This document shows positions 1-64,000 of a DNA stretch of 64,000 nucleotides, one piece after another (the stretch's first letter is position 1; every line of letters begins with the position of its first letter). The position numbers and the translations under genes were made by a program. This DNA comes from Thermosynechococcus sichuanensis E542 (GTDB taxonomy: Bacteria > Cyanobacteriota > Cyanobacteriia > Thermosynechococcales > Thermosynechococcaceae): positions 868,001-932,000 of the forward strand of contig NZ_CP032152.1 of NCBI RefSeq assembly GCF_003555505.1, given 5' to 3'. Below the pieces are notes generated by a model. That model saw only the letters and a list, made by a program, of their open reading frames with translations, was not told the DNA's origin and did no database searches.

Positions 1-54
1 ATAGGGAAGGATATAACCAAATAACGGCCGGTAGCTGGTATTCCAAAGCATGGG

Positions 55-1464
55 CTATTTTCCAATGCAAAAACGGCTAAAGATTTGTTCTAGCACGGAT
101 TCGGTGACCTCCTCCCCCGTTAGGGTACCAAGGGCACGGGCAGCGGCATGCAGGTCAATCGTCCAAAAATCAAGGGGCAGTTGGGCATCAATGGCAGCAA
201 GGACATGATTCAGGGATTGGTGAACCTGCTCTAGGAGGGCGGCTTGGCGTTGGTTGATGGCAAAGTCTAGGTTGGCGGCAGTCACCCCTTGGCCTTGAAC
301 AAGGTTGAGAATAGCGTTCTCCAGATGCTCAATCCCCCTTTGGCTGAGGGCCGAGAGCAGCACAGTGGGAATGGGGGCAATGGGCAATGGAATATCTCGA
401 ACATCTGCGGTTTTGTTGAGGAGATCAGCCTTATTCAAGACGACAAGGACTGAGTGAGGCGCTTGTTGCCGCCGTTGTTGGAGATCGAGTTGGTCGTAAA
501 TGTCCTGATCAGCGGCTGTCCACCCTTGGCTAGCATCAATGACAAGGAGAATGAGATCGGCACTGGCTGCGGCTTGGCGCGATCGCTGGACACCGATTTG
601 TTCAACCAAGTTATCTGTCTCGCGAATGCCTGCGGTATCAAGGACTTGGATGGGAATGCCACCAACAACTAATTGAGACTCCACAATATCACGGGTGGTG
701 CCGGGTAGATCCGTGACAATGGCGCGATCGCTGCGGCTCCAAGCATTGAGCAGACTCGACTTACCCACATTCGGGCGACCCACAATGGCCACTTTTAGTC
801 CAGTGCGGATCAGTGCTCCCCGTTCTGCCGTGGCCAAAAACGCCTCTACTTGGTGTTGCAACTGCCGAATTTCCTCAGCAATGGCTGCGGGGTCAAGGGG
901 GGGTAGCTCGTCCGTAAAATCGAGTCGCGCTTCAATTTCCGCCAAGAGAGATAAACAGGTCTGACGAATCTGCTTGAGGGGGCGGGCAAGTTTCCCCGTC
1001 AGACCCGCTAAGGCAATTTGGGCGGCAGTTGTAGATTGGGCGGCCACCAGTTCAGCCACACTTTCGGCTTGGGTGAGATCAAGGCGACCATTGAGAAAGG
1101 CGCGCAGGGTAAACTCCCCCGGATCTGCGAGGCGTGCCCCTGCGGCGACACAGAGTTGCAGCACGCGCTGGACAGGGATGAGACCACCATGACAGTGAAA
1201 CTCCACCACATCTTCGCGAGTATAGGAGCGGGGAGCCAGCATTAAAAGCAGGAGCGCTTCATCTACCCGTTCTCCGGTTTGGGGGTCGCGGACATAGCCA
1301 TAGAGGATGCGATGGGATTCCCAAGGCTGCTTGCCGGGGGCTGCAAATAAAGACTGAGCGATCGCGACTGCTTTAGCACCCGAGAGACGGACAATGCCGA
1401 TACTCCCTTGCTGGGGTACAATAGCCGTGGCGATCGCCGCAATCGTGTCATGGAGATGTCGCAC
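55..1464 (-). CDS. mnmE: tRNA uridine-5-carboxymethylaminomethyl modification GTPase MnmE
   Basis: With MnmG this enzyme installs the carboxymethylaminomethyl group on wobble U34 of certain tRNAs, using folate, GTP and K+. The 469 residues match the usual family length. An N-terminal folate-binding domain covers about residues 1-120. A helical domain then surrounds an inserted Ras-like G domain with a P-loop ([14 protein letters not shown]), the switch stretch DLPGTTRD, a G3 motif DTAG and a G4 motif NKAD. The protein ends in FSRFCIGK, whose C-[ILV]-G-K tail is the family signature and carries the catalytic Cys. It lies 21 bp upstream of the petA stop-codon end with no sign of coupling. Identification is secure. 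Confidence 0.97.
1430..1437. repeat. HIP1 octamer GCGATCGC (representative copy)
   Basis: GCGATCGC is the highly iterated palindrome of many cyanobacterial genomes. This copy sits inside mnmE, and many others occur throughout the window, both in genes and between them. It is useful as a marker of resident DNA. I found no copy from about 13,970 to 16,743 (Argonaute gene and flanks) or across the restriction-modification pair near 57.9-59.6 kb. Confidence 0.9.
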
Positions 1465-1485
1465 TACCGTAGGTGATATGACTCT

Positions 1486-2421
1486 TTAGAGACTCATCTC
1501 AGCGGCTTGCACTTTCTCCACTTGTTTCTTCTTCAGCACAAGCAGAATCTGCGAGAGGGTAATGGCGGCAAAGAAGACCAACAGCCACTTAATACGGTTG
1601 GGATCCTGCAGGACAATTTCCGTATCCTTTTGACCAAAACCGCCCACATTGGGATTGTTGGTGAGGGCTTCACCCGCCGCTACCGTTTGGCCTTCACTGA
1701 CGATGAGATCAGGGCCAGCGGGAACTGTTTCTGTTACTGCTTCGCCACTTTCGGGGGTAATCACCACCGCCGTACTGCCATCGGGGTTAGCGGTAATACT
1801 GGTAATCGTGCCCGCGATCGGTGCAGTAAAGACGTTGTTGTTGCTCTTTTCACCGTTGGGATAGACTTGACCGCGACCGCGGTTGCCCCCGGCGTGAACG
1901 GCGTATTTACCAAAGTGGATTGATTTATCCATGGCAGGGTTGGGGGCGAGAACGGGGAAAACAATTTCTTGGTACTGCTCGCCCGGTAGAGGACCCACTA
2001 GAATAATGTTTTGCTTATCCTCACTGTAGGGTTGGTAGTAAATGCCGCTGGTTTTGGCTTTTAGCTCCTCAGGAATGCGATCCGGGGGAGCAATTTTGAA
2101 GCCCTCGGGCAGCATCAGCACTGCACCGACATTCAGACCCCCCTTAGAGCCATCCCCCAGCACCTGTTGCACACTAGTGTCGTAGGGAATTTTCACCACG
2201 GCTTCAAAAACGGAATCGGGGGTAACGGCTTGGGGCACTTCCACTTGGATAGGCTTGGCGGCGAGGTGACAGTTGGCACAAACAATCCGCCCAGTGGCCT
2301 CACGGGGACTGTCATAGCCCTGCTGCGCATAGAAGGGGTAGGCCTGTGCTTGCGGTGACCAAAGAAGCACACTGGCGGCAAGGGCGATCGCCAGCGTTAA
2401 AGATTTGAAAAAGCGTTTCAT
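1486..2421 (-). CDS. petA: Cytochrome f, apoprotein of the cytochrome b6f complex
   Basis: Cytochrome f takes electrons from the Rieske protein and passes them to plastocyanin or cytochrome c6 on the lumenal side of the thylakoid. I start at the ATG beginning [15 protein letters not shown], which gives 311 residues with a proper signal peptide ending in AQA; a longer in-frame extension would bury that signal and overlap petC. After cleavage the mature protein begins [10 protein letters not shown], whose N-terminal Tyr is an axial haem ligand. The haem site CANCH follows. A C-terminal anchor ([18 protein letters not shown]) precedes the stromal tail. It lies 19 bp downstream of petC, and the sequence GGGAG precedes the start at good spacing. 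Confidence 0.97.
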
Positions 2422-2440
2422 ACCACTCCCTAATTTCTTT

Positions 2441-2983
2441 TTACGTCCACCAAGGTTCTTTGCCTGTGCGGAAATCGGTTTCCGTCCAAGGGGTAAATAC
2501 CAGTTTGTCATCTTCAGTCACCGTGGCCTTCACCAGTGCCAAGGAGAGAGGGGCAGGACCACGCACCACCTTACCCGTGCTGTCGTACTGAGAGCCGTGG
2601 CAGGGGCAAATGAACTTGTTTTCACTGACGTTCCAAGGCACCACACAGCCGAGGTGGGTGCAGACGGCATTCAAGCCGTAATTGGCAATTTGGTGATCCT
2701 CAGTAACAATCACGTAGGTGGGATCCCCTTTAATTCCTTGGGCAAGGGAGCGATCGCCCGGCAGGTGCTTCGTTAGGTACTCAGAAACTTTAATATCGTT
2801 GCCCAACGCATCCTTGGCAACCACGCCACCACCGCTGCCGCCACTCGAGGGCGGAATGAAGTACTTGACGACAGGGTAAAGAGCGCCCAACGCTGTACCC
2901 GTGATGGTACCAAACGTCAGCAGGTTCATAAACTGTCGCCGCCCCATATCGGGCACATCAGACATTCCAGAAACTTGAGCCAT
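2441..2983 (-). CDS. petC: Cytochrome b6f Rieske iron-sulfur protein
   Basis: This subunit carries the 2Fe-2S cluster that oxidises plastoquinol and reduces cytochrome f. The 180-residue protein has an N-terminal transmembrane anchor (about residues 18-45) after a twin-arginine-like GRRQF, a Gly-rich hinge (GGSGGG) and a soluble domain. The CTHLGC and CPCHGS boxes supply cluster ligands C108, H110, C126 and H129, and C113 and C128 form the conserved disulfide. It is the first gene of a petC-petA operon and is divergent from the DUF3067 gene across a short AT-rich spacer. Twin-arginine targeting is known for cyanobacterial Rieske proteins, and tatC lies about 3 kb away. Confidence 0.97.
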
Positions 2984-3097
2984 GGTTTACGCTTATTTAC
3001 TAAGGAATCGAAACGGACAGCCGTAAAATAATTACGTTTGTTAACTATTATCACACTGTCCGAGCCGTCCCAACCGCAAGGGCTGAAATTCTTGCCA

Positions 3098-3418
3098 ATG
3101 CTGACGCCCCTCACTGGTGATGAACTCCATGCTTTGCTCCTGCGCAAATGGGGGCGCTCCTTTGACCTTCAGTTTCGCCGCGTCGGCGATCGCATCTTTT
3201 TGCAGGTGATGTGGCGCTACCTCGAGCAGGCCTCCTATCCCGATACGCCCGAAGACTATGCCGCCCACCTCGGGGCGATCGCCCAGCACCTTAACGACTG
3301 GGGCTGTGCTCAGCAAGTCTGCACCTTTATTGAGACGACCCGTGAGAAACCCCGCCTCGGCAAGGCCGTGAATATTCCCCTCGACCTTGGCACCCGCATT
3401 ATCGAATGGCTGGAATAG
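3098..3418 (+). CDS. DUF3067 family protein
   Basis: This is a small soluble protein of about 106 residues. The region WGRSFDLQFRRVGDRIFLQV followed by MWRYLEQ, and a C-terminal segment PRLGKAVNIPLDL, match my memory of the DUF3067 family found in cyanobacteria and plastid-bearing eukaryotes. An in-frame ATG lies 20 codons upstream, but homology begins at the ATG chosen here (MLTPLTGDELHALLLRKW). No catalytic motif is recognisable and no function is assigned. It is divergently oriented from petC, so the two promoters share one spacer; a photosynthetic role is only a guess from context. Confidence 0.75.
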   Translation: MLTPLTGDELHALLLRKWGRSFDLQFRRVGDRIFLQVMWRYLEQASYPDTPEDYAAHLGAIAQHLNDWGCAQQVCTFIETTREKPRLGKAVNIPLDLGTRIIEWLE

Positions 3419-3444
3419 TCCCCCCTTAGCAGATTTTTGAAAAA

Positions 3445-3462
3445 ATGTTAAGAATGTTAAAA
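3445..3462 (+). promoter_or_regulatory. Tandem 9-bp repeat upstream of apcA
   Basis: Two adjacent copies read ATGTTAAGA and ATGTTAAAA, about 190 bp upstream of apcA. Tandem near-identical half-sites one helical turn apart are typical of sites for OmpR-family response regulators such as RpaA/RpaB or SphR. The match to any one regulator is not good enough to name it. The rest of the 230-bp gap (3419-3648) holds a likely long structured leader, with complementary stretches GGAAGGTTACG and CGTACCTATCTTCC, and a good GGAGGA ribosome site just before apcA. Confidence 0.35.
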
Positions 3463-3648
3463 AGGATTGCGATGATGTGGGAGATGTCCCCCCTATGCCT
3501 GAGAATGTTTGCGGAAGGTTACGTCAGCCCCTTGGGTGAATCGCCGTACCTATCTTCCCTTCAGAAGGTCGGTAAGTCGTAACGTTCCAATGGCAGATGC
3601 CACATTATCAAGACCCTTGTTTTACAATTCCAACTTTGGAGGAACTCA

Positions 3649-4134
3649 ATGAGCGTCGTCACGAAATCGATCGTGAATGCAGATGCCGAGGCCCGTTACC
3701 TCAGCCCCGGTGAGCTGGATCGCATTAAAAGCTTTGTCAGCACCGGCGAGCGTCGTCTGCGCATTGCCCAAACCCTGACTGAAAACCGCGAGCGGATTGT
3801 CAAGCAAGCGGGCGATCAACTCTTCCAAAAACGGCCTGATGTGGTCTCCCCCGGTGGCAATGCCTACGGTGAAGAAATGACCGCCACCTGCCTGCGTGAC
3901 CTCGACTACTACCTGCGGCTTGTGACCTACGGTATTGTTGCCGGTGATGTCACCCCCATCGAAGAAATTGGTTTGGTGGGTGTGCGTGAAATGTACAACT
4001 CCCTCGGTACCCCCATTCCTGCCGTGGCCGAAGGAATCCGCGCCATGAAGAACGTTGCTTCCTCACTGCTGTCTGCGGAAGATGCCGCTGAAGCCGGTTC
4101 TTACTTTGACTTCGTGATTGGCGCCATGCAGTAG
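3649..4134 (+). CDS. apcA: Allophycocyanin alpha subunit
   Basis: This is the alpha subunit of the phycobilisome core biliprotein that funnels energy to the photosystems. Its length of 161 residues is exactly that of the family. C81 in the sequence [13 protein letters not shown] is the phycocyanobilin attachment site. The globin-like fold is indicated by conserved segments such as [12 protein letters not shown] and [19 protein letters not shown] clear GGAGGA ribosome site precedes the ATG. It is the first gene of apcA-apcB-apcC; the core-membrane linker apcE is not adjacent here. Confidence 0.98.
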
Positions 4135-4193
4135 GTCGCCTTAGCATCCTTCATTGATCCATCATCCAAATCAGTTTTTGAGGAAAAAGAACT

Positions 4194-4679
4194 ATGCAAG
4201 ACGCGATTACCGCTGTCATCAACGCCTCTGACGTACAAGGCAAATACCTCGACACCGCCGCCATGGAGAAGCTGAAAGCTTACTTCGCAACTGGCGAACT
4301 GCGGGTGCGGGCTGCGACTGTGATCAGCGCCAATGCTGCCAATATCGTCAAAGAAGCAGTGGCCAAATCTCTGCTCTACTCTGACATCACCCGTCCCGGT
4401 GGCAACATGTACACCACCCGTCGCTATGCGGCCTGTATCCGCGACCTCGACTACTACCTGCGCTATGCCACCTATGCCATGCTGGCTGGGGATCCTTCCA
4501 TCCTCGATGAGCGGGTGCTCAATGGGTTGAAAGAAACCTACAACTCCTTGGGTGTGCCCATCGCTGCCACTGTGCAAGCCATCCAAGCCATGAAAGAAGT
4601 CACCGCCAGCTTAGTGGGTGCCGATGCCGGCAAAGAAATGGGCATCTACTTTGACTACATCTGCTCTGGCTTAAGCTAA
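4194..4679 (+). CDS. apcB: Allophycocyanin beta subunit
   Basis: ApcB pairs with ApcA to form the (alpha-beta)3 discs of the phycobilisome core. The protein has 161 residues. C81 in [13 protein letters not shown] binds phycocyanobilin, and N71 in RPGGNMYTT is the asparagine that is gamma-N-methylated in cyanobacterial beta subunits. It follows apcA by 59 bp and has its own ribosome site (GAGGAAA). A long hairpin lies between this gene and apcC and probably sets the relative amounts of core protein and linker. Confidence 0.98.
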
Positions 4680-4703
4680 GTACAGCTCTCCAGTCGCCCA
4701 TCT

Positions 4704-4785
4704 GTCTGGGAGTTAGGGGTTAGAGTGTCAGCCTGTCATGGCAATTGTGCTTAAACAGTCTGAGTCTGGCCTTTAGCTCCCAGAC
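4704..4785 (+). promoter_or_regulatory. Long stem-loop between apcB and apcC
   Basis: Bases 4704-4724 pair with 4765-4785 without a single unpaired base. The outer nine pairs are perfect (GTCTGGGAG with CTCCCAGAC) and the remaining twelve include five G-U wobbles. The loop is 40 nt. No T-run follows, so a simple Rho-independent terminator is unlikely. A processing or mRNA-stabilising hairpin, or an attenuator that lowers transcription into apcC, fits better. ApcC is needed in far smaller amounts than ApcA/ApcB. Confidence 0.6.
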
Positions 4786-4821
4786 GTGTAATCACCCCAC
4801 ACAGATTTGGAGTCCCATCCC

Positions 4822-5025
4822 ATGCGCATGTTTAGAATTACCGCCTGTGTGCCGAGTCAAACCCGTATTCGCACCCAGCGTGAACTGCAAAACACCTATT
4901 TCACAAAACTGGTGCCCTACGAAAACTGGTTCCGCGAGCAACAACGCATCCAAAAAATGGGTGGCAAAATTGTGAAAGTGGAACTGTTTACGGGTAAGCC
5001 GGGGGTCAACACCGGTCTGGCCTAG
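4822..5025 (+). CDS. apcC: Phycobilisome core small linker ApcC (LC7.8)
   Basis: ApcC is the small core linker that caps allophycocyanin trimers. The start at MRMFRITACVPSQTRIRTQR gives 67 residues, the standard family length; an in-frame ATG five codons upstream is less likely. The sequence RELQNTYFTKLVPYENWF followed by a C-terminal GKIVKVELFTG matches the CpcD-like linker fold. It is the third gene of the apc cluster, 142 bp after apcB beyond a long hairpin. Its product is short and basic, as expected for a linker. Confidence 0.96.
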   Translation: MRMFRITACVPSQTRIRTQRELQNTYFTKLVPYENWFREQQRIQKMGGKIVKVELFTGKPGVNTGLA

Positions 5026-5170
5026 GTACCCCTCTAAAACTGTTTCCTAGCGATTTTGCGGCTTCACTGTTGAGATAGTTGATTGGGTGGGTTGTTCCCT
5101 TCTAAGACAATTATCTGAGCGGTGGAGCTTTGCTCATTAGAAAAGCTTTAGAGAACTTTGCCCAAGGCTG

Positions 5171-5506
5171 CTAAGCGAGAAAACGTTCCCAGCCATCACC
5201 ATATTGGAACCGCATTTTGGGGAAAACGGCCTCTAAATTCTCGTGGGGGCGTGGGATCACCGTTGACGACAGATAGAGGTTTTTTTCCTTAGGACTTTGA
5301 GCTGGAATTTTCTTGGCAGCTTCGACGCCGGCTGCAACGGCAATTTGCACTTCAGAAACGTCGCCGCGCACAATAATTGTTAGGCGAGCACCACTGACCA
5401 CTTCATAGCCCACAAGAGTAACACGCGCCGCTTTCACCATCACATCGGCAACGGCTAAGGCAGGGGGATGACCCAGTACTTCTACCATCCCAAGGGCAAT
5501 GGGCAT
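5171..5506 (-). CDS. Orphan CcmK-type carboxysome shell protein
   Basis: This is a single-domain BMC shell protein of 111 residues. The start MPIALGMVEVLGHPP was chosen by alignment with CcmK N-termini; an upstream in-frame extension has no family resemblance. Conserved features are [16 protein letters not shown] and [11 protein letters not shown]. The pore loop EVVSGAR differs from the EKIGSGR of CcmK1/K2, and a longer linker (KKIPAQSPKEKNLYLSST) precedes IPRPHENLEAVFP. It lies away from the ccm operon, like the satellite ccmK3/ccmK4 genes of beta-cyanobacteria, but I cannot decide between those two names. It converges on apcC. Confidence 0.85.
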   Translation of the reverse strand: MPIALGMVEVLGHPPALAVADVMVKAARVTLVGYEVVSGARLTIIVRGDVSEVQIAVAAGVEAAKKIPAQSPKEKNLYLSSTVIPRPHENLEAVFPKMRFQYGDGWERFLA

Positions 5507-5695
5507 GAAGACCGCTCCTAAACACAAAAATTTGTTAAAGTAATGCCATTTTTGCGATCGCAAACGGCCGCACTGATTTGGCAACATCAGCATATCATCT
5601 CTATTGATAGCCTTGATAAGTTCGAGGGGCGATCGCGATAATTGATTTTTATCGCCAAAATCATCTTTTCTAATTGAGTCTTTTTTGAGGGTATT

Positions 5696-6508
5696 TTAAG
5701 AACGCCCCACTCCCATCAGTTTTGCTAAGCCAACTCCCGTAAAGTAGAGGGCAAGCAGAGCACCTGCCAATAGTCCCTGCGTAATCGGATCAATGGAGGG
5801 CGTTAAGACCGCTGCCACGGCCACGGCAATAATCACCACGTAGCGCCACTGACTGAGCATTTGCGGGATCGAGACAATGCCGAGGGCAATGAGTACCAAC
5901 TGGAGAATGGGGACTTGGAAGGCGAGGCCAGTGGCAAGGAGCAATAGCAAAATAAAGTCCACATAGCGATCAATTGACCACAGTTGCTCAACCACATCTG
6001 CCCCATAGTTAATGAAAAAGCCGAGGGCTGCGGGAGCCAAGAGGGTATAGGCAAAGGCCAAACCGGCAATAAAGAGAATGGATGAACCAAAAACCACCGG
6101 TGCCAGCAAGCGTTGCTCACGCCGTGTCAATCCCGGCAGGATAAAACGGATAGCTTGGTAGAGAATCATCGGCGTTGCTAGGAGGATGCCACTGTAGGCC
6201 GCCGCTTTACAGGAGACAAAAAAGTATTCCCCCGGACTCAGTTGCAGGAACTTAGCACCATGGGCTGGTTTTTCTAGGAACTGAATGATCCAGCGCACTT
6301 GGGTAAAGCAGAGAACTATCGTGACAGCAACAGTGCCCAGTACCACAAAAAGCCGCTGCCGTAACTCCTCAAGGTGATCCCAGAGGGACATTTCCACCTC
6401 ATTGGGCAGTTCATCCTCAGGATCAACAGGCTCATTGGCCTCAAGGGCGCTTTCAACAATGGCCAAGGGTTCGGGAGCAGGACTATCAATATCGGGCGAT
6501 CGCGTCAT
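5696..6508 (-). CDS. tatC: Sec-independent (twin-arginine) translocase subunit TatC
   Basis: TatC is the membrane receptor of the Tat pathway, which exports folded proteins such as the Rieske subunit. The protein has 270 residues from the first ATG; a GTG one codon upstream is an alternative. It has an acidic N-terminal extension, then the family signature SLWDHLEELRQRLF, then six predicted transmembrane segments. Conserved blocks include SPGEYFFVSCKAAAYSG and the LPGLTRREQR loop. It lies upstream of the orphan ccmK on the same strand, with a 189-bp gap, and is divergent from mfd. Confidence 0.96.
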   Translation of the reverse strand: MTRSPDIDSPAPEPLAIVESALEANEPVDPEDELPNEVEMSLWDHLEELRQRLFVVLGTVAVTIVLCFTQVRWIIQFLEKPAHGAKFLQLSPGEYFFVSCKAAAYSGILLATPMILYQAIRFILPGLTRREQRLLAPVVFGSSILFIAGLAFAYTLLAPAALGFFINYGADVVEQLWSIDRYVDFILLLLLATGLAFQVPILQLVLIALGIVSIPQMLSQWRYVVIIAVAVAAVLTPSIDPITQGLLAGALLALYFTGVGLAKLMGVGRS

Positions 6509-6661
6509 CACATGTCTGGAATTCTCACTCTTTAATAATTATGAACGAAGTCCCAGATTGCATCCCCTTGCTGTGTCCCATATTTTAGAAAAGGGATGCA
6601 GTCTAACGCTCCCCTTGAGGCTGAATTCCAGAGTCATAGTCACCTGCACCGACACTCGTCT

Positions 6662-9600
6662 ATGTCCTTAATGGCAATTCCCCGCAGTTGGGGTAAGCTG
6701 CCGCTGACGGCTGAACTGCTCAGCAAACTAGAACACCAACGGGAACTTGTCCTCACGGGGATGCCCCGCCTTGTCAAGGGTTTTGTGGCCACCACATTGG
6801 CACAGCAGCGTCAGCAATCCCTGTGTGTGATTACTTCCACCCTAGAGGAGGGAGGACGCTGGGCAGCGCAATTGGAACTCATGGGTTGGGATGCGGTTCT
6901 CTTTTACCCGACCTCGGAGGCCTCTCCCTATGACCCCTTTGATTTGGAAGCGGAGATGGTCTGGGGGCAACTGCAAGTTTTAGTTGAGAGCGATCGCCCC
7001 AATATTGCAATTGTCACCACCGAACGGGCACTGCAACCCCATTTACCGCCACCAGAGCAGTTTCGTGCCGCCTGTCTAACTTTACAGGTGGGTCAAGAGC
7101 ACTCCCTAGGGGAAGTGGCCACTGCCTTGGCCGCTCTCGGCTATGAGCGGGTTTCTCTAGTGGAAACAGAAGGCCAGTGGAGTCGGCGCGGCGACATTGT
7201 GGATATTTTCCCCGTCTCGGCGGAGCTACCGGTGCGCTTGCAGTGGTTTGGTGATGAGATTGAGTCCATCCGCGAGTTTGATCCGGCCAGTCAACGCTCT
7301 GTGCACACGGAAGGCGATCGCCTTGATGCCCTTGAGCAAGTCACCCTGACGCCCATTAGTTTTACCCCCCTGATTGCCCAAGCCCTGCGGGCAGCGGATC
7401 ACGGCCACCTCATTCCCGAGGATCAGGAGGGACTGCGACGCTATCTGGGGGTGGCTTTCCCTGAGCCAGCCTCCCTCCTAGATTATTTACCTGCCCAAAC
7501 ACTGATTGCCGTGGATGAGCCGCCCCTTTGTGCCGCCCATGGCGATCGCTGGTATGAACACACTCATGCCTACTGGCAAAGCCTTGAAACGCCACCGCCC
7601 CCGATCCATCGTCCGTGGTCGGCCAGTGCCCAGACCCTCGAGCGGTTTCAACGTCTGCACCTCTATGAATTGGCCAGTGAGGGACTTGGTCTCAATTTGT
7701 CAGCACGGGCGGTGCCAGCAATTCCTCACCAATTTGGTCGCTTGGCGGCAACCCTGCGGGAGGAACGGGATAAGGGTTATACCGTATGGTTGGTCTCTGC
7801 GCAGCCGAGTCGCTCCGTGGCGCTGTTGCAGGAGCACGATTGCCCCGCCCAGTTTGTGCCCAATCCCAAGGACTTTCCAGCCATTGATAAGCTGCAACAG
7901 CAGCGATTGCCCATTGCCCTGAAGGCCAGTGGTCTAGCGGAAATCAGTGGCTTTATTTTGCCTACGTTCCGCACGGTGCTGGTGAGCGATCGCGAGTTCT
8001 TTGGCCAGCATAACTTGGTCAACCTTGGCTATGTGCGCAAACGCCGCCGCGCTGCTGCTAAACAGGTGGATCTCAACAAGCTCCAGCCGGGGGACTACGT
8101 CGTGCATCGCCAACACGGCATTGGTCAGTTCCTGCGCCTTGAAACGCTAACGATTAACAATGAAACCCGCGAGTACCTCGCCCTGCAATATGCGGATGGC
8201 ATTCTCCGCGTTGCTGCCGATCAATTGAATAGTCTCTCCCGCTACCGCAAACAAAGCGATGGGGTTCCCCAACTCAATAAATTAACGGGCAACACTTGGG
8301 AACGTACCAAAGCACGGGTACGCAAGGCGATTAAGAAAGTGGCGGTGGATTTGCTGCAACTCTATGCCCAACGCGCCCAGCAACAGGGCTTTGCCTTCCC
8401 GCCGGATACACCCTGGCAGCGGGAAATGGAGGACTCGTTTCCCTATCAACCCACCCCTGATCAACTCAAGGCCATCCAAGAGGTCAAGGCCGATATGGAG
8501 AGCGATCGCCCCATGGATCGGCTGATCTGCGGTGATGTTGGCTTTGGGAAAACCGAAGTGGCCATTCGCGCCATTTTCAAAGCTGTGATGGCAGGCAAAC
8601 AGGTGGTGGTTCTGGCACCCACAACGATTCTGACGCAGCAGCATTACCACACCCTCAAGGAACGCTTTGCCCCCTATCCGATTCAAGTGGGACTCCTCAA
8701 CCGCTTTCGCAGTGAGCGGGAGCGCCAAGACATCCTGCAAAAACTGAAAACCGGCGAAATTGATGTTGTCGTGGGCACCCATCAACTCCTGAGCAAGGCT
8801 GTCAAATTTCGCGACTTAGGGCTACTGGTGGTGGATGAAGAACAACGCTTTGGCGTCAACCAAAAGGAGAAAATCAAAGCCCTGAAAACCCAAGTGGATG
8901 TCCTTACCCTGAGTGCGACACCGATTCCGCGCACCCTCTATATGGCGCTGTCGGGGGTTCGGGAAATGAGCCTGATCACCACACCCCCCCCCTCGCGGCG
9001 CCCGATTCAAACCCACCTTGCTCCCTATGACCCAGAAACGGTACGCAGTGCGATTCGCCAAGAACTGGATCGGGGGGGTCAAGTTTTCTATGTCGTGCCG
9101 CGGGTTGAGGGCATTGAGGAGGTGGCAGCCAAACTCCAAGGGATGGTGCCCAGTGCCCGTATTCTCATTGCCCATGGCCAGATGGCAGAGGGGGAACTGG
9201 AATCCACGATGCTTGGCTTTAGCAATGGTGAGGCCGATATTCTGGTCTGTACGACTATCATTGAGTCCGGCTTGGATATTCCCCGCGTCAATACGATTTT
9301 GGTGGAGGATGCACAGCGGTTTGGCTTGGCACAGCTTTATCAACTGCGGGGTCGCGTTGGCCGCGCCGGGATTCAAGCCCATGCGTGGTTATTTTACCCC
9401 CGTCAAGAGGTACTCACCGATGCTGCCCGTCAACGGCTGCGGGCAATTCAGGAGTTTACCCAACTGGGATCGGGCTACCAACTGGCAATGCGAGACATGG
9501 AAATTCGCGGTGTCGGCAATCTCTTGGGGGCAGAGCAGCACGGTCAACTGGACAGTGTGGGCTTTGATTTATATGTGGAACTGCTCGAGGAGGCGATCGC

Positions 9601-10090
9601 CGAAATTCGCGGCCAAGACATTCCCAGCGTTGACGATACCCAAGTGGATCTCAATGTCACTGCCTTTATTCCCGCTGACTATATGCCCGATTTAGAGCAA
9701 AAGATGGCCGCTTACCGTGCAGTCTCCGCTGCAACGACAAAAGAAGACTTAATGCAATTGGCGGCAGAATGGAGCGATCGCTATGGGGCATTGCCCAAAT
9801 CCGTTCAGCAATTGCTGCGGGTTGTCGAACTCAAGCAACTGGCACGTCAGTGTGGTATTAGCCGCATTCGTCCTGAAGGGAAGCAGCACGTGATCCTTGA
9901 AACCCCGATGGCAGAGCCAGCATGGAAACTGCTCCTAGAGCAACTGCCCACGCATCTCCAAAGTCGGTTTGTCTATAGTCAGGGCAAAATTACCGTGCGG
10001 GGTCTAGGGACACAACCCGTAGAGAAGCAACTGGAGCAACTCATTGACTGGTTTAGCCAAATGAAAACAACCGTTGCGACAGCCCCCTAA
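6662..10090 (+). CDS. mfd: Transcription-repair coupling factor Mfd
   Basis: Mfd displaces RNA polymerase stalled at DNA lesions and recruits UvrA. I chose the ATG of [16 protein letters not shown] (about 1142 residues); an in-frame ATG at 6596 would add 22 poorly conserved residues. The UvrB-like N-terminal region (about 1-380) is followed by a CarD-like RNA-polymerase-interacting domain ([17 protein letters not shown]). Next comes a RecG-like SF2 translocase with Walker A ([14 protein letters not shown]), DEEQ box ([10 protein letters not shown]), [11 protein letters not shown], and motif VI with [12 protein letters not shown]-terminal TRCF domain follows. Its stop codon overlaps that of rfbD on the opposite strand. 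Confidence 0.97.
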
Positions 10091-10980
10091 AGCACAGATT
10101 GGGGATCCAGTTGGTCTAAAAGAGGTTCAAGGACGGCTTCCCAAGGGGGGAGGGGAGTCCCCAAAACCGCCTCTAACTTCTCGCAGTTGAGGGTGGAAAA
10201 GGCCGGCCGCCTGGCCGGTGTCGGATACTCACTGCTGGGAATGGCCTCTAGGGTGGCAGTTGCATAGCCCCTAGCACGCAGGTGATCAAAAATTTTCGCT
10301 GCAAAGCCATACCAACTGGTACTGCCTCGGGGCGTCAGGTGATAGAGGCCGCGGAGGGAGGAATCCGCCTGCCAGCGTTCAAGCAGTTGATAGGTGACTT
10401 GAGCAATGAAGGGAGCGGCCGTGGGCGTACCGATTTGATCGGCAACCACCCGAACCAAGGGGCGGGTTTGGGCAAGGCGAACCATTGTGCGCAAAAAGTT
10501 CTTGCCCCGCAGGTCATAAATCCAACTGGTGCGCAAGATGAGATGGGCGGGGTGATGGGTGGCGATCGCCTGCTCGCCTAGCCACTTACTGTAGCCATAG
10601 GCATTGAGGGGAGCAGTGGCATCGGTTTCGCGATAGGGTCGCGATTGATGACCCGCAAACACATAGTCCGTAGAGTAGTGAATCAACAGTCCCCCCACCG
10701 TTGCCAGCGTTTCTGCCAAAAGACCCACGGCAGTGCCATTGATCCGTTGTGCCCGTTCCGGTTCCTGTTCCGCCTGATCCACGGCAGTATAGGCCGCTGC
10801 ATTGATGACCACATCCGGCTGAAGGGTTTTCAGCACCTTGGGAATGGCCTCTAAATCTTCCAAGTCTAGGGTTACGGCAGTGCCTTGGCGAGCAATGGGA
10901 ATCACTTCAACGCCGGAGGGTGCCTGCTGTACCAATTGCCAGCCTACCTGCCCCGTTGCCCCCAAAATGACTAGCCGCAT
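10087..10980 (-). CDS. rfbD: dTDP-4-dehydrorhamnose reductase (RmlD/RfbD family)
   Basis: This NADPH-dependent reductase performs the last step of dTDP-L-rhamnose synthesis for surface polysaccharide. The ATG used ([17 protein letters not shown]) has AAGGAG eight bases upstream; a GTG three codons earlier is less well placed. The Rossmann motif is GATGQVG. YSTDYVF and the active-site Tyr-Lys pair in YGYSKWLGE follow, and substrate-binding segments end with [14 protein letters not shown]. The 297-residue length is normal. No other rhamnose genes are adjacent. It is convergent with mfd, and the two stop codons overlap. Confidence 0.92.
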
Positions 10981-11042
10981 TTGCCGCACTCCTTGAGGAT
11001 GAACTGATTGTTAAAATATCTTAAGAGTTTGTGCGCCTGTCC

Positions 11043-12977
11043 ATGAATACGGCAATTGTCCCCAGCGATTCTGCGCCCCAAGAGATTGCGATCGCGGCTG
11101 AAACCCTTCCCAATGATGGGGAGACCTTTCAACCCTATGATCCAGTGGCCATTGATGCCTACTATCGGCAGCGGCCTTTACTGGTTTTGAGTCGCTGGTT
11201 GCGGATTCTCTGGCCCGTATTTTGGCTTCTCTTTAATCGCTGGTGGGACAGGGTCACTGGCCAAAGCAAACAAAATCAACGCCAGCGGGCGATCGCCCTG
11301 CGGGAAACCCTAACCCGCCTTGGCCCTGCCTATATCAAAGTGGGGCAAGCCCTCTCTACCCGTCCGGACTTGTTGCCAGCAGTCTATTTGGAGGAATTAA
11401 CCAAACTCCAAGATCAGTTGCCCCCTTTTCCCAATGAAGTGGCCTTTCAGTTTATTGAGGAGGAATTGGGCGCCCCCCCCAGTGAACTCTTTGCTGAACT
11501 CAGTGATCATCCCATTGCCGCTGCCTCCTTGGGACAGGTGTATCGCGGCAAACTCCACAGCGGTGAAGAGGTGGCCGTTAAAGTACAGCGCCCCGGCTTG
11601 GCAGAAAGTATCACCTTAGACATTTACATTCTGCGGGGGGTGGCCTATTGGGCAAAACGCCTGATCAAAGAGATTCGCAGTGATTTAGTGGCCATTCTCG
11701 ATGAATTTGCCAGTCGCCTCTTTGAGGAAATGGACTATACCCAAGAGGGACGAAATGCCGAACGCTTTGCCCGCCTCTATGGCCACCTCACCGATGTCTA
11801 TATTCCCAAGATTTACTGGAATTACACGCGGCGGCGGGTACTGACCATGGAGTGGGTGACGGGGGTCAAACTCAACCAACCGCAACAAATTCAGGCCCTG
11901 GGGATTGATCCGCGCTATATGGTGTATGTCGGGGTGCAGTGCTCCCTGCGCCAGTTGCTGGAACATGGGTTTTTCCATGCGGATCCCCATCCGGGCAATC
12001 TGTTGGCCATGCCCAGCGGCAAATTGGCCTATCTCGACTTTGGCATGATGAGCGAGATTGCGCCAGAGCAGCGCTATGGCTTGCTGAATGCCATTGTCCA
12101 CATTGTCAATCGGGAGTACGAAAGCCTTGCCTACGACTATGTTCATTTAGGTTTCCTAACGCCAGATACCGATCTGGAACCGATTATTCCGGCGCTTGCC
12201 TTGGTGTTTGAGGATGCCTTGGGGGCGAGTGTCTCGGAACTCAATATCCAACGCATTTTTGATCGCCTCTCAGAGGTGATGTACGAGTATCCCTTTCAGG
12301 TGCCCGCCTACTATGCCTTGATCGTGCGATCGCTCCTGACCATGGAGGGGATTGCCATGGGCGTTGACCCCAACTTTAAGGTACTCAGTGCTGCCTATCC
12401 CTACATTGCCAAGCGACTGCTGACGGATCCTGCTCCAGAGCTGCGCACGAGTCTTACGAACCTTCTCCTCAAGGATGGTCAATTTCGCTGGACGCGCCTA
12501 GAAAATCTGCTGCGCAATGCCCGCGAGAGTCGTGACTATGACTTTAATGTGGTCTTGGAGCAGGCCTTGGATTTTCTCTTTTCGGAGCGGGGAGCGGAGT
12601 ATCGCGATCGCCTAGCGGATGAAATTGTCAAGAGCCTCGACACTTGGGCACGGACAACCATGGGGCAATGGAACTTGGTGCAACTATTACCCCTCGTAAC
12701 CCGTCCAGTACCGCCAGCAACAAGTTCCAATATCGTCAGTGAACCCAATGCCCTAGAGCATTTGCGCCGCATTTTCAGTATCTTGCAGGATACCCCCGGC
12801 TTCGACTGGGGCAAAGTCATCCCTGCAATTCTGCGAATTATTGTGCGCCCAGAGGTACAACAAATGGGTCAGCGCATTGTCAATGGCCTTCTCCAACGGG
12901 CGATCGCCCGCTTTATTCGGGAGATGTTGTTGGCGGAGTCGCAGCCGGCCCTTCAGACGACGAGTTTGTCCCGCTAG
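11043..12977 (+). CDS. ABC1 (UbiB/AarF) family atypical kinase
   Basis: ABC1-family proteins are atypical kinase/ATPases that regulate or stabilise prenylquinone metabolism; in cyanobacteria and plastids they are membrane- or plastoglobule-associated. The 644-residue protein carries the family KxGQ motif (YIKVGQALSTRPDLLP), the Ala-rich nucleotide loop (AAASLGQVYRGKL), the VAIK-like lysine (VAVKVQRPG), HADPHPGN as catalytic loop and DFGMM as the metal-binding motif. A GTG four codons upstream is an alternative start, and neither has a convincing ribosome site. The last 65 bp overlap the 3' end of the proline-rich TonB-like gene on the other strand. Confidence 0.9.
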   Translation: MNTAIVPSDSAPQEIAIAAETLPNDGETFQPYDPVAIDAYYRQRPLLVLSRWLRILWPVFWLLFNRWWDRVTGQSKQNQRQRAIALRETLTRLGPAYIKVGQALSTRPDLLPAVYLEELTKLQDQLPPFPNEVAFQFIEEELGAPPSELFAELSDHPIAAASLGQVYRGKLHSGEEVAVKVQRPGLAESITLDIYILRGVAYWAKRLIKEIRSDLVAILDEFASRLFEEMDYTQEGRNAERFARLYGHLTDVYIPKIYWNYTRRRVLTMEWVTGVKLNQPQQIQALGIDPRYMVYVGVQCSLRQLLEHGFFHADPHPGNLLAMPSGKLAYLDFGMMSEIAPEQRYGLLNAIVHIVNREYESLAYDYVHLGFLTPDTDLEPIIPALALVFEDALGASVSELNIQRIFDRLSEVMYEYPFQVPAYYALIVRSLLTMEGIAMGVDPNFKVLSAAYPYIAKRLLTDPAPELRTSLTNLLLKDGQFRWTRLENLLRNARESRDYDFNVVLEQALDFLFSERGAEYRDRLADEIVKSLDTWARTTMGQWNLVQLLPLVTRPVPPATSSNIVSEPNALEHLRRIFSILQDTPGFDWGKVIPAILRIIVRPEVQQMGQRIVNGLLQRAIARFIREMLLAESQPALQTTSLSR

Positions 12978-14043
12978 GTTCCGCTGGCGGTGGCGCCTCT
13001 TCTGGGGGTGTGGGGTTTGGTGCTGGTGAGGCTCCACTAGTAGGAGGTGGGCTAACCTCTGGCTTCGGTGTTGCTGGCCGTGTAGCAGGCGTTGGTGTTG
13101 CTGGTTGTTGTCTAGGAGCCGGCGCGGGTTGCTGACCTCGGCAGACTTCGGGGCGATACTCAAAGGCAAAGGTGAGCGCCAAAGCTTGGTATTGCCCTGT
13201 GGCCTCAAAGGATTGCTGTCTTACCCGTTCTAAAGCTGCTTGATCGAGGATTGCCGAGCCACTACTGCGAATAATCTGGGGATTGCGCGTGAGCAAACCC
13301 GTTTCTGGGGCGGCATTGGCAGGGAGCAATTCACCCTGGGGAGTCACCACTACCGCAACCGTTGTTTCCCCTTGCAGGCGATCGCCACAGGCCTCTTGGG
13401 GGTAAAAGTCTGTAATTCGCTGCGCTAAATTCACTTGCAGATTGGTCGTGTTGAGCGTTAGCCGTGTCTGACTAAACCAACGGGATAGCGCTGCTGCGGC
13501 TTCACTCTCGGTGGTTGCCACTGGCTCTGCGGGGGTGGGTTTAGGAGTCGGTGTCGGTGAGACCAGTTCCGGGGCAACGGCCACATCTTCATTTGGGGAT
13601 GTCGGAATGACGGGTAAGGGGCGGGCGGGCGGGGGCAATTGCCAAGGGGAGGGCAACGGCTGTAGGGGAATTGGATTCGGGAGCGGTGGCAGTTCCGGCA
13701 GTGGCGGCAAGGGGGGTAGCGGTGTCAAAGGAGCAAAGGAAAGGGGGGGTGGCTCAATACCTGTAAACGGCAGAGGCGGTGGCGTGGTCGTGGCAAGGGG
13801 CGGCAATTCTGTGGGCAACAGCGGTTCGATAGAGGGTAAATCCGCTTCTAGTTCGGGAGACAGGTTGACCAAGGGCACCAGTTGATCACTGGCCAACTCT
13901 GGCGGTCTCGGTTCGGGCACACGCACAAAGGAGAGGATAACAGCGTGCAGAAGAATTGAACTGGCGATCGCCAGCCGTGTTGGCTCCCACACTGGCCATT
14001 GGGAAACCCTTTGCCAAATTGGTTGAATCGGCAGCCGCAGCAT
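12913..14043 (-). CDS. Proline-rich TonB-like periplasm-spanning protein
   Basis: The 376-residue protein from MLRLPIQPIWQRV has a short cytoplasmic N-terminus and one membrane segment (LAIASSILLHAVILSFV). A very proline-rich stretch of roughly 150 residues follows (PPLPPLPELPPLPNP and similar). A folded domain then resembles the TonB C-terminus (GETTVAVVVTPQGELLPANA, then AILDQAALERVRQQSF). A second Pro/Thr/Ser-rich tail of about 65 residues follows this domain, which is unusual for TonB. Transfer of proton-motive energy to outer-membrane receptors is inferred from architecture; no exbB/exbD or receptor genes are nearby. The tail is encoded partly antisense to the ABC1 kinase. Confidence 0.65.
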   Translation of the reverse strand: MLRLPIQPIWQRVSQWPVWEPTRLAIASSILLHAVILSFVRVPEPRPPELASDQLVPLVNLSPELEADLPSIEPLLPTELPPLATTTPPPLPFTGIEPPPLSFAPLTPLPPLPPLPELPPLPNPIPLQPLPSPWQLPPPARPLPVIPTSPNEDVAVAPELVSPTPTPKPTPAEPVATTESEAAAALSRWFSQTRLTLNTTNLQVNLAQRITDFYPQEACGDRLQGETTVAVVVTPQGELLPANAAPETGLLTRNPQIIRSSGSAILDQAALERVRQQSFEATGQYQALALTFAFEYRPEVCRGQQPAPAPRQQPATPTPATRPATPKPEVSPPPTSGASPAPNPTPPEEAPPPAEPSGTNSSSEGPAATPPTTSPE

Positions 14044-14170
14044 ACAAGACACTCCACACCCGTGAATATCCATGACGATTGTATCTTGGCTGATTCTCCC
14101 TAAGGCTCAGCGAGACTTGCTAGGATAACTTGCTACGATAAGCAGATAATCCCGTCCTAAATATGGCCTG

Positions 14171-16402
14171 ATGCCAATATATTCTCTATCTCTATCAATG
14201 ATGTCTGCCCAATTTCAAGAAGTTGAAGTTATACTCAATCGTTTTTTTGTGAAAAATCTGGATCAACCAGATCTCACATTTCATGAATACCAATGCCGAT
14301 TTACTCAAGTGCCAGAACAAGGTAGTGAGCAAAAAGCCCTTTCCAGCGTTTGCTACAAACTAGGCGTAACTGCTGTTCGACTAGGGAGCCGCATTATTAC
14401 AAGGGAGCCTATTGATCGGAGTAGGATGCAAACTCAGGATTGGCAGTTAACGAAAATAGGATGTAGAGAACTGAGTTGTCAAAATAACCACGAAAGACAA
14501 GCACTGGAATCCTTTGAACGTAAAATCCTAGAGAGAAAATTAAAAGAGAGGTTTAAGAAAACCACAATTGAAAAAGACTATGAAGCAGGATTGATTTGGT
14601 GGATTTCCGACCAAGAAGGGGTAGAAAAAAGCGGCCATGGCTGGGAGGTACATAGGGGTAGAGAAATCAACGTTACAATAGATACAGAAGGAAAATTATA
14701 CTTAGAAATTGATATTCATCATCGCTTTTATACGCCATTCACACTTGAATGGTGGCTCAGAGAATATCCTGATATTCAAATTAGGTACGTGAGGAATACT
14801 TACGAAGACAAACATAAAGATAAACAAAAGTGGATTCTTGAAGATTTTACAGAAAAAAGCCCAAATGAAGAAATAGAAGAGCTGGGAAAGAGTTTAGCAG
14901 AGTATCACCGTGAAAAAGGCGCAACTGAACAAGAAATAAATGAGTCACGTGTTGTAATTGTCAGAAAAATTAATGACTACAAAGCTAAGCCAGTATATCA
15001 TTTGTCTGAAAGGCTATCACCAAGTCTCACAATGGATATGTTGGCGCAAATTGCTGAACAAGGAAGAGAAAGTGAAATTCAAGGGGTGTTTGACGACATC
15101 AAGAAAAATATTAACCTGCGTTTGCAAGAATCCCAAAAAACGGCTGAAGTCATTTTCAAAAACATCTATAATCTTAGTAGTCAACCGCAGCCAATAAAGG
15201 TGAATGGCTTTGCCATGCCTCGTCCGAAACTATTAGCTTGCAATAATAAAGAAGTTGACAAAACAGCTAGAATTCGCTCCCATGGCTGTGCAAAGATTGG
15301 TGAAACAAAATTTGGTTGCCTAAATCTCTTTAATAATAAACCTCAATACCCAGAAGAAGTCCGCAAATGCTTACTAGAAATAGCAGAAAATAGTGGCACC
15401 CAGATACAAATAGACTCCTATTTTACAAGAAGCGAATATCCGAAAGATGATTTAGCTCAACAAAGATTCTGGCAGCAATGGGCTGCTCAAGGAATTAATA
15501 CTGTTTTAGTGGTGATGCCTTGGTCACCCCATAAGTACAAAACAACGCTGCGGATACAGGCCTTAAAGGCAGGAATCGCCACTCAGTTCATGATACCAAC
15601 ACCCAAGGCTGATGCCTACAAAGCTCTCAACGTCTCCTTGGGACTGTTGTGTAAAGCCAAGTGGCAGCCTGTCTATCTAAAACCACTAGAGGAGCCTGAA
15701 GCTGCTGACCTAGTTATCGGTTTTGACACAGGTACAAATCGAAAACTGTACTATGGCACTTCTGCTTTTGCAGTCTTGGCCAATGGCCAAAGCTTGGGTT
15801 GGGAGTTACCAGATGTGCAACGGGGAGAAACCTTCTCTGGTCAATCAATTTGGCAAGTCGTGTCTAAGCTAGTGCTTAAATTCCAAGACAAATATCACTC
15901 CTACTCTAGAAAGATACTACTGATGCGCGACGGTCTTGTTCAAGAAGGGGAGTTTGAACAAACCATCAATCAACTGACAGATCAAGGTATCGCTGTCGAT
16001 ATTCTCAGTGTTCGTAAAAGTGGCTCAGGAAGGATGGGACGTGAACTCAATTCCGGCAATAGCGGAATAATCTATCGTGACGCTGAAGTGGGTACTGTGA
16101 TTTTTGATTTTGAAAGTGACTCATTTATATTACAAAGCAGCGAGGCAATCAAGACAAAAGCTGGCCCCATCATTGGCAGTGCTAGACCTCTGCGGGTTGT
16201 GCGCTACCATGGCGAGACCCCTTTAGAGCTACTGGCTTTACAGACCTATCATTTGACTCAATTGCATCCTGCTAGCGGATTTCGCTCTTGCCGACTGCCT
16301 TGGGTACTGCACTTAGCCGATAGAAGTAGCAAAGAGTTTCAGCGCATCGGTCAGATCAGGGTTTTAGAAAATATTGACCGAGAAAAGTTAATTGCTGTTT
16401 GA
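14171..16402 (+). CDS. Prokaryotic Argonaute with complete catalytic tetrad
   Basis: This is a guide-dependent nucleic-acid-binding protein of 743 residues, the size of long Argonautes (N-L1-PAZ-L2-MID-PIWI). The PIWI domain (about 505-743) carries D519 (VIGFDTGTNRK), the glutamate finger E553 (VQRGETFSG), D587 (LLMRDGLVQEGE) and D717 (RLPWVLHLADR), a full D-E-D-D slicer set. The MID domain (about 340-500) has SPHKYKTTLRIQALKAGIATQ and a basic CKAKWQP, consistent with 5'-phosphate guide binding, though the Y/K pocket does not match one subtype cleanly. Residues about 170-300 would be PAZ. The gene is AT-rich, lacks HIP1 sites and has no partner effector nearby. ATGs at 14198 or 14201 are alternative starts. 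DNA-guided DNA cleavage is inferred from the family. Confidence 0.9.
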   Translation: MPIYSLSLSMMSAQFQEVEVILNRFFVKNLDQPDLTFHEYQCRFTQVPEQGSEQKALSSVCYKLGVTAVRLGSRIITREPIDRSRMQTQDWQLTKIGCRELSCQNNHERQALESFERKILERKLKERFKKTTIEKDYEAGLIWWISDQEGVEKSGHGWEVHRGREINVTIDTEGKLYLEIDIHHRFYTPFTLEWWLREYPDIQIRYVRNTYEDKHKDKQKWILEDFTEKSPNEEIEELGKSLAEYHREKGATEQEINESRVVIVRKINDYKAKPVYHLSERLSPSLTMDMLAQIAEQGRESEIQGVFDDIKKNINLRLQESQKTAEVIFKNIYNLSSQPQPIKVNGFAMPRPKLLACNNKEVDKTARIRSHGCAKIGETKFGCLNLFNNKPQYPEEVRKCLLEIAENSGTQIQIDSYFTRSEYPKDDLAQQRFWQQWAAQGINTVLVVMPWSPHKYKTTLRIQALKAGIATQFMIPTPKADAYKALNVSLGLLCKAKWQPVYLKPLEEPEAADLVIGFDTGTNRKLYYGTSAFAVLANGQSLGWELPDVQRGETFSGQSIWQVVSKLVLKFQDKYHSYSRKILLMRDGLVQEGEFEQTINQLTDQGIAVDILSVRKSGSGRMGRELNSGNSGIIYRDAEVGTVIFDFESDSFILQSSEAIKTKAGPIIGSARPLRVVRYHGETPLELLALQTYHLTQLHPASGFRSCRLPWVLHLADRSSKEFQRIGQIRVLENIDREKLIAV

Positions 16403-16460
16403 TGGATTAATAGATTTTGATCTGGTGAAATACAGAGCAACATTGAAATACTCTATGCAG

Positions 16461-16480
16461 TCTGCCCAAGCCCAGGCAGA
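16461..16480 (+). terminator. Weak hairpin downstream of the Argonaute gene
   Basis: TCTGCC and GGCAGA form a 6-bp perfect stem with an 8-base loop, about 60 bp after the stop codon. Only a short pyrimidine stretch follows (ACCCTCTT), so this is at best a weak Rho-independent terminator. No gene is visible in 16403-16811. Confidence 0.35.
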
Positions 16481-16811
16481 ACCCTCTTAATCGAGCAATC
16501 AGTCTATGAGAAGATGGCTGGCTTTAGATAAAATTCTATGGGTTAACCGATTTATATTGACCTGTCTTGGGTTGAAAGGGGTGTCAAGGGCTGAAAATTA
16601 GATTTGATAATATGAGAAACTAGAAAAGATTATCAATCATTATATTGTCAAAAGAAACCCCTCACCCTATGCTTGTTTTAGAGATAAAAAGACGGTGATT
16701 AACGTCACGATAACAATCGGCTATCCCGTCATTATTTTCTGTAGCGATCGCTCTGATTGCAACTCTAGCTTTTGTACTGCTTACCCTTATTCTAATTAGG
16801 AGAGCTTACTC
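16481..16811 (+). promoter_or_regulatory. AT-rich leader and promoter region of the ccm operon
   Basis: This gene-free stretch precedes the carboxysome operon. It is AT-rich, contains one HIP1 site just before the ccmK genes and ends in AGGAGAGCTTACTC, a strong ribosome site for the first ccmK. LysR-type regulators of CO2 genes bind T-N11-A motifs, of which several loose matches occur, too few and too weak to name an operator. The promoter itself was not pinned down. Confidence 0.4.
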
Positions 16812-17120
16812 ATGCCAATTGCTGTGGGAATGATTGAAACGCGCGGATTCCCCGCCGTCGTCGAAGCAGCAGACGCAATGGTAAAAGCCGCTCGGGTCAC
16901 CCTTGTGGGCTACGAAAAAATTGGGAGTGGTCGGGTCACCGTGATTGTGCGGGGTGATGTCTCCGAAGTGCAAGCCTCAGTGGCTGCTGGGGTTGATTCT
17001 GCCAAACGGGTCAATGGCGGAGAGGTGCTATCCACGCACATCATTGCTCGTCCCCACGAAAACCTTGAGTACGTATTGCCCATTCGCTATACCGAGGCAG
17101 TGGAGCAATTCCGAAACTAA
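16812..17120 (+). CDS. ccmK2: Carboxysome shell hexamer protein CcmK2
   Basis: This is a BMC-domain hexamer that tiles the facets of the beta-carboxysome shell. The 102 residues include the pore loop YEKIGSGR and the conserved [10 protein letters not shown] and [13 protein letters not shown]. It is nearly identical to the product of the next gene but lacks that protein's C-terminal extension. By analogy with Synechocystis, the shorter first gene is ccmK2 and the longer second one ccmK1; the names could be swapped in some annotations. It is the first gene of ccmK2-ccmK1-ccmL-ccmM-ccmN, with a strong AGGAGAG ribosome site. Confidence 0.93.
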
Positions 17121-17216
17121 GGGTTTTGGCAGTTTGGTGGAGTTTTCAGTTGCATCGCTTATTGATCCTCTAGTTCTTTGAGTTCTTGACTTGTTTGACG
17201 TTTAGGAGTTATTACA

Positions 17217-17558
17217 ATGGCAATTGCCGTCGGTATGATTGAAACCCTTGGTTTCCCCGCAGTGGTGGAAGCCGCAGACGCAATGGTAAAAGCCGCTCGC
17301 GTTACCCTCGTGGGCTACGAGAAAATCGGCAGTGGTCGGGTGACCGTCATTGTCCGTGGCGATGTTTCTGAAGTGCAGGCTTCGGTGGCAGCGGGTGTCG
17401 AAAATGTGAAGCGGGTGAATGGAGGTCAAGTGCTCTCCACCCACATTATTGCTCGTCCCCACGAAAACCTCGAATATGTCCTGCCCATCCGCTACACCGA
17501 AGCGGTGGAACAATTCCGCGAAAGCGTTAGCGGTATCCGCCCGATGGGTCGCCCATAG
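17217..17558 (+). CDS. ccmK1: Carboxysome shell hexamer protein CcmK1
   Basis: This is the second major facet protein of the carboxysome shell, 113 residues. The first 100 residues are almost the same as in the preceding gene, differing for example by TLG for TRG near the N-terminus and ENVKR for DSAKR. It adds a short tail, [12 protein letters not shown]. Its TAG stop shares one base with the GTG start of ccmL (TAGTG), which suggests translational coupling. It has its own ribosome site (TAGGAGTT) after a 96-bp gap, allowing hexamer proteins to be made in excess of the vertex protein CcmL. Confidence 0.93.
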
Positions 17559-17857
17559 TGAAGATCGCGCGAGTGTGCGGCACCGTTACCAGTACTCAAA
17601 AAGAAGACACCTTAACGGGAGTCAAGTTTCTCGTCTTGCAATATTTGGGTGAGGACGGCGAATTTTTACCCGACTACGAAGTGGCTGCGGATACGGTTGG
17701 TGCAGGACAGGATGAGTGGGTATTGGTAAGCCGAGGCAGTGCCGCCCGCTGTATTATCAATGGCACCGACAAACCCATTGACGCAGCCGTTGTCGCCATT
17801 ATTGACACCGTAAGTCGGGACAACTATTTGCTCTACAGCAAACGTACCCAGTATTAG
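17558..17857 (+). CDS. ccmL: Carboxysome shell vertex pentamer protein CcmL
   Basis: CcmL pentamers close the twelve vertices of the icosahedral shell. The 99-residue protein begins MKIARVCGTVTSTQKEDTL from a GTG that overlaps the ccmK1 stop by one base. The EutN/CcmL fold is indicated by GVKFLVLQYL, DTVGAGQDEWVLVSRGSAAR and PIDAAVVAIIDTV. Start by re-initiation on a GTG, without a strong ribosome site of its own, fits the low copy number needed relative to CcmK. Confidence 0.96.
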   Translation: MKIARVCGTVTSTQKEDTLTGVKFLVLQYLGEDGEFLPDYEVAADTVGAGQDEWVLVSRGSAARCIINGTDKPIDAAVVAIIDTVSRDNYLLYSKRTQY

Positions 17858-19834
<1,977 letters not shown>

Positions 19835-19855
19835 CCCTCCCTGTGAGGTGCCCCA

Positions 19856-20515
19856 ATGCCCCTGCCGCCCTTAGCCGTGCCCCCTTCACCTGCGGTTCGC
19901 ATTGTGGGTGATGTGGTGGTGGATCCCCAAGCCGTTTTGGCACCGGGGGTGTTGCTTTGGGCAGAAGTAGGGGCTTCAATTCGCATTGCCGCAGGTGTCT
20001 GTATTGGTATGGGCAGTGTTATTCATGCCCACGGCGGCCCTATTGAAATTAGCGAAGGGGTCAACATTGGCGCGGGTGTGTTGCTGATTGGGGCAGTGAC
20101 CATTGAACCCCATGCCTGTATTGGCGCCAGTACCACTGTGATACAAACAACGATTCCGGCGGGTGCTGTGGTGGCCGCTGGTTCTCTTCTTGGCGATAGT
20201 AGTCGCCGTTGGCAGCCCCCCACAGAAACGAGTCAGCCCCAAGAGAGTGCTGTTTCCTCCGAGGATCCTTGGCAGGAGCCACCCACAACCCCCGCTTCCT
20301 CAGAGAATTCCACGCCAGATCAGCAGGACGCTACAGACTCTCCCTCTAGCCATCAGGAAAGTCCACCAGACACGACGACTTCGACGACTTCAACGACACC
20401 GAAGGCAACCGTGGTCTATGGTCAAGCCTACGTTAGTAAGATGTTTGCCAAGATGTTTCGCATGGAGCCAATCCAGCCCCGCGGCGATCACAATTCCCTA
20501 GGAAATCGTCAGTAA
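19856..20515 (+). CDS. ccmN: Carboxysome assembly protein CcmN
   Basis: CcmN bridges CcmM to the CcmK shell. The 219-residue protein has an N-terminal hexapeptide-repeat beta-helix (about 10-110; VGDVVVDPQAVLAPGV, GVNIGAGVLL). A long disordered linker rich in Ser, Thr, Pro and Gln follows, then a C-terminal amphipathic encapsulation peptide (VVYGQAYVSKMFAKMFRM) of the kind known to bind CcmK2. It is the last gene of the ccm operon. Its final 18 bp overlap the 3' end of rlmD on the opposite strand, leaving no room for a terminator between them. Confidence 0.95.
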   Translation: MPLPPLAVPPSPAVRIVGDVVVDPQAVLAPGVLLWAEVGASIRIAAGVCIGMGSVIHAHGGPIEISEGVNIGAGVLLIGAVTIEPHACIGASTTVIQTTIPAGAVVAAGSLLGDSSRRWQPPTETSQPQESAVSSEDPWQEPPTTPASSENSTPDQQDATDSPSSHQESPPDTTTSTTSTTPKATVVYGQAYVSKMFAKMFRMEPIQPRGDHNSLGNRQ

Positions 20516-21847
20516 GGCAACGGTTTCTACATGAGCCGTTTGCGGAAACATATCGAGGGGCTGAATTTTTGTTAGTTGATAGGCACCGGTAGCGCACAGG
20601 TAAGCCAAATCCCGTGCCAAGGTGGCGGGGTGACAACTCACATAGAGAATGCGCGGCGGACGGTTGCGGAGAATGGCATCAAGAACGGGGCGATCGCACC
20701 CTTTGCGGGGCGGATCAAGAATCAGCACATCCACGATCTGATTGAACTGGGGCAGCCACTCCTCTGCCTTGGCACAGAGAAAGCGAGCATTGTGAATGCC
20801 ATTGTGCTGAGAATTGGCGATCGCCTGTTGTACCGAGGCAGGGTGCACTTCCACGCCAATCACTTCAGCGACAGCGCCGGCAAGGGGTAGGCTCAGTGTC
20901 CCGACCCCACAGTAGAGATCCAGCAGTCGTTCGTGACCCGTTGGGGCAATCCACTCTCGCAGCGTGGTAACCAGTTGCTCCGCTTGCGCCGTGTTGACTT
21001 GAAAAAAGGTAGTCGCGGCAATCTGAAACCTTAGCCCGGCCATCTCTTCCCAAAGGTAGGGTCGCCCAGCCAATACCTGTGTCTCGTCGCCAAAGATGCG
21101 ATTTCCCACTTGATGATTAAAGTTGACACAGACCCCGACCACCCCTTGAAACTGCTGTAGCCAACCTGCTGCCTCTGCCTGTAAGCCAGCGGGTAATGTC
21201 CCCGCGAGCACGAGGGTAATGAGCTGCTCCCCGGTACGCTGACCAATGCGCAAACCAAGGTGGCGCAACCCCGGTTCATGGGTCTGCTCGTTGTAGATCG
21301 GCCAAGGCTGTAATGCCTGTTTCAGGACAGTTAAGAGCGGATTGAGGCGCGGATCCTGCACCGGACATTGATTCAGGTTTACAAGGTGATGGGAGCCTTT
21401 TTGGTAATAACCGGCAACCACGGCACCGTGGCGGCGACCGAGGGGGTACGTCACTTTATTGCGATAGCCCAAGGGGTTAGGGGCAGCCAAAATCGGTAGG
21501 AAAGTTTGCGGTTCGAGATGACCAATACGGGCGATCGCCTCCTTCACCAGTTGTTCTTTGGCCGCCAATTGCGCCCCATAGGCCACACACTGCCACTGAC
21601 AGCCGCCACACTTATCGGCAACAATACAGCTTGGCCGCACTCGCTGCTCTGAGGGCTGCACCACCTCCAAGACCTTGCCGTGGGCATATTGCCGCTTGAC
21701 ATGGGTCAGTCGCACCCGCAGGCGATCGCCCGGAACCGTATCCGCCACAAAGACCACGCGATCCTGCCAGCGTCCTACCCCCTCCCCCGTGTGGTTTAGA
21801 GAGTCAATCGTTAACTCAAGGGTGGCACCCTGCTGCCAAACGGTCAT
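20498..21847 (-). CDS. rlmD: 23S rRNA (uracil-5-)-methyltransferase, RlmD/RumA family
   Basis: This SAM-dependent enzyme makes 5-methyluridine in 23S rRNA (or tRNA in some homologues). The 449-residue protein starts with a TRAM RNA-binding domain (about 1-60). Iron-sulfur cysteines follow (CIVADKCGGCQWQ), then the methyltransferase domain with the SAM motif LDLYCGVGTLSLPLA, DPPRKGCDRPVLD and the catalytic Cys in YVSCHPATLARDL. The ATG chosen is one codon after a TTG. RlmC, RlmD and RlmCD cannot be separated by motif alone. It converges on ccmN with an 18-bp overlap. Confidence 0.9.
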   Translation of the reverse strand: MTVWQQGATLELTIDSLNHTGEGVGRWQDRVVFVADTVPGDRLRVRLTHVKRQYAHGKVLEVVQPSEQRVRPSCIVADKCGGCQWQCVAYGAQLAAKEQLVKEAIARIGHLEPQTFLPILAAPNPLGYRNKVTYPLGRRHGAVVAGYYQKGSHHLVNLNQCPVQDPRLNPLLTVLKQALQPWPIYNEQTHEPGLRHLGLRIGQRTGEQLITLVLAGTLPAGLQAEAAGWLQQFQGVVGVCVNFNHQVGNRIFGDETQVLAGRPYLWEEMAGLRFQIAATTFFQVNTAQAEQLVTTLREWIAPTGHERLLDLYCGVGTLSLPLAGAVAEVIGVEVHPASVQQAIANSQHNGIHNARFLCAKAEEWLPQFNQIVDVLILDPPRKGCDRPVLDAILRNRPPRILYVSCHPATLARDLAYLCATGAYQLTKIQPLDMFPQTAHVETVALLTIS

Positions 21848-21976
21848 CAATTTACGTCTAAACGACTAAACGTTAGGGATAAGTTAAGGAGAGCCAGCAA
21901 GCTCTATTTTCGCTGCTATACTGCTAGCGGTGCAATCCGACGTTTGTACTGACGTGATTTTGGAGTCGATACCCCT

Positions 21977-22501
21977 ATGCTGAAGCGTCTTTCGCCCTGG
22001 TTACTGGCACTGGCACTCCCCGTGGGTGCCCTTTTCACCACTCCTGCCAAAGCAGCTAACTTTGTCTCCCTCACCTATGGTCCTTTTCAGCGCTCCTTCC
22101 CGATGTCGGAGCTAGAGGAATTTGTGTCCACCCAAGAAGCCACGGGAGAATTGCGCGCATTGATGCGATTCGTTCCCAAAGATGATCAAGCCAAGCTCCT
22201 TGAATTCTTGGGTATGCGGCTGCCCTTCAACGTTGTGCAAACCGATAAAATTCTCGCCAGTCCTATTGGCAAAGATTTACTCAAACAATTTTCTCAGGTC
22301 ACAATTCGCCGCGATAAAGCGGGTGAAGTGGCTCTGCGGGGTGCCATGCTCACTGCTGCTGCTTCCCCAGAAGGGTTGAGCATGATGTCATTTTTGAAAA
22401 ACTATCCTGCCGAAACGATTAACCTTGATTTGCGCAAGCTCAACCAAATGCTCAAGAAACAAGATGGCATTATGAGTATGCTGGGTAAGTTACGCCCATA
22501 A
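21977..22501 (+). CDS. Secreted DUF1400-type protein
   Basis: The 174-residue protein has a clear signal peptide (MLKRLSPWLLALALPVGALFTTPAKA, cut before AN), so it is exported to the periplasm or thylakoid lumen. The mature part FVSLTYGPFQRSFPMSELEEFV resembles DUF1400, a cyanobacterial module often placed in front of alpha/beta hydrolase domains. Here it stands alone, with no hydrolase following. No catalytic residues are visible and the role is unknown. It is monocistronic, with a Rho-independent terminator 35 bp after the stop codon. Confidence 0.7.
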   Translation: MLKRLSPWLLALALPVGALFTTPAKAANFVSLTYGPFQRSFPMSELEEFVSTQEATGELRALMRFVPKDDQAKLLEFLGMRLPFNVVQTDKILASPIGKDLLKQFSQVTIRRDKAGEVALRGAMLTAAASPEGLSMMSFLKNYPAETINLDLRKLNQMLKKQDGIMSMLGKLRP

Positions 22502-22535
22502 CGCCCAACGATATGAGCTAGATCAAGGATTCCAG

Positions 22536-22565
22536 TGCAGGGGTCATGGAGCTCCTGCATTTTTT
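22536..22565 (+). terminator. Rho-independent terminator after the DUF1400 gene
   Basis: TGCAGG (22536-22541) pairs with CCTGCA (22554-22559), extended inward by a G-U, a G-C and a U-G pair, with loop CATGGA. Six T residues follow. The T-run is only on the plus strand, so it serves the DUF1400 gene and not the convergent mreD. Confidence 0.85.
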
Positions 22566-22571
22566 GTGCGC

Positions 22572-23099
22572 TTACTCCTGCTCCTGTAACCACGTCCACC
22601 AGTGATTCAAGGGGGCATAGAGCAAAGGTGCCCAAAGACTACTCATAATGGCGGAGCTAAGCGCCACCTGCTGATGGTGTTCCCAGATGTCCTCTAGGGG
22701 AAAGCCACTGCCAACGCTCATTTGGATGGCGATGACCGTTTGTTGCAGGATGGCCATTGCAAAGGTAATCAGAGCAACAGAAATAAAATCCTCAGAAACA
22801 AAGCGCTGCTTTTGCATCAGGGCGGTCAGCCCCCCCACCAAGGCCAAGCTGACTGCGTGGCTAGGATGCGCACCGACTAAACCATCTTGAAGCCAGCCGA
22901 GGGCAATCCCCGCTAGTACCCCTTGCCCCCACGATCGCTTGACACTCCAGACCACCACCCAAATTAAAAACCAGTCTGGAACCAGTAGGTGTAGGTGGGG
23001 TAAGTGAATAAAGCTCAAGAGGGCACAGAGTCCCACAGAGCCAATGGTAATTAGCCAGTGGAGGCTAGTTCGCTGTAGGCGTGTCTGTCGGTTCAGCAT
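22572..23099 (-). CDS. mreD: Rod shape-determining membrane protein MreD
   Basis: MreD is a polytopic membrane component of the elongasome. The 175 residues contain about five hydrophobic segments and the family-like stretch VPDWFLIWVVVWSVKRSWGQGVLAGIALGWLQDGL (shown in parts: VPDWFLIWVVVW and GIALGWLQDGLVG). It is the last gene of mreB-mreC-mreD, and its start overlaps the mreC coding end by 35 bp. Sequence conservation in this family is low, so the call rests on context together with topology. Confidence 0.88.
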   Translation of the reverse strand: MLNRQTRLQRTSLHWLITIGSVGLCALLSFIHLPHLHLLVPDWFLIWVVVWSVKRSWGQGVLAGIALGWLQDGLVGAHPSHAVSLALVGGLTALMQKQRFVSEDFISVALITFAMAILQQTVIAIQMSVGSGFPLEDIWEHHQQVALSSAIMSSLWAPLLYAPLNHWWTWLQEQE

Positions 23100-23829
23100 A
23101 GGGGATGACGGTCACCCACTCAAGGCGATCGATCGGGGCACCAAGAATAACGGTGGCATGGGGACGGGTGGGATCGCTCAGCTCCACTGATTGCACTTCA
23201 CCAATGGGAATGCCTGCCGGATAGAGACTACTGAGGGCTGAGGTATAGAGGACATCCTTGGGCTGCACCTTCGGATCCTTCTCTAAAAACTCAACAATTA
23301 CCTGCTGGTTAAGTTGTCCCCGCAGAATCCCCATTTGCCGTGTCCGACCCACCACCACTCCCACTCGACTGGCGGGATCCGTGAGCAACATCACGCGACT
23401 GGTATTGGGGGTAATGCTGGTAATCCGCCCCACAAGGCCGCCGTTGCCCACCACCACGGAGCCAATGGTGAGACCCTGACGGCTGCCTTCCCCCAAGAGG
23501 AGCGATCGCCACCACTGATGGGAACTGCGACCAATCACCGGCACAATGCGGCCATTGAAATTGGGCAACATTGGCGCATTTAGCATTTGCCGCAACCGCT
23601 GGTTTTCCGCTTGGACGGCAGCCAGTTGCTGCTCCAGTTGCCATGTGCGAGCTTGAATCAGAGCTTGCTGATCCTCCACTGCGCCTTGAAAGGGCAAACT
23701 AAGAAGGCGGTACAGTTCACGAATGGCTGCCCCATTGGTCTCGCGCAGAATCCAAGCACTTGTGAGCACCAAAGCCGTAAGGACGAGGCCACCTGCATAT
23801 CGTCCCCACCAGCGCAGCAAAAAAGCCAT
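23065..23829 (-). CDS. mreC: Rod shape-determining protein MreC
   Basis: MreC links the MreB filament to penicillin-binding proteins in the periplasm. The 254-residue protein has one N-terminal membrane segment (YAGGLVLTALVLTSAWIL), a coiled coil (about residues 50-85, LIQARTWQLEQQLAAVQAEN), then a double beta-barrel domain (GRIVPVIGRSSHQWWRSLLL, VVVGNGGLVGRI, VMLLTDPASRVGV). It sits 12 bp after mreB and overlaps mreD by 35 bp, so the three genes are surely cotranscribed. Confidence 0.95.
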   Translation of the reverse strand: MAFLLRWWGRYAGGLVLTALVLTSAWILRETNGAAIRELYRLLSLPFQGAVEDQQALIQARTWQLEQQLAAVQAENQRLRQMLNAPMLPNFNGRIVPVIGRSSHQWWRSLLLGEGSRQGLTIGSVVVGNGGLVGRITSITPNTSRVMLLTDPASRVGVVVGRTRQMGILRGQLNQQVIVEFLEKDPKVQPKDVLYTSALSSLYPAGIPIGEVQSVELSDPTRPHATVILGAPIDRLEWVTVIPYAEPTDTPTAN

Positions 23830-23841
23830 GGTTGTTGATCC

Positions 23842-24882
23842 TTAACCAATGACGGCTGGTTGCGTGGAGAAGACACGGGCAAGGTCTTTGAAGTTTTCTA
23901 GTACCCGACCCGTGCCCATGACGACACACCGTAGGGGATCCGCTGCCACATGGACGACAATCCCCGTTTCATGGCTAATGAGCGTATCCAACCCCCGCAG
24001 TAAAGCACCGCCGCCAGCCAGCATAATCCCGCGATCGACAATGTCTGCGGCCAGTTCTGGGGGCGTCCGCTCAAGGGTGCGCTTAATGGCTTCAATAATT
24101 GCCGAGAGAGGTTCGGCCATGCTTTCGCGAATTTCTTCTGCTTTGACCACAACGGTGCGTGGTAGGCCAGAGAGTTGGTGCAGCCCCCGCACTTCCATGG
24201 ATTCGGAGTCATAGCTGTCGTTGGGGTAGGCAGAGCCAATGCGAATCTTGATTTCCTCCGCTGTGCGTTCACCAATGATCAGGTTGTGCACTTTTTTCAA
24301 ATACTGGACGATCGCCTCAGAAATTTCATCCCCAGCCACCCGCACAGATTCACTTAAAACGGTGCCCTGCAAACTAAGAACCGCCACCTCGGTCGTGCCA
24401 CCGCCAATGTCCACAATCATGTTGCCCGTCGGCTCTTCCACGGGTAAACCCGCACCAAAGGCAGCGGCTACCGGTTCATCAATTAAATACACTTCCCGTG
24501 CGCCAGCACCCCGCGCCGCATCCTCAATGGCTCGGCGTTCGACACCGGTCACGCCACTGGGAATGCCAATCACCACACGGGGGGCAAACAAATTCTTCCC
24601 GCCGTGCACTTGGCGCATAAAGTGCTTCAGCATTAGTTCAGCCCGCTCAAAATCCGCGATCACACCATCCCGCAGTGGACGTACCGCCACCACGTTACCC
24701 GGTGTCCGACCCAGCATGCGCTTTGCTTCAACGCCAACGGCAAGGGGTTGTTTGGTGTTTTGGTCAATGGCAACAACGGACGGTTCCTCTAAAACCACCC
24801 CCCGCCCCGACACATAAACGAGCGTGTTGGCGGTGCCCAAGTCAATGCCGATATCTCGTGATAGCCGACTAAATAGTCCCAC
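23842..24882 (-). CDS. mreB: Actin-like rod shape-determining protein MreB
   Basis: MreB is the bacterial actin that directs cell-wall elongation. The 346-residue protein starts with GTG and reads MGLFSRLSRDIGIDLGTANTLVYV. Actin-fold motifs are phosphate-1 (GIDLGTANT), phosphate-2 (VDIGGGTTEVAV) and the adenosine motif (LAGGGALLRGL). GGGGTA precedes the GTG at useful spacing, and a 16-bp palindrome lies 34 bp upstream. The N-terminal amphipathic stretch (MGLFSRL) fits the membrane-binding helix of the family. Confidence 0.97.
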   Translation of the reverse strand: MGLFSRLSRDIGIDLGTANTLVYVSGRGVVLEEPSVVAIDQNTKQPLAVGVEAKRMLGRTPGNVVAVRPLRDGVIADFERAELMLKHFMRQVHGGKNLFAPRVVIGIPSGVTGVERRAIEDAARGAGAREVYLIDEPVAAAFGAGLPVEEPTGNMIVDIGGGTTEVAVLSLQGTVLSESVRVAGDEISEAIVQYLKKVHNLIIGERTAEEIKIRIGSAYPNDSYDSESMEVRGLHQLSGLPRTVVVKAEEIRESMAEPLSAIIEAIKRTLERTPPELAADIVDRGIMLAGGGALLRGLDTLISHETGIVVHVAADPLRCVVMGTGRVLENFKDLARVFSTQPAVIG

Positions 24883-24915
24883 GATGGTGTACCCCTTCTT
24901 TGAATCCTGTTGGTT

Positions 24916-24931
24916 GTAACAGTGCTGTTAC
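24916..24931. promoter_or_regulatory. 16-bp palindrome upstream of mreB
   Basis: GTAACAG and CTGTTAC are perfect inverted repeats separated by TG. The element sits 34 bp upstream of the mreB GTG. It resembles an operator or a small leader hairpin. It is not a standard NtcA site, because the GTA and TAC are ten bases apart instead of eight. Confidence 0.4.
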
Positions 24932-25057
24932 CAAAAAACGTGATGGCAAGATTGTATTACGTTTTGTTTGGAAAATCTTGGTGAGTTATCCGTATGTCGA
25001 GATTGTTTGCTAAGGGGGATGAGTCCTCAAATTTCTTAGCTCATGGCTTAAAGTACG

Positions 25058-25417
25058 CTACTGATTCACAGCATCCTCTTCATCGGGGTCACTCAAGGCC
25101 ATGCCATTGGCTTCACGCCGCAAGGTTTGCCGCTGTTGCTGGGTGACTTCGATACCAACGGCGATCGCTTCCTTGAGCCGTTCTAGGGTGGCCTGCCAGC
25201 GCTCTTGGGTGGTTTCTGAGAGGCGATCGCGATGTTGCTCAAAACTAGCCGTAATGTCTTCGAGCAGTTCGGGGAGGGCATCAGCGGATTTGCGCAGCAG
25301 TTGTCGGGTTTCCTTGCCAGAGCGGGGAGCAATGAGCAGCCCCACCACTGTCCCGATCGCGCCCCCTAGGAGCAGACCTCCCAAAAAAGCACCACCGCCA
25401 CCCTGTTGCTGACTCAT
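25058..25417 (-). CDS. YtxH-domain (Gly-rich membrane) small protein
   Basis: The 119-residue protein starts MSQQQGGGGAFLGGLLLGGAIGTVVGLLIAPRSG (given in parts: GGAFLGGLLLGGAIGT and VVGLLIAPRSGKETRQLL), the hallmark of YtxH/GvpP-like proteins, with one Gly-rich membrane helix followed by a long amphipathic coiled region to the end. An upstream in-frame extension is rejected because the chosen ATG overlaps the preceding gene's stop by four bases (ATGA). Members are stress-linked in other bacteria, but the function here is unknown. Confidence 0.8.
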   Translation of the reverse strand: MSQQQGGGGAFLGGLLLGGAIGTVVGLLIAPRSGKETRQLLRKSADALPELLEDITASFEQHRDRLSETTQERWQATLERLKEAIAVGIEVTQQQRQTLRREANGMALSDPDEEDAVNQ

Positions 25418-25743
25418 CGCTTTCTCCTTTGCAGGCGGACACCATATCGCCCTATCCAGCTTATCAAGGTTAAAAACAGACGGACATTGCGCTGTTGCCG
25501 ACGCCATTTGGGCAATTGCGATCGCAAGCTCGACACCCCCCGCTGGCCAATGATAATCACCTCAGGGGCACCACCTAAGACCCCGTGGGTACTGCGCTCC
25601 GCATCCAGTAGGGCACGGGAGACCCCCCGTAGGATCTGGCGCAGTTTGACCAACTGCCACGCCAACCATAATGCAATCAGCGCAATCAGGCAATTGCAGC
25701 CAATCACAATCCAGACCATTCGGGGCGTAGGGGGTATTGACAT
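25414..25743 (-). CDS. Small single-span membrane protein, unknown function
   Basis: The 109 residues have one strong N-terminal membrane segment (MVWIVIGCNCLIALIALWLAW) followed by a basic, partly helical cytoplasmic part (SLRSQLPKWRRQQRNVRLFL). Its TGA overlaps the ATG of the YtxH-like gene by four bases, so the two form a translationally coupled pair. I do not recognise the family. A membrane-associated pair in which both partners carry one helix suggests a common complex, but this is only context. Confidence 0.7.
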   Translation of the reverse strand: MSIPPTPRMVWIVIGCNCLIALIALWLAWQLVKLRQILRGVSRALLDAERSTHGVLGGAPEVIIIGQRGVSSLRSQLPKWRRQQRNVRLFLTLISWIGRYGVRLQRRKR

Positions 25744-25854
25744 TCGCAGCTACTGGTTCATCTTTTCATCTAGAACGAGCATCTAGAACGAGATTGTACT
25801 CCCTAGTTTACTGTGGAGATTGGAAAGCGGGGTTGCTGGCTGGAATTGCAAATC

Positions 25855-27969
25855 ATGGTTAAATCACTCCCAAAACGAAAACGTTGGCGAGGAATACGGT
25901 CTTGGCTGGTGTCGCTTGTGCTGGCGGCAGTGATTGTTGGCGGTGGGCTATTCAGTTGGTACTACTGGCGATCGCCCTCCATAACGCCCCTTTACACGCT
26001 CACGGTGGAGGCGCCCCCCCAAAGTTTGCAAGAGTTAGAGGCATGGGCACGGTCTCCAGAACCCCTGAAGCGCGATCGCGCCCGCTATCTCTTGGCTGTA
26101 GAAAGCCTCAGTCAACAGCAGCCCCAAGCAGCACTGCAATGGCTCCAGGGCCTTGAACAGACCTACCGGCCAATGGCGGCACCCATTCTCCTCCTGCGGG
26201 CGGAGGCCTATCGCCAACAGGGAGACCACCGCAAGGCCAAAGAAACGTGGGAACAGGTGCTGCGGGACTATGGCAGCGAACCAGAAGCAGCAGTGGCACT
26301 CCTGAGCTTGAATCAACCGCAACTGGCGATCGCCCGCTTTCCGCAGCATCCTGCGGTTGTGAATTACGTGGCCGACCAGTTAGCGAAGAATCCCGATCAA
26401 GTGCCCTACCTGAAGCTGGTGGCACGCTACGGTCTTTTTCTTAAAGAATACGGCACCTACCTCGAAATTCTGCGGCAGCGCTATGCCGATCAACTGACGC
26501 CCGCCGATTGGGAAGCAATCGCCTTTGGTTATTGGGAGAAAATGCAGTACGCTCCGGCAGCAGCGGCCTATGCCAAGGCACCACCAACCCCTTTGAATCT
26601 CTATCGGGTGGGACGGGGACGCCAACTCAGTGGGGATACCCCCGGGGCGATCGCCGCCTATCAAGCCCTAGTCCAACGCTTTCCCAACAGTTCAGAAGCC
26701 GCCCTTGCCCAACTGCGCCTTGCCCGTTTAGCCAAAACGCCGGCGGAGCGTCTCCCTTTGCTGGCTAAGTGTCTTCAGTTAGCGACGCAAAATCAGGCAC
26801 CCGCGATCGCTGCCGATGCCCTTCTGGCACAGTACCAAGCTTATAAGGAACTGGGGAATACCAAAGGGGCACAACAGAGCCAACAACAACTCTTCAAGAC
26901 CTATCCCCAAAGCAACGCCGCAGCGGAACTGCGTTGGCAACTGGCTCAAGGGGCGGCCCAACAACGGCAGTGGTCTCAGGCACAACAGTGGGTGAGTGAA
27001 ATTCTTAAATTCAACCCTGAGAGTGAGCTGGCACCGCGCGCCGCCTTTTGGCAAGGAAAATGGCAGGGGGAGGCAGGACAAACCCAAGCCCAACGCCAAA
27101 CTTGGCAACTTGTTACAGAGCGCTACCCTCATACCTACTATGCTTGGCGAGCCGCCAGTCTGCTTAAAAAACCCGTGGGAACGTTTACAACGCTGCGCCA
27201 ACAGCGCCCCTCAGTGGCGGGCGATCGCCAACCCATACTGCCTCTAGCGACGGGCAGCCCAACGTTGCGGGAACTGTATCTACTGCGGCAATTTCAGGAG
27301 GCTTGGCAGCGCTGGCAGTGGGAATTCCACAATCGGGTGACACCGACAGCAGCAGAGCAACTCACTGATGGCCTGATTCGCCTAGGGGTGGGGGAATACC
27401 TCGATGGCATCTTTATGCTGCAAAACTTGTTTACGCGGGCAGCCAGTGAACCCGAGGTGGCAACGTTCTTTGCGCCCATTCGCCGTGATGTCCGCTTCTG
27501 GTATGCCCTTTACCCCCTGCCCTATTGGGAGTTGGTGAAAAAGTGGTCCCTCGCTCGCAACCTGAATCCCCTATTGGTGATGGCCTTGATTCGCCAAGAA
27601 TCTCGCTTTGAAAAGGAGATCCGCTCCGTGGTGGGGGCAACGGGGTTGATGCAGTTGATGCCAGAGACGGCTGCTTGGATTGCCGAGAAGTTGAATCTAG
27701 AGGGCTATTCCCTTGTGGATCCGGAGGACAATATCCGCTTGGGCACGTGGTACTTTGACTACACCCACAATCAGTACAATCAAAACACGCTCTTAGCCTT
27801 GGCCAGTTACAATGCAGGGCCGGCAAATGTCAGTCAGTGGTTAGAGCGGTTCGATATTGGCGATAGCGATCGCTTTGTGGAATCTATTCCCTTTCCTGAG
27901 ACCTATGGCTACGTCAAGAGTGTCTTGGAGAACTACTGGAACTACTGGCAACTCTATGCCCAGCCCTAG
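25855..27969 (+). CDS. Soluble-type lytic murein transglycosylase (Slt family)
   Basis: This enzyme cleaves the glycan strands of peptidoglycan. From the ATG at MVKSLPKRKRWRG it has 704 residues; a GTG 14 codons upstream is possible. A membrane anchor (SWLVSLVLAAVIVGGGLF) is followed by about 450 residues of helical, TPR-like repeats (ALQWLQGLEQ, AIAAYQALVQRFPNSSEA). The C-terminal SLT domain has the catalytic Glu in ALIRQESRFEKEIRS, then GATGLMQLMPETA and ASYNAGPANVSQW. It leads a run of three same-strand genes, the next also a peptidoglycan enzyme. Confidence 0.93.
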   Translation: MVKSLPKRKRWRGIRSWLVSLVLAAVIVGGGLFSWYYWRSPSITPLYTLTVEAPPQSLQELEAWARSPEPLKRDRARYLLAVESLSQQQPQAALQWLQGLEQTYRPMAAPILLLRAEAYRQQGDHRKAKETWEQVLRDYGSEPEAAVALLSLNQPQLAIARFPQHPAVVNYVADQLAKNPDQVPYLKLVARYGLFLKEYGTYLEILRQRYADQLTPADWEAIAFGYWEKMQYAPAAAAYAKAPPTPLNLYRVGRGRQLSGDTPGAIAAYQALVQRFPNSSEAALAQLRLARLAKTPAERLPLLAKCLQLATQNQAPAIAADALLAQYQAYKELGNTKGAQQSQQQLFKTYPQSNAAAELRWQLAQGAAQQRQWSQAQQWVSEILKFNPESELAPRAAFWQGKWQGEAGQTQAQRQTWQLVTERYPHTYYAWRAASLLKKPVGTFTTLRQQRPSVAGDRQPILPLATGSPTLRELYLLRQFQEAWQRWQWEFHNRVTPTAAEQLTDGLIRLGVGEYLDGIFMLQNLFTRAASEPEVATFFAPIRRDVRFWYALYPLPYWELVKKWSLARNLNPLLVMALIRQESRFEKEIRSVVGATGLMQLMPETAAWIAEKLNLEGYSLVDPEDNIRLGTWYFDYTHNQYNQNTLLALASYNAGPANVSQWLERFDIGDSDRFVESIPFPETYGYVKSVLENYWNYWQLYAQP

Positions 27970-28009
27970 AAAAAATCGTCTATTCTCTAGAGAAGGATGG
28001 GGCTGAGTC

Positions 28010-28732
28010 ATGGATCAAGATATTCCTGTTGCAGAGCGGCTACAACCAATCACGAAAAGCAAAGCGGCACCTCGGGGAGGCGGGTGGGCGATCGCCAGCG
28101 CCATTGTCCTCGTGGGTCTTGGGGGTGCAGGAGCAGTGTGGTTCCTCAATCGTGCCACGGAATCGCCAATAGCTACAGAAACAGACCCAACGGTAACCTC
28201 TACGGAAAATCTACTGGGACATCTTCCCTATGAAGAGGCTCCCCTCTCCGAACTCGAACCGGTGAGTGCCGATGGCCAAATTAAGTTACGCCGAGCCGCA
28301 GCAGAACGGTTTCGAGCCATGGTGGCTGCCGCGCAGCAGGAGGGGGTAGTGTTAATGCCCCTCTCTGGCTTTCGCTCCAAGCAGGATCAGGACTACCTTT
28401 TTTTTGAAGTCAAGGAGCAACGGGCACAACGGGCGAGTGAGCGGGCATTGGTGAGTGCCCCCCCCGGCTATAGCGAACACCATACGGGCTATGCCATTGA
28501 TATTGGCGATGGCGCACGCCCAGAGACCCATCTCAAGGAGACCTTTGAGGAGACCCCTGCTTTTCGCTGGCTGAAAAAAAATGCGGCTCGCTTTAGTTTT
28601 GAACTGTCGTTTCCTCGCAATAATCCCCAAGGGGTGAGCTACGAGCCTTGGCACTGGCGATTTGTGGGCGATCGCCACAGTCTGCAAACTTTCTACAAAG
28701 CACGAGAACTGAGACAGAGGAATCAACCATGA
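28010..28732 (+). CDS. VanY-type D-alanyl-D-alanine carboxypeptidase
   Basis: This is a zinc peptidase of the M15B family that trims the terminal D-Ala of wall peptides. The 240 residues comprise a short cytoplasmic start, one membrane anchor (AIASAIVLVGLGGAGAVWFL), a linker and the catalytic domain. Zinc motifs are SEHHTGYAIDIGD (HxxGxAxD) and EPWHWRF; the upstream GFRSKQDQ is the conserved start of the fold. It lies 40 bp after the lytic transglycosylase, and its stop overlaps the next gene's start (ATGA). Joint action with the transglycosylase in wall turnover is likely. Confidence 0.9.
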   Translation: MDQDIPVAERLQPITKSKAAPRGGGWAIASAIVLVGLGGAGAVWFLNRATESPIATETDPTVTSTENLLGHLPYEEAPLSELEPVSADGQIKLRRAAAERFRAMVAAAQQEGVVLMPLSGFRSKQDQDYLFFEVKEQRAQRASERALVSAPPGYSEHHTGYAIDIGDGARPETHLKETFEETPAFRWLKKNAARFSFELSFPRNNPQGVSYEPWHWRFVGDRHSLQTFYKARELRQRNQP

Positions 28733-29433
28733 GGGGATTTGCCCATCGGGCGGTTTTAGTGACAGGGGGCACCGGCGGCCTTGGTCAAGGGGTGGTGCCC
28801 GTTCTCCTCAGTCAAGGCTATACGCTAACGATTCCCTACATTGATGCGGCTGCCCGTGAAGCCCTCGAAAAGCAATTGGCGGCGGCGGAGTTGGCCAATG
28901 TGCGGTTTGTGGCAGCGGATTTGAACAATGAAAGTGAAGTGGCCGCTCTCGTGGAGCGAATGCCGCAATTGGATGCCGTGGTTCACCTCGTGGGTGGCTT
29001 TAGCATGGGGGCAACGGCACAATTTGCCCTCAGTGATTGGCAGCAAAGTTTTCGCCTCAATGTGGAGACCACCTTCTTGGTCTGTAAGCACGCCCTTAAA
29101 CGCATGCAGAGCCAGCAATATGGGCGCATTGTCACCATTGGCTCACGGGGTGCAGTTGAACCAGCGGCTGAACTGGCAGCCTATTGTGCAGCTAAAGCCG
29201 CCGTCGTGGCCTTCACGCGGGCGATCGCCGCTGAAACCAAAGGCAAAAACATTACCGCCAATGTGATCCTTCCCAGCATTATTGATACCCCTGCAAATCG
29301 GGCGGCCATGGGTGAAGCGCAAGCGGTCAATTGGGTAAGTCCTGTGGCGATCGGTGAACTGATTGCCTATCTCATTTCTGAGGGAGCGGCTGCCATCAGT
29401 GGTGCTGTGATTCCCATTTATGGCAATGCCTAG
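28729..29433 (+). CDS. Short-chain dehydrogenase/reductase
   Basis: This is a 234-residue NAD(P)-dependent SDR beginning MRGFAHRAVLVTGGTGGLGQG. The nucleotide motif is TGGTGGLGQ; the NNAG-type loop is replaced by HLVGGFSMG; the catalytic set is Ser in TIGSRGA and Tyr-Lys in AAYCAAKAAV. The C-terminus (ISGAVIPIYGNA) matches classical SDRs. The ATG overlaps the VanY-like stop by four bases, so it is cotranscribed with two wall enzymes. Substrate is unknown; the context does not settle it. Confidence 0.85.
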   Translation: MRGFAHRAVLVTGGTGGLGQGVVPVLLSQGYTLTIPYIDAAAREALEKQLAAAELANVRFVAADLNNESEVAALVERMPQLDAVVHLVGGFSMGATAQFALSDWQQSFRLNVETTFLVCKHALKRMQSQQYGRIVTIGSRGAVEPAAELAAYCAAKAAVVAFTRAIAAETKGKNITANVILPSIIDTPANRAAMGEAQAVNWVSPVAIGELIAYLISEGAAAISGAVIPIYGNA

Positions 29434-29444
29434 GGTGAGTTGCC

Positions 29445-29606
29445 ATGCTCTTTATCATTTTGCTGATTCTGCTTTGCACGGTCACCAATCTCTTTACAGA
29501 GGTGCTGATTTTAACTCCCCTAGAGGTGTTGCGCTCCATTCATATCCCCGGAATTGTTCTTTGGGGTGGTCTGATCCTACTCGTGGCGTGGGTGATTGGG
29601 GAATAG
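29445..29606 (+). CDS. Small hydrophobic protein (53 residues)
   Basis: An open frame starting MLFIILLILLCTVTNLFTEV and ending LLVAWVIGE fits between the SDR and the convergent aminotransferase with 11 and 4 bases to spare. It would encode two membrane helices separated by LTPLEVLRSIHIPG. There is a GTGAG ribosome-like sequence eight bases upstream. Codon use looks normal for the neighbourhood, but such a short frame needs comparative support. It could be the last gene of the slt operon. Confidence 0.55.
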   Translation: MLFIILLILLCTVTNLFTEVLILTPLEVLRSIHIPGIVLWGGLILLVAWVIGE

Positions 29607-29610
29607 CACC

Positions 29611-30786
29611 CTAGAGAACCGTTTGGCTAAATTCGGCAATTTGGGCAGCCGCCACCTCTAAACAGGGGCGATCGCGCACAAGGGCAAAGCGCACATAGCC
29701 CTCTCCCCCTTCACCAAAGCCCGATCCGGGGGCTGCCGCAATCCCAGTTGCCTTAACAAGGGCTTGACAAAAGCCAAGGGAATCCCCTTGCCAAGGTTCC
29801 GGCAGTTGCGCCCACACATACATCGTCGCTGGCGGGAGGGGCACCGGCCAGCCATGATCACCGAGGGCTTGAACAAAGGCATCGCGCCGCTGGCGAAAGA
29901 TCTCGCGCGTTTGCTGGACACAGGTTTGATCGCCGGTGAGAGCGGCAATGGCACCCCGCAGGATGCCGGCGTATTGGTTAAAGTCAATCACTGATTTGAT
30001 TTGGCGCAGGGCAGCAATGACATCGGCACGGCCAATGGCAAAGCCAATGCGAAAGCCCCCCATGTTGTAGGACTTAGAGAGGCTATAGAATTCAATGCCC
30101 ACTTGGCGATCGCGATCCACTTCAAAGATCGAGGGTGCCCGCTCCGCATCAAAGACCAGATCAATGTAGGGAAAATCATGCACTAGTAAAATCCCGTGGC
30201 GATCGCAAAACGCAACCGCTGTCTGGAAAAAGTCCAAGGGTGCAACCGCCGTGGTGGGATTATGGGGATAGCTGAGAATCAGCAGTTTGGCTTGCTCTCG
30301 CACCGGTAGGGGAATGGCCTCTAAATCTGGCAAAAAGTGATTTTCTGCCCGCAGGCACAATGGATAGAGTTGACCCCCTGCCAGATACACTCCCCCCGCA
30401 TGGGAGGGATACCCGGGATCCAACACTAGTGCATACTCTTGGGGATTCATCACCGCAAGGGGCAAGTGCGCCGTCCCCTCCTGCGAACCAATCAGCGTCA
30501 GTACTTCCCGCTCGGGATCCACCCTGAAGCCAAAGCGGCGTTCAAACCAAGTGGCCACGGCCTGTCGAAAGGTCGCCGTACTGGCAAAGAGTTGATAGCC
30601 ATAGGTACTGGCATCTCGCACCGCTGCTTCAATCGCCGCAAGAATGTGATCAGCGACGGGCAAATCCGCAGAACCGAGGGACAGATCCACAATCGGCTGC
30701 CCAGTGGCCGCCACCGCCGCCTTAGCCCTATCCATGGCATCAAAGACATTGCCTTGAAAGTACCGCAGGCGATCGGCCAGCCTCAT
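29611..30786 (-). CDS. Class I/II PLP-dependent aminotransferase
   Basis: This is a 391-residue fold-type I aminotransferase. It has the typical N-terminus LSLGSADLPVADHILAAI, substrate region GSQEGTAHLPLAVMNP, the PLP-phosphate and ring contacts in YPHNPTTAVA and HDFPYIDLVF, and the Schiff-base Lys in YSLSKSYNMGGFRIGF. Related proteins are annotated as LL-diaminopimelate or aspartate/alanine aminotransferases; the specificity cannot be read from the sequence. The ATG overlaps the ftsY stop by four bases, so both are in one operon, with no obvious functional link. Confidence 0.85.
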   Translation of the reverse strand: MRLADRLRYFQGNVFDAMDRAKAAVAATGQPIVDLSLGSADLPVADHILAAIEAAVRDASTYGYQLFASTATFRQAVATWFERRFGFRVDPEREVLTLIGSQEGTAHLPLAVMNPQEYALVLDPGYPSHAGGVYLAGGQLYPLCLRAENHFLPDLEAIPLPVREQAKLLILSYPHNPTTAVAPLDFFQTAVAFCDRHGILLVHDFPYIDLVFDAERAPSIFEVDRDRQVGIEFYSLSKSYNMGGFRIGFAIGRADVIAALRQIKSVIDFNQYAGILRGAIAALTGDQTCVQQTREIFRQRRDAFVQALGDHGWPVPLPPATMYVWAQLPEPWQGDSLGFCQALVKATGIAAAPGSGFGEGGEGYVRFALVRDRPCLEVAAAQIAEFSQTVL

Positions 30787-32153
30787 GCTGCCACCTCCAC
30801 CTCACTGGAGAGCAAGGCCTCGACAAATTCAAAACTGGAAAAGGGGCGCAGATCCTTAATGCCCTCGCCCGCACCAATGAAGCGAATCGGTAGCCCCAGC
30901 TCCTGCACTACTGCCAGAGCCACTCCCCCTTTGGCCGTGCCGTCTAACTTGGTTAAGATCACCCCCGTCAGTTGTGCTGCTTCTGCAAAGACCTGGGCTT
31001 GGCGCAAGCCATTTTGGCCGAGGGTGGCATCGAGCACCAGTAGCGATTCAATTTGAGCATTGCCCGCCTTTTTATCAATAATGCGGCGGATTTTCTTGAG
31101 TTCCTCCATCAGGTTGGCCTTGTTTTGCAGGCGGCCAGCGGTATCCACCAGCAGCAATTCTGTGCCCCGTGCTTGGGCAGCACCAATGGCGTCAAAAACA
31201 ACAGCAGCCGGATCCGTATTTTTGCCGGGGTTAGCAATCACCTCCACATTGGAGCGCTGTCCCCAAATTTTCACCTGTTCGGTGGCGGCTGCCCGAAAGG
31301 TATCTGCCGCTGCAATCAAACAGCGATAGCCTGACTGGGTGGCAATGTGGGCTAGCTTACCAATGGTGGTGGTTTTCCCAACGCCGTTGACACCAGCAAT
31401 CAACCAGATATTCAGCACCCCTTTTTTCGGCGCAAAGTCGCGGCGGTAGCCCGCTTGAAAGGGGCGATCGAGAATGTCCCGCAGAATTTCCTTCAGGTAA
31501 GCGATCGCCTGATCAGCCGGGAGCGTTTCTTGGCGAATTTTCGTTTGCAGGGCTGCAATAATCTGATCCGTGGCCTTGACCCCCACATCCGACTGCAACA
31601 GCAGCATCTCAATTTCTTCGACGGCATCCCGACTCAAAGGGCCTTGGCCGACGATCGCCCGCAGTTGATGCACTAGGCCACGACGGGTTTTGCCCAGACC
31701 TTGGCGCAGGCGTTGCAACCAAGTAATTTCCTCAATATCCACCTCCTCCGGGCGCCGGCCTTGGGCTGCCAGCACCTCCGCTGACCACAAAAAGCCCTCA
31801 TCGAGGACAAGGGAGGAGCCTACTGGCTCAGCTTCCACAACGGGCTGGACAGGGGCAGATTCAACAACAGCGGTCTTTTCCGACTCTTCAGAAATGGCAA
31901 CGGGCACTGGTTCGGCAGTCGGTGTTTCTTGAGTTTCTTCAGGGGTTTCAATCGTCGTGGCACTCTCCGATTGCTGTCGCGCTTGAATGGACTGAAGGGC
32001 GGCTTTTGCCCAGTTAAGGATGCCGGGGGAGGCGGTGGATTCAGTTGTAGATTCGGTAGATGCTGTGGCTGGCGCTTCCGTTGGGGTTTCTGCGGGGGGC
32101 GATGGCTCCTCACCACTGCCACCAAACTTGCGTCGAAACCAATTAAAAACCAT
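30783..32153 (-). CDS. ftsY: Signal recognition particle receptor FtsY
   Basis: FtsY docks SRP-bound ribosomes at the membrane. The 456-residue protein has an acidic N-terminal A domain (about 1-150, rich in Glu, Pro and Thr), then the NG GTPase: G1 [47 protein letters not shown] and the closing [12 protein letters not shown]. It starts at ATG in [14 protein letters not shown], whose basic start may bind lipid. The stop overlaps the start of the aminotransferase gene. Confidence 0.97.
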
Positions 32154-32181
32154 GCCCTATCCTTTGTTCGACTGAACTTGC

Positions 32182-33042
32182 CTATTTTCCAGAATAGCCT
32201 TGATTTTCCTGTAAAAAGGCTTGCAGGCGATCGCCCACCGTGCGACTCAAAGCCGGATGACACACCACCAAGGGCGGCCAATGCTGCACATCGGCGCGAT
32301 TATAGCGGGGCAACTCCCCATTGGCATAGGTAAAGGCACCCCCCGCCTCCTGCGTGATTAAATCTGGTGCCGCTAAATCCCAGTCCTTGGGGGCACTGCG
32401 CCCCGTGAGGTTGACGTACAAATCCGCATCCCCTTGACAAATACTCGCCGTTTTACAGCCCATACTCCCCATCGGAATTGGCTGTACCGACCCCAAGGTT
32501 CTTAAAAAGGCCTGTAGGCGCTCTCCGCCGTGGCTGCGACTCATCACCACCCGCAACGGCTGTCCCTCAGTGGGGGGGTGCACCCGCAGTCGCGTCGCAC
32601 CTTGGCGCGTCTCTCGATAGGCACCTGCGCCGGCAATGGCGGTGTAGATTACCTCCTGCTCTGGCCAGACGACAGCGGCTACACAGGGGCGATGGTCATG
32701 GACGAGGGCAACGTGAATCGCGTACTCCCCCGTTTGTTGCAAAAAGTCGGAGGTGCCATCGAGGGGGTCAATGATCCACTGGTAGGGCTGGGGCAAGGGG
32801 TGCCCTGGGGTGTAGGTCTCTTCGGTTAAATAACCAAACTGCGTCGGTGGAAAATGAGCTTGCAGGGCGTGGCGCAAAAAGCGATCAATCGTTTCATCGG
32901 CAAGGGTGACGGGATCTCCACCTTTGTCCTGCACCGTTAGATCCTTTACCTGACGGTAAAACTGGCGCAGTTGCTCAAGGGCTTGCCAAAGAATCGGGCG
33001 CAGGGTGGCAAGGGTATGCTCAAGATCAAGGGTGGAGGACAT
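32182..33042 (-). CDS. Inositol-phosphatase-family phosphatase (CysQ/SuhB-like)
   Basis: This is a Mg2+-dependent phosphomonoesterase of 286 residues. Metal-binding motifs are the first acidic site in GYLTEETY, IDPLDGTSDFLQ and KDWDLAAPDLITQEAGG. The family includes inositol monophosphatase, fructose-1,6-bisphosphatase class and the 3'(2'),5'-bisphosphate nucleotidase CysQ, which recycles PAP from sulfate assimilation; the spacing looks CysQ-like, but this is uncertain. The ATG immediately follows the stop of the ABC ATPase gene (TAGATG), so the two are coupled. Confidence 0.82.
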   Translation of the reverse strand: MSSTLDLEHTLATLRPILWQALEQLRQFYRQVKDLTVQDKGGDPVTLADETIDRFLRHALQAHFPPTQFGYLTEETYTPGHPLPQPYQWIIDPLDGTSDFLQQTGEYAIHVALVHDHRPCVAAVVWPEQEVIYTAIAGAGAYRETRQGATRLRVHPPTEGQPLRVVMSRSHGGERLQAFLRTLGSVQPIPMGSMGCKTASICQGDADLYVNLTGRSAPKDWDLAAPDLITQEAGGAFTYANGELPRYNRADVQHWPPLVVCHPALSRTVGDRLQAFLQENQGYSGK

Positions 33043-34773
33043 CTAGGCTGCCTCAAGGGAAAGACCACGGGGAATCGCGGCAATTAGCGTGCGAGTATAG
33101 TCGTGCTGTGGCTGTTGGTAAACGGCTTCGGCGTCACCTATTTCCATAATTTCGCCATTGTACATAACCATGAGGCGATCGCTCATGAATTTCACCACAC
33201 TGAGATCGTGGGAAATAAAGAGGTAGGTCAGTTGAAACTCCCGCTGGAGTTCTTTGAGCAAATTCAGCACCTGTGCCTGCACCGACACATCCAAGGCCGA
33301 CACTGACTCATCACAAACGACAAACTCGGGATTCAAGGCCAAGGCACGGGCAATACAAATTCGCTGCCGCTGCCCCCCCGAAAATTCATGGGGATAGCGA
33401 TTTTGGGCTTGGGGGTCAATGCCCACCCGTTCAAGGAGATAGGCCACCCGCTCTTGGTGTTGCCGTTGCGACTGATGACGGCGGTGAATCCGCAGCGGTT
33501 CTGCCACCAACTCGCCAATGGTCATGCGGGGATCCAAGGAACTGTAGGGGTCTTGGAAAATAAGTTGCATCCGCTGCCGCAGGGGACGCAATTGGCGAGG
33601 CGATAAATGGCTGATGTCGCGATCGCCAAAAATAATTTTTCCCTGCGCCGGTTCTAGGAGGCGCAAGAGGGTGCGTCCCAGTGTTGTTTTGCCACAGCCC
33701 GATTCCCCCACCAAGCCAAGGGTCTCCCCTTGACGAATCGTAAACGAGACATCCCTAACGGCAGTAACAAAGCGCTGCGTGCCCGCCACGGGATATTTGA
33801 CCCAGAGGTGTTCCACCCGCACCAATGGCGGTTGGCTAGCCAAATGCGTCAAGCGTTCCTGCTGCTGCGCTGGGGAAATCACTTCTAAGCGCGGGGGAGT
33901 GGCCGCTAGAAAATCCGCCACGGTTGGCAGAATCGCCAGACGCTGATCCAAACGGGGACGACAGGCCAGTAGTCCCTTGGTATAGGGATGTTGGGGTTGA
34001 CGAAAGACCTGCTGCACTGTTCCAGATTCAACAATTTGCCCTTGGTACATGACAATGACCTGATCCGCCAGTTCCCCAACGAGATTGAGATCGTGAGTCA
34101 CAAAAATTAACGAGAGATGGTACTGCTGCTGTAACTCCCGCAAAAGCCGCAGGATCGTCGCTTGGACAGTGACATCGAGGGCAGTGGTTGGTTCATCGGC
34201 AATTAACAGCCTTGGCGAAGCGGCCATGGCCATGGCAATCATGACGCGTTGAATTTGTCCGCCGGAGAGTTGGTGGGGATAGCGACGGAGAAAGCGTTTT
34301 TTGTCTTCAAGGGGGTCTTCAGGTTTGAGGAGATGCACCTGCTCCAGAAGGGCGATCGCTCGCTGTTGACATTGCCCTTGGGGGAGACGCTGCTGTGGAT
34401 CAATGGCCTCTGCCAGTTGAAAGCCAATGGAATAGACCGGATTGAGGGAACTCATGGGTTCTTGGAAGACCATACTGATTTGGCGACCCCGAATCTGCTG
34501 CATTTGGCGGGGAGAGCAGCGCAGCAAGTCAATGGCCTCCCCCTCTGGCTCTGGCTGAAACCACGCTTCGCCGTGGCTGATCTGTCCCGGCGGCAGGAGC
34601 AACTGCAACAGCGCCAAACAGGTCACCGATTTTCCTGACCCCGACTCACCGACGATGCCAAGGGTTTGACCCCGTTCAAGGCTAAAGGAAATGCCATCCA
34701 CGGCCCGTAGGGTCTGATCGGCTTGGCGAAAGTCAACGGTCAGTGCTTCCACACGCAAAAGGGGTGATGACAT
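33043..34773 (-). CDS. Peptide/nickel-type ABC transporter, fused double ATPase
   Basis: The protein has 576 residues with two ABC domains in tandem, as in GsiA or YejF. The first (about 1-280) has Walker [11 protein letters not shown], signature LSGGQIQRV and Walker [13 protein letters not shown]. The second (about 310-570) has [22 protein letters not shown] and [12 protein letters not shown]. Both have the oligopeptide C-terminal extension ([26 protein letters not shown]). The ATG is five codons after a TTG that I discount. Permease and binding-protein genes are not adjacent, so the substrate is unknown. Confidence 0.9.
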
Positions 34774-34830
34774 CGCAGGGCAAACCAACTCGGAATAATC
34801 CTAGAATAGAGGCGATTCTGGCACTTAGGC

Positions 34831-36093
34831 ATGGAGTTGATCTTTTTTGGAGTTGGCCTGCTGTTGGGGCTAATGATCTGGTTCTGGCAGTGGCAGCAAG
34901 TGCAACACGCTTTGGAGACGCTCCTTGAGCAATACGCTGCCCGTCCCTTTAAATCCTCACCGTGGCAACGCTTACAGACCCTACTCAGCCAACAAGTTCA
35001 GGAACAGGAACGCTGCCATCAGAAAATGCTCCGCTGTCAAACCGTCCTTGAATATGCCCCCATTGCCTATTTGGAGGTGGATGAGGCCAATTGTGTGGTC
35101 TGCTGTAACGAGGTGGCGCGATCGCTCCTTGGTTTAGTGCATCCCGAAGGCCGTTTTTTACTGGAACTAGTGCGCTCCTACGAATTGGACTGTCTCATTG
35201 AAGAGGTGCGTCAAGAAGAAACGATGCGGGAGCAGGAATGGCCCTATGCCTACCTCACACCGACGGGGCAAACCAAGCGCAAACCCCTGCGGGCACGGGG
35301 ACTCTTCCTTGGCGAGGGGCATGTGGGTGTATTTATTGAGGACTGCGAAGAAGTGGTGCGGCTGCGGGATGAGCGCGATCGCTGGGCAGCGGATGTTGCC
35401 CATGAACTGAAAACCCCCTTGACCTCGCTGCGCTTGGTGACTGAAACGTTGCAACAACGGGTGCCAGAGTCCTTACGGGTTTGGGTCGATCGCCTCCTCG
35501 AGGAAATTATTCGCCTCAGCCTCCTCGTCCAAGAACTCCTAGAATTAAATCGCCTCAGCCACACCCCCGCCGATAGCCTAGAGCGGCATCCCCTTGACCT
35601 TGTCCAACTCATTGACACCGCATGGCAATCCCTCACCCCCCTCGCTGCGGCTAAAGACATTCACCACGAGTACACAGGTCCAAAGCAATTTCCCTACTGT
35701 GGCAATGAATCGCAACTGTTTCGGCTCCTTGTCAATCTCTACGACAACGCCATTAAATACGGCCCTGTGGGGGGTCAAGTGCTGACGCGGTTACTGAGCG
35801 ATCGCGAAGGGGGCTATCTCTGTCTCGAAGTCATTGATACCGGCAGTGGCTTTCCCCCCAAGGACTTGCCCTATGTGTTTGAACGCTTCTATCGGGCACA
35901 GGCGCGGCGGCATCGCTTTGTAATTCCCACCGATAGTGAAGGGCGGATGCCCCCCGTGGGAAGTGGTAGCGGTTTGGGATTGGCCATTGCTCGCCAAATT
36001 GTTGAATGCCATGGCGGCTATATGCAGGCAGCCAATCATCCCGACTATGGCGGCGCATGGTTGCGGATTTATCTGCCTCTGACCTCGCTATAG
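34831..36093 (+). CDS. sphS: Membrane sensor histidine kinase, SphS-like phosphate sensor
   Basis: This is a 420-residue sensor kinase: one N-terminal membrane segment (IFFGVGLLLGLMIWFWQW), a PAS-like domain (about 65-175; VLEYAPIAYLEVDEANCVVC) and a HisKA domain with H191 in DVAHELKTPLTSLRL. The catalytic ATPase domain follows, with N box NLYDNAIKYGP, DTGSGFPPKDLPYVFERFYRA and GSGLGLAIARQIVE. The architecture and H-box resemble cyanobacterial SphS/PhoR, which activates the phosphate regulon, but no response regulator lies next to it. Its stop abuts that of sesA on the opposite strand. Confidence 0.75.
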   Translation: MELIFFGVGLLLGLMIWFWQWQQVQHALETLLEQYAARPFKSSPWQRLQTLLSQQVQEQERCHQKMLRCQTVLEYAPIAYLEVDEANCVVCCNEVARSLLGLVHPEGRFLLELVRSYELDCLIEEVRQEETMREQEWPYAYLTPTGQTKRKPLRARGLFLGEGHVGVFIEDCEEVVRLRDERDRWAADVAHELKTPLTSLRLVTETLQQRVPESLRVWVDRLLEEIIRLSLLVQELLELNRLSHTPADSLERHPLDLVQLIDTAWQSLTPLAAAKDIHHEYTGPKQFPYCGNESQLFRLLVNLYDNAIKYGPVGGQVLTRLLSDREGGYLCLEVIDTGSGFPPKDLPYVFERFYRAQARRHRFVIPTDSEGRMPPVGSGSGLGLAIARQIVECHGGYMQAANHPDYGGAWLRIYLPLTSL

Positions 36094-38406
36094 TTCCTTG
36101 GCTACCCAGCGATCGCGCCCTAGGGCTTTGGCCTCATAGAGGCACTCGTCAGCCAAATGTAACAACATTGATGGTGCATGGTCAGGACTGGGTAATGTTG
36201 TTGCAATGCCAAAACTCGCCGTCAGTTGCGGGCCAACTGTACTTTTCGCGTGGGTGATATTGGCCTCGGCCAAAGCACGTTGCAATTGCTCAACAATATG
36301 GATTGCCCCAGCTTGATCCGTACTCGGCAAAAGCAGCGCAAACTCCTCACCGCCAAAACGGCTCGCTAAATCCCCTGCCCGCCGCAGATGACTCTCTAAA
36401 ATTCGCGCCACTTGTTTGAGAACTTGATCCCCCTGCAAATGCCCATAGTGATCGTTGTAGGCCTTAAAACAATCAATATCCAGCATCACCAAGCTCAGGG
36501 GCTGCTGCTCCCGTTGACAGCGGCGCCACTCCTTTGCAAAGAGTTCATCAAAGCAACGGCGATTGCCAATATCCGTGAGGCTATCCAGATAGACCATCTG
36601 TTGCAAATTGGCATTGGCCACTTCCAATGCCTGATACATCTCTGCCTGTTGCAGGGCTACCGTCAAGGGTTCGGCAATGCGTTGCAGCAGGAACAACTCC
36701 TCCCGTTGCCAGAGACGAGGGGCACGACAATGGTGGGCAATTAACAACCCCCACAAGTGCTGACCTTGAAGAAGGGGAACAACCAGATTGGCTTGAACTT
36801 GCAGGCTAAGCAGTAACTCACGGTAGCAATCTTGCAACTGGGCTTGGCTGACATCACTGATACTGAGGGTGCGCCCCTCCAGAAAGCGCTGCGCCGTTTC
36901 CTTTGTAAAACAGGGGTCATGGATCACTCGACCCAAGAGGGAGTACTGCGGCAATGTGGTCGCCTCCACCTCTATAATGCCGCTGCCATCCGGTAGAAAG
37001 CGGTAAATCAGCACGCGATCGCTCAGGAGCAGTTGTTGAATACTCGTTACGGCCCGCTGCAAAATCTCCTCTAAGCGAATCGACTGGCGAATATCCTGAA
37101 TGATCGTGCTGACAATCATTTCCCGTTCTAGAGCTGTTTTCAGTCGCTCCTCGGTGCGCTGTTGATCCGAGACATCCAAAAGAACGCCATGGAGCATGTG
37201 GCTGTGGGGGTCAAACTGCCCGCGATCGCTCAACCAGCGGAAACAACCATCCCGGTGTTGAATGCGATAGGTGGTACTGTAGGCACGTTGCTGCCGAATC
37301 GCCTGTTCAATATCCCGTTCCGCTAAAGCCAAATCCGCCGCTGGGATAATCTGGCGCAGATCCGCTAAATCTTGGGGAAAGTAGCCGGTGAGGTGATAAA
37401 TCTGATCGCTGACATAGCTAAACCGCCACAGGCGATCGCGATCGCGCCGATAGATGGCCACGGGCAAATGGCTAATCAGGGTATTGTAGCGCTGCTCACT
37501 TTCCGTAATCGCCACCGTAATTGCCTGTTGCCGTGAGAGTTGCCAGCGCAGTTCCGCCGTGGCCTTATTGAGTTCCCGTGTTAAGACCTGAATTACCCCT
37601 TGGGCTTCAGTAATATCGATTGCCGCTAAAAGATTACTTTGGGTCACAATCCCCAACATCTGCCCATCGTCGTCCACGACCACAACACGGCGGACGTGAT
37701 GTTCCTTCAGTAAGTGATTGACCTGCCATAGACTTTGATCGGGCTTCACCGTCAGCACAGGCTGCGACATAATACTGCCAACGGTTCCTCTGAGTACTCC
37801 CCCTTGGCTATGCAGTGCCTCAAAAATATCCTTTTCCGTAATAATGCCGCGCGGCAGCACACCACGGGATGTTTCTTCAGGCACCACCAAGCTAGTGACA
37901 CCCTGTTCGGTCATCAGGACAGCCGCCTCCTGTAACGAAGCCTCCGCCGCAATCGTAGCCACATCGGGAACCATCACCTCAGCCACCCGTTTAATTCGCA
38001 GCAGATCCACAGGGCGCAGGCTCTCCCGAAAAGCTTGGCGGGTTAGTAGTCCCTCAACCCGCCCCGATTCATTGACCACAGCAAGGGCATCCACACCCAA
38101 GTAGCGAAAACGCCCCAAAACTGCCAGCGGGTCATCGAGATCACTCAGGCGCAGGCAATAATCCGATGGCAGCATGATCTGGGCAGCCGTGATCGCTTCG
38201 GGCGAGTAACCTTTGCCAAGGGCACGGATCACTTCCCGTTGGGTGATCAATCCCCGAAACTGTCCCTGCTCTTCGACGACTAAACCAAAACCTTTATTTT
38301 TCTGTAACCCTTGCAGAATCTCATTGAAGGAACCCCTTGGAGCGATCGCAACCAACTGAGCCTGTACCAAGGCTTGCAAATTTAAGCCTGAACTCAATTG
38401 CTCCAT
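36088..38406 (-). CDS. sesA: Cyanobacteriochrome diguanylate cyclase SesA (CBS-PAS-GAF-GGDEF)
   Basis: SesA makes c-di-GMP under blue light. From the ATG of MEQLSSGLNLQ (GAGAGGAA upstream) it has 772 residues; an in-frame extension of 25 codons is rejected. Two CBS pairs (about 15-265), a PAS domain (about 300-415) and a GAF domain (about 440-600) precede a GGDEF domain with active FGGEEF. The GAF has the DXCF motif with C499 (DPCF) and the canonical C527 (DCYREL). Both numbers equal those published for T. elongatus Tlr0924, a blue/green DXCF cyanobacteriochrome. In that species it triggers cellulose-dependent aggregation. Its 3' end overlaps the histidine kinase by 6 bp. Confidence 0.95.
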   Translation of the reverse strand: MEQLSSGLNLQALVQAQLVAIAPRGSFNEILQGLQKNKGFGLVVEEQGQFRGLITQREVIRALGKGYSPEAITAAQIMLPSDYCLRLSDLDDPLAVLGRFRYLGVDALAVVNESGRVEGLLTRQAFRESLRPVDLLRIKRVAEVMVPDVATIAAEASLQEAAVLMTEQGVTSLVVPEETSRGVLPRGIITEKDIFEALHSQGGVLRGTVGSIMSQPVLTVKPDQSLWQVNHLLKEHHVRRVVVVDDDGQMLGIVTQSNLLAAIDITEAQGVIQVLTRELNKATAELRWQLSRQQAITVAITESEQRYNTLISHLPVAIYRRDRDRLWRFSYVSDQIYHLTGYFPQDLADLRQIIPAADLALAERDIEQAIRQQRAYSTTYRIQHRDGCFRWLSDRGQFDPHSHMLHGVLLDVSDQQRTEERLKTALEREMIVSTIIQDIRQSIRLEEILQRAVTSIQQLLLSDRVLIYRFLPDGSGIIEVEATTLPQYSLLGRVIHDPCFTKETAQRFLEGRTLSISDVSQAQLQDCYRELLLSLQVQANLVVPLLQGQHLWGLLIAHHCRAPRLWQREELFLLQRIAEPLTVALQQAEMYQALEVANANLQQMVYLDSLTDIGNRRCFDELFAKEWRRCQREQQPLSLVMLDIDCFKAYNDHYGHLQGDQVLKQVARILESHLRRAGDLASRFGGEEFALLLPSTDQAGAIHIVEQLQRALAEANITHAKSTVGPQLTASFGIATTLPSPDHAPSMLLHLADECLYEAKALGRDRWVAKEL

Positions 38407-38848
38407 CGTGTTCCTCTCTCGCAAAAATATACCGTTAGAGTTTGGTCTATAGTTTTTAATTTTTCTAAAAAGTAAAAACAAGATTTACAAAAATTTGCAT
38501 TACTAATTTTGACAGTCTTTACTACAGATTGATTATTCCAATTCTATCCCGATAGTTTGGTGATAACATCGAGGCTGTTAACAGTGGTGAACACAGCCCT
38601 TTGCTTAAAAATATGGAACAGGGGATCTGAGGCTCTCCTGGGGTGGCTTTCGCAGTCTTGGGTGCGCTCGATCCAGCAGCAAAGGGCTGTCATTGGGATA
38701 TTCCGCTGTTGCGGGAGAAAAGCTAGGATAGGGAATTGAATGCCCTCTATTTGCCCCGGCCATGGACTAGCGAATTACTGGATCAGACACTTTATGCGTA
38801 CCTGCTGCGGATGATTGTGACTGCGGCAGCCCCCTCAGGATTGAAGCG
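38407..38848. other. Gene-free divergent region between sesA and the PP2C gene
   Basis: These 442 bp hold the promoters of two divergent genes and no convincing open frame. The half next to sesA is very AT-rich. The other half carries a 13-bp perfect inverted repeat with a 72-bp spacer, described separately. The last bases before the PP2C gene contain no strong ribosome site. Confidence 0.6.
38593..38690. repeat. 13-bp perfect inverted repeat with 72-bp spacer
   Basis: ACAGCCCTTTGCT at 38593-38605 is repeated as its exact reverse complement at 38678-38690. The arms could form a hairpin in RNA or DNA, or be ends of a small non-coding mobile element. No target-site duplication is evident directly outside the arms. 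Confidence 0.6.
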
Positions 38849-40729
38849 ATGAATCCACCTGCGCCTAATCTCATTTGCCCGGAGTGTGGCACTGCAAATC
38901 CCATTCCCCAAGTTGAGTGTTGCCACTGTCAGGTGCCACTCCTGAAACGCTACTTGTGGGCGATCGGTTCGGGCTTGGATTGCTACAGTGTGGGTGAGCT
39001 GCTGAGCGATCGCTATCTGGTGCAAGGCAAACATCTGCTTTTGGATCTACTACCGGGAGAACCCGCCCCCAGTGTGGACAACACCTCTCAGCTCTACCGT
39101 CCCTATCTGCGCCTATTTCCCAAGCGTCCCCATGTCCCGGAATTATTTGGCGCCCTTTCCCTCCCTGAAGGCGAACTGTTGCTCCTTGAGCATGCCCCCG
39201 TCAGTTGCATTGACATTGCCGATGCTAAAGTTGTCCCCGGTCTGACCCATGCCGCTCCCCTCACCGCCATCTGGGGGAAAGCTAATTTAGTACGTCGCCT
39301 CAACTGGTTATGGCAAATCATCTCCCTTTGGCCAGCGTTGGTGGCAGAAAATGTGGCCCTCACACTGCTCAATCCCCAACTTTTGCGAGCCGAGGGATGC
39401 CTTGTGCGGCTTCTGCAACTGCAAGCGGGCAATAATCCCACCTTGGCTGACCTTGGCAAATTTTGGCAAACCCATTTCAGCTTTGCTGATCAAGGGGAAA
39501 ATTTTCAGCAGGCCTTCACGATCCTGTGTCAACACATGCAGGATCCTCAGGAAACTAGCCCTGAATCTATTCGTGACACCCTAGAGACACTGTTTCAACA
39601 GGCCCTTGAACACCTTGGTTATGAATACCACTACGACATTGCTAGCCGCTCCGACCAAGGGCCTAGTCGTACTCGTAACGAGGACAAGTGCTTTCCAGAG
39701 CGCGATCTCACCAGCCAATCACAGGTGCTCGCCCTAGTGTGTGATGGCGTCGGGGGTCATGAAGGGGGCGATGTCGCTTCGGGTTTGGCCGTTCACATTC
39801 TTGAGGAAACGCTAAGGCCCCTCAAGCTGTTGGAGATGTCCCCTGCGACGGTTGAGCAGGCGATTCAAACCGCCATTCGCCGCACCAATGATGCGATCAA
39901 TCAACGCAATGATACGGAGCAGCGCCACGAACGCCAGCGCATGGGAACCACGGTTGTCGGTGCCCTGATTGAACACGCCCATCTTTACCTTGCCCACATT
40001 GGCGATAGCCGTGCCTACTGGATCAACCGCTGGGGCTGCTACCAACTTACCCTTGATGACGATGTGGCCAGCCGTGATGTGCGCTTGGGGATGAGTACCT
40101 ACCATCAAGCCCTCGAACTTCCCTATGGTGGTTCCCTAGTCCAAGCGTTGGGTATGGCACCCTCCCACCATCTGCACCCCACCGTTGAACGCTTTTTGCT
40201 GGATGAAGAGGGAATTCTTTTGTTGTGTTCCGATGGTCTCAGTGACTTTAATCGTGTCGAAACCTACTGGCCACAGTACCTCCTGCCTGTGCTCCAAGGT
40301 CAGCTTACCCTCACTGCTGCGGCTGAACAACTCATTGATCTTGCCAATCGCCTCAACGGCCATGACAATGTGACGGTGGTGCTCATTCACTGTCGGGTGA
40401 AGAACGCCTTGGGTGTTATTGATGTGGACTACAGCGACATTGTCTGTCAAGGGGAGTTGCCAGAGGTGACAGACATCACGATGAGTTACGTTCCCCCACC
40501 GCAGCCATCAGAACTTGACGTGACAGTTTCCCAAATTGCTGAACCGCCGCAACCGCAACCGCAACCACCTAAAGTTCAGCGCTCCCAAGCGTGGCTGCTG
40601 CTACTCATTGGTGTGGGTATTACCACTGCTGCTCTTGGTTGTTTGGCTGTTTTGACATCTATGAACCGCTCTCCCGGTGGGATAGAGTCATCCCCTTCAC
40701 CTTTGATGACCCCCAACAATGCCCAGTAA
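38849..40729 (+). CDS. PP2C-type Ser/Thr protein phosphatase with zinc ribbon and membrane anchor
   Basis: This is a 626-residue multidomain phosphatase. Residues about 10-35 form a zinc ribbon (CPECGTANP, CCHC). A region of about 200 residues follows that begins like a protein kinase (GELLSDRYLVQGKHLLLD) but lacks catalytic motifs. The PP2C domain (about 260-510) is complete: RSDQGPSRTRNEDKCF, VCDGVGGHEGGDVAS, HIGDSRAYWI, CSDGLSD and GHDNVTVVLI. A C-terminal helix (AWLLLLIGVGITTAALGCLAV) anchors it. The stop TAA overlaps the queA ATG by one base (TAATG). Substrate proteins are unknown. Confidence 0.88.
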   Translation: MNPPAPNLICPECGTANPIPQVECCHCQVPLLKRYLWAIGSGLDCYSVGELLSDRYLVQGKHLLLDLLPGEPAPSVDNTSQLYRPYLRLFPKRPHVPELFGALSLPEGELLLLEHAPVSCIDIADAKVVPGLTHAAPLTAIWGKANLVRRLNWLWQIISLWPALVAENVALTLLNPQLLRAEGCLVRLLQLQAGNNPTLADLGKFWQTHFSFADQGENFQQAFTILCQHMQDPQETSPESIRDTLETLFQQALEHLGYEYHYDIASRSDQGPSRTRNEDKCFPERDLTSQSQVLALVCDGVGGHEGGDVASGLAVHILEETLRPLKLLEMSPATVEQAIQTAIRRTNDAINQRNDTEQRHERQRMGTTVVGALIEHAHLYLAHIGDSRAYWINRWGCYQLTLDDDVASRDVRLGMSTYHQALELPYGGSLVQALGMAPSHHLHPTVERFLLDEEGILLLCSDGLSDFNRVETYWPQYLLPVLQGQLTLTAAAEQLIDLANRLNGHDNVTVVLIHCRVKNALGVIDVDYSDIVCQGELPEVTDITMSYVPPPQPSELDVTVSQIAEPPQPQPQPPKVQRSQAWLLLLIGVGITTAALGCLAVLTSMNRSPGGIESSPSPLMTPNNAQ

Positions 40730-41793
40730 TGCCTAGCCCTGCTGATTTTTCCCTCGACGCCTACGACTATCACCTGCCCCCTGAGCGGATTGCCCAACAT
40801 CCCGTTTCTCCGCGGGATCATTCGCGCCTGATGGTGGTGGCACGGGAGACTGCTACAGATCACTACTTCTATGAGCTACCGCAACTGCTGCAAGCGGGGG
40901 ATTTACTGGTACTCAATGATACACGGGTGATTCCGGCGCGGCTGATCGGTCAAAAAGTCGGCGGCTCTGGCCGCAGCGTTGAGGTGTTTCTCCTCGAAGA
41001 ATTGAGCGATCGCCAGTGGTTGGCTCTAGTCAAGCCCGGTCGCAAATTGCGCCCTGGGGCGGTGATTCAAATCGGCACGCTGCAAGCAACGGTACAGGCC
41101 ATTGATGAGGAGACTCGAGGCCGCGTGATTGAATTCGACCTGCCGCCGGGCGATCGCCTGTGGTCATACCTTGATCAACTGGGAGAAGTGCCCCTCCCTC
41201 CCTACATTGACAACCCCATTGACGATACTGAGCAATACCAAACCGTCTATGCCCGCCGTCCCGGTGCCGTGGCTGCGCCAACCGCTGGCTTGCACTTTAC
41301 TCCTGAACTCCTGAGTAAGTTGGCCTATTGCGGCATTGATCACTGTTTTCTAACGCTCCATGTAGGCATTGGCACCTTTCGTCCTGTGGAGGCCAGCGAT
41401 ATTCGCCATCACCATCTTCATGAAGAATGGATTGAAGTCCCCGCTGCCACGGTCGAGCGGATTCAGGCCGCCAAAGCTGCCGGAGGACGGATCATTGCCG
41501 TTGGCACCACCGTGATTCGCTCCCTAGAGACCGCCGCCCAATCAGGCACCCTTCAGCCCTTTTGTGGCAAGAGTGATCTCTATATCTATCCGGGGTATCA
41601 GCCCAAGATTGTCGAGGGCTTCATTACCAACTTTCATCTGCCCCGCTCTAGCTTGATGATGCTTGTCAGTGCCTTTATTGGTCGCGAACGGCTACTTGAG
41701 CTGTACCAACAGGCTATCCATCGCCAGTACCGCTTCTATTCCTTTGGCGATGCCATGCTAATTTTACCCAGTGCTTGCCACAATACCGTTTGA
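40729..41793 (+). CDS. queA: S-adenosylmethionine:tRNA ribosyltransferase-isomerase QueA
   Basis: QueA adds the epoxycyclopentane-diol precursor to make epoxyqueuosine at tRNA position 34. The ATG of MPSPADFSLDAYDYHLPPE gives 354 residues and overlaps the PP2C stop by one base. A much longer frame upstream lies inside the PP2C gene and is discounted. Family motifs include LPPERIAQHPVSPRDHSRL, VLNDTRVIPARL, PTAGLHFTPELL and TNFHLPRSSLMMLVSAF. Confidence 0.96.
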   Translation: MPSPADFSLDAYDYHLPPERIAQHPVSPRDHSRLMVVARETATDHYFYELPQLLQAGDLLVLNDTRVIPARLIGQKVGGSGRSVEVFLLEELSDRQWLALVKPGRKLRPGAVIQIGTLQATVQAIDEETRGRVIEFDLPPGDRLWSYLDQLGEVPLPPYIDNPIDDTEQYQTVYARRPGAVAAPTAGLHFTPELLSKLAYCGIDHCFLTLHVGIGTFRPVEASDIRHHHLHEEWIEVPAATVERIQAAKAAGGRIIAVGTTVIRSLETAAQSGTLQPFCGKSDLYIYPGYQPKIVEGFITNFHLPRSSLMMLVSAFIGRERLLELYQQAIHRQYRFYSFGDAMLILPSACHNTV

Positions 41794-42241
41794 GTGTGCT
41801 ATCTTAAAGCCAGTTGTTTTGCAAATTACCGTTTAGGGAGATGGAGGTGATGCCCATGGCAGATAGTAGTAAACGCTTGGGTCGTCGTTTTGGAGTAGCT
41901 CAGCTCTAGGGAAGAGTTGTTCTCCATCTGTCGATTTAGAATTCGTATCTAGGAGGCTACTTCTCCTAGCAGTTGATACCCACGATAACCACCAGACCGC
42001 TCCTGAGGCCTTCCTTGGGGGCGGATGGCTTTTAAGGGGCATACTCAGGCGTTTGAGCAAGAGTGTAGTTTTGTGATTAACCATTAAAAAACATTTCAGG
42101 TTCTTGGTTGCCACTGAAGTGGCGATCTATAGTAAGGGCAACCGGAACGTCGCCATTGTTGGCCAAGTAGAGAAGATGAATTGAGAGTGAATAACGACTA
42201 ATGATGGTGGACTCTGGAACTGTTGCGTTCTGAGAGCAGCC
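41794..42241. other. Gene-free structured stretch downstream of queA
   Basis: No convincing gene is seen in these 448 bp. A 22-codon frame near 41,841 (MEVMPMADSSKRLGRRFGVA) has an ATG after GGGAG but stops at once; it could be a broken gene start. Strong local hairpins follow: CTAGGAG/CTCCTAG (41949-41969), CCGCTCC/GGGGCGG near 41,997-42,024, and GCCACT/AGTGGC (42110-42123). The set of stems suggests a small RNA or the remnant of an element, neither of which I can name. Confidence 0.4.
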
Positions 42242-42439
42242 ATGGCCGTTCAATTCCTACCCCAAAAAACACAGCAAAAAACGCCGCGCTTGCATCCCAT
42301 TAGTGGTACCAAGCTACTGCTAGTCGTGCTGTTGAACCTCTTTATTGCTGGTTATGTCTTTTGGGCATACCGCACTGCCCATGAGCATCAGCTTCCGACC
42401 CAACGCAATCCCATCTTCCAGAACCTGCGGTCTCCCTAG
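42242..42439 (+). CDS. Small single-span membrane protein (65 residues)
   Basis: The frame starts MAVQFLPQKTQQKTPRLH and has one membrane helix (KLLLVVLLNLFIAGYVFWAY) and a polar tail with HEHQLPTQRNP. I do not recognise it. It precedes the nitrilase-family gene by 60 bp on the same strand. Normal composition and a clean stop support a gene, but comparison with other strains is needed. Confidence 0.5.
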   Translation: MAVQFLPQKTQQKTPRLHPISGTKLLLVVLLNLFIAGYVFWAYRTAHEHQLPTQRNPIFQNLRSP

Positions 42440-42499
42440 ACTTGTCCTCGGCAGATTGCGACGATAGAATGAGGGGTTGCTGTCTTTTTTTTAACGGGC

Positions 42500-43312
42500 A
42501 TGAAATCCTATCTCGCTGCCGCAGTGCAAATGACGAGCCAACCGAATCTTGAAGCGAATCTGGCTCAGGCAGAAGAATTGATTGAATTGGCGGTGAGACG
42601 GGGAGCAGAACTCATCGGGTTGCCAGAAAACTTTTCCTTTCTTGGGGATGATCGCGAGAAAGTCGCCCAAGCGGCAACGATCGCTGAGCGGACTGAGGCT
42701 TTTTTGAAACGTATGGCGCGGCGATTTCAGATTACCTTGGTGGGGGGTGGCTATCCGGTACCGGCAACTGAAGGCAAAGTCTATAACACAGCAGTACTCA
42801 TTGGCCCTTCTGGCGAAGAATTAAGCCGTTACCAAAAGGTGCATTTATTTGATGTTGATTTGCCCGATGGCAATATTTACCACGAATCAGGCACAGTGCT
42901 CGCGGGACGGCAATTGCCCTCTGTCTATCCCAGCAAGGAATTGGGGAATATTGGCTTGTCCGTGTGCTATGATGTCCGCTTTCCGGAACTTTACCGCGCG
43001 CTCTCCCAAGCGGGGGCAACGGTGCTGTTTGTGCCGGCGGCCTTTACCGCCTTCACGGGTAAGGATCACTGGCAAGTTCTACTGCAAGCTCGGGCGATCG
43101 AAAATACCTGTTATGTCATTGCGCCAGCTCAAACGGGGATTCACTATGCGCGGCGGCAAACCCACGGCCATGCGTTGATTGTTGATCCTTGGGGAACCAT
43201 CCTCGCAGATGCGGGCGATCGCCCCGGATTAGCCATTGCAGCGATTGAACCCAGCCGCCTTGAGCAAGTACGCCAACAAATGCCCTGCCTGCAACACCGT
43301 GTCTTTTTCTAG
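42500..43312 (+). CDS. Carbon-nitrogen hydrolase, Nit1/Nit2-type amidase
   Basis: This is a 270-residue nitrilase-superfamily amidase. The catalytic triad is visible as E43 (GLPENFSFLG), K113 (RYQKVHLFD) and C156 (GLSVCYDVRFPELYR). The motif YQKVHLFDVD and its length place it with Nit1/Nit2 enzymes, which hydrolyse deaminated glutathione or omega-amides of glutamine and asparagine; other activities are possible. It has no obvious pathway neighbours. Start MKSYLAAAVQMTSQP is unambiguous. Confidence 0.9.
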   Translation: MKSYLAAAVQMTSQPNLEANLAQAEELIELAVRRGAELIGLPENFSFLGDDREKVAQAATIAERTEAFLKRMARRFQITLVGGGYPVPATEGKVYNTAVLIGPSGEELSRYQKVHLFDVDLPDGNIYHESGTVLAGRQLPSVYPSKELGNIGLSVCYDVRFPELYRALSQAGATVLFVPAAFTAFTGKDHWQVLLQARAIENTCYVIAPAQTGIHYARRQTHGHALIVDPWGTILADAGDRPGLAIAAIEPSRLEQVRQQMPCLQHRVFF

Positions 43313-43432
43313 AATTTGGCTGAATTGTGAAATAAATCGTAACATGGCATACAGCAGGGAGAAGTTTCCTAGGCTATCGTAGAACGATAGGTGAATCCTT
43401 GCCCTCCCTCCAAACCGACTAGGAGAGTATCT

Positions 43433-43630
43433 ATGGAAAGCGTTACGGTTCCCAACCCGCAAGCCTCCGCCGAGGTTTGGAACTCCCTAAAGCGGGCGAT
43501 CGCCCACAGTTCAGGTTTTCAGCGTTGGTTGAGCGAAAAGCAAGCCAGTGTTGTCGTTGAGCAGCCCACGGATCTCGATGCTTGCGTTACCGCTTACCTG
43601 CGTCAGGCTCTCGAAACCCTTGCCTATTAA
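43433..43630 (+). CDS. Small conserved-looking soluble protein (65 residues)
   Basis: The protein MESVTVPNPQASAEVWNSLK and onward is acidic and helical, ending LRQALETLAY. The start is well supported by AGGAGAG six bases upstream. It is followed by a Rho-independent terminator about 70 bp after the stop. I do not recognise a family. The strong ribosome site and terminator argue for a real, separately transcribed gene. Confidence 0.7.
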   Translation: MESVTVPNPQASAEVWNSLKRAIAHSSGFQRWLSEKQASVVVEQPTDLDACVTAYLRQALETLAY

Positions 43631-43696
43631 AAATTGGTCAGAATTGTAACTTTTGCCTCTATATTAGCAGCATTCTGGCTCCTTAGGTCACACATT

Positions 43697-43728
43697 ACCC
43701 CCACGGCACATTCCATCTGGGGGTTTTT
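43697..43728 (+). terminator. Rho-independent terminator after the 65-residue protein gene
   Basis: ACCCCCA (43697-43703) pairs with TGGGGGT (43718-43724) across a 14-base loop and is followed directly by a run of T. It closes the transcription unit of the upstream small gene. Confidence 0.85.
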
Positions 43729-43804
43729 ATTGGCAAGCTGGGGACAAGACCCTCCTTCAGAGTTCCCTTGGTTATAGTGGAAAGTGCCAGCCCCCAAGGT
43801 GCGT

Positions 43805-44671
43805 ATGATTGAAGGCCCGTGGATCCATAAGTTTATTGTCTCCAATGGTATCCGTCTCCACTATGTCACCCAAGGAGAAGGGGAGTTGGTGCTGCTGCTC
43901 CACGGCTTTCCCGAGTTTTGGTACTCTTGGCGACATCAAATTCCTGTCTTGGCGGAAAAGCACAAAGTCGTCGCCCTAGATTTGCGCGGCTACAATCTCA
44001 GCGATAAACCCCAAGATACCGCGAGCTATGTTCTTGATGAGTTAATTCTTGACATTGTCGGTGTGATTGACGGCCTTGGCTATCGGCGCTGTCACTTGGT
44101 AGGGCATGACTGGGGGGGAATGGTGGCCTGGGGGGTCGCCTATGCCGTACCTGAGCGGATTCAAACCCTGAGTGTGTTAGCCTGTCCCCATCCTGCCAAG
44201 TTTCAACAGTTGAGTTTTGAGCAATGGTTGCGCAGTAGCTACATGCTGCTGTTTCAACTGCCGTGGCTACCAGAGATACTTTTGGAGTGGGGGGGCTATG
44301 GGGCGATCGCCCAAATTTTTCGCTGGGCCGCAGTGAACCAGCAGGCCATTCGACCGGCCGACTTGGCGCTCTATCAAGATGCCGCCGCCCACCGGGGTGC
44401 CCTCTCGGGAATGCTCAATTACTACCGTGCGGGGCTACAAAGTCTCTGGAGTCGCGAGTGGGGTGTACTCCACGTACCGACATTGATGCTCTGGGGGCGA
44501 CAAGACCCCACCTTGGGCATTGAACTCACCTATGGCACGGAAGCCTTCGTCAGGGAACTGAAAATTCAATACTTGGACTACTGTGGTCACTTTGTGCAGC
44601 AGGAGCAACCTGATCTAGTGAATGAGTATTTGCTGGAGTGGCTAGAGACGGTTTCCGCGCCCCTAAATTAG
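43805..44671 (+). CDS. Alpha/beta hydrolase of the epoxide hydrolase/dehalogenase type
   Basis: The protein has 288 residues from MIEGPWIHKFIVSNGIRL; an in-frame GTG seven codons upstream is an alternative. The oxyanion motif HGFPEFWYSW and the nucleophile elbow GHDWGGMVAW (Asp nucleophile) point to soluble epoxide hydrolases or haloalkane dehalogenases. The catalytic His lies in YCGHFVQQEQPD. The cap domain (about 130-210) is present. Substrate is not predictable. The final 9 bp overlap the convergent CobO-like gene. Confidence 0.85.
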   Translation: MIEGPWIHKFIVSNGIRLHYVTQGEGELVLLLHGFPEFWYSWRHQIPVLAEKHKVVALDLRGYNLSDKPQDTASYVLDELILDIVGVIDGLGYRRCHLVGHDWGGMVAWGVAYAVPERIQTLSVLACPHPAKFQQLSFEQWLRSSYMLLFQLPWLPEILLEWGGYGAIAQIFRWAAVNQQAIRPADLALYQDAAAHRGALSGMLNYYRAGLQSLWSREWGVLHVPTLMLWGRQDPTLGIELTYGTEAFVRELKIQYLDYCGHFVQQEQPDLVNEYLLEWLETVSAPLN

Positions 44672-45196
44672 ACGGCGTAATTCAGTCACTTGGTCAGCGA
44701 TCGCCAGCAGCGATGCCGGCATTTCAGGCCCTGTCAGCATGACATCGAGGGTGCGGGGGCGATTCTTGAGAAAATCCAGTACCTCGGCTTCACTCAGCAC
44801 CCCCAGTTGAATGGCCACACTCACCTCATCTAAAACCACCAAGCGATACTGCCCATCTTGCACCGTAGTTTGCAGATGCTGCCACAACTCGCGTACTGCT
44901 GCCTTTTCTTGGGCAGTGATCGCATCTCCTTGGCCTAAACAGCGTTGCAGCGCCGGTCGCCACCACGTGAGATGCTGTCCCAACTGAATTGGATGCTCGA
45001 CTCCCGTTTGAATGCCCCCCTTGAGAAACTGGAGAATCACGACGCCATTGCCTTGGGCAGCAACCCGTAAGGCCTGAGCCATGACCGTGGTGAAGAAGTG
45101 CCGCTGCGGACAGGTAAACACCTGCACCACTCCCTCAATGCCATAGGTGACGGGCAAACCTGCCTCAGAAACGGAAACCGCGAGTTGTGCCACCAT
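44663..45196 (-). CDS. CobO/BtuR-like P-loop-fold protein with degenerate Walker A
   Basis: This 177-residue protein follows the order of ATP:corrinoid adenosyltransferases of the CobO/BtuR type: an N-terminal strand, the nucleotide loop, ALRVAAQGNGVVILQFLKGG, then the Walker B-like YRLVVLDEVSVAIQLGVL, and LDVMLTGPEMPASLLAIAD (as in the family's LTGR motif). The P-loop position reads FTCPQRHFFTT in place of the usual G-x-G-K-G-K-T-T, so no lysine is available for phosphate binding. It may be a non-catalytic homologue. It is divergent from the DUF3386 gene. Confidence 0.75.
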   Translation of the reverse strand: MVAQLAVSVSEAGLPVTYGIEGVVQVFTCPQRHFFTTVMAQALRVAAQGNGVVILQFLKGGIQTGVEHPIQLGQHLTWWRPALQRCLGQGDAITAQEKAAVRELWQHLQTTVQDGQYRLVVLDEVSVAIQLGVLSEAEVLDFLKNRPRTLDVMLTGPEMPASLLAIADQVTELRRLI

Positions 45197-45245
45197 AGTG
45201 TTTCTGTCCAGTCAAAAAGAAAAGCAACCCTCTAGGGGTTATACA

Positions 45246-45350
45246 TCTAGTGTAGTGCGCCATGATTTAACCCTAGTGAACACTAGATATACGTTGTCGT
45301 CAAGGGGTCAGAGAATTGAGTTATCTTAAAACAATGTGACTAAATGTGAC
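45246..45350. promoter_or_regulatory. Operator-like palindrome and 10-bp tandem repeat in a divergent spacer
   Basis: CTAGTG and CACTAG flank AA at 45273-45286, a perfect 6-bp inverted repeat; a further half-site, CTAGTG, lies near 45,247. Closer to the DUF3386 gene, AATGTGACT occurs twice in direct tandem, one helical turn apart (45334-45352). TGTGA is the half-site of CRP-family proteins, but no inverted partner is seen. The spacer separates the CobO-like and DUF3386 genes. Confidence 0.4.
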
Positions 45351-45370
45351 TGTTACGGAGGATGCTCCCC

Positions 45371-46018
45371 ATGCCCGCGACACAGACTCTTGATGCTGAG
45401 GCGCTCTTTCGCGCCGCCTACGAAAATCGTTACACATGGGATGAGAATTTTCCCGGTTTTACGGCCAAAGTCACACTCATTGATGGCGATCGCACCTACC
45501 AAGGGCAAGTGAAAGTCAGCCGCGACTACAGCGTTGAAGTCAGTGGCATTGCAGACGAGCAGGTGCGCGAATCCCTCTACAACCAACTGCGCGATGTAAT
45601 TGTCCACCGCAAGCGCAACAGTTTTGAAGCGGCTCACGGCAAAAACACCTTCCGAGCGGGGGAAACCGACGCCAGTGGTGCGGTGGAAATCCTCGTCAGC
45701 GGCGACGCTATGGGGTCGAACTACAAGGTGCGGGATAATCAAATTGTCTATGTCAGTCGGGTCATGGGGCGGGTCGCCTTTGCCATTACCCACCGGGAAG
45801 CCCTCGATACGGGCGCAGGCTACATTTCCACCAACTATGGGGCGGTCTTCCGCAATCCGCAAACCAACGAAGTGCTACGACAAATGGAATTTGAGGATAC
45901 CTATGTGCCCGTGGGCAATTACTACCTGATGAGCCGGCAGGTGGTGCGCACCCATGAAAATGGCCAAACCAGTACCGTGGAAATCCGTTTTGATGACCTG
46001 CAACTCCTAGACGACTAA
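45371..46018 (+). CDS. DUF3386 family protein
   Basis: The 215-residue protein begins [20 protein letters not shown]. The start is fixed by GGAGG ten bases upstream; an ATG three codons earlier is too close to that site. Segments [14 protein letters not shown] and [20 protein letters not shown] recall the DUF3386 family of cyanobacteria and plants. The sequence is rich in beta-strand and has no signal peptide. Function unknown. The RNase Z gene follows after two bases, so the pair is cotranscribed. Confidence 0.78.
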
Positions 46019-46020
46019 GC

Positions 46021-47226
46021 GTGGAAATTACATTTCTAGGCACCAGTTCTGGGGTCCCCACCCGCACACGCAATGTTTCCAGTGTGGCTCTACGGCTGCC
46101 CCAGCGCAAGGAAATTTGGCTTTTTGACTGCGGTGAAGCCACCCAGCATCAATTGTTGCGCAGCGACCTGCGAACCAGTCAGATCCGCCGCATTTTCATT
46201 ACCCACATGCACGGCGATCACATCTTTGGCCTGATGGGCTTGCTGGCCAGTTGTGGCCTCGCAGGAACCGTGAGTCAAATTGATCTCTATGGCCCGCCGA
46301 CCTTGGATCGCTACATTGCCAGTTGCTTGCGCTGGTCGGTGATGCGGCTTCCCTACAAGTTGCAGGTGCATACGGTGGAGCCGGGGGAAGTCTTTAGCGA
46401 TGGCGAGTTTACCGTCACCTGTCGGCTGCTGCATCATCGCGTTCCCGCCTTTGGCTACCGCGTCAGCGAGAGCGATCGCCCCGGTCGCTTTCATGTGGAA
46501 AAAGCCCAAGCCTTGGGAATTCCCTTTGGTCCGCTGTATGGTCAACTCAAGCAGGGCAAAACGATCACCCTCGCCGATGGCCGCATCTTTGATGGCCGCG
46601 ACTTCTGTGATCCACCGCAGCGGGGACGCAGCATGGTCTATTGCACCGATACGGTCTTTTGTGAAAGCGCGGTTGAATTGGCTCAGCAGGCGGATGTCCT
46701 CATTCATGAGGCGACATTTTCCCATCAGGAGGCTGATCTCGCTTTTGCACGGCTGCATTCTACGTCCACGATGGCGGCTCAGGTGGCGGCCTTTGCCCAA
46801 GTGAAATTGCTCTTCCTCACCCACTTTAGTGCCCGCTATGCCCCCGGCAATCCAGTGCAGGTGGAGGATCTGCTGGCGGAAGCCCAAGCCATTTTCCCCA
46901 ATACTCGCTTGGCGCGGGATTTTCTCCGCTACGAGATACCCCGTGGTGAGGACGCGCCCCAAGACAATCCAGCCATCCCAGCAGACAAAGGGGATGGAAT
47001 CAGCAATCGAGGTGAGGAGAAAACGGTTGTTGTGGCTCAAAAAACTGCGCCAGCGATCGCCATCAACCGTGCCACTCGCCAACAAATGCAGCAGAAACTT
47101 GGAATTGACGCTGCTACAGCCAATGCGATTTTGGAGCGGCGGCGACAGCAAAAGTTTACCTGCCTAGAGGAACTCGAACGCCTGTATCCCCAGGTGGCAT
47201 GGGAAACTCTCAACGTGGCGTTCTAA
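46021..47226 (+). CDS. rnz: Ribonuclease Z with C-terminal helix-hairpin-helix extension
   Basis: RNase Z cuts the 3' trailer from tRNA precursors. It starts with GTG two bases after the DUF3386 stop. The metallo-beta-lactamase core (about 1-315) has THMHGDH (62-67) as the first zinc site, a flexible arm [21 protein letters not shown] and THFSARY. A typical enzyme ends near residue 310. Here about 90 more residues follow: an acidic linker ([18 protein letters not shown]), then [19 protein letters not shown] and [19 protein letters not shown], which read like a ComEA-type helix-hairpin-helix. The extension might help bind RNA. Confidence 0.93.
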
Positions 47227-47347
47227 AGAGCAATTTTGGGAACTTGTGATCGAGATCAACCTCTTGTTCTGCGGCTGATCACAGTTCAGTTGTGTAAAGC
47301 ACTGGCATAGTTGAGACCATACAGGTAAATGTCAAGGGGATTGACCT

Positions 47348-47578
47348 ATGACGCTGCTAGAGCTAGTCCGCCGCATTCAGGCGACTCGGATCGTGACCCC
47401 TGCTCAAGAGCGACAAATCAATGAATTGTTGTGGCAGCGTTCCCTGAGCGCTACGGAATATCAAGCCATGCAGGAGCTAGTTACGGGGATTATTGCTGGA
47501 GACATTCAAGTCATCTCTCAGATTCAGCGGTTTGGCAGCAAAAAGGAGCTAGGGAATAATCGGTTACAATTGGCTTAA
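47348..47578 (+). CDS. Small helical protein (76 residues), unknown
   Basis: MTLLELVRRIQATRIVTPAQ opens a soluble, all-helical protein ending in GSKKELGNNRLQLA. AGGGG about ten bases upstream supports the start. It precedes the cysteine desulfurase on the same strand with a 54-bp gap. The family is not recognised; similar small proteins are common in cyanobacteria. It may be cotranscribed with the desulfurase. Confidence 0.65.
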   Translation: MTLLELVRRIQATRIVTPAQERQINELLWQRSLSATEYQAMQELVTGIIAGDIQVISQIQRFGSKKELGNNRLQLA

Positions 47579-47632
47579 GGGACTGGGTTTTATGACAGTT
47601 CCGCCATTGGTTTTTGGGAGCTGCTCCTGCCC

Positions 47633-48802
47633 ATGCAACTGTATTTCGACTATGGTGCGACAACCCCCTGTCGAGCAGAGGCTATTGCAGCGATGGTAGC
47701 GGCCTATGAACAGCAGTGGGGCAATCCATCGAGTATCCATGAGTGGGGGCAACGTGCGGCGATCGCCCTTGAGCAGGCACGGATGCAGGTGGCGGCACTG
47801 ATTCATGCTCAAGCAGATGAGATTATCTTTACCTCTGGGGGTACAGAAGCGGATAATCTTGCCCTGTGGGGCGTCTGCCAACGCTACCGTCAGCCCCAGC
47901 ATTTAATCATTTCGGCAGTCGAGCATTCAGCGGTGGCCAAGCCGGCGGCTGCCCTTGAGGCTCAAGGCTGGCAAGTGACCCGCTTACCCGTCAATCACTG
48001 GGGACAGGTGGAACCCGCCCAACTGCGGCAGGCGCTGCAACCAAACACGGTCTTGGTTTCGATCATCTATGGCCAGAGTGAGGTGGGCACGCTCCAACCC
48101 ATTGCTGAACTTGCCGCCATTTGTCAAGAGGCAGGGGTGCTGTTCCATACGGATGCGGTTCAAGTGGCGGGACGGGTTCCCTTGGATGTGCAACGGCTAG
48201 GGGTGGATTTACTATCACTCTCAAGTCATAAAATTTATGGCCCTCAGGGGGCAGGGGCGCTCTATGTGCGATCGGGGGTGCCCTTAGAACCGCTCTTGCG
48301 TGGCGGTGGGCAGGAACTTGGCCTCAGGGCAGGAACGCAGGCAGTACCGACCCTTGTGGGTTTTGGGGTAGCGGCGGAATGGGCAGCGACTGAACTGGAA
48401 ACAGAACCCGTGCGCCTTGGCCAACTGCGCGATCGCCTGTGGCAGCAGTTGCAGGATCATCCCCAAGTGGAACGAACGGGGCACCCATGGCAGCGATTGC
48501 CTCATCATTTGAGTTTGATTGTGCGCGATCGCCACGGCCAGCCCTTGAATGGCAAAACCTTTGTACGGCAACTCAATCTTGCGGGCATTGGCATTAGTGC
48601 CGGATCCGCCTGTCAAAGTGGCCAAACCCAACCGAGTCCCACCCTTTTGGCCATGGGTTACGATCCTGAAACCGCCAAAGCAGGGATTCGCATTACCTTG
48701 GGGCGAGAGACCACTGCTGCCGATGTGGATTGGTTAGCCATGGTGCTGCGGCAATATCTCGCCGAGGCGATCGCCCCCCCCTTAGCAGTGTCTATTTCCT
48801 AG
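47633..48802 (+). CDS. Cysteine desulfurase (NifS/IscS family)
   Basis: This PLP enzyme removes sulfur from cysteine to supply iron-sulfur cluster or thio-cofactor synthesis. The 389 residues begin MQLYFDYGATTPCRAEA. Signature segments are FTSGGTEADNLAL, HTDAVQVAGRVPLD, the PLP Lys in LSSHKIYGPQGAG and the persulfide Cys in SAGSACQSGQ. The short active-site loop sets it in class I (NifS/IscS) rather than SufS. Cyanobacteria have several paralogues, so no symbol is given. A coiled-coil gene follows after 9 bp. Confidence 0.93.
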   Translation: MQLYFDYGATTPCRAEAIAAMVAAYEQQWGNPSSIHEWGQRAAIALEQARMQVAALIHAQADEIIFTSGGTEADNLALWGVCQRYRQPQHLIISAVEHSAVAKPAAALEAQGWQVTRLPVNHWGQVEPAQLRQALQPNTVLVSIIYGQSEVGTLQPIAELAAICQEAGVLFHTDAVQVAGRVPLDVQRLGVDLLSLSSHKIYGPQGAGALYVRSGVPLEPLLRGGGQELGLRAGTQAVPTLVGFGVAAEWAATELETEPVRLGQLRDRLWQQLQDHPQVERTGHPWQRLPHHLSLIVRDRHGQPLNGKTFVRQLNLAGIGISAGSACQSGQTQPSPTLLAMGYDPETAKAGIRITLGRETTAADVDWLAMVLRQYLAEAIAPPLAVSIS

Positions 48803-48811
48803 GGTGCATCC

Positions 48812-49261
48812 ATGGTGTGGGCGGCACTATCTGCACAGGGGAATTGGGCACTGGCCAGCTATGGCGTGGTTGCCACCCTAATTCTGTTGTGGACGATTCT
48901 GCGATCCCTACGACACCCTTCCCAAAAAGCCGCCCTTGAAGCCGAAGTAGCGCGTCTGCAAGACCACTGCCAGCAACTCCAACAGCAACTTCAGGCAATA
49001 GTCGCAGAAAATCAACAATTACGGACAGAGCGCGATTACTGGCAACGACAGCATCAAGCCCTCAATGATCAACTCACCACCCTAGAAGCGACGTATCACC
49101 AACTGGAGAGGAATCTTCAACGCCTCGAACAGGAGCGCGATCGCCTGCAACAGGCACTGCAACAGCCCGCCGACTGGTGGCAGGAAATAACGAAAAACTA
49201 TCAAAGTTGGTGGGAAAGCCTGCCCTTTCTTCCCCATGAGGATACCAGCAACAAATCCTAG
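48812..49261 (+). CDS. Membrane-anchored coiled-coil protein
   Basis: The 149 residues have an N-terminal membrane segment (LASYGVVATLILLWTILRSL) and then a long coiled coil (about 38-125) with heptads such as LEAEVARLQDHCQQLQQQLQ, ending in a Trp-rich tail (WWQEITKNYQSWWESL). The family is unknown. It follows the cysteine desulfurase by 9 bp. Its TAG is embedded in a CTAG shared with the sesC stop on the other strand. Confidence 0.72.
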   Translation: MVWAALSAQGNWALASYGVVATLILLWTILRSLRHPSQKAALEAEVARLQDHCQQLQQQLQAIVAENQQLRTERDYWQRQHQALNDQLTTLEATYHQLERNLQRLEQERDRLQQALQQPADWWQEITKNYQSWWESLPFLPHEDTSNKS

Positions 49262-52200
49262 GGCAAGCGATCAATGGGCAATGGTGGATAAAAGAGGTAT
49301 CCTTGGCCGTAGCGACAGCCGAGATCGACTAATTGGGCGGCTTGGGTTGCGGTTTCTACCCCCTCTGCCACCACATCTAAGCGCAGGCTTTTGCCGAGGG
49401 CAATCACGGCACCAATAATTTCCTGGGCCGCTTGGCTTTGCTCTAGGCTCTGGACAAAGGAGCGATCGATTTTCAGGGCGTGGATCGGCAACTGGTGCAG
49501 CCGACTCAGGGAGGAATAGCCGGTGCCAAAGTCATCAATGTTGAGGGCAACCCCCAGTTGTTGCAGTTCCTCCGCCACCTGCAATGTGGCTTCAAGGTTG
49601 CGGATCATGGTCGTTTCGGTAATCTCCAGATGCAGAAGATGGGGGGGCAATTGGGCACTGCGCAGCGCCGCTAAAATATCACTGACAAAGTTGGCATCCA
49701 CCAGTTGTTGCGGCGAGATATTAATGCCCAAGGTCATGGTCTGGCGACGACTGTCCTGTTGCCGCCACTGGCTAAATTCCTGTATCGCCCGTTCAAAGAC
49801 TTGGCGGCCAAGGCTGACAATGAGACCTGCTTGCTCCGCAAGGGCAATAAATTCAGCGGCAGGAATCTCGCCCTTTTCAGGGGCAAACCAACGGCTCAGG
49901 GCTTCAAGACCCACGATCGCCCCCGTTTCCAGCTCAATAATGGGCTGAAAATACACTTGCAACTCACTGTTGGCGATCGCCTGATGTAGCTGGTTCTCAA
50001 GGGTAAAGCAACTCTGCGCTTGCGTGTACATCTGCGGGTCAAAGATGCGATACTGCCCTAATCCCTGTTTTTTGGCTTGGTACATGGCAATGTCGGCATC
50101 CCGCAATAGGGTTGTTGCCGAGGCATCGGAGCGATTGCTAAAGGTAACGCCAATACTGGCACTCAAGTTCAACAGATGCCCATCAATCATCAGCGGTTCC
50201 TGAATCACCCGTTCTAAGTCGGTTACTCGTTTTTTTATCTGCGTCTCCATTTGTTGAGGATCAAGGTCTTCGCACAGTACCACAAATTCATCGCCACTCA
50301 GGTGAGCTAGGGTATCTCCCTCCGGCACCACACTCTGCATGCGCTGGGCAAGGGTAATGAGCACCTGATCACCGGCTTGGTGCCCCAAGCTATCGTTAAC
50401 CCGCTTAAAGCGATCAATATCAATAAAAATCACGGCAAAGGGGCGATCGCGATGGCGTTGATACTGGCGCCAACAATGTTGCAAGCGATCTTGAAGTAGC
50501 GTACGGTTGGGGAGTCCCGTCAGGGCATCGTGGAGGGCATCGTGAATTAAGCGATCTTCCATTTCCTTGCGGCGGGTAATATCGCGCCCGACACATTGAT
50601 ATTCGACACAGCGGCCATGGTTGTCAAAGAAGGCACGGGTCGTCCATTCAAACCAAGCAAAACGTCCTTCACCAAAGGTGACGCCACACTCAATCGTGCT
50701 GATGGGCTGTGCGGGGGTGAGGGCTTGCAGGTGTTGTTGAAAGCGTTGCTGCGTCAGCGGATCAAAGGGATGCTGGAGCACATCCCCAAAGTCACAACTC
50801 ATCCCGGCTTCAGCGAGATAGCGAAAGAAAGCAGGATTACCAAACGTCAGGTGTCCCTCAGGGGTACAGCGATAGAGCAATTCTGTCTGCGCCTCGAGAA
50901 CCCGCCGATAGCGTTCCTTTTCTTGATGTAGGGCACTTACCAATTCGGCACGGTTAATGCCAAAGCCCAGTTGTTCCCCCAGTTGGCGGATCAGCTCCAC
51001 CTCGTCAATGGCCCAAGGTCGCGGGGAAGAGCAGTGGTGGCACAGGAATAACCCCCAGAGGCGTTCCTCCTCAATAATCGGTACCACCAATAGGGCACGC
51101 ACCTGCAATTGTTTGAGAAAGTCGCGATGACACTGGGTCATTTCCGCAGTGTTAATATCAGCAACCGCCAGTACCCGTCCTTGAACATAGGCTTCAGCAG
51201 ACTCACGGCGGAAACAGGGGTCATAGAAAGGGCGGTGCATGAGGGAAAACTGCGGTGCCGCCACCGATTCAGCCACCACCTCACCCCGGCCATCGGCATA
51301 GAACTGGAAAATCAGCGTGCGATCGACCCCCAGCAGTTGCCGAACTTCCTCGAGGGCGGTTTTGAGAACGGTTTCGAGATCAAGGGAACGGCGAATTTTC
51401 AGCGTTAGCCGATGCAGAAGTTCCGCTTGGGTTTGCCGTCGCCGTAGCGAAGTGGTGGAGTCCACCTGAAGCGTAATATTCTGGAAGAAAACCGCAAGGC
51501 CTCGGCCAGTGGGAAAAGCCCGTACCGCAAACCATTGGTTCAGTCCTTCATAGAAGGCTTCAAATTGAAGAGGGGTTTCCTCCACCATTGCCCGCCGAAT
51601 CTGGCTTTCAAAAATCGAGTTGGGGGCATCGGGAAAGAGATGCCAGAGGTTTTTGCCTAACATCTCTGAGGCAGATTTCCCCAATAAGCGACAAAAATTG
51701 CCGTTGACATAGATAACCGTGAAGTCGCGATCCACTTCAAAAAAGTGATCCGACATGCTCTCCAAAATATCGGTCACTTGGTTGTAGGCCGCTTGCAAGC
51801 GATCGCTAAATTGGCGCTGTTCGGTGACATCCCGTGCTGCCCCATAGATGCGCCCTTGACTAAGAAGGCCTTGCCATTCGTACCAGCGGTAGTCTCCCCC
51901 TTGGGTGCGCAGGCGAATCGTGTGGTTAGTGATTTGCTCCCCGGCAAGGAGACGTTGCTGCATTTCCCGATGGCGGGGGCGATCGCCGGGGTGGAGAAAT
52001 TCCTCAAACTTGGCGCCTGCCAACTGATTGAGGTCATAGCCCAAGCAGCTTTGCCAGTGGTGATTCACCCGCCGCAGCCGTCCCTCACTGTCGGCAATCA
52101 TAAATAGCTCTAGGGAGGAGCCAAAGAAATACTCTAATTCAGCCGTTTTTCGGGCAATTTCCGCTTGCAAACGGATGCGATCGCTAATATCCCGCTGCAC

Positions 52201-52980
52201 GCCAAAGTGGCCGATGATCTCTTTACTCTGGTTGTAAAGACAAACGTAGTTCCCCTCCACCCAAAAGGAGCTACCATCGTGGCGTTGAAGTTCAATTTCA
52301 ATATGGAAATAGCCCAAATCAAAGAGCGCTCGCCACAGTCGTTTCGCCAGCTCGAGATCCTCCTTAAAGCAAATGCGGGGCGTCAGGCCAATGAGTTCCT
52401 CAGGGGGCAGTTGATACTGCTGCGCAAAGGCACTATTGATGCGAGTGAGGCGCTGGTGATCGAGGACGTATTCTAGTAGTTCCTCTTTATTGGCTGTGTC
52501 ATCCCAGCGGATCGGCCGATCCAACATCATGAAAAAACAGGCCTCAAGGGATTGTTGAAAGAAAGCTTCTAGAAGTTCTTGATTGGCTTGTAATTCTAGT
52601 TCGAGTTGACGGCGACGGGTAATATCCCGCGATGTGGTCACTAAAAATAAAACATTTCCCCCGTCATCACAAATGGGGTGGGTCAGGGTTTCTAACCAAA
52701 TATATCCGCCATTTTTTTTCCGCATGCGATAGGTTTCGGTGACATTCACACTGCCTTGCAGGGCAAGGGCATGGGCACCACTGCGGATTCGTTCGGCATC
52801 TTCAGGATGAAATAATGTGTAGGGACTCTTACCAATCAGTTCTTCAGGAGAATAGCCTAAAAGGGCTTTGCTGGAAGGAGTCACATATAAATAGTTGCCA
52901 TCCGGTTCATGCAGGCAAATGAGATCATCTGTGTAGTTGACCAATAATTCAGTAAAATGTTCAAATTCAGCTATGAGCAT
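49258..52980 (-). CDS. sesC: Cyanobacteriochrome SesC, bifunctional c-di-GMP enzyme (PAS-GAF-PAS-GGDEF-EAL)
   Basis: This 1240-residue sensor combines at least four PAS domains (from about 10, 135, 285 and 400), a GAF domain (about 520-685), another PAS (about 690-805), GGDEF and EAL. The GAF carries DXCF with C589 (YDPCF) and the canonical C617 followed by His (QCHRDF), the pattern of blue/green cyanobacteriochromes. The cyclase site reads SGDEF (895-899), with Ser for the first Gly. The phosphodiesterase motif E1026-A-L is intact, with DDFGTGYSSL further on. It matches T. elongatus Tlr0911 (SesC), reported to have both activities under colour control. No regulator or operon partner is adjacent. 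Confidence 0.93.
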   Translation of the reverse strand: MLIAEFEHFTELLVNYTDDLICLHEPDGNYLYVTPSSKALLGYSPEELIGKSPYTLFHPEDAERIRSGAHALALQGSVNVTETYRMRKKNGGYIWLETLTHPICDDGGNVLFLVTTSRDITRRRQLELELQANQELLEAFFQQSLEACFFMMLDRPIRWDDTANKEELLEYVLDHQRLTRINSAFAQQYQLPPEELIGLTPRICFKEDLELAKRLWRALFDLGYFHIEIELQRHDGSSFWVEGNYVCLYNQSKEIIGHFGVQRDISDRIRLQAEIARKTAELEYFFGSSLELFMIADSEGRLRRVNHHWQSCLGYDLNQLAGAKFEEFLHPGDRPRHREMQQRLLAGEQITNHTIRLRTQGGDYRWYEWQGLLSQGRIYGAARDVTEQRQFSDRLQAAYNQVTDILESMSDHFFEVDRDFTVIYVNGNFCRLLGKSASEMLGKNLWHLFPDAPNSIFESQIRRAMVEETPLQFEAFYEGLNQWFAVRAFPTGRGLAVFFQNITLQVDSTTSLRRRQTQAELLHRLTLKIRRSLDLETVLKTALEEVRQLLGVDRTLIFQFYADGRGEVVAESVAAPQFSLMHRPFYDPCFRRESAEAYVQGRVLAVADINTAEMTQCHRDFLKQLQVRALLVVPIIEEERLWGLFLCHHCSSPRPWAIDEVELIRQLGEQLGFGINRAELVSALHQEKERYRRVLEAQTELLYRCTPEGHLTFGNPAFFRYLAEAGMSCDFGDVLQHPFDPLTQQRFQQHLQALTPAQPISTIECGVTFGEGRFAWFEWTTRAFFDNHGRCVEYQCVGRDITRRKEMEDRLIHDALHDALTGLPNRTLLQDRLQHCWRQYQRHRDRPFAVIFIDIDRFKRVNDSLGHQAGDQVLITLAQRMQSVVPEGDTLAHLSGDEFVVLCEDLDPQQMETQIKKRVTDLERVIQEPLMIDGHLLNLSASIGVTFSNRSDASATTLLRDADIAMYQAKKQGLGQYRIFDPQMYTQAQSCFTLENQLHQAIANSELQVYFQPIIELETGAIVGLEALSRWFAPEKGEIPAAEFIALAEQAGLIVSLGRQVFERAIQEFSQWRQQDSRRQTMTLGINISPQQLVDANFVSDILAALRSAQLPPHLLHLEITETTMIRNLEATLQVAEELQQLGVALNIDDFGTGYSSLSRLHQLPIHALKIDRSFVQSLEQSQAAQEIIGAVIALGKSLRLDVVAEGVETATQAAQLVDLGCRYGQGYLFYPPLPIDRLP

Positions 52981-53575
52981 TCGCTAGAATCCACAATTTT
53001 TATCACGGATCGAGACACTTATAGACGCTTTACACTATGAAAGTTTAATTAATGATTAACAATTTTAGCGAATTAAAGCTCTTTCGTGAAATATAGGCTC
53101 CATAAGGGGAACGCGATGCTTTGCCGTCGTGGCTTTCACAGTACTAAGCATGGTCAATCCCTGTAAAGCTGTGCTTCAGCTCTCCAAGCGTGTTTGAGTC
53201 TGTACTTGACAAACGCTTGCTCACCCCCTAAAATACCAAATGGCAGTTGGAAGATTTCCTGATCTGCCCATATATAGCTATTTTTGGAGATTTTTCTGAT
53301 GGAGTCTAGTAGGAGTCGCCGTAGCGTTGCTTCTTCTGACCCCATTTCCGCTAACGAAGATCCCTGCCACAGGTGGAGCTTTTCTCCCCTAAGGATCGCT
53401 GAGGTGAATTCAGATTTTTCTGCTGCCTAATGGCTTGAACTTCTGGTTCATCTCCGCGCGTTCCAAGGCAGTTGATCTGCAAATGGAGATGGATCAGAAA
53501 GCAGATTGTGCAATCGGTCTTAATCCTCTATTGACCTGAGTCCACCTAAGATTGGTTGGCTCTACTTGGGTTATT
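52981..53575. other. Long gene-poor region upstream of the Mg2+ transport operon
   Basis: About 600 bp with no well-supported gene. The end beside sesC is AT-rich and should hold the sesC promoter. A 63-codon frame on the minus strand (53154-53345; MGSEEATLRRLLLDSIRK) is open, but it has no recognised relatives and an ambiguous ribosome site. No insertion-sequence ends, tRNA or large repeats were seen. Confidence 0.4.
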
Positions 53576-53645
53576 GCTGAGAGCGATCGCCCGTAGTCAG
53601 ACAGTTTTCACGTTTTTATTGAACGACTACGTTGCATCGCTCAGC
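53576..53645 (+). promoter_or_regulatory. Long leader hairpin before the mgtE operon
   Basis: Three helices stack into one arm: GCTGAG (53576-53581) with CTCAGC (53640-53645), CGAT (53584-53587) with ATCG (53636-53639), and CGTAGTC (53592-53598) with GACTACG (53625-53631), 17 pairs in all, separated by a 2-base bulge and a small internal loop. The 26-base terminal loop is T-rich. It ends 38 bases before the first small gene, so it probably lies in the 5' untranslated region. Confidence 0.6.
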
Positions 53646-53683
53646 TTGTTGCATGGCAAAACCATTAGCAACGGAGAATTTCT

Positions 53684-53839
53684 ATGTTTGAAGTTTGTTT
53701 GTTCAGCCTGCTGGCCGAAATGCTGGGGATTACGCTTTCGGAGGTTCTGGGGGTTGCCCTTGGACACCTGATGATTACGGCGATGAGCCAAGCGATCGCC
53801 AGCTTGGGAGAGTTCTCACCCTTTGAGTTCTCGCGTTAA
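53684..53839 (+). CDS. Small hydrophobic protein (51 residues)
   Basis: MFEVCLFSLLAEMLGITLSE opens a frame ending GEFSPFEFSR. One or two amphipathic helices are likely. An ACGGAGAA ribosome site lies nine bases upstream, right after the leader hairpin. It is the first frame of a same-strand series leading to mgtE, 44 bp before the next gene. It could be a leader peptide or a small membrane subunit. The family is not recognised. Confidence 0.55.
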   Translation: MFEVCLFSLLAEMLGITLSEVLGVALGHLMITAMSQAIASLGEFSPFEFSR

Positions 53840-53883
53840 ACCCTAAAACACCCTATTGTCGTTTCTCAATGGAGCTTAGAACC

Positions 53884-54132
53884 ATGATGACCCGTAATGC
53901 GAAACAAGCATTTCTCTGCCCCTATTTCCTTTACCGTGGGCAGGTTACGCTGGACGCACTGACCTTTGATGCCTACCTACAGAAGTTTGCTCAGCGGGCA
54001 GGGTTTATTGCTGCTCTGCATACGAGTGGCAAGCTTTCTACGGCTGAGGCCTACAACCAGTTAGCCAATCTCTGGTATCAACTGAGCGAGGCCTATGCCC
54101 CTGTCCCACCCACCCTAAATTCCCGCACATAG
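53884..54132 (+). CDS. Small conserved cyanobacterial protein (DUF7219-like)
   Basis: The 82-residue protein MMTRNAKQAFLCPYFLYRGQ has a pattern (FLYRGQVTLDALTFDAYLQ, then FAQRAGFIAALHTSGKLSTA) that I recall from a small, widely conserved cyanobacterial family, probably DUF7219. The start with GGAG nine bases upstream is preferred over an ATG five codons earlier. It precedes mgtE by 26 bp in the same direction. Function unknown; the operon suggests a link with magnesium, but this is context only. Confidence 0.7.
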   Translation: MMTRNAKQAFLCPYFLYRGQVTLDALTFDAYLQKFAQRAGFIAALHTSGKLSTAEAYNQLANLWYQLSEAYAPVPPTLNSRT

Positions 54133-54158
54133 ACCTAATCACCTAAAGGAGCAACACA

Positions 54159-55535
54159 ATGGTAATGAATCCCCTTGATGATCTGCTGGCCTATCCTCAG
54201 GGTCTGGGTGCGGCCAAACGGACGGCCAACCAATTGACGATTCCTGAGCTAGTGCGTGCCCTGCGCCAAATTGACCCCCCTAAGCGGGTACTGGCCTTTC
54301 GCCTCCTCGAAAAAGACAAGGCGATCGCTGTCTTTGAGGCTCTCACGCCCGATGAGCAAGCGCTGCTCACAGAAGGGATGACCGACCCAGAAATTTTGCA
54401 TTTCCTTGAAGCCCTCGAAGCAGATCAACGGGTGCGTCTCTTTGAGGAATTACCTGCCAAAGTCACCAAACGCCTGTTGAGTCAGTTGAGTCCAGAATCA
54501 CGGGAAGCCGTGAACCTGTTGCTGGGCTATCCCGAGGGCACCATCGGGCGGCGAATGAACCTGCGCTACTTGGCACTGCGGCAACATTTAACTGTAGGGG
54601 AGGCGATCGCCAACATTCGCCAAAGTTCCTTGGAAACCGATGACCTCAGTATCATTTTTGTCATTGATGAGCAACGTTTCTATCGGGGCTTCATCCGCCC
54701 GCTTCAGTTGATAAAAGCCAATCCCGACCAGCCCATTCAAGACTTGGTTCAAGGACAGGAATTGGCGATCGCTGTCACGGCACCGGAACTCTCGGCAGCT
54801 AAACTCCTCAAGGAATACGATGTTCCTGCCATTCCTGTTGTCGATCAGGAGGGACGCCTCGTGGGTGACGTCACCTTTGATGATGTGATTGACCTGATTG
54901 AAGAGGAAGCCACAGGCACGATTTTGGCGCAGGCGGGTGTGGGCAACTTACTTAACCGCGATCAAATCTGGAGTGAACGTTTGGTGCGCGGCCCCATTCG
55001 CTACGCGGTGCAACTGCGGATTATCTGCCTGATCATTACCCTCATTGGTGGCATGCTTGTTGGCGGTGTCATTCAGTACTTTGAGGAAGTTCTTGAAGCC
55101 GTTGTTGCTGTGGCCATTTTTATTCCGGTGGTCATGGACATGGGAGGAAATGTCGGTACCCAATCTACAACTGTCTTTGCCCGAGGCCTTGCTTGGCAGC
55201 ACATTGATATTCGTCGCTATGGTGGTTATCTCTTTCGCGAGTTTCGCATTGGTACGATCATGGGTCTTATCTTGGGAGCTGCTGGCGGCTTGATTGCCTT
55301 CCTCTGGCAAGGGCTACCCAACGGCATTCCCCAACTGGGACTGGCTGTGGGGCTTTCACTTTTTATTGTGATTACCTTCGCGGCGGTCTTAGGGGCATTG
55401 CTTCCTTGGGTGTTGCTGAAGTTGGGCTTTGATCATGGTCCAGCGGCAGATCCCTTTATCACAACCATTAAAGACTTCACAGGGCTGTTGCTCTACTTCT
55501 ATCTCGTGAGTGTCCTCCTAGGGCTGTCGTTTTAA
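54159..55535 (+). CDS. mgtE: MgtE-type magnesium transporter
   Basis: MgtE is a homodimeric Mg2+ channel gated by cytosolic magnesium. The 458 residues comprise an N domain of superhelical repeats (about 30-135; LRQIDPPKRVLAFRLLEKDK), a pair of CBS domains (about 135-260; YDVPAIPVVDQEGRLVGDVT) and five membrane helices. The pore motif is PVVMDMGGNVGTQSTT. AAAGGAGC precedes the ATG. It is followed three bases later by an MgtC-family gene, which makes a compact Mg2+ unit. Confidence 0.95.
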   Translation: MVMNPLDDLLAYPQGLGAAKRTANQLTIPELVRALRQIDPPKRVLAFRLLEKDKAIAVFEALTPDEQALLTEGMTDPEILHFLEALEADQRVRLFEELPAKVTKRLLSQLSPESREAVNLLLGYPEGTIGRRMNLRYLALRQHLTVGEAIANIRQSSLETDDLSIIFVIDEQRFYRGFIRPLQLIKANPDQPIQDLVQGQELAIAVTAPELSAAKLLKEYDVPAIPVVDQEGRLVGDVTFDDVIDLIEEEATGTILAQAGVGNLLNRDQIWSERLVRGPIRYAVQLRIICLIITLIGGMLVGGVIQYFEEVLEAVVAVAIFIPVVMDMGGNVGTQSTTVFARGLAWQHIDIRRYGGYLFREFRIGTIMGLILGAAGGLIAFLWQGLPNGIPQLGLAVGLSLFIVITFAAVLGALLPWVLLKLGFDHGPAADPFITTIKDFTGLLLYFYLVSVLLGLSF

Positions 55536-55538
55536 CCC

Positions 55539-56240
55539 ATGTCAACGAGTGATTTTATTGGGCGTTTGGTGGCGGCCTTTTGTCTTGGGGCGGCTCTCGG
55601 CTTGGAGCGACAATGGCGGCAACGCATGGCCGGTCTGCGCACCAATACCCTAGTGGCAACAGGGGCAGCCCTATTTGTCATGCTCTCCGCTTTGACGCCG
55701 GGGGAAGCCAGTCCAACGCGAATTGCCGCTCAAATTGTCTCTGGCATTGGGTTTCTCGGCGGGGGCGTGATCCTACGGGAAGGCCTCTCAGTGCGGGGCT
55801 TGAATACGGCAGCTACTCTCTGGTGTGCAGCGGCGGTGGGGGCACTGTGTGGTTCAGGGTTACTCTCTCAGGCAACTTTAGGAGCAGTGGCAGTGCTCAT
55901 GGCCAATCTGCTCTTGCGTCCTCTCGGCTATCGCATCAATCAGCAGCCCCTTAAGGGCACTGAAGTGGAGTTGTGCTATCGCTGTGATATTGTCTGTCGT
56001 GCTGAGGCGGAGGCTCATTTGCGGGCACTGCTGTTGCAGTCATTGGCGGGCAGTCGCCTAAAGTTGCGATCGCTCCTCAGCGAGGATATTGAAGAAACCC
56101 CCGATCGCGTCCATATTGAAGCAGAACTCCTCAGTCAAGAGCGCAATGATGACTTTATAGAAGGGCTGGTGAGCCGCTTGAGTTTAGAACCCAGTGTTCT
56201 CTCAGCCCGCTGGCGCATTACAGAGCAGGAGTACGGTTGA
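55539..56240 (+). CDS. MgtC/SapB family membrane protein
   Basis: The 233-residue protein has an N-terminal MgtC domain with four or five membrane helices (about 1-130; FCLGAALGLERQWRQRMAGL, GIGFLGGGVILREGLSVRGL, NTAATLWCAAAVGAL) and a cytosolic C-terminal domain with an ACT-like look (about 145-233). The motif around ERQWR and GIGFLGGG is diagnostic. MgtC proteins support growth at low Mg2+ and modulate ATP synthase or membrane potential. It is separated from mgtE by three bases. Confidence 0.92.
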   Translation: MSTSDFIGRLVAAFCLGAALGLERQWRQRMAGLRTNTLVATGAALFVMLSALTPGEASPTRIAAQIVSGIGFLGGGVILREGLSVRGLNTAATLWCAAAVGALCGSGLLSQATLGAVAVLMANLLLRPLGYRINQQPLKGTEVELCYRCDIVCRAEAEAHLRALLLQSLAGSRLKLRSLLSEDIEETPDRVHIEAELLSQERNDDFIEGLVSRLSLEPSVLSARWRITEQEYG

Positions 56241-56379
56241 CCTCCCTAGGGATAGAGGCGCATATTCAGATGAGCCGTGGTGCCCGCTTGCGGACATTGG
56301 AGACGCGGCGTATAGGTACCGCTTCAGGCAATGTGACAGGGCTGATAAAGAACTTGATATCCATTGAAAGAGCAGGACA

Positions 56380-57783
56380 TCAAAGAAATGCCCGCACGTC
56401 TGTGACTTCACCGGTAATGGCTGCGGCGGCTACCATCGCTGGACTCATGAGGAGCGTCCGTCCCGCTGCTGATCCTTGGCGTCCTTTGAAATTGCGATTG
56501 GAAGATGAGGCACTGATCTGACGCCCTTGCAGTTTGTCGGGGTTCATGGCGAGACACATCGAGCAACCGGGATTGCGCCATTCAAATCCTGCGGCTTGGA
56601 AAATGACATCAAGACCCTCCGCTTCGGCTTGTGCTTTCACCCGTTCTGAACCGGGAACTACAAAGGCTTTGACACCGGGTTTGACTTTGCGCCCTTCGAC
56701 CACTTTGGCAGCCTGTCGCAGATCACTGATGCGGCCATTGGTGCAACTGCCAATAAAGCAGACATCAATCTTGGTTCCCTGAATGGGCTGTCCCGGTTGC
56801 AGATCCATGTAGGCATAGGCTTCAGCAGCGATCGCCCGTTCTGCCTCCGGCAAACTCTCTAGGGTGGGCAAGGTCTCATCCACTGCAACGCTTTGGCCGG
56901 GGGTAATGCCCCATGTCACTGTTGGTGCAATATCCGCAGCCGTAAATGTGACCACATCATCGTATTCAGCATCCGCATCACTGGCTAGCGATCGCCACCA
57001 TGCCACCGCTTGATCCCAATTTTTACCTTGGGGTGCAAAAGGCCGACCTCGCAAATAGGCAAACGTTGTTTCATCGGGGTTGACATAACCGCAGCGGGCA
57101 CCCCCCTCAATGGCCATATTGCAGACTGTCATCCGTTCTTCCATGGACATCTGGGCAAACGTCGTGCCAGCAAACTCGTAGGCGTAGCCCACGCCACCTT
57201 TCACACCGAGCTGACGAATGATGTATAGGATGACATCTTTGGCATAGACCCCTGTGACCATCGAGCCGTTCACTTCCACCTTACGAACTTTGAGTTTATT
57301 CAAAGCTAAGGTTTGTGTGGCCAAGACATCTCGGACTTGACTAGTGCCAATGCCGAAGGCGATCGCCCCAAAGGCACCATGGGTCGAAGTGTGACTATCC
57401 CCGCAGGCGATCGTCATTCCTGGTTGGGTCAACCCTTGCTCAGGGGCAATCACATGGACAATCCCCTGACGACCGGAGCCAATCCCAAAGAAAGGAATAT
57501 TGTGAGCGCGGCAATTCGCCTCAAGGGCTTGCAGCATCTCTTCAGCAAGAGCATCTTGGAGAGGACGCGCCAGCGTATCTGTCGGCACAATGTGATCTAC
57601 CGTGGCCACGGTTCGTTGCGGATACAGCACCGGCAACCCCCGCTCCCGCAGCATGGCAAAGGCTTGGGGACTCGTGACTTCGTGAATCAGGTGCAGGCCA
57701 ATAAACAGTTGTGTTTGCCCTGAAGGCAATGTAGCCACTGTATGCTGTTCCCAAACCTTATCGAAGAGTGTACCGCGACTCAT
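56380..57783 (-). CDS. leuC: 3-isopropylmalate dehydratase large subunit LeuC
   Basis: LeuC with LeuD isomerises isopropylmalate in leucine biosynthesis. The 467-residue protein shows the aconitase-family cluster cysteines: C in [15 protein letters not shown], and [11 protein letters not shown] with two ligands. Other signature stretches are [20 protein letters not shown] and [13 protein letters not shown]. leuD is not adjacent. It lies upstream of no same-strand partner; the 140-bp gap on its 5' side separates it from the restriction-modification pair. Confidence 0.97.
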
Positions 57784-57927
57784 AGACTCGTCAAAAAATC
57801 CAGTTCATCAATTATAGGCAAAAGGAAGAGAGTCAGTACAGTGGTTATACAAGGCAAATACCCGTTTTCAGTCGCATTACAGCCATTTGTAGCTTGGTTT
57901 ATGATGCTTAACTTTATGGAAAAAGCT

Positions 57928-58593
57928 TTAATCGCTATGATTAAGCCAAAACTCCCGAACCTTTGTGAAGTATTTCAACCGCTCTTCAATCTTGCTAATT
58001 TCACGGGGATAGAATTCAGCCAATTCATCACACAACTCAAGCATCCACTGCTTACGGGAGTAGCCACGGTTAATCGTTAAAGCATTAGAGTTTACAATCT
58101 GAATTTGACCCCAACCCAAAGCGCCAATTGTTAAGCAGTTCCACCCCAAAAACTCTATTGGTAGAAATTGAACATTTTCAACACTAATACGAGTTCCTTG
58201 AGCCTCATAGGTAATCAGCAAAATTGCAAAAACATTTTCATCTGATTCATAGAAACGAGCAAGGCGTTCTACAGAAGTTAAATTGGGCATATTAAACTTT
58301 GTATTCAATCTGTGGGTTTTCACATCAATCACATAGTAGAATCCCTGATCATCCTCGAAAGCGATATCAGCCATCGCTCTACGGGCAAAATGTGCTGAAT
58401 AGTTTTTACAAATCTCTTCACCAAGAACTGCCTGTAGATGATTGCCAAGAATTTCCTGAATGGCATCACCAACAGCTCTTGGGCTATTCACTGTTGCAGC
58501 AGATAAGAAATCCTCTTGTGAATTCAAAAGTTTTTTGATGTTGCCTTCAACCTGACCAATCTTATTACTATAGAAAATATTTCTTTTTGCCAT
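57928..58593 (-). CDS. Putative type II restriction endonuclease
   Basis: The 221-residue protein is encoded six bases after the DNA methyltransferase gene on the same strand. It carries a PD-(D/E)xK-like core: ADIAFEDDQGFYYVIDVKTHRLNTK, best read as D in MADIAF and the IDVKT motif (D-x-K), with a preceding helix containing E/R residues (GEEICKNYSAHFARRA). The rest has no recognised domain. The gene pairing and the motif support a restriction enzyme; its recognition site is unknown. Composition is AT-rich with no HIP1 sites, unlike leuC and gshB beside it. Confidence 0.78.
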   Translation of the reverse strand: MAKRNIFYSNKIGQVEGNIKKLLNSQEDFLSAATVNSPRAVGDAIQEILGNHLQAVLGEEICKNYSAHFARRAMADIAFEDDQGFYYVIDVKTHRLNTKFNMPNLTSVERLARFYESDENVFAILLITYEAQGTRISVENVQFLPIEFLGWNCLTIGALGWGQIQIVNSNALTINRGYSRKQWMLELCDELAEFYPREISKIEERLKYFTKVREFWLNHSD

Positions 58594-58599
58594 TGATCC

Positions 58600-59613
58600 T
58601 TATGTTCCTTCTAGCGAAAAAAGCTCTGGTTGGTGAGATAGCTGATCGCACTGATACGGCTTTTGTGCAGAACGTCCTTGCTCATTTAATGTGTTTCTTT
58701 CCCAAAACACGCCATCAGCATACCCCTGAATCGAAGTATCTACTTCAGCCATTTCAAGACGCTTCTCCGCTAGACAAGCATAGGTCTCATCCAATTCAAC
58801 TCCCAAAAAACGCCTACCGAGCTTCTTGGCAACGACAGAGGTTGTTCCAGATCCGAGGAACGGATCAAAAATAATATCCTCTGGATTGGAACTAGCTAAA
58901 ATGACCTTAGCTAGTAGTTTCTCAGGCTTTTGGGTGGGATGATCTGTATTTTCTGGCATTGACCAAAAGGGCACAGTTAAGTCTGTCCATAGGTTAGAAG
59001 GATGGGTTAGACGGTAATTACCTTCTTCTGTGGCTTCCCAGTCTTTGGGATGTCCATTGACTCTATAAGGAGCGATGACTTTACGCTTAAGCTTAACAGC
59101 CTCAACATTGAAGGTGTACTCATCAGAAACAGTGCAGAACCATATATCCTCAGAGGCATTTTTCCAATTCTTCTTTGCTCCTCGTCCTTTCTCGCGCTCC
59201 CATGTAATTCGGTTACGGACTCGAAAACGGTCTTTAATGACCTCAAATACAGCAAATGAAGATTCCCAATCAGAGCAAATGTAAATTGATGCAGTTGGTT
59301 TTAGAATTTTTTCAAGACTTGACAAACATGACTCTAGCCAATTGGTATAGTCCTCTAAACTTTTTTTCTTGAAGCTAATTGAGTTAAATACTTTATTCAG
59401 GTTGTAGGGCGGATCAATAAAAAGCAAATCAACAAATTGACTCGGGATAAAATTGACAACTTCAAAGATATCTTGATTGATGGTGCGGTTAATGATTTCT
59501 GATAGGCTCACAGGATGACTCAATCGTAGGAGTCGCTGTCGATACTTTCCTTTTTCTTGCTCGGTCAATGTGATTGTTCTATTTCTGGGGGCGCGTTCTT
59601 TGCTGTGAACCAT
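58600..59613 (-). CDS. DNA methyltransferase of a type II restriction-modification system (beta class)
   Basis: This is an amino-methyltransferase making N6-methyladenine or N4-methylcytosine. The 337 residues show motif IV first (LLFIDPPYNLNKVF) and the SAM-binding motif I near the C-terminus (FDPFLGSGTTSVVAKKLGRR, then FLGVELDETY), the order of beta-class enzymes. NHPTQKPEKLL-like DHPTQKPEKLLAKVI is also present. A target-recognition region lies between (about 120-220). The endonuclease gene follows by six bases. AT-rich codon use marks it as acquired. Specificity cannot be read. Confidence 0.92.
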   Translation of the reverse strand: MVHSKERAPRNRTITLTEQEKGKYRQRLLRLSHPVSLSEIINRTINQDIFEVVNFIPSQFVDLLFIDPPYNLNKVFNSISFKKKSLEDYTNWLESCLSSLEKILKPTASIYICSDWESSFAVFEVIKDRFRVRNRITWEREKGRGAKKNWKNASEDIWFCTVSDEYTFNVEAVKLKRKVIAPYRVNGHPKDWEATEEGNYRLTHPSNLWTDLTVPFWSMPENTDHPTQKPEKLLAKVILASSNPEDIIFDPFLGSGTTSVVAKKLGRRFLGVELDETYACLAEKRLEMAEVDTSIQGYADGVFWERNTLNEQGRSAQKPYQCDQLSHQPELFSLEGT

Positions 59614-59676
59614 ATCGCTTTATAAAAATTTGATTACTGGTTTCAATCAAATCTCCTGAGTAGTTAAATTACTGTA

Positions 59677-60639
59677 CTAGCCCAATAGCCAAGCCATCAC
59701 CTGTTGACCGAGGTGAGTATCATTCAGGCGATCGATCTCGCGAACACCGGTGGGGCTAGTCACATTCACTTCTGTTAAATAACCACCGATGACATCAATT
59801 CCCACAAAATAGAGGCCATCGCGCCGCAGAGCAGGGGCTAAGGTCTGACAAATCTGGCGATCGCGCTCTGTAAGTTCAACAGCAGCCACCCGTCCCCCCG
59901 TGGCCATATTGCCGCGAAATTCATCCCCTGTGGGAATCCGATTCACAGCACCAATGGGTTCACCATTCAGGAGAATAATGCGTTTATCACCTTCCTTGGC
60001 CGCTGGTAGGTACTCCTGCACCATCACGGGGAGTTGTCCGCGTTGGGTACTGATTTCAATCATTGAATTGAGGTTGCGATCGCCCGCCTGCAAAAAGAGG
60101 ATCCCTTCCCCCGCTTTGCCCCCCAAGGGTTTGAGCACCGCCATGCCCTGCTGCTGCACAAATTCACGAATCCGCTGCTTGTCTCCAGTCACAATCGTCT
60201 TGGGAATCACACTGGTAAATTGCAGGGCATACATCTTTTCATTGGCATGGCGTAACCCCGCTGGCGAGTTGAGGACAAGGGTGGTTTGGGGATCGACTAA
60301 ATCCAGACAGTAGGTGGCATAGAGATAGGCGGTATTCACGGGGGGATCTTTGCGCATCCACACCGCTCGAAAGCTGTTGAGGGGTCGCCATTCCGCTGCG
60401 CCTGCCTGAAACCAAGGTTGGGGAATCTGCCACTGGCCGGCCACGAGCTGCACAGGCGATAACTGAATTGGGGTAACTGCCGCCCATACCTGACCTTCTC
60501 GGATCAGCAGTTGCGATATTTCTGTTACCCACACCTGTGCCCCTGCCGCTTGCGCTGCCTCCATTAAGGCCACACTGGTATCGTGGCCAGGGTCAAGGCT
60601 GGCGATCGGGTCAATGATAAAGGCGATATCCACAGCCAT
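59677..60639 (-). CDS. gshB: Glutathione synthetase
   Basis: GshB joins gamma-glutamylcysteine and glycine using ATP. The 320-residue ATP-grasp enzyme shows FIIDPIASLDPGHDTSVALM, MRKDPPVNTAYLYATYCLD, VLKPLGGKAGEGILFL and the C-terminal NVTSPTGVREIDRL, all family signatures. It follows grx by four bases, so the glutathione-forming and the glutathione-using gene are one operon. Length is normal for cyanobacterial GshB. Confidence 0.97.
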   Translation of the reverse strand: MAVDIAFIIDPIASLDPGHDTSVALMEAAQAAGAQVWVTEISQLLIREGQVWAAVTPIQLSPVQLVAGQWQIPQPWFQAGAAEWRPLNSFRAVWMRKDPPVNTAYLYATYCLDLVDPQTTLVLNSPAGLRHANEKMYALQFTSVIPKTIVTGDKQRIREFVQQQGMAVLKPLGGKAGEGILFLQAGDRNLNSMIEISTQRGQLPVMVQEYLPAAKEGDKRIILLNGEPIGAVNRIPTGDEFRGNMATGGRVAAVELTERDRQICQTLAPALRRDGLYFVGIDVIGGYLTEVNVTSPTGVREIDRLNDTHLGQQVMAWLLG

Positions 60640-60643
60640 TCCG

Positions 60644-60907
60644 CTAAGCTGCCGCTTGCAGGAGCGTATCCAAGACGCCTTGCGCCTCTAGGGCATAGAG
60701 GTCATCGCAGCCGCCAATGTGCTCGTTGTTAATGAAAATTTGTGGGAGCGATCGCCGGCCATGGGCACGTTGTGCCATTGCTTCACGGGCAGCTTCATCG
60801 CCATCAATGACGTACTCGGTAAATTTCACCCCTTTGCGCGTCAGCAATTGCTTTGCCCGAATACAAAAAGGACAACGAGACCACGTATAGATTTCGACGT
60901 TGGCCAC
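60644..60907 (-). CDS. grxC: Glutaredoxin (dithiol, GrxC type)
   Basis: The 87-residue protein has the active site CPFC in YTWSRCPFCIRAKQLL, the cis-Pro loop RRSLPQIFINNEHIGG and the glutathione-contacting GCDDLYAL. It reduces protein disulfides and glutathione mixed disulfides. It precedes gshB by four bases. The dithiol site and length set it apart from monothiol CGFS glutaredoxins. Confidence 0.95.
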   Translation of the reverse strand: MANVEIYTWSRCPFCIRAKQLLTRKGVKFTEYVIDGDEAAREAMAQRAHGRRSLPQIFINNEHIGGCDDLYALEAQGVLDTLLQAAA

Positions 60908-61006
60908 AGCAATGATACCTCGTTACAAAAATTCACCTTGGTTCCAGCCTAGCAAAAAGGGAGAAGAGACACACCCCCTCTCCCCGATGTCCTGTCCTAC
61001 AATTCC

Positions 61007-62320
61007 CTACAAATAATTGGGATCTTGGACATTGCGGATTTTGCAAGCCTCAGCAATCCCATACTGCGGTCGAATAAAGCGATCCATCTGCGCCACAAAG
61101 AAGCGGCGGTTTGCCATTAGGTGCTCGGGATTCGGATCATCCAAAGGATAGTAGAAGGCGGCGCGGGTGGCTTGCAAAACGGCAGAGGTCACCGTGTACA
61201 TCGAGTGCTGGAAGGCAATTCCCAACTGCACCAAAATATCATCCTCACCGCGACAGTGCTGGTGGAAGTAATCCTTCAGGTATTGGGGGAGGAAGTGATA
61301 CATATCTTGGTGGAGCAACGTGGGTGGAATCCCCGCCGTCCCCACAGGGAATTTATCGGCAAAGAGAATGCCATAGTGGAAGTCCACCTGATCAGTGGGC
61401 ACCTGATTGGCTTGGGCATTGTAGGACTTGGTCCCCCGGAAGGGGGCGGTGCGGTAAAAGACCGCTTCCACATAGGGGAAGGCTGCTTCATAGAGCCACA
61501 TAAAGCCCTTTTCCTTGGGTACAAGGACATGCACCTCGTCATCAATATAGACATGGTGGTAAATGGGGCGACCGGCAGCGGCAAAAATTCCATTGACTAG
61601 GAAGTTCATGGCCTCCTTGACACTGGTGATGCTGCCCTCGTCGTAGCGATCGCTAATCTCAAAGAAGACTGGTGCCATCACTTCCCAAAATAGCCCCAGC
61701 ACGGTCATGTACGTGGCTTGGCGAGCCTGTTCTAAAAAAAGATCAGGAAAGAGTTTGTACAGGCCCAACATCAGTGGGTTGCGTTTGAAGTAGGCACGAA
61801 TGGCCTTATCGGCTGCTGCTTTGTACTCCTCAGAGTCGAGGTAAATGTCTAGCTCACCTCCCATGCGGTGCCACATCATTTTGCGGGCTAGATCTTCAGA
61901 AAACTCCATGTTGATGCGATCGTGCCAAAGGTGGTGCAGCAGACGAGGCATCTTGCCAGTTTCCCCTTTCTCGATGAACGCCATCAGTTCGGGGTGGGCA
62001 TGGGCAGGGCCGCGCCAAATCCGCAGATCAGCGGTATCGCCAGCATAGTGATTGGGCAGATCAAAGTATTCCTTGGTCGGGAAATACTTAAAAAAGGGGA
62101 AGGGATTAATAAAGACCCGCTCACCGAGGTAGAGCAGATCCCGCCAGTAGAAGTCCATCGGAATCGAATAGGCCTTGTACATACCGATGATCTTCATCAG
62201 GTTCACTGGCGTGTCGGGAATGAGGGCACCCCCCGCCTCGAGGCGGTAAATAATATCGGCTAGGGGGTGATCCAGTGGGGGCAGTTTTGCCGAACTGGGG
62301 CGCTCGATCGCTTGAACCAT
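61007..62320 (-). CDS. cupA: CO2 hydration protein CupA (ChpY) of NDH-1MS
   Basis: CupA converts CO2 to bicarbonate on the cytosolic side of the inducible NDH-1MS complex. The 437-residue protein begins MVQAIERPSSAKLPPLDHPL and has long conserved stretches of the ChpX/ChpY family, for example MKIIGMYKAYSIPMDFYW, FPTKEYFDLPNHYAGDTADL and QHSMYTVTSAVLQATRAAFY. GGAGAG precedes the ATG. It follows ndhD3 by 16 bp. Unlike in Synechocystis, no cupS-like gene follows; the next gene is glutaredoxin. ChpY versus ChpX is decided by the ndhF3/ndhD3-type neighbours. Confidence 0.94.
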   Translation of the reverse strand: MVQAIERPSSAKLPPLDHPLADIIYRLEAGGALIPDTPVNLMKIIGMYKAYSIPMDFYWRDLLYLGERVFINPFPFFKYFPTKEYFDLPNHYAGDTADLRIWRGPAHAHPELMAFIEKGETGKMPRLLHHLWHDRINMEFSEDLARKMMWHRMGGELDIYLDSEEYKAAADKAIRAYFKRNPLMLGLYKLFPDLFLEQARQATYMTVLGLFWEVMAPVFFEISDRYDEGSITSVKEAMNFLVNGIFAAAGRPIYHHVYIDDEVHVLVPKEKGFMWLYEAAFPYVEAVFYRTAPFRGTKSYNAQANQVPTDQVDFHYGILFADKFPVGTAGIPPTLLHQDMYHFLPQYLKDYFHQHCRGEDDILVQLGIAFQHSMYTVTSAVLQATRAAFYYPLDDPNPEHLMANRRFFVAQMDRFIRPQYGIAEACKIRNVQDPNYL

Positions 62321-62336
62321 TGGGATACTCTCCTAA

Positions 62337-63812
62337 CTATTGGGGTAAACTGGCCACAATTTCCGTTGCACTCGGTATCGCCGCAACAATTTGGGCACTG
62401 GTGGTTTCACTCCAACGCACCAGCCACGTGGGCTGGACGCCCAAGAAGAGAATCAACAGGGTCAGCACAAGGGCGGGCATTTTTTCTGACCAAACCACCC
62501 GAGGGTAGTAGGCCGTCGCATTGTCAAGGCGGCCAAAACAGGTGCGGTTAATCAAAATCACAAAGTAAACGGCTGTCAAACCAGTCCCAACAACCGCAAT
62601 CAGGGTGGGAATTGGGAACGTGCCGTAGCTGCCTTGGAAGATGAGAAATTCAGCCACAAACCCCACCAGTCCCGGAATACCCGCACTGGCCATGCCGCCC
62701 AAGATCAAGAGGGCACTGGTGGTGGGTAGGCCGCGTAGCGGATTGAGCAAGCCATTGAGCACATTCAGTTCACGGGTGCCCACTTTGGTTTCAATCACCC
62801 CGACCAAATAGAACAACAGTGCCAGAATCAAGCCGTGGCTAATCATTTGAGCGATCGCCCCCACCATGCTGAGGTGTGTATGGGCCGCTGCTGCTAGCAG
62901 CACATAGCTCATGTGGCCAATGGAACTGTAGGCCACCATCCGTTTAATATCTTTTTGGGCAATGGCCGCAAGGGCACCATAGGTAATTCCCACTGCCGCC
63001 ACGATCGCCAAGAGGCCAGAAAATTGCCCCCAAGCCGCTGGAAAACAGCCTAGGGCAAAACGCACTAGACCATAGGTACCCAGCTTCGCCAGTACCCCCC
63101 CGAGGAGAATCGCTGTCGGAGTTGAGGCTTCCACATAGGCATCGGGCAACCAACTGTGGAGGGGCACTAAGGGCATTTTGATGCCAAAGCCTAAGATCAA
63201 CAGCAATAGCAGAATCCCTTGAGCCGTGGGTGCCAAACCAGCCATTTGAATATCGGCATAGTCAAAGCTAGGAGCGTGGGTCAGCCAACCCATGGCCAAA
63301 AAGGCAGCGAGGACAAGAATGCCCGAGACTGCGGTATAGATGAGAAACTTAATGGCAGCCTGTTCACGCCGTTGTCCGCCCCAGATCAAAATCAGCAGAT
63401 AAAAGGGCACCAACTCAACTTCGTAGAAGAGGAGGAACAGCAGTAGATTCTGTGCTGCCAAAGCACCGGTAATCCCTGCATTCGCCAACAGCACAAGGGC
63501 ATAGAATAGGCGGTGGCTCGTCTTTTCACCCGTGAACACGACCCCAAGGGTCAAGAACGTCCCCAAGACAATCAGCGGTAGGGACAACCCATCCACACCA
63601 AGGGAATAGTTCAATCCCAAGGGGGACAGCCAGGGCACAAATTCCGTAAATTGCAGTGCGGTCTGCTGGACATCAAACTGCGTCAGCATCCAGAGGGACA
63701 GGGCAAAGGTGACAGCGGCCGTAACCAAAGCCACTGAGCGTAGCCATCGCTCTGGCAGCAGCGGCATCAGCAGCGCACCAATGACGGGCAAAACAATTAA
63801 CAGCGTCAGCAT
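62337..63812 (-). CDS. ndhD3: NAD(P)H-quinone oxidoreductase chain 4, NdhD3
   Basis: This is an antiporter-like proton-pumping subunit of the CO2-uptake NDH-1MS complex. The 491 residues form about 14 membrane helices. Signature regions include LGLNYSLGVDGLSLPLIVLG, the key Glu in LLFYEVELVPFYLLILIWGG, and KMPLVPLHSWLPDAYVEAST with the functional Lys. Its place between ndhF3 and cupA marks it as the D3 paralogue, involved in CO2 uptake rather than respiration. Confidence 0.94.
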   Translation of the reverse strand: MLTLLIVLPVIGALLMPLLPERWLRSVALVTAAVTFALSLWMLTQFDVQQTALQFTEFVPWLSPLGLNYSLGVDGLSLPLIVLGTFLTLGVVFTGEKTSHRLFYALVLLANAGITGALAAQNLLLFLLFYEVELVPFYLLILIWGGQRREQAAIKFLIYTAVSGILVLAAFLAMGWLTHAPSFDYADIQMAGLAPTAQGILLLLLILGFGIKMPLVPLHSWLPDAYVEASTPTAILLGGVLAKLGTYGLVRFALGCFPAAWGQFSGLLAIVAAVGITYGALAAIAQKDIKRMVAYSSIGHMSYVLLAAAAHTHLSMVGAIAQMISHGLILALLFYLVGVIETKVGTRELNVLNGLLNPLRGLPTTSALLILGGMASAGIPGLVGFVAEFLIFQGSYGTFPIPTLIAVVGTGLTAVYFVILINRTCFGRLDNATAYYPRVVWSEKMPALVLTLLILFLGVQPTWLVRWSETTSAQIVAAIPSATEIVASLPQ

Positions 63813-63839
63813 AGGGCAAGAACCTCAAGGAATGGAGCA

Positions 63840-64000
63840 CTAAGCCAGCAGTGGCCAACAAATGGCAATCACCAGAATGGCGACCCCCATCAAGATGGTG
63901 AGGATATAGGCTTGGGATTGACCCGTTGTACTGTACTTCAGGCGATCGCCCCCCAAGAGCGTGACCACGCCAAAGGCATTGCCTGTGCCATCCACAAACG
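63840..64000 (-). CDS. ndhF3: NdhF3, C-terminal fragment (runs off the window)
   Basis: The last 53 codons of a membrane protein on the minus strand read FVDGTGNAFGVVTLLGGDRL and end TILMGVAILVIAICWPLLA before a TAG at 63840-63842. The C-terminal pattern (KYSTTGQSQAYILTILMGV) matches NdhF-type subunits, and the position immediately upstream of ndhD3 (27 bp) identifies it as NdhF3 of the inducible CO2-uptake complex. The 5' part lies beyond the end of the window. Confidence 0.85.
   Translation of the reverse strand, partial: FVDGTGNAFGVVTLLGGDRLKYSTTGQSQAYILTILMGVAILVIAICWPLLA

What the first reader, a model, noticed from the sequence alone, without database searches (positions are those of the whole stretch)
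57928..59613. AT-rich type II restriction-modification pair between leuC and gshB
Methyltransferase then endonuclease, six bases apart, with no HIP1 sites and visibly higher AT than both flanks. The endonuclease has a D-x-K (IDVKT) core but otherwise no recognisable family, so its specificity may be new.
Basis: partly seen in the sequence, partly recalled or inferred. Interest (0 to 1): 0.5.

Follow-up and report, generated by a model that had tools for sequence, protein, structure and literature searches.

The report
Type II restriction-modification gene pair
A hot-spring cyanobacterium (probably Thermosynechococcus) carries an intact, horizontally acquired pair of genes for a DNA-methylating enzyme and its partner DNA-cutting enzyme, a standard bacterial defence; the cutter belongs to a widespread family shaped like the known enzymes SwaI and HincII, and its target sequence is still unknown.

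Summary
A 337-aa beta-class methyltransferase (58600-59613, minus) and a 221-aa endonuclease (57928-58593, minus) lie six bases apart between gshB and leuC, at 40.5% GC against 53.3% for the window. The Type II restriction-modification reading is well supported: all 80 endonuclease relatives kept from one genome scan have the same methyltransferase just upstream, the two proteins' distances are correlated, and D76, D90 and K92 are near-invariant. 'No recognisable family' is half right: no model in Pfam, NCBIfam or PADLOC clearly fits, but the AlphaFold model matches R.SwaI over nearly its whole length (Z 17.6), then HincII (14.0) and EcoRV (12.6), and HincII is marginally visible by sequence. 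I infer a homodimeric palindrome-reader, probably a central blunt cutter. The target is not settled: TTTAAA is depleted about twofold in carriers within the genus, but ACGCGT separates carriers equally well, and among relatives of an Acidobacteria carrier TTTAAA depletion does not follow the system. In the genus the pair is intact in 4 of 11 genomes and a relic in 3, two of these between gshB and leuC, one beside leuC: gain and decay of a defence island. Ordinary in kind; a decent enzyme-family lead.

The parts
58600..59613 (-). beta-class DNA methyltransferase (337 aa), DPPY before FxGxG, predicted N6-adenine
   Evidence: Pfam PF01555 E 6.6e-45; PADLOC MTase_II E 3.5e-66; motif order D67PPY70 then D250PFLGSG256
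57928..58593 (-). PD-(D/E)XK restriction endonuclease (221 aa), SwaI/HincII-like fold, predicted catalytic D76, D90-V-K92
   Evidence: AlphaFold2 model pLDDT 89.9; VIA Z 17.6 to R.SwaI, 14.0 to HincII; invariant residues
58594..58599 (-). six-base gap between the two genes, consistent with one transcript
   Evidence: in 72 of the 80 kept relatives the gap is -11 to +25 bases, in 32 a 4-base overlap; extremes -145 and +66; starts were picked by script

Best explanation
This is an intact Type IIP restriction-modification operon. The beta-class methyltransferase marks an adenine in a short palindrome on both strands of host DNA. The endonuclease, a PD-(D/E)XK enzyme of the SwaI/HincII/EcoRV structural branch, dimerises through its long C-terminal helix, reads the same palindrome with the conserved NMPNLTS and ALGWGQIQ loops, and cuts unmethylated incoming DNA, most likely at the centre to leave blunt ends, using D76, D90 and K92 with magnesium. 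The pair was acquired horizontally and inserted between gshB and leuC in an ancestor of part of the genus; it has been kept in some lineages and has decayed in others. Shown here: genes, pairing, conservation, predicted fold, relics. Inferred: activity, dimer, blunt cut, loop roles, horizontal origin (composition and spread). Unknown: target sequence; my leading guess is a TTTAAA-containing site (about 0.25).
For: Methyltransferase family and motif order. Endonuclease fold: R.SwaI Z 17.6, rmsd 3.0, 208 residues aligned of a 225-residue chain; HincII Z 14.0, rmsd 3.4, 193-195 aligned; EcoRV Z 12.6; Foldseek best 5.3e-08, R.SwaI. HincII by sequence: profile E 0.0041; 33 of 56 members touch PF09226 at E up to 0.5, best 1e-4. 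HincII's TAD...LDVKT and APNIIS align with the family's MAD76...D90VK92T and MPN104LTS. 164 relatives among genome contigs, best 80 kept; 80 of these 80 have the methyltransferase next door on the same strand. Mantel r 0.636 between the two proteins' distances, 0 of 999 permutations as high, n = 78 pairs. D76 78/78, D90 78/78, K92 77/78. No stop inside the matched endonuclease stretch in 77 of the 80. A paper describes R.SwaI and HincII as having long helices at the dimer interface and central blunt cuts (PMC6158711, passages); the model has a 38-residue C-terminal helix, 180-217.
Against: No activity or methylation data. HincII Pfam score 14 bits is under the 23.7 cut-off. R.SwaI, the best fold match, is not found by sequence at E up to 10. 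Foldseek's own superpositions on HincII are loose (TM about 0.5, rmsd mostly 9-14). No promoter or terminator stands out above shuffles. Target undetermined: TTTAAA and ACGCGT separate carriers from non-carriers of the genus equally well (1 of 126 arrangements each), and in 24 genomes around an Acidobacteria carrier TTTAAA depletion is not tied to carrying the system.
Confidence: 0.88

Rival explanations
1. Same mechanism, but the target is of the HincII/HpaI kind (GTNNAC such as GTYRAC or GTTAAC).
For: HincII is the only solved endonuclease with a marginal sequence match. The closest solved methyltransferase is 8urk, which I recall, without a call to show it, as M.BceJIV reading GTWWAC. GTCGAC is rarer on average in carriers (ratio 0.33, 3 of 126 arrangements as extreme).
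Against: R.SwaI, not HincII, is the best fold match. GTTAAC is hardly avoided in carriers (0.68-0.97 of expectation). GTCGAC counts overlap between carriers and non-carriers.
Confidence: 0.2
2. The methyltransferase now works alone as a regulatory enzyme and the endonuclease is inactive or unexpressed.
For: Relatives show this end state: G241 has an intact methyltransferase beside a broken endonuclease; methyltransferase homologues at 57-58% identity lie in a Prevotella replicon and a gut scaffold with no endonuclease homologue seen in the stretches fetched. Endonuclease relics occur in 3 of 11 genus genomes.
Against: The window endonuclease is full length and carries the family's invariant residues, and G247 and G390 keep it intact at 88% and about 85% identity.
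Confidence: 0.08
3. The endonuclease is a DpnI-like enzyme that cuts methylated DNA, paired with the methyltransferase by chance.
For: DpnI structures appear low in the fold lists (Foldseek 1.6e-03; Z 6.6).
Against: Pairing in 80 of 80 kept loci and correlated distances; a self-cutting pair would kill its host; SwaI and HincII score far higher.
Confidence: 0.02

Closest known systems
R.SwaI (ATTTAAAT, blunt; PDB 5tgx/5tgq)
   Same: Near-identical length (221 aa against chains of 225-226) and fold over 208 residues, Z 17.6; long helices at the interface by the paper's account, long C-terminal helix in the model
   Different: 14% identity; not detected by sequence; target of the window enzyme unknown
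HincII (GTYRAC, blunt; Pfam PF09226)
   Same: Z 14.0 fold; aligned D, D, K and PN-x-x-S motif; both hold a QIQ stretch
   Different: Below the Pfam cut-off (14 against 23.7 bits); about 20% identity; HincII chains are longer (257 aa)
EcoRV (GATATC, blunt)
   Same: Same branch of the fold, Z 12.6
   Different: 8% identity; not found by sequence
8urk methyltransferase and NCBIfam NF008572 (PRK11524, which I recall as YhdJ)
   Same: Beta-class methyltransferase, profile E 1.2e-44 to 8urk; 157 bits to NF008572
   Different: NF008572 cut-off of 292 bits not reached; the conserved C-terminal IQGYxDGVFWERN tail (295-307) lies beyond the part aligned to 8urk

Membership tests
Type II restriction-modification system | separate methyltransferase and endonuclease genes side by side | tested here: met
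   window and 80 of 80 kept relatives
Type II restriction-modification system | methyltransferase with SAM (FxGxG) and catalytic (DPPY) motifs | tested here: met
Type II restriction-modification system | endonuclease with a conserved nuclease active site | tested here: met
   D76 78/78, D90 78/78, K92 77/78; aligned with HincII AD...DVK
Type II restriction-modification system | cleavage at a defined site, blocked by the partner's methylation | not testable with these tools
   needs a digest and a methylome
HincII family (Pfam PF09226) | score above the curated cut-off of 23.7 bits | tested here: not met
   window protein 14 bits, E 0.033; L090 copy 19.6 bits; best E among 56 members 1e-4, its bit score not shown
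SwaI-like endonucleases | same fold over most of the chain | tested here: met
   Z 17.6, rmsd 3.0, 208 aligned of 225; a shared fold does not prove membership
SwaI-like endonucleases | detectable sequence homology | tested here: inconclusive
   R.SwaI not listed at E up to 10
SwaI-like endonucleases | ATTTAAAT target, central blunt cut | not testable with these tools
   the 8-mer is too rare to judge avoidance (0 observed, 0.2 expected in 462 kb of G000)
Beta-class DNA methyltransferases | motif order IV (DPPY), target domain, I (FxGxG) | tested here: met
   D67PPY70 before D250PFLGSG256

The most novel reading that the evidence does not exclude
The endonuclease founds an uncatalogued Type IIP family, spread over many bacterial phyla and some viral contigs, whose members share one strictly conserved recognition surface and hence one target that no characterised enzyme of this branch reads; the thermophilic window copy would be a ready source of a heat-stable version.
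Probability: 0.2. Interest if true: 0.45.

Novelty: new member of a known kind. Interest (0 to 1): 0.3.

Why it matters
The family is large (164 relatives from two short patterns) and clearly restriction-linked, yet no model in Pfam, NCBIfam or PADLOC clearly fits it, so annotation that relies on them may leave it unnamed. A defined SwaI/HincII-like family would let those genes be named, and one methylome might give the target for many of them. For the host genus, knowing the target would help transformation.

Tried and rejected
Avoidance as a route to the target. Sampled stretches of 7 genus genomes (4 carriers, 3 not): many palindromes are avoided in the whole genus. ACGCGT, CTGCAG, TTCGAA and GGGCCC separate the groups in the samples; TTTAAA and GTCGAC do not. 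Whole-genome counts in 9 of the 11 genus genomes (G389 and G392 not counted; 3 of the 5 'non-carriers' hold relics): TTTAAA separates fully (9-24 against 28-48 per Mb) while its reversed control AAATTT is slightly higher in carriers; ACGCGT also separates fully; GTCGAC and GATATC do not. Only these four patterns were counted genome-wide there, and the carriers are not independent. Thirty carrier genomes of other groups (30 of the 80 kept, picked by me for variety): TTTAAA/AAATTT median 0.16, 10 of 30 under 0.1. Of 24 genomes around the Acidobacteria bin G396, two hold a full copy; the other 22 have median 0.18, 9 of 22 under 0.1; two of these 22 (G433, G445) have weak partial hits. So TTTAAA is not diagnostic and stays a guess.

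Pooled flanks of the 80 host loci: several sites depleted (CTCGAG 0.48, CTGCAG 0.54, TTTAAA 0.65, GTCGAC 0.66 of expectation), no single outstanding one. Missing HIP1 as proof of recent arrival: weak on its own. Plasmid and phage tblastn for the endonuclease at E 0.01: no match. The single-protein viral scan found nothing; the alignment scan found 3 loci. The divergent viral copy and the distant L262 enzyme had no PDB match by sequence.

Papers: ten searches were seen as listings; I saw passages of PMC9403480, PMC6158711, PMC4752239 (no tested motif named there) and PMC11842806 (a reference-list entry), and section 18 of PMC9403480. The R.SwaI and M.BceJIV structure papers are not held.

The paper search for it (listing of 30 of 49) gave nothing that links them. 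G368 does not strongly avoid TTTAAA (2169 against 3350 controls).

Full report
What is there. On the minus strand, between gshB (59677-60639) and leuC (56380-57783), a 337-aa ORF (58600-59613) is followed after six bases by a 221-aa ORF (57928-58593). The pair has 40.5% GC against 53.3% for the window and about 55% for both neighbours; only windows starting at 13951-14451 are as AT-rich (7 of 1174 windows clear of the pair). HIP1 sites are absent from the 2.5 kb around it, but absence over the length of the pair is not unusual (72 of 1247 windows; the window holds 99 HIP1 sites). The window is G000:C1:868001-932000 of a 2,650,294-bp genome.

The methyltransferase. It matches N6_N4_Mtase (E 6.6e-45) and PADLOC type II methyltransferases (3.5e-66). 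DPPY comes before FxGxG, the beta-class order; DPPY points to N6-adenine (general knowledge). The nearest solved structure by sequence is 8urk (profile E 1.2e-44).

The endonuclease. The libraries give no confident name: PF09226 HincII at 14 bits against a cut-off of 23.7, nothing in NCBIfam for the window protein, PADLOC REase_II at E 0.025, nothing in PHROGs. Scanning 56 family members: HincII touched by 33 at E up to 0.5, best 1e-4; PADLOC REase_II models by up to 14 members, best 8.1e-05; NCBIfam only scattered weak hits. A profile of the family finds HincII first in the PDB, at a marginal E 0.0041. The AlphaFold2 model (56 sequences, pLDDT 89.9, pTM 0.84) matches R.SwaI best by Foldseek (5.3e-08) and VIA (Z 17.6, 208 residues), then HincII (14.0), EcoRV (12.6) and NlaIV (9.6). 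Foldseek's superpositions on HincII are loose (TM about 0.5, rmsd mostly 9-14); VIA's are tighter (3.4). The aligned HincII segment pairs the family's D76 and D90-x-K92 with HincII's AD and DVK, which I recall as its catalytic D114, D127 and K129, and MPN104LTS107 with HincII's APNIIS, which I take to hold N141, the residue changed in PDB entry 3ebc (title).

The family. A pattern scan of the genome collection matched 235 stretches, of which 164 encode relatives; the best 80 were kept. Record titles include Cyanobacteria, Planctomycetota, Acidobacteria, Chloroflexi, Deltaproteobacteria, Pseudomonadales, several candidate-phylum bins, Elusimicrobia, Caldisericia and Ignavibacterium; most are metagenome bins, so single placements may be wrong. 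All 80 have the methyltransferase immediately upstream on the same strand. A stop interrupts the matched endonuclease stretch in 3 of 80 (L024, L029, L060) and the methyltransferase in 2 (L085, L086); two methyltransferases are short at contig ends (L053, L057). Among 78 clean pairs (73 of the 80, plus L001-L004 and L090) endonuclease and methyltransferase distances correlate (r 0.636, 0 of 999 permutations): they travel together. Positions in the supposed reading loops are very constant: P103 78/78, N104 77/78, S107 78/78, G160 78/78, Q163 77/78, Q165 78/78, R180 78/78. In a sample of 386 genomes of the window's phylum 6 have a match: intact in G000, G247, G085 and G368, broken in G241 and G089. 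Three IMG/VR contigs have a relative: L090 and L091 are the same stretch letter for letter with an open pair, L089 is in pieces. The 36-39% copy L090 keeps the same blocks. A still more distant endonuclease beside a beta-class methyltransferase (L262) shares DVK, PNxTS and GxGQIQI (hhalign probability 94.7%).

History in the genus. Of 11 genomes, 4 have an intact endonuclease (G000, G247, G390, G391), 3 have relics (G089, G387, G388), 4 show none (G179, G386, G389, G392; the last two are in 220 and 80 contigs). G000 and G247 sit between gshB and leuC; G390 follows gshB, but leuC is not in the fetched stretch; G391 has a more diverged copy (76%) with neither neighbour in view. G089 and G387 keep endonuclease residues from 113 onward, between gshB and leuC and directly behind gshB, and show no methyltransferase; the left breakpoint is the same, so probably one shared deletion. 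G388 keeps methyltransferase residues 261-334 and endonuclease residues 11-57 beside leuC, with gshB not in view: a different deletion. So the pair probably entered this site before part of the genus split and has been lost at least twice. A paper on the genus reports patchy type I, II and III systems and multiple gain/loss events (PMC9403480, passages and section 18).

The target. It is not determined. TTTAAA is very rare in G000 (24 in the genome against 1032 for AAATTT) and lower in all four carriers than in all five counted non-carriers (1 of 126 arrangements), which would fit an enzyme built like SwaI (ATTTAAAT). But ACGCGT behaves the same way, carriers share ancestry, and outside the genus 30 chosen carriers are no more depleted (median 0.16) than 22 relatives of G396 without a full copy (median 0.18). 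GTTAAC is not strongly avoided in carriers (0.68-0.97 of expectation). I put TTTAAA or a longer site with that core first at about 0.25, GTNNAC at about 0.2, the rest open.

Verdict. A real, intact, ordinary Type II restriction-modification pair whose endonuclease belongs to a widespread family that the libraries searched here do not clearly model. It may be new as a family label, not as a mechanism. Whether its specificity is known could not be checked, because REBASE was not available here.

Noticed in passing
window 14171-16402 (+): 743-aa prokaryotic Argonaute (PADLOC pAgo E 3.4e-302, Pfam PAZ_3 E 2.6e-30, Thermus thermophilus Ago E 2.6e-67). It fills the only other stretch of the window as AT-rich as the restriction-modification pair, and the longest HIP1-free gap (2780 bp from 13964), so the two compositional outliers are both defence genes.
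   Followed up: partly
L005 1501-2366 (genome G241): Endonuclease broken into pieces beside an intact methyltransferase: a solitary methyltransferase in the making.
   Followed up: partly
L251 2495-3448; L252 1179-2117: Methyltransferase homologues at 57-58% identity with no endonuclease homologue seen among the listed ORFs next door, in a Prevotella replicon and an unverified gut scaffold (judged by eye).
   Followed up: partly
L262 1096-2747 (genome G433): Distant endonuclease (275 aa) followed by a beta-class methyltransferase, in reversed gene order; shares the DVK, PNxTS and GxGQIQI blocks. No Pfam or PDB match for the endonuclease.
   Followed up: partly
L105 2249-2539 (genome G390): Beside the intact pair in G390, where leuC would be expected, an ORF looks by eye like a transposon-linked TnpB fragment (not searched).
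   Followed up: no
genome G000, several places: Six matches to N6_N4_Mtase, five marked over the cut-off, so other adenine or cytosine methyltransferases may act in this host and confuse avoidance tests.
   Followed up: no
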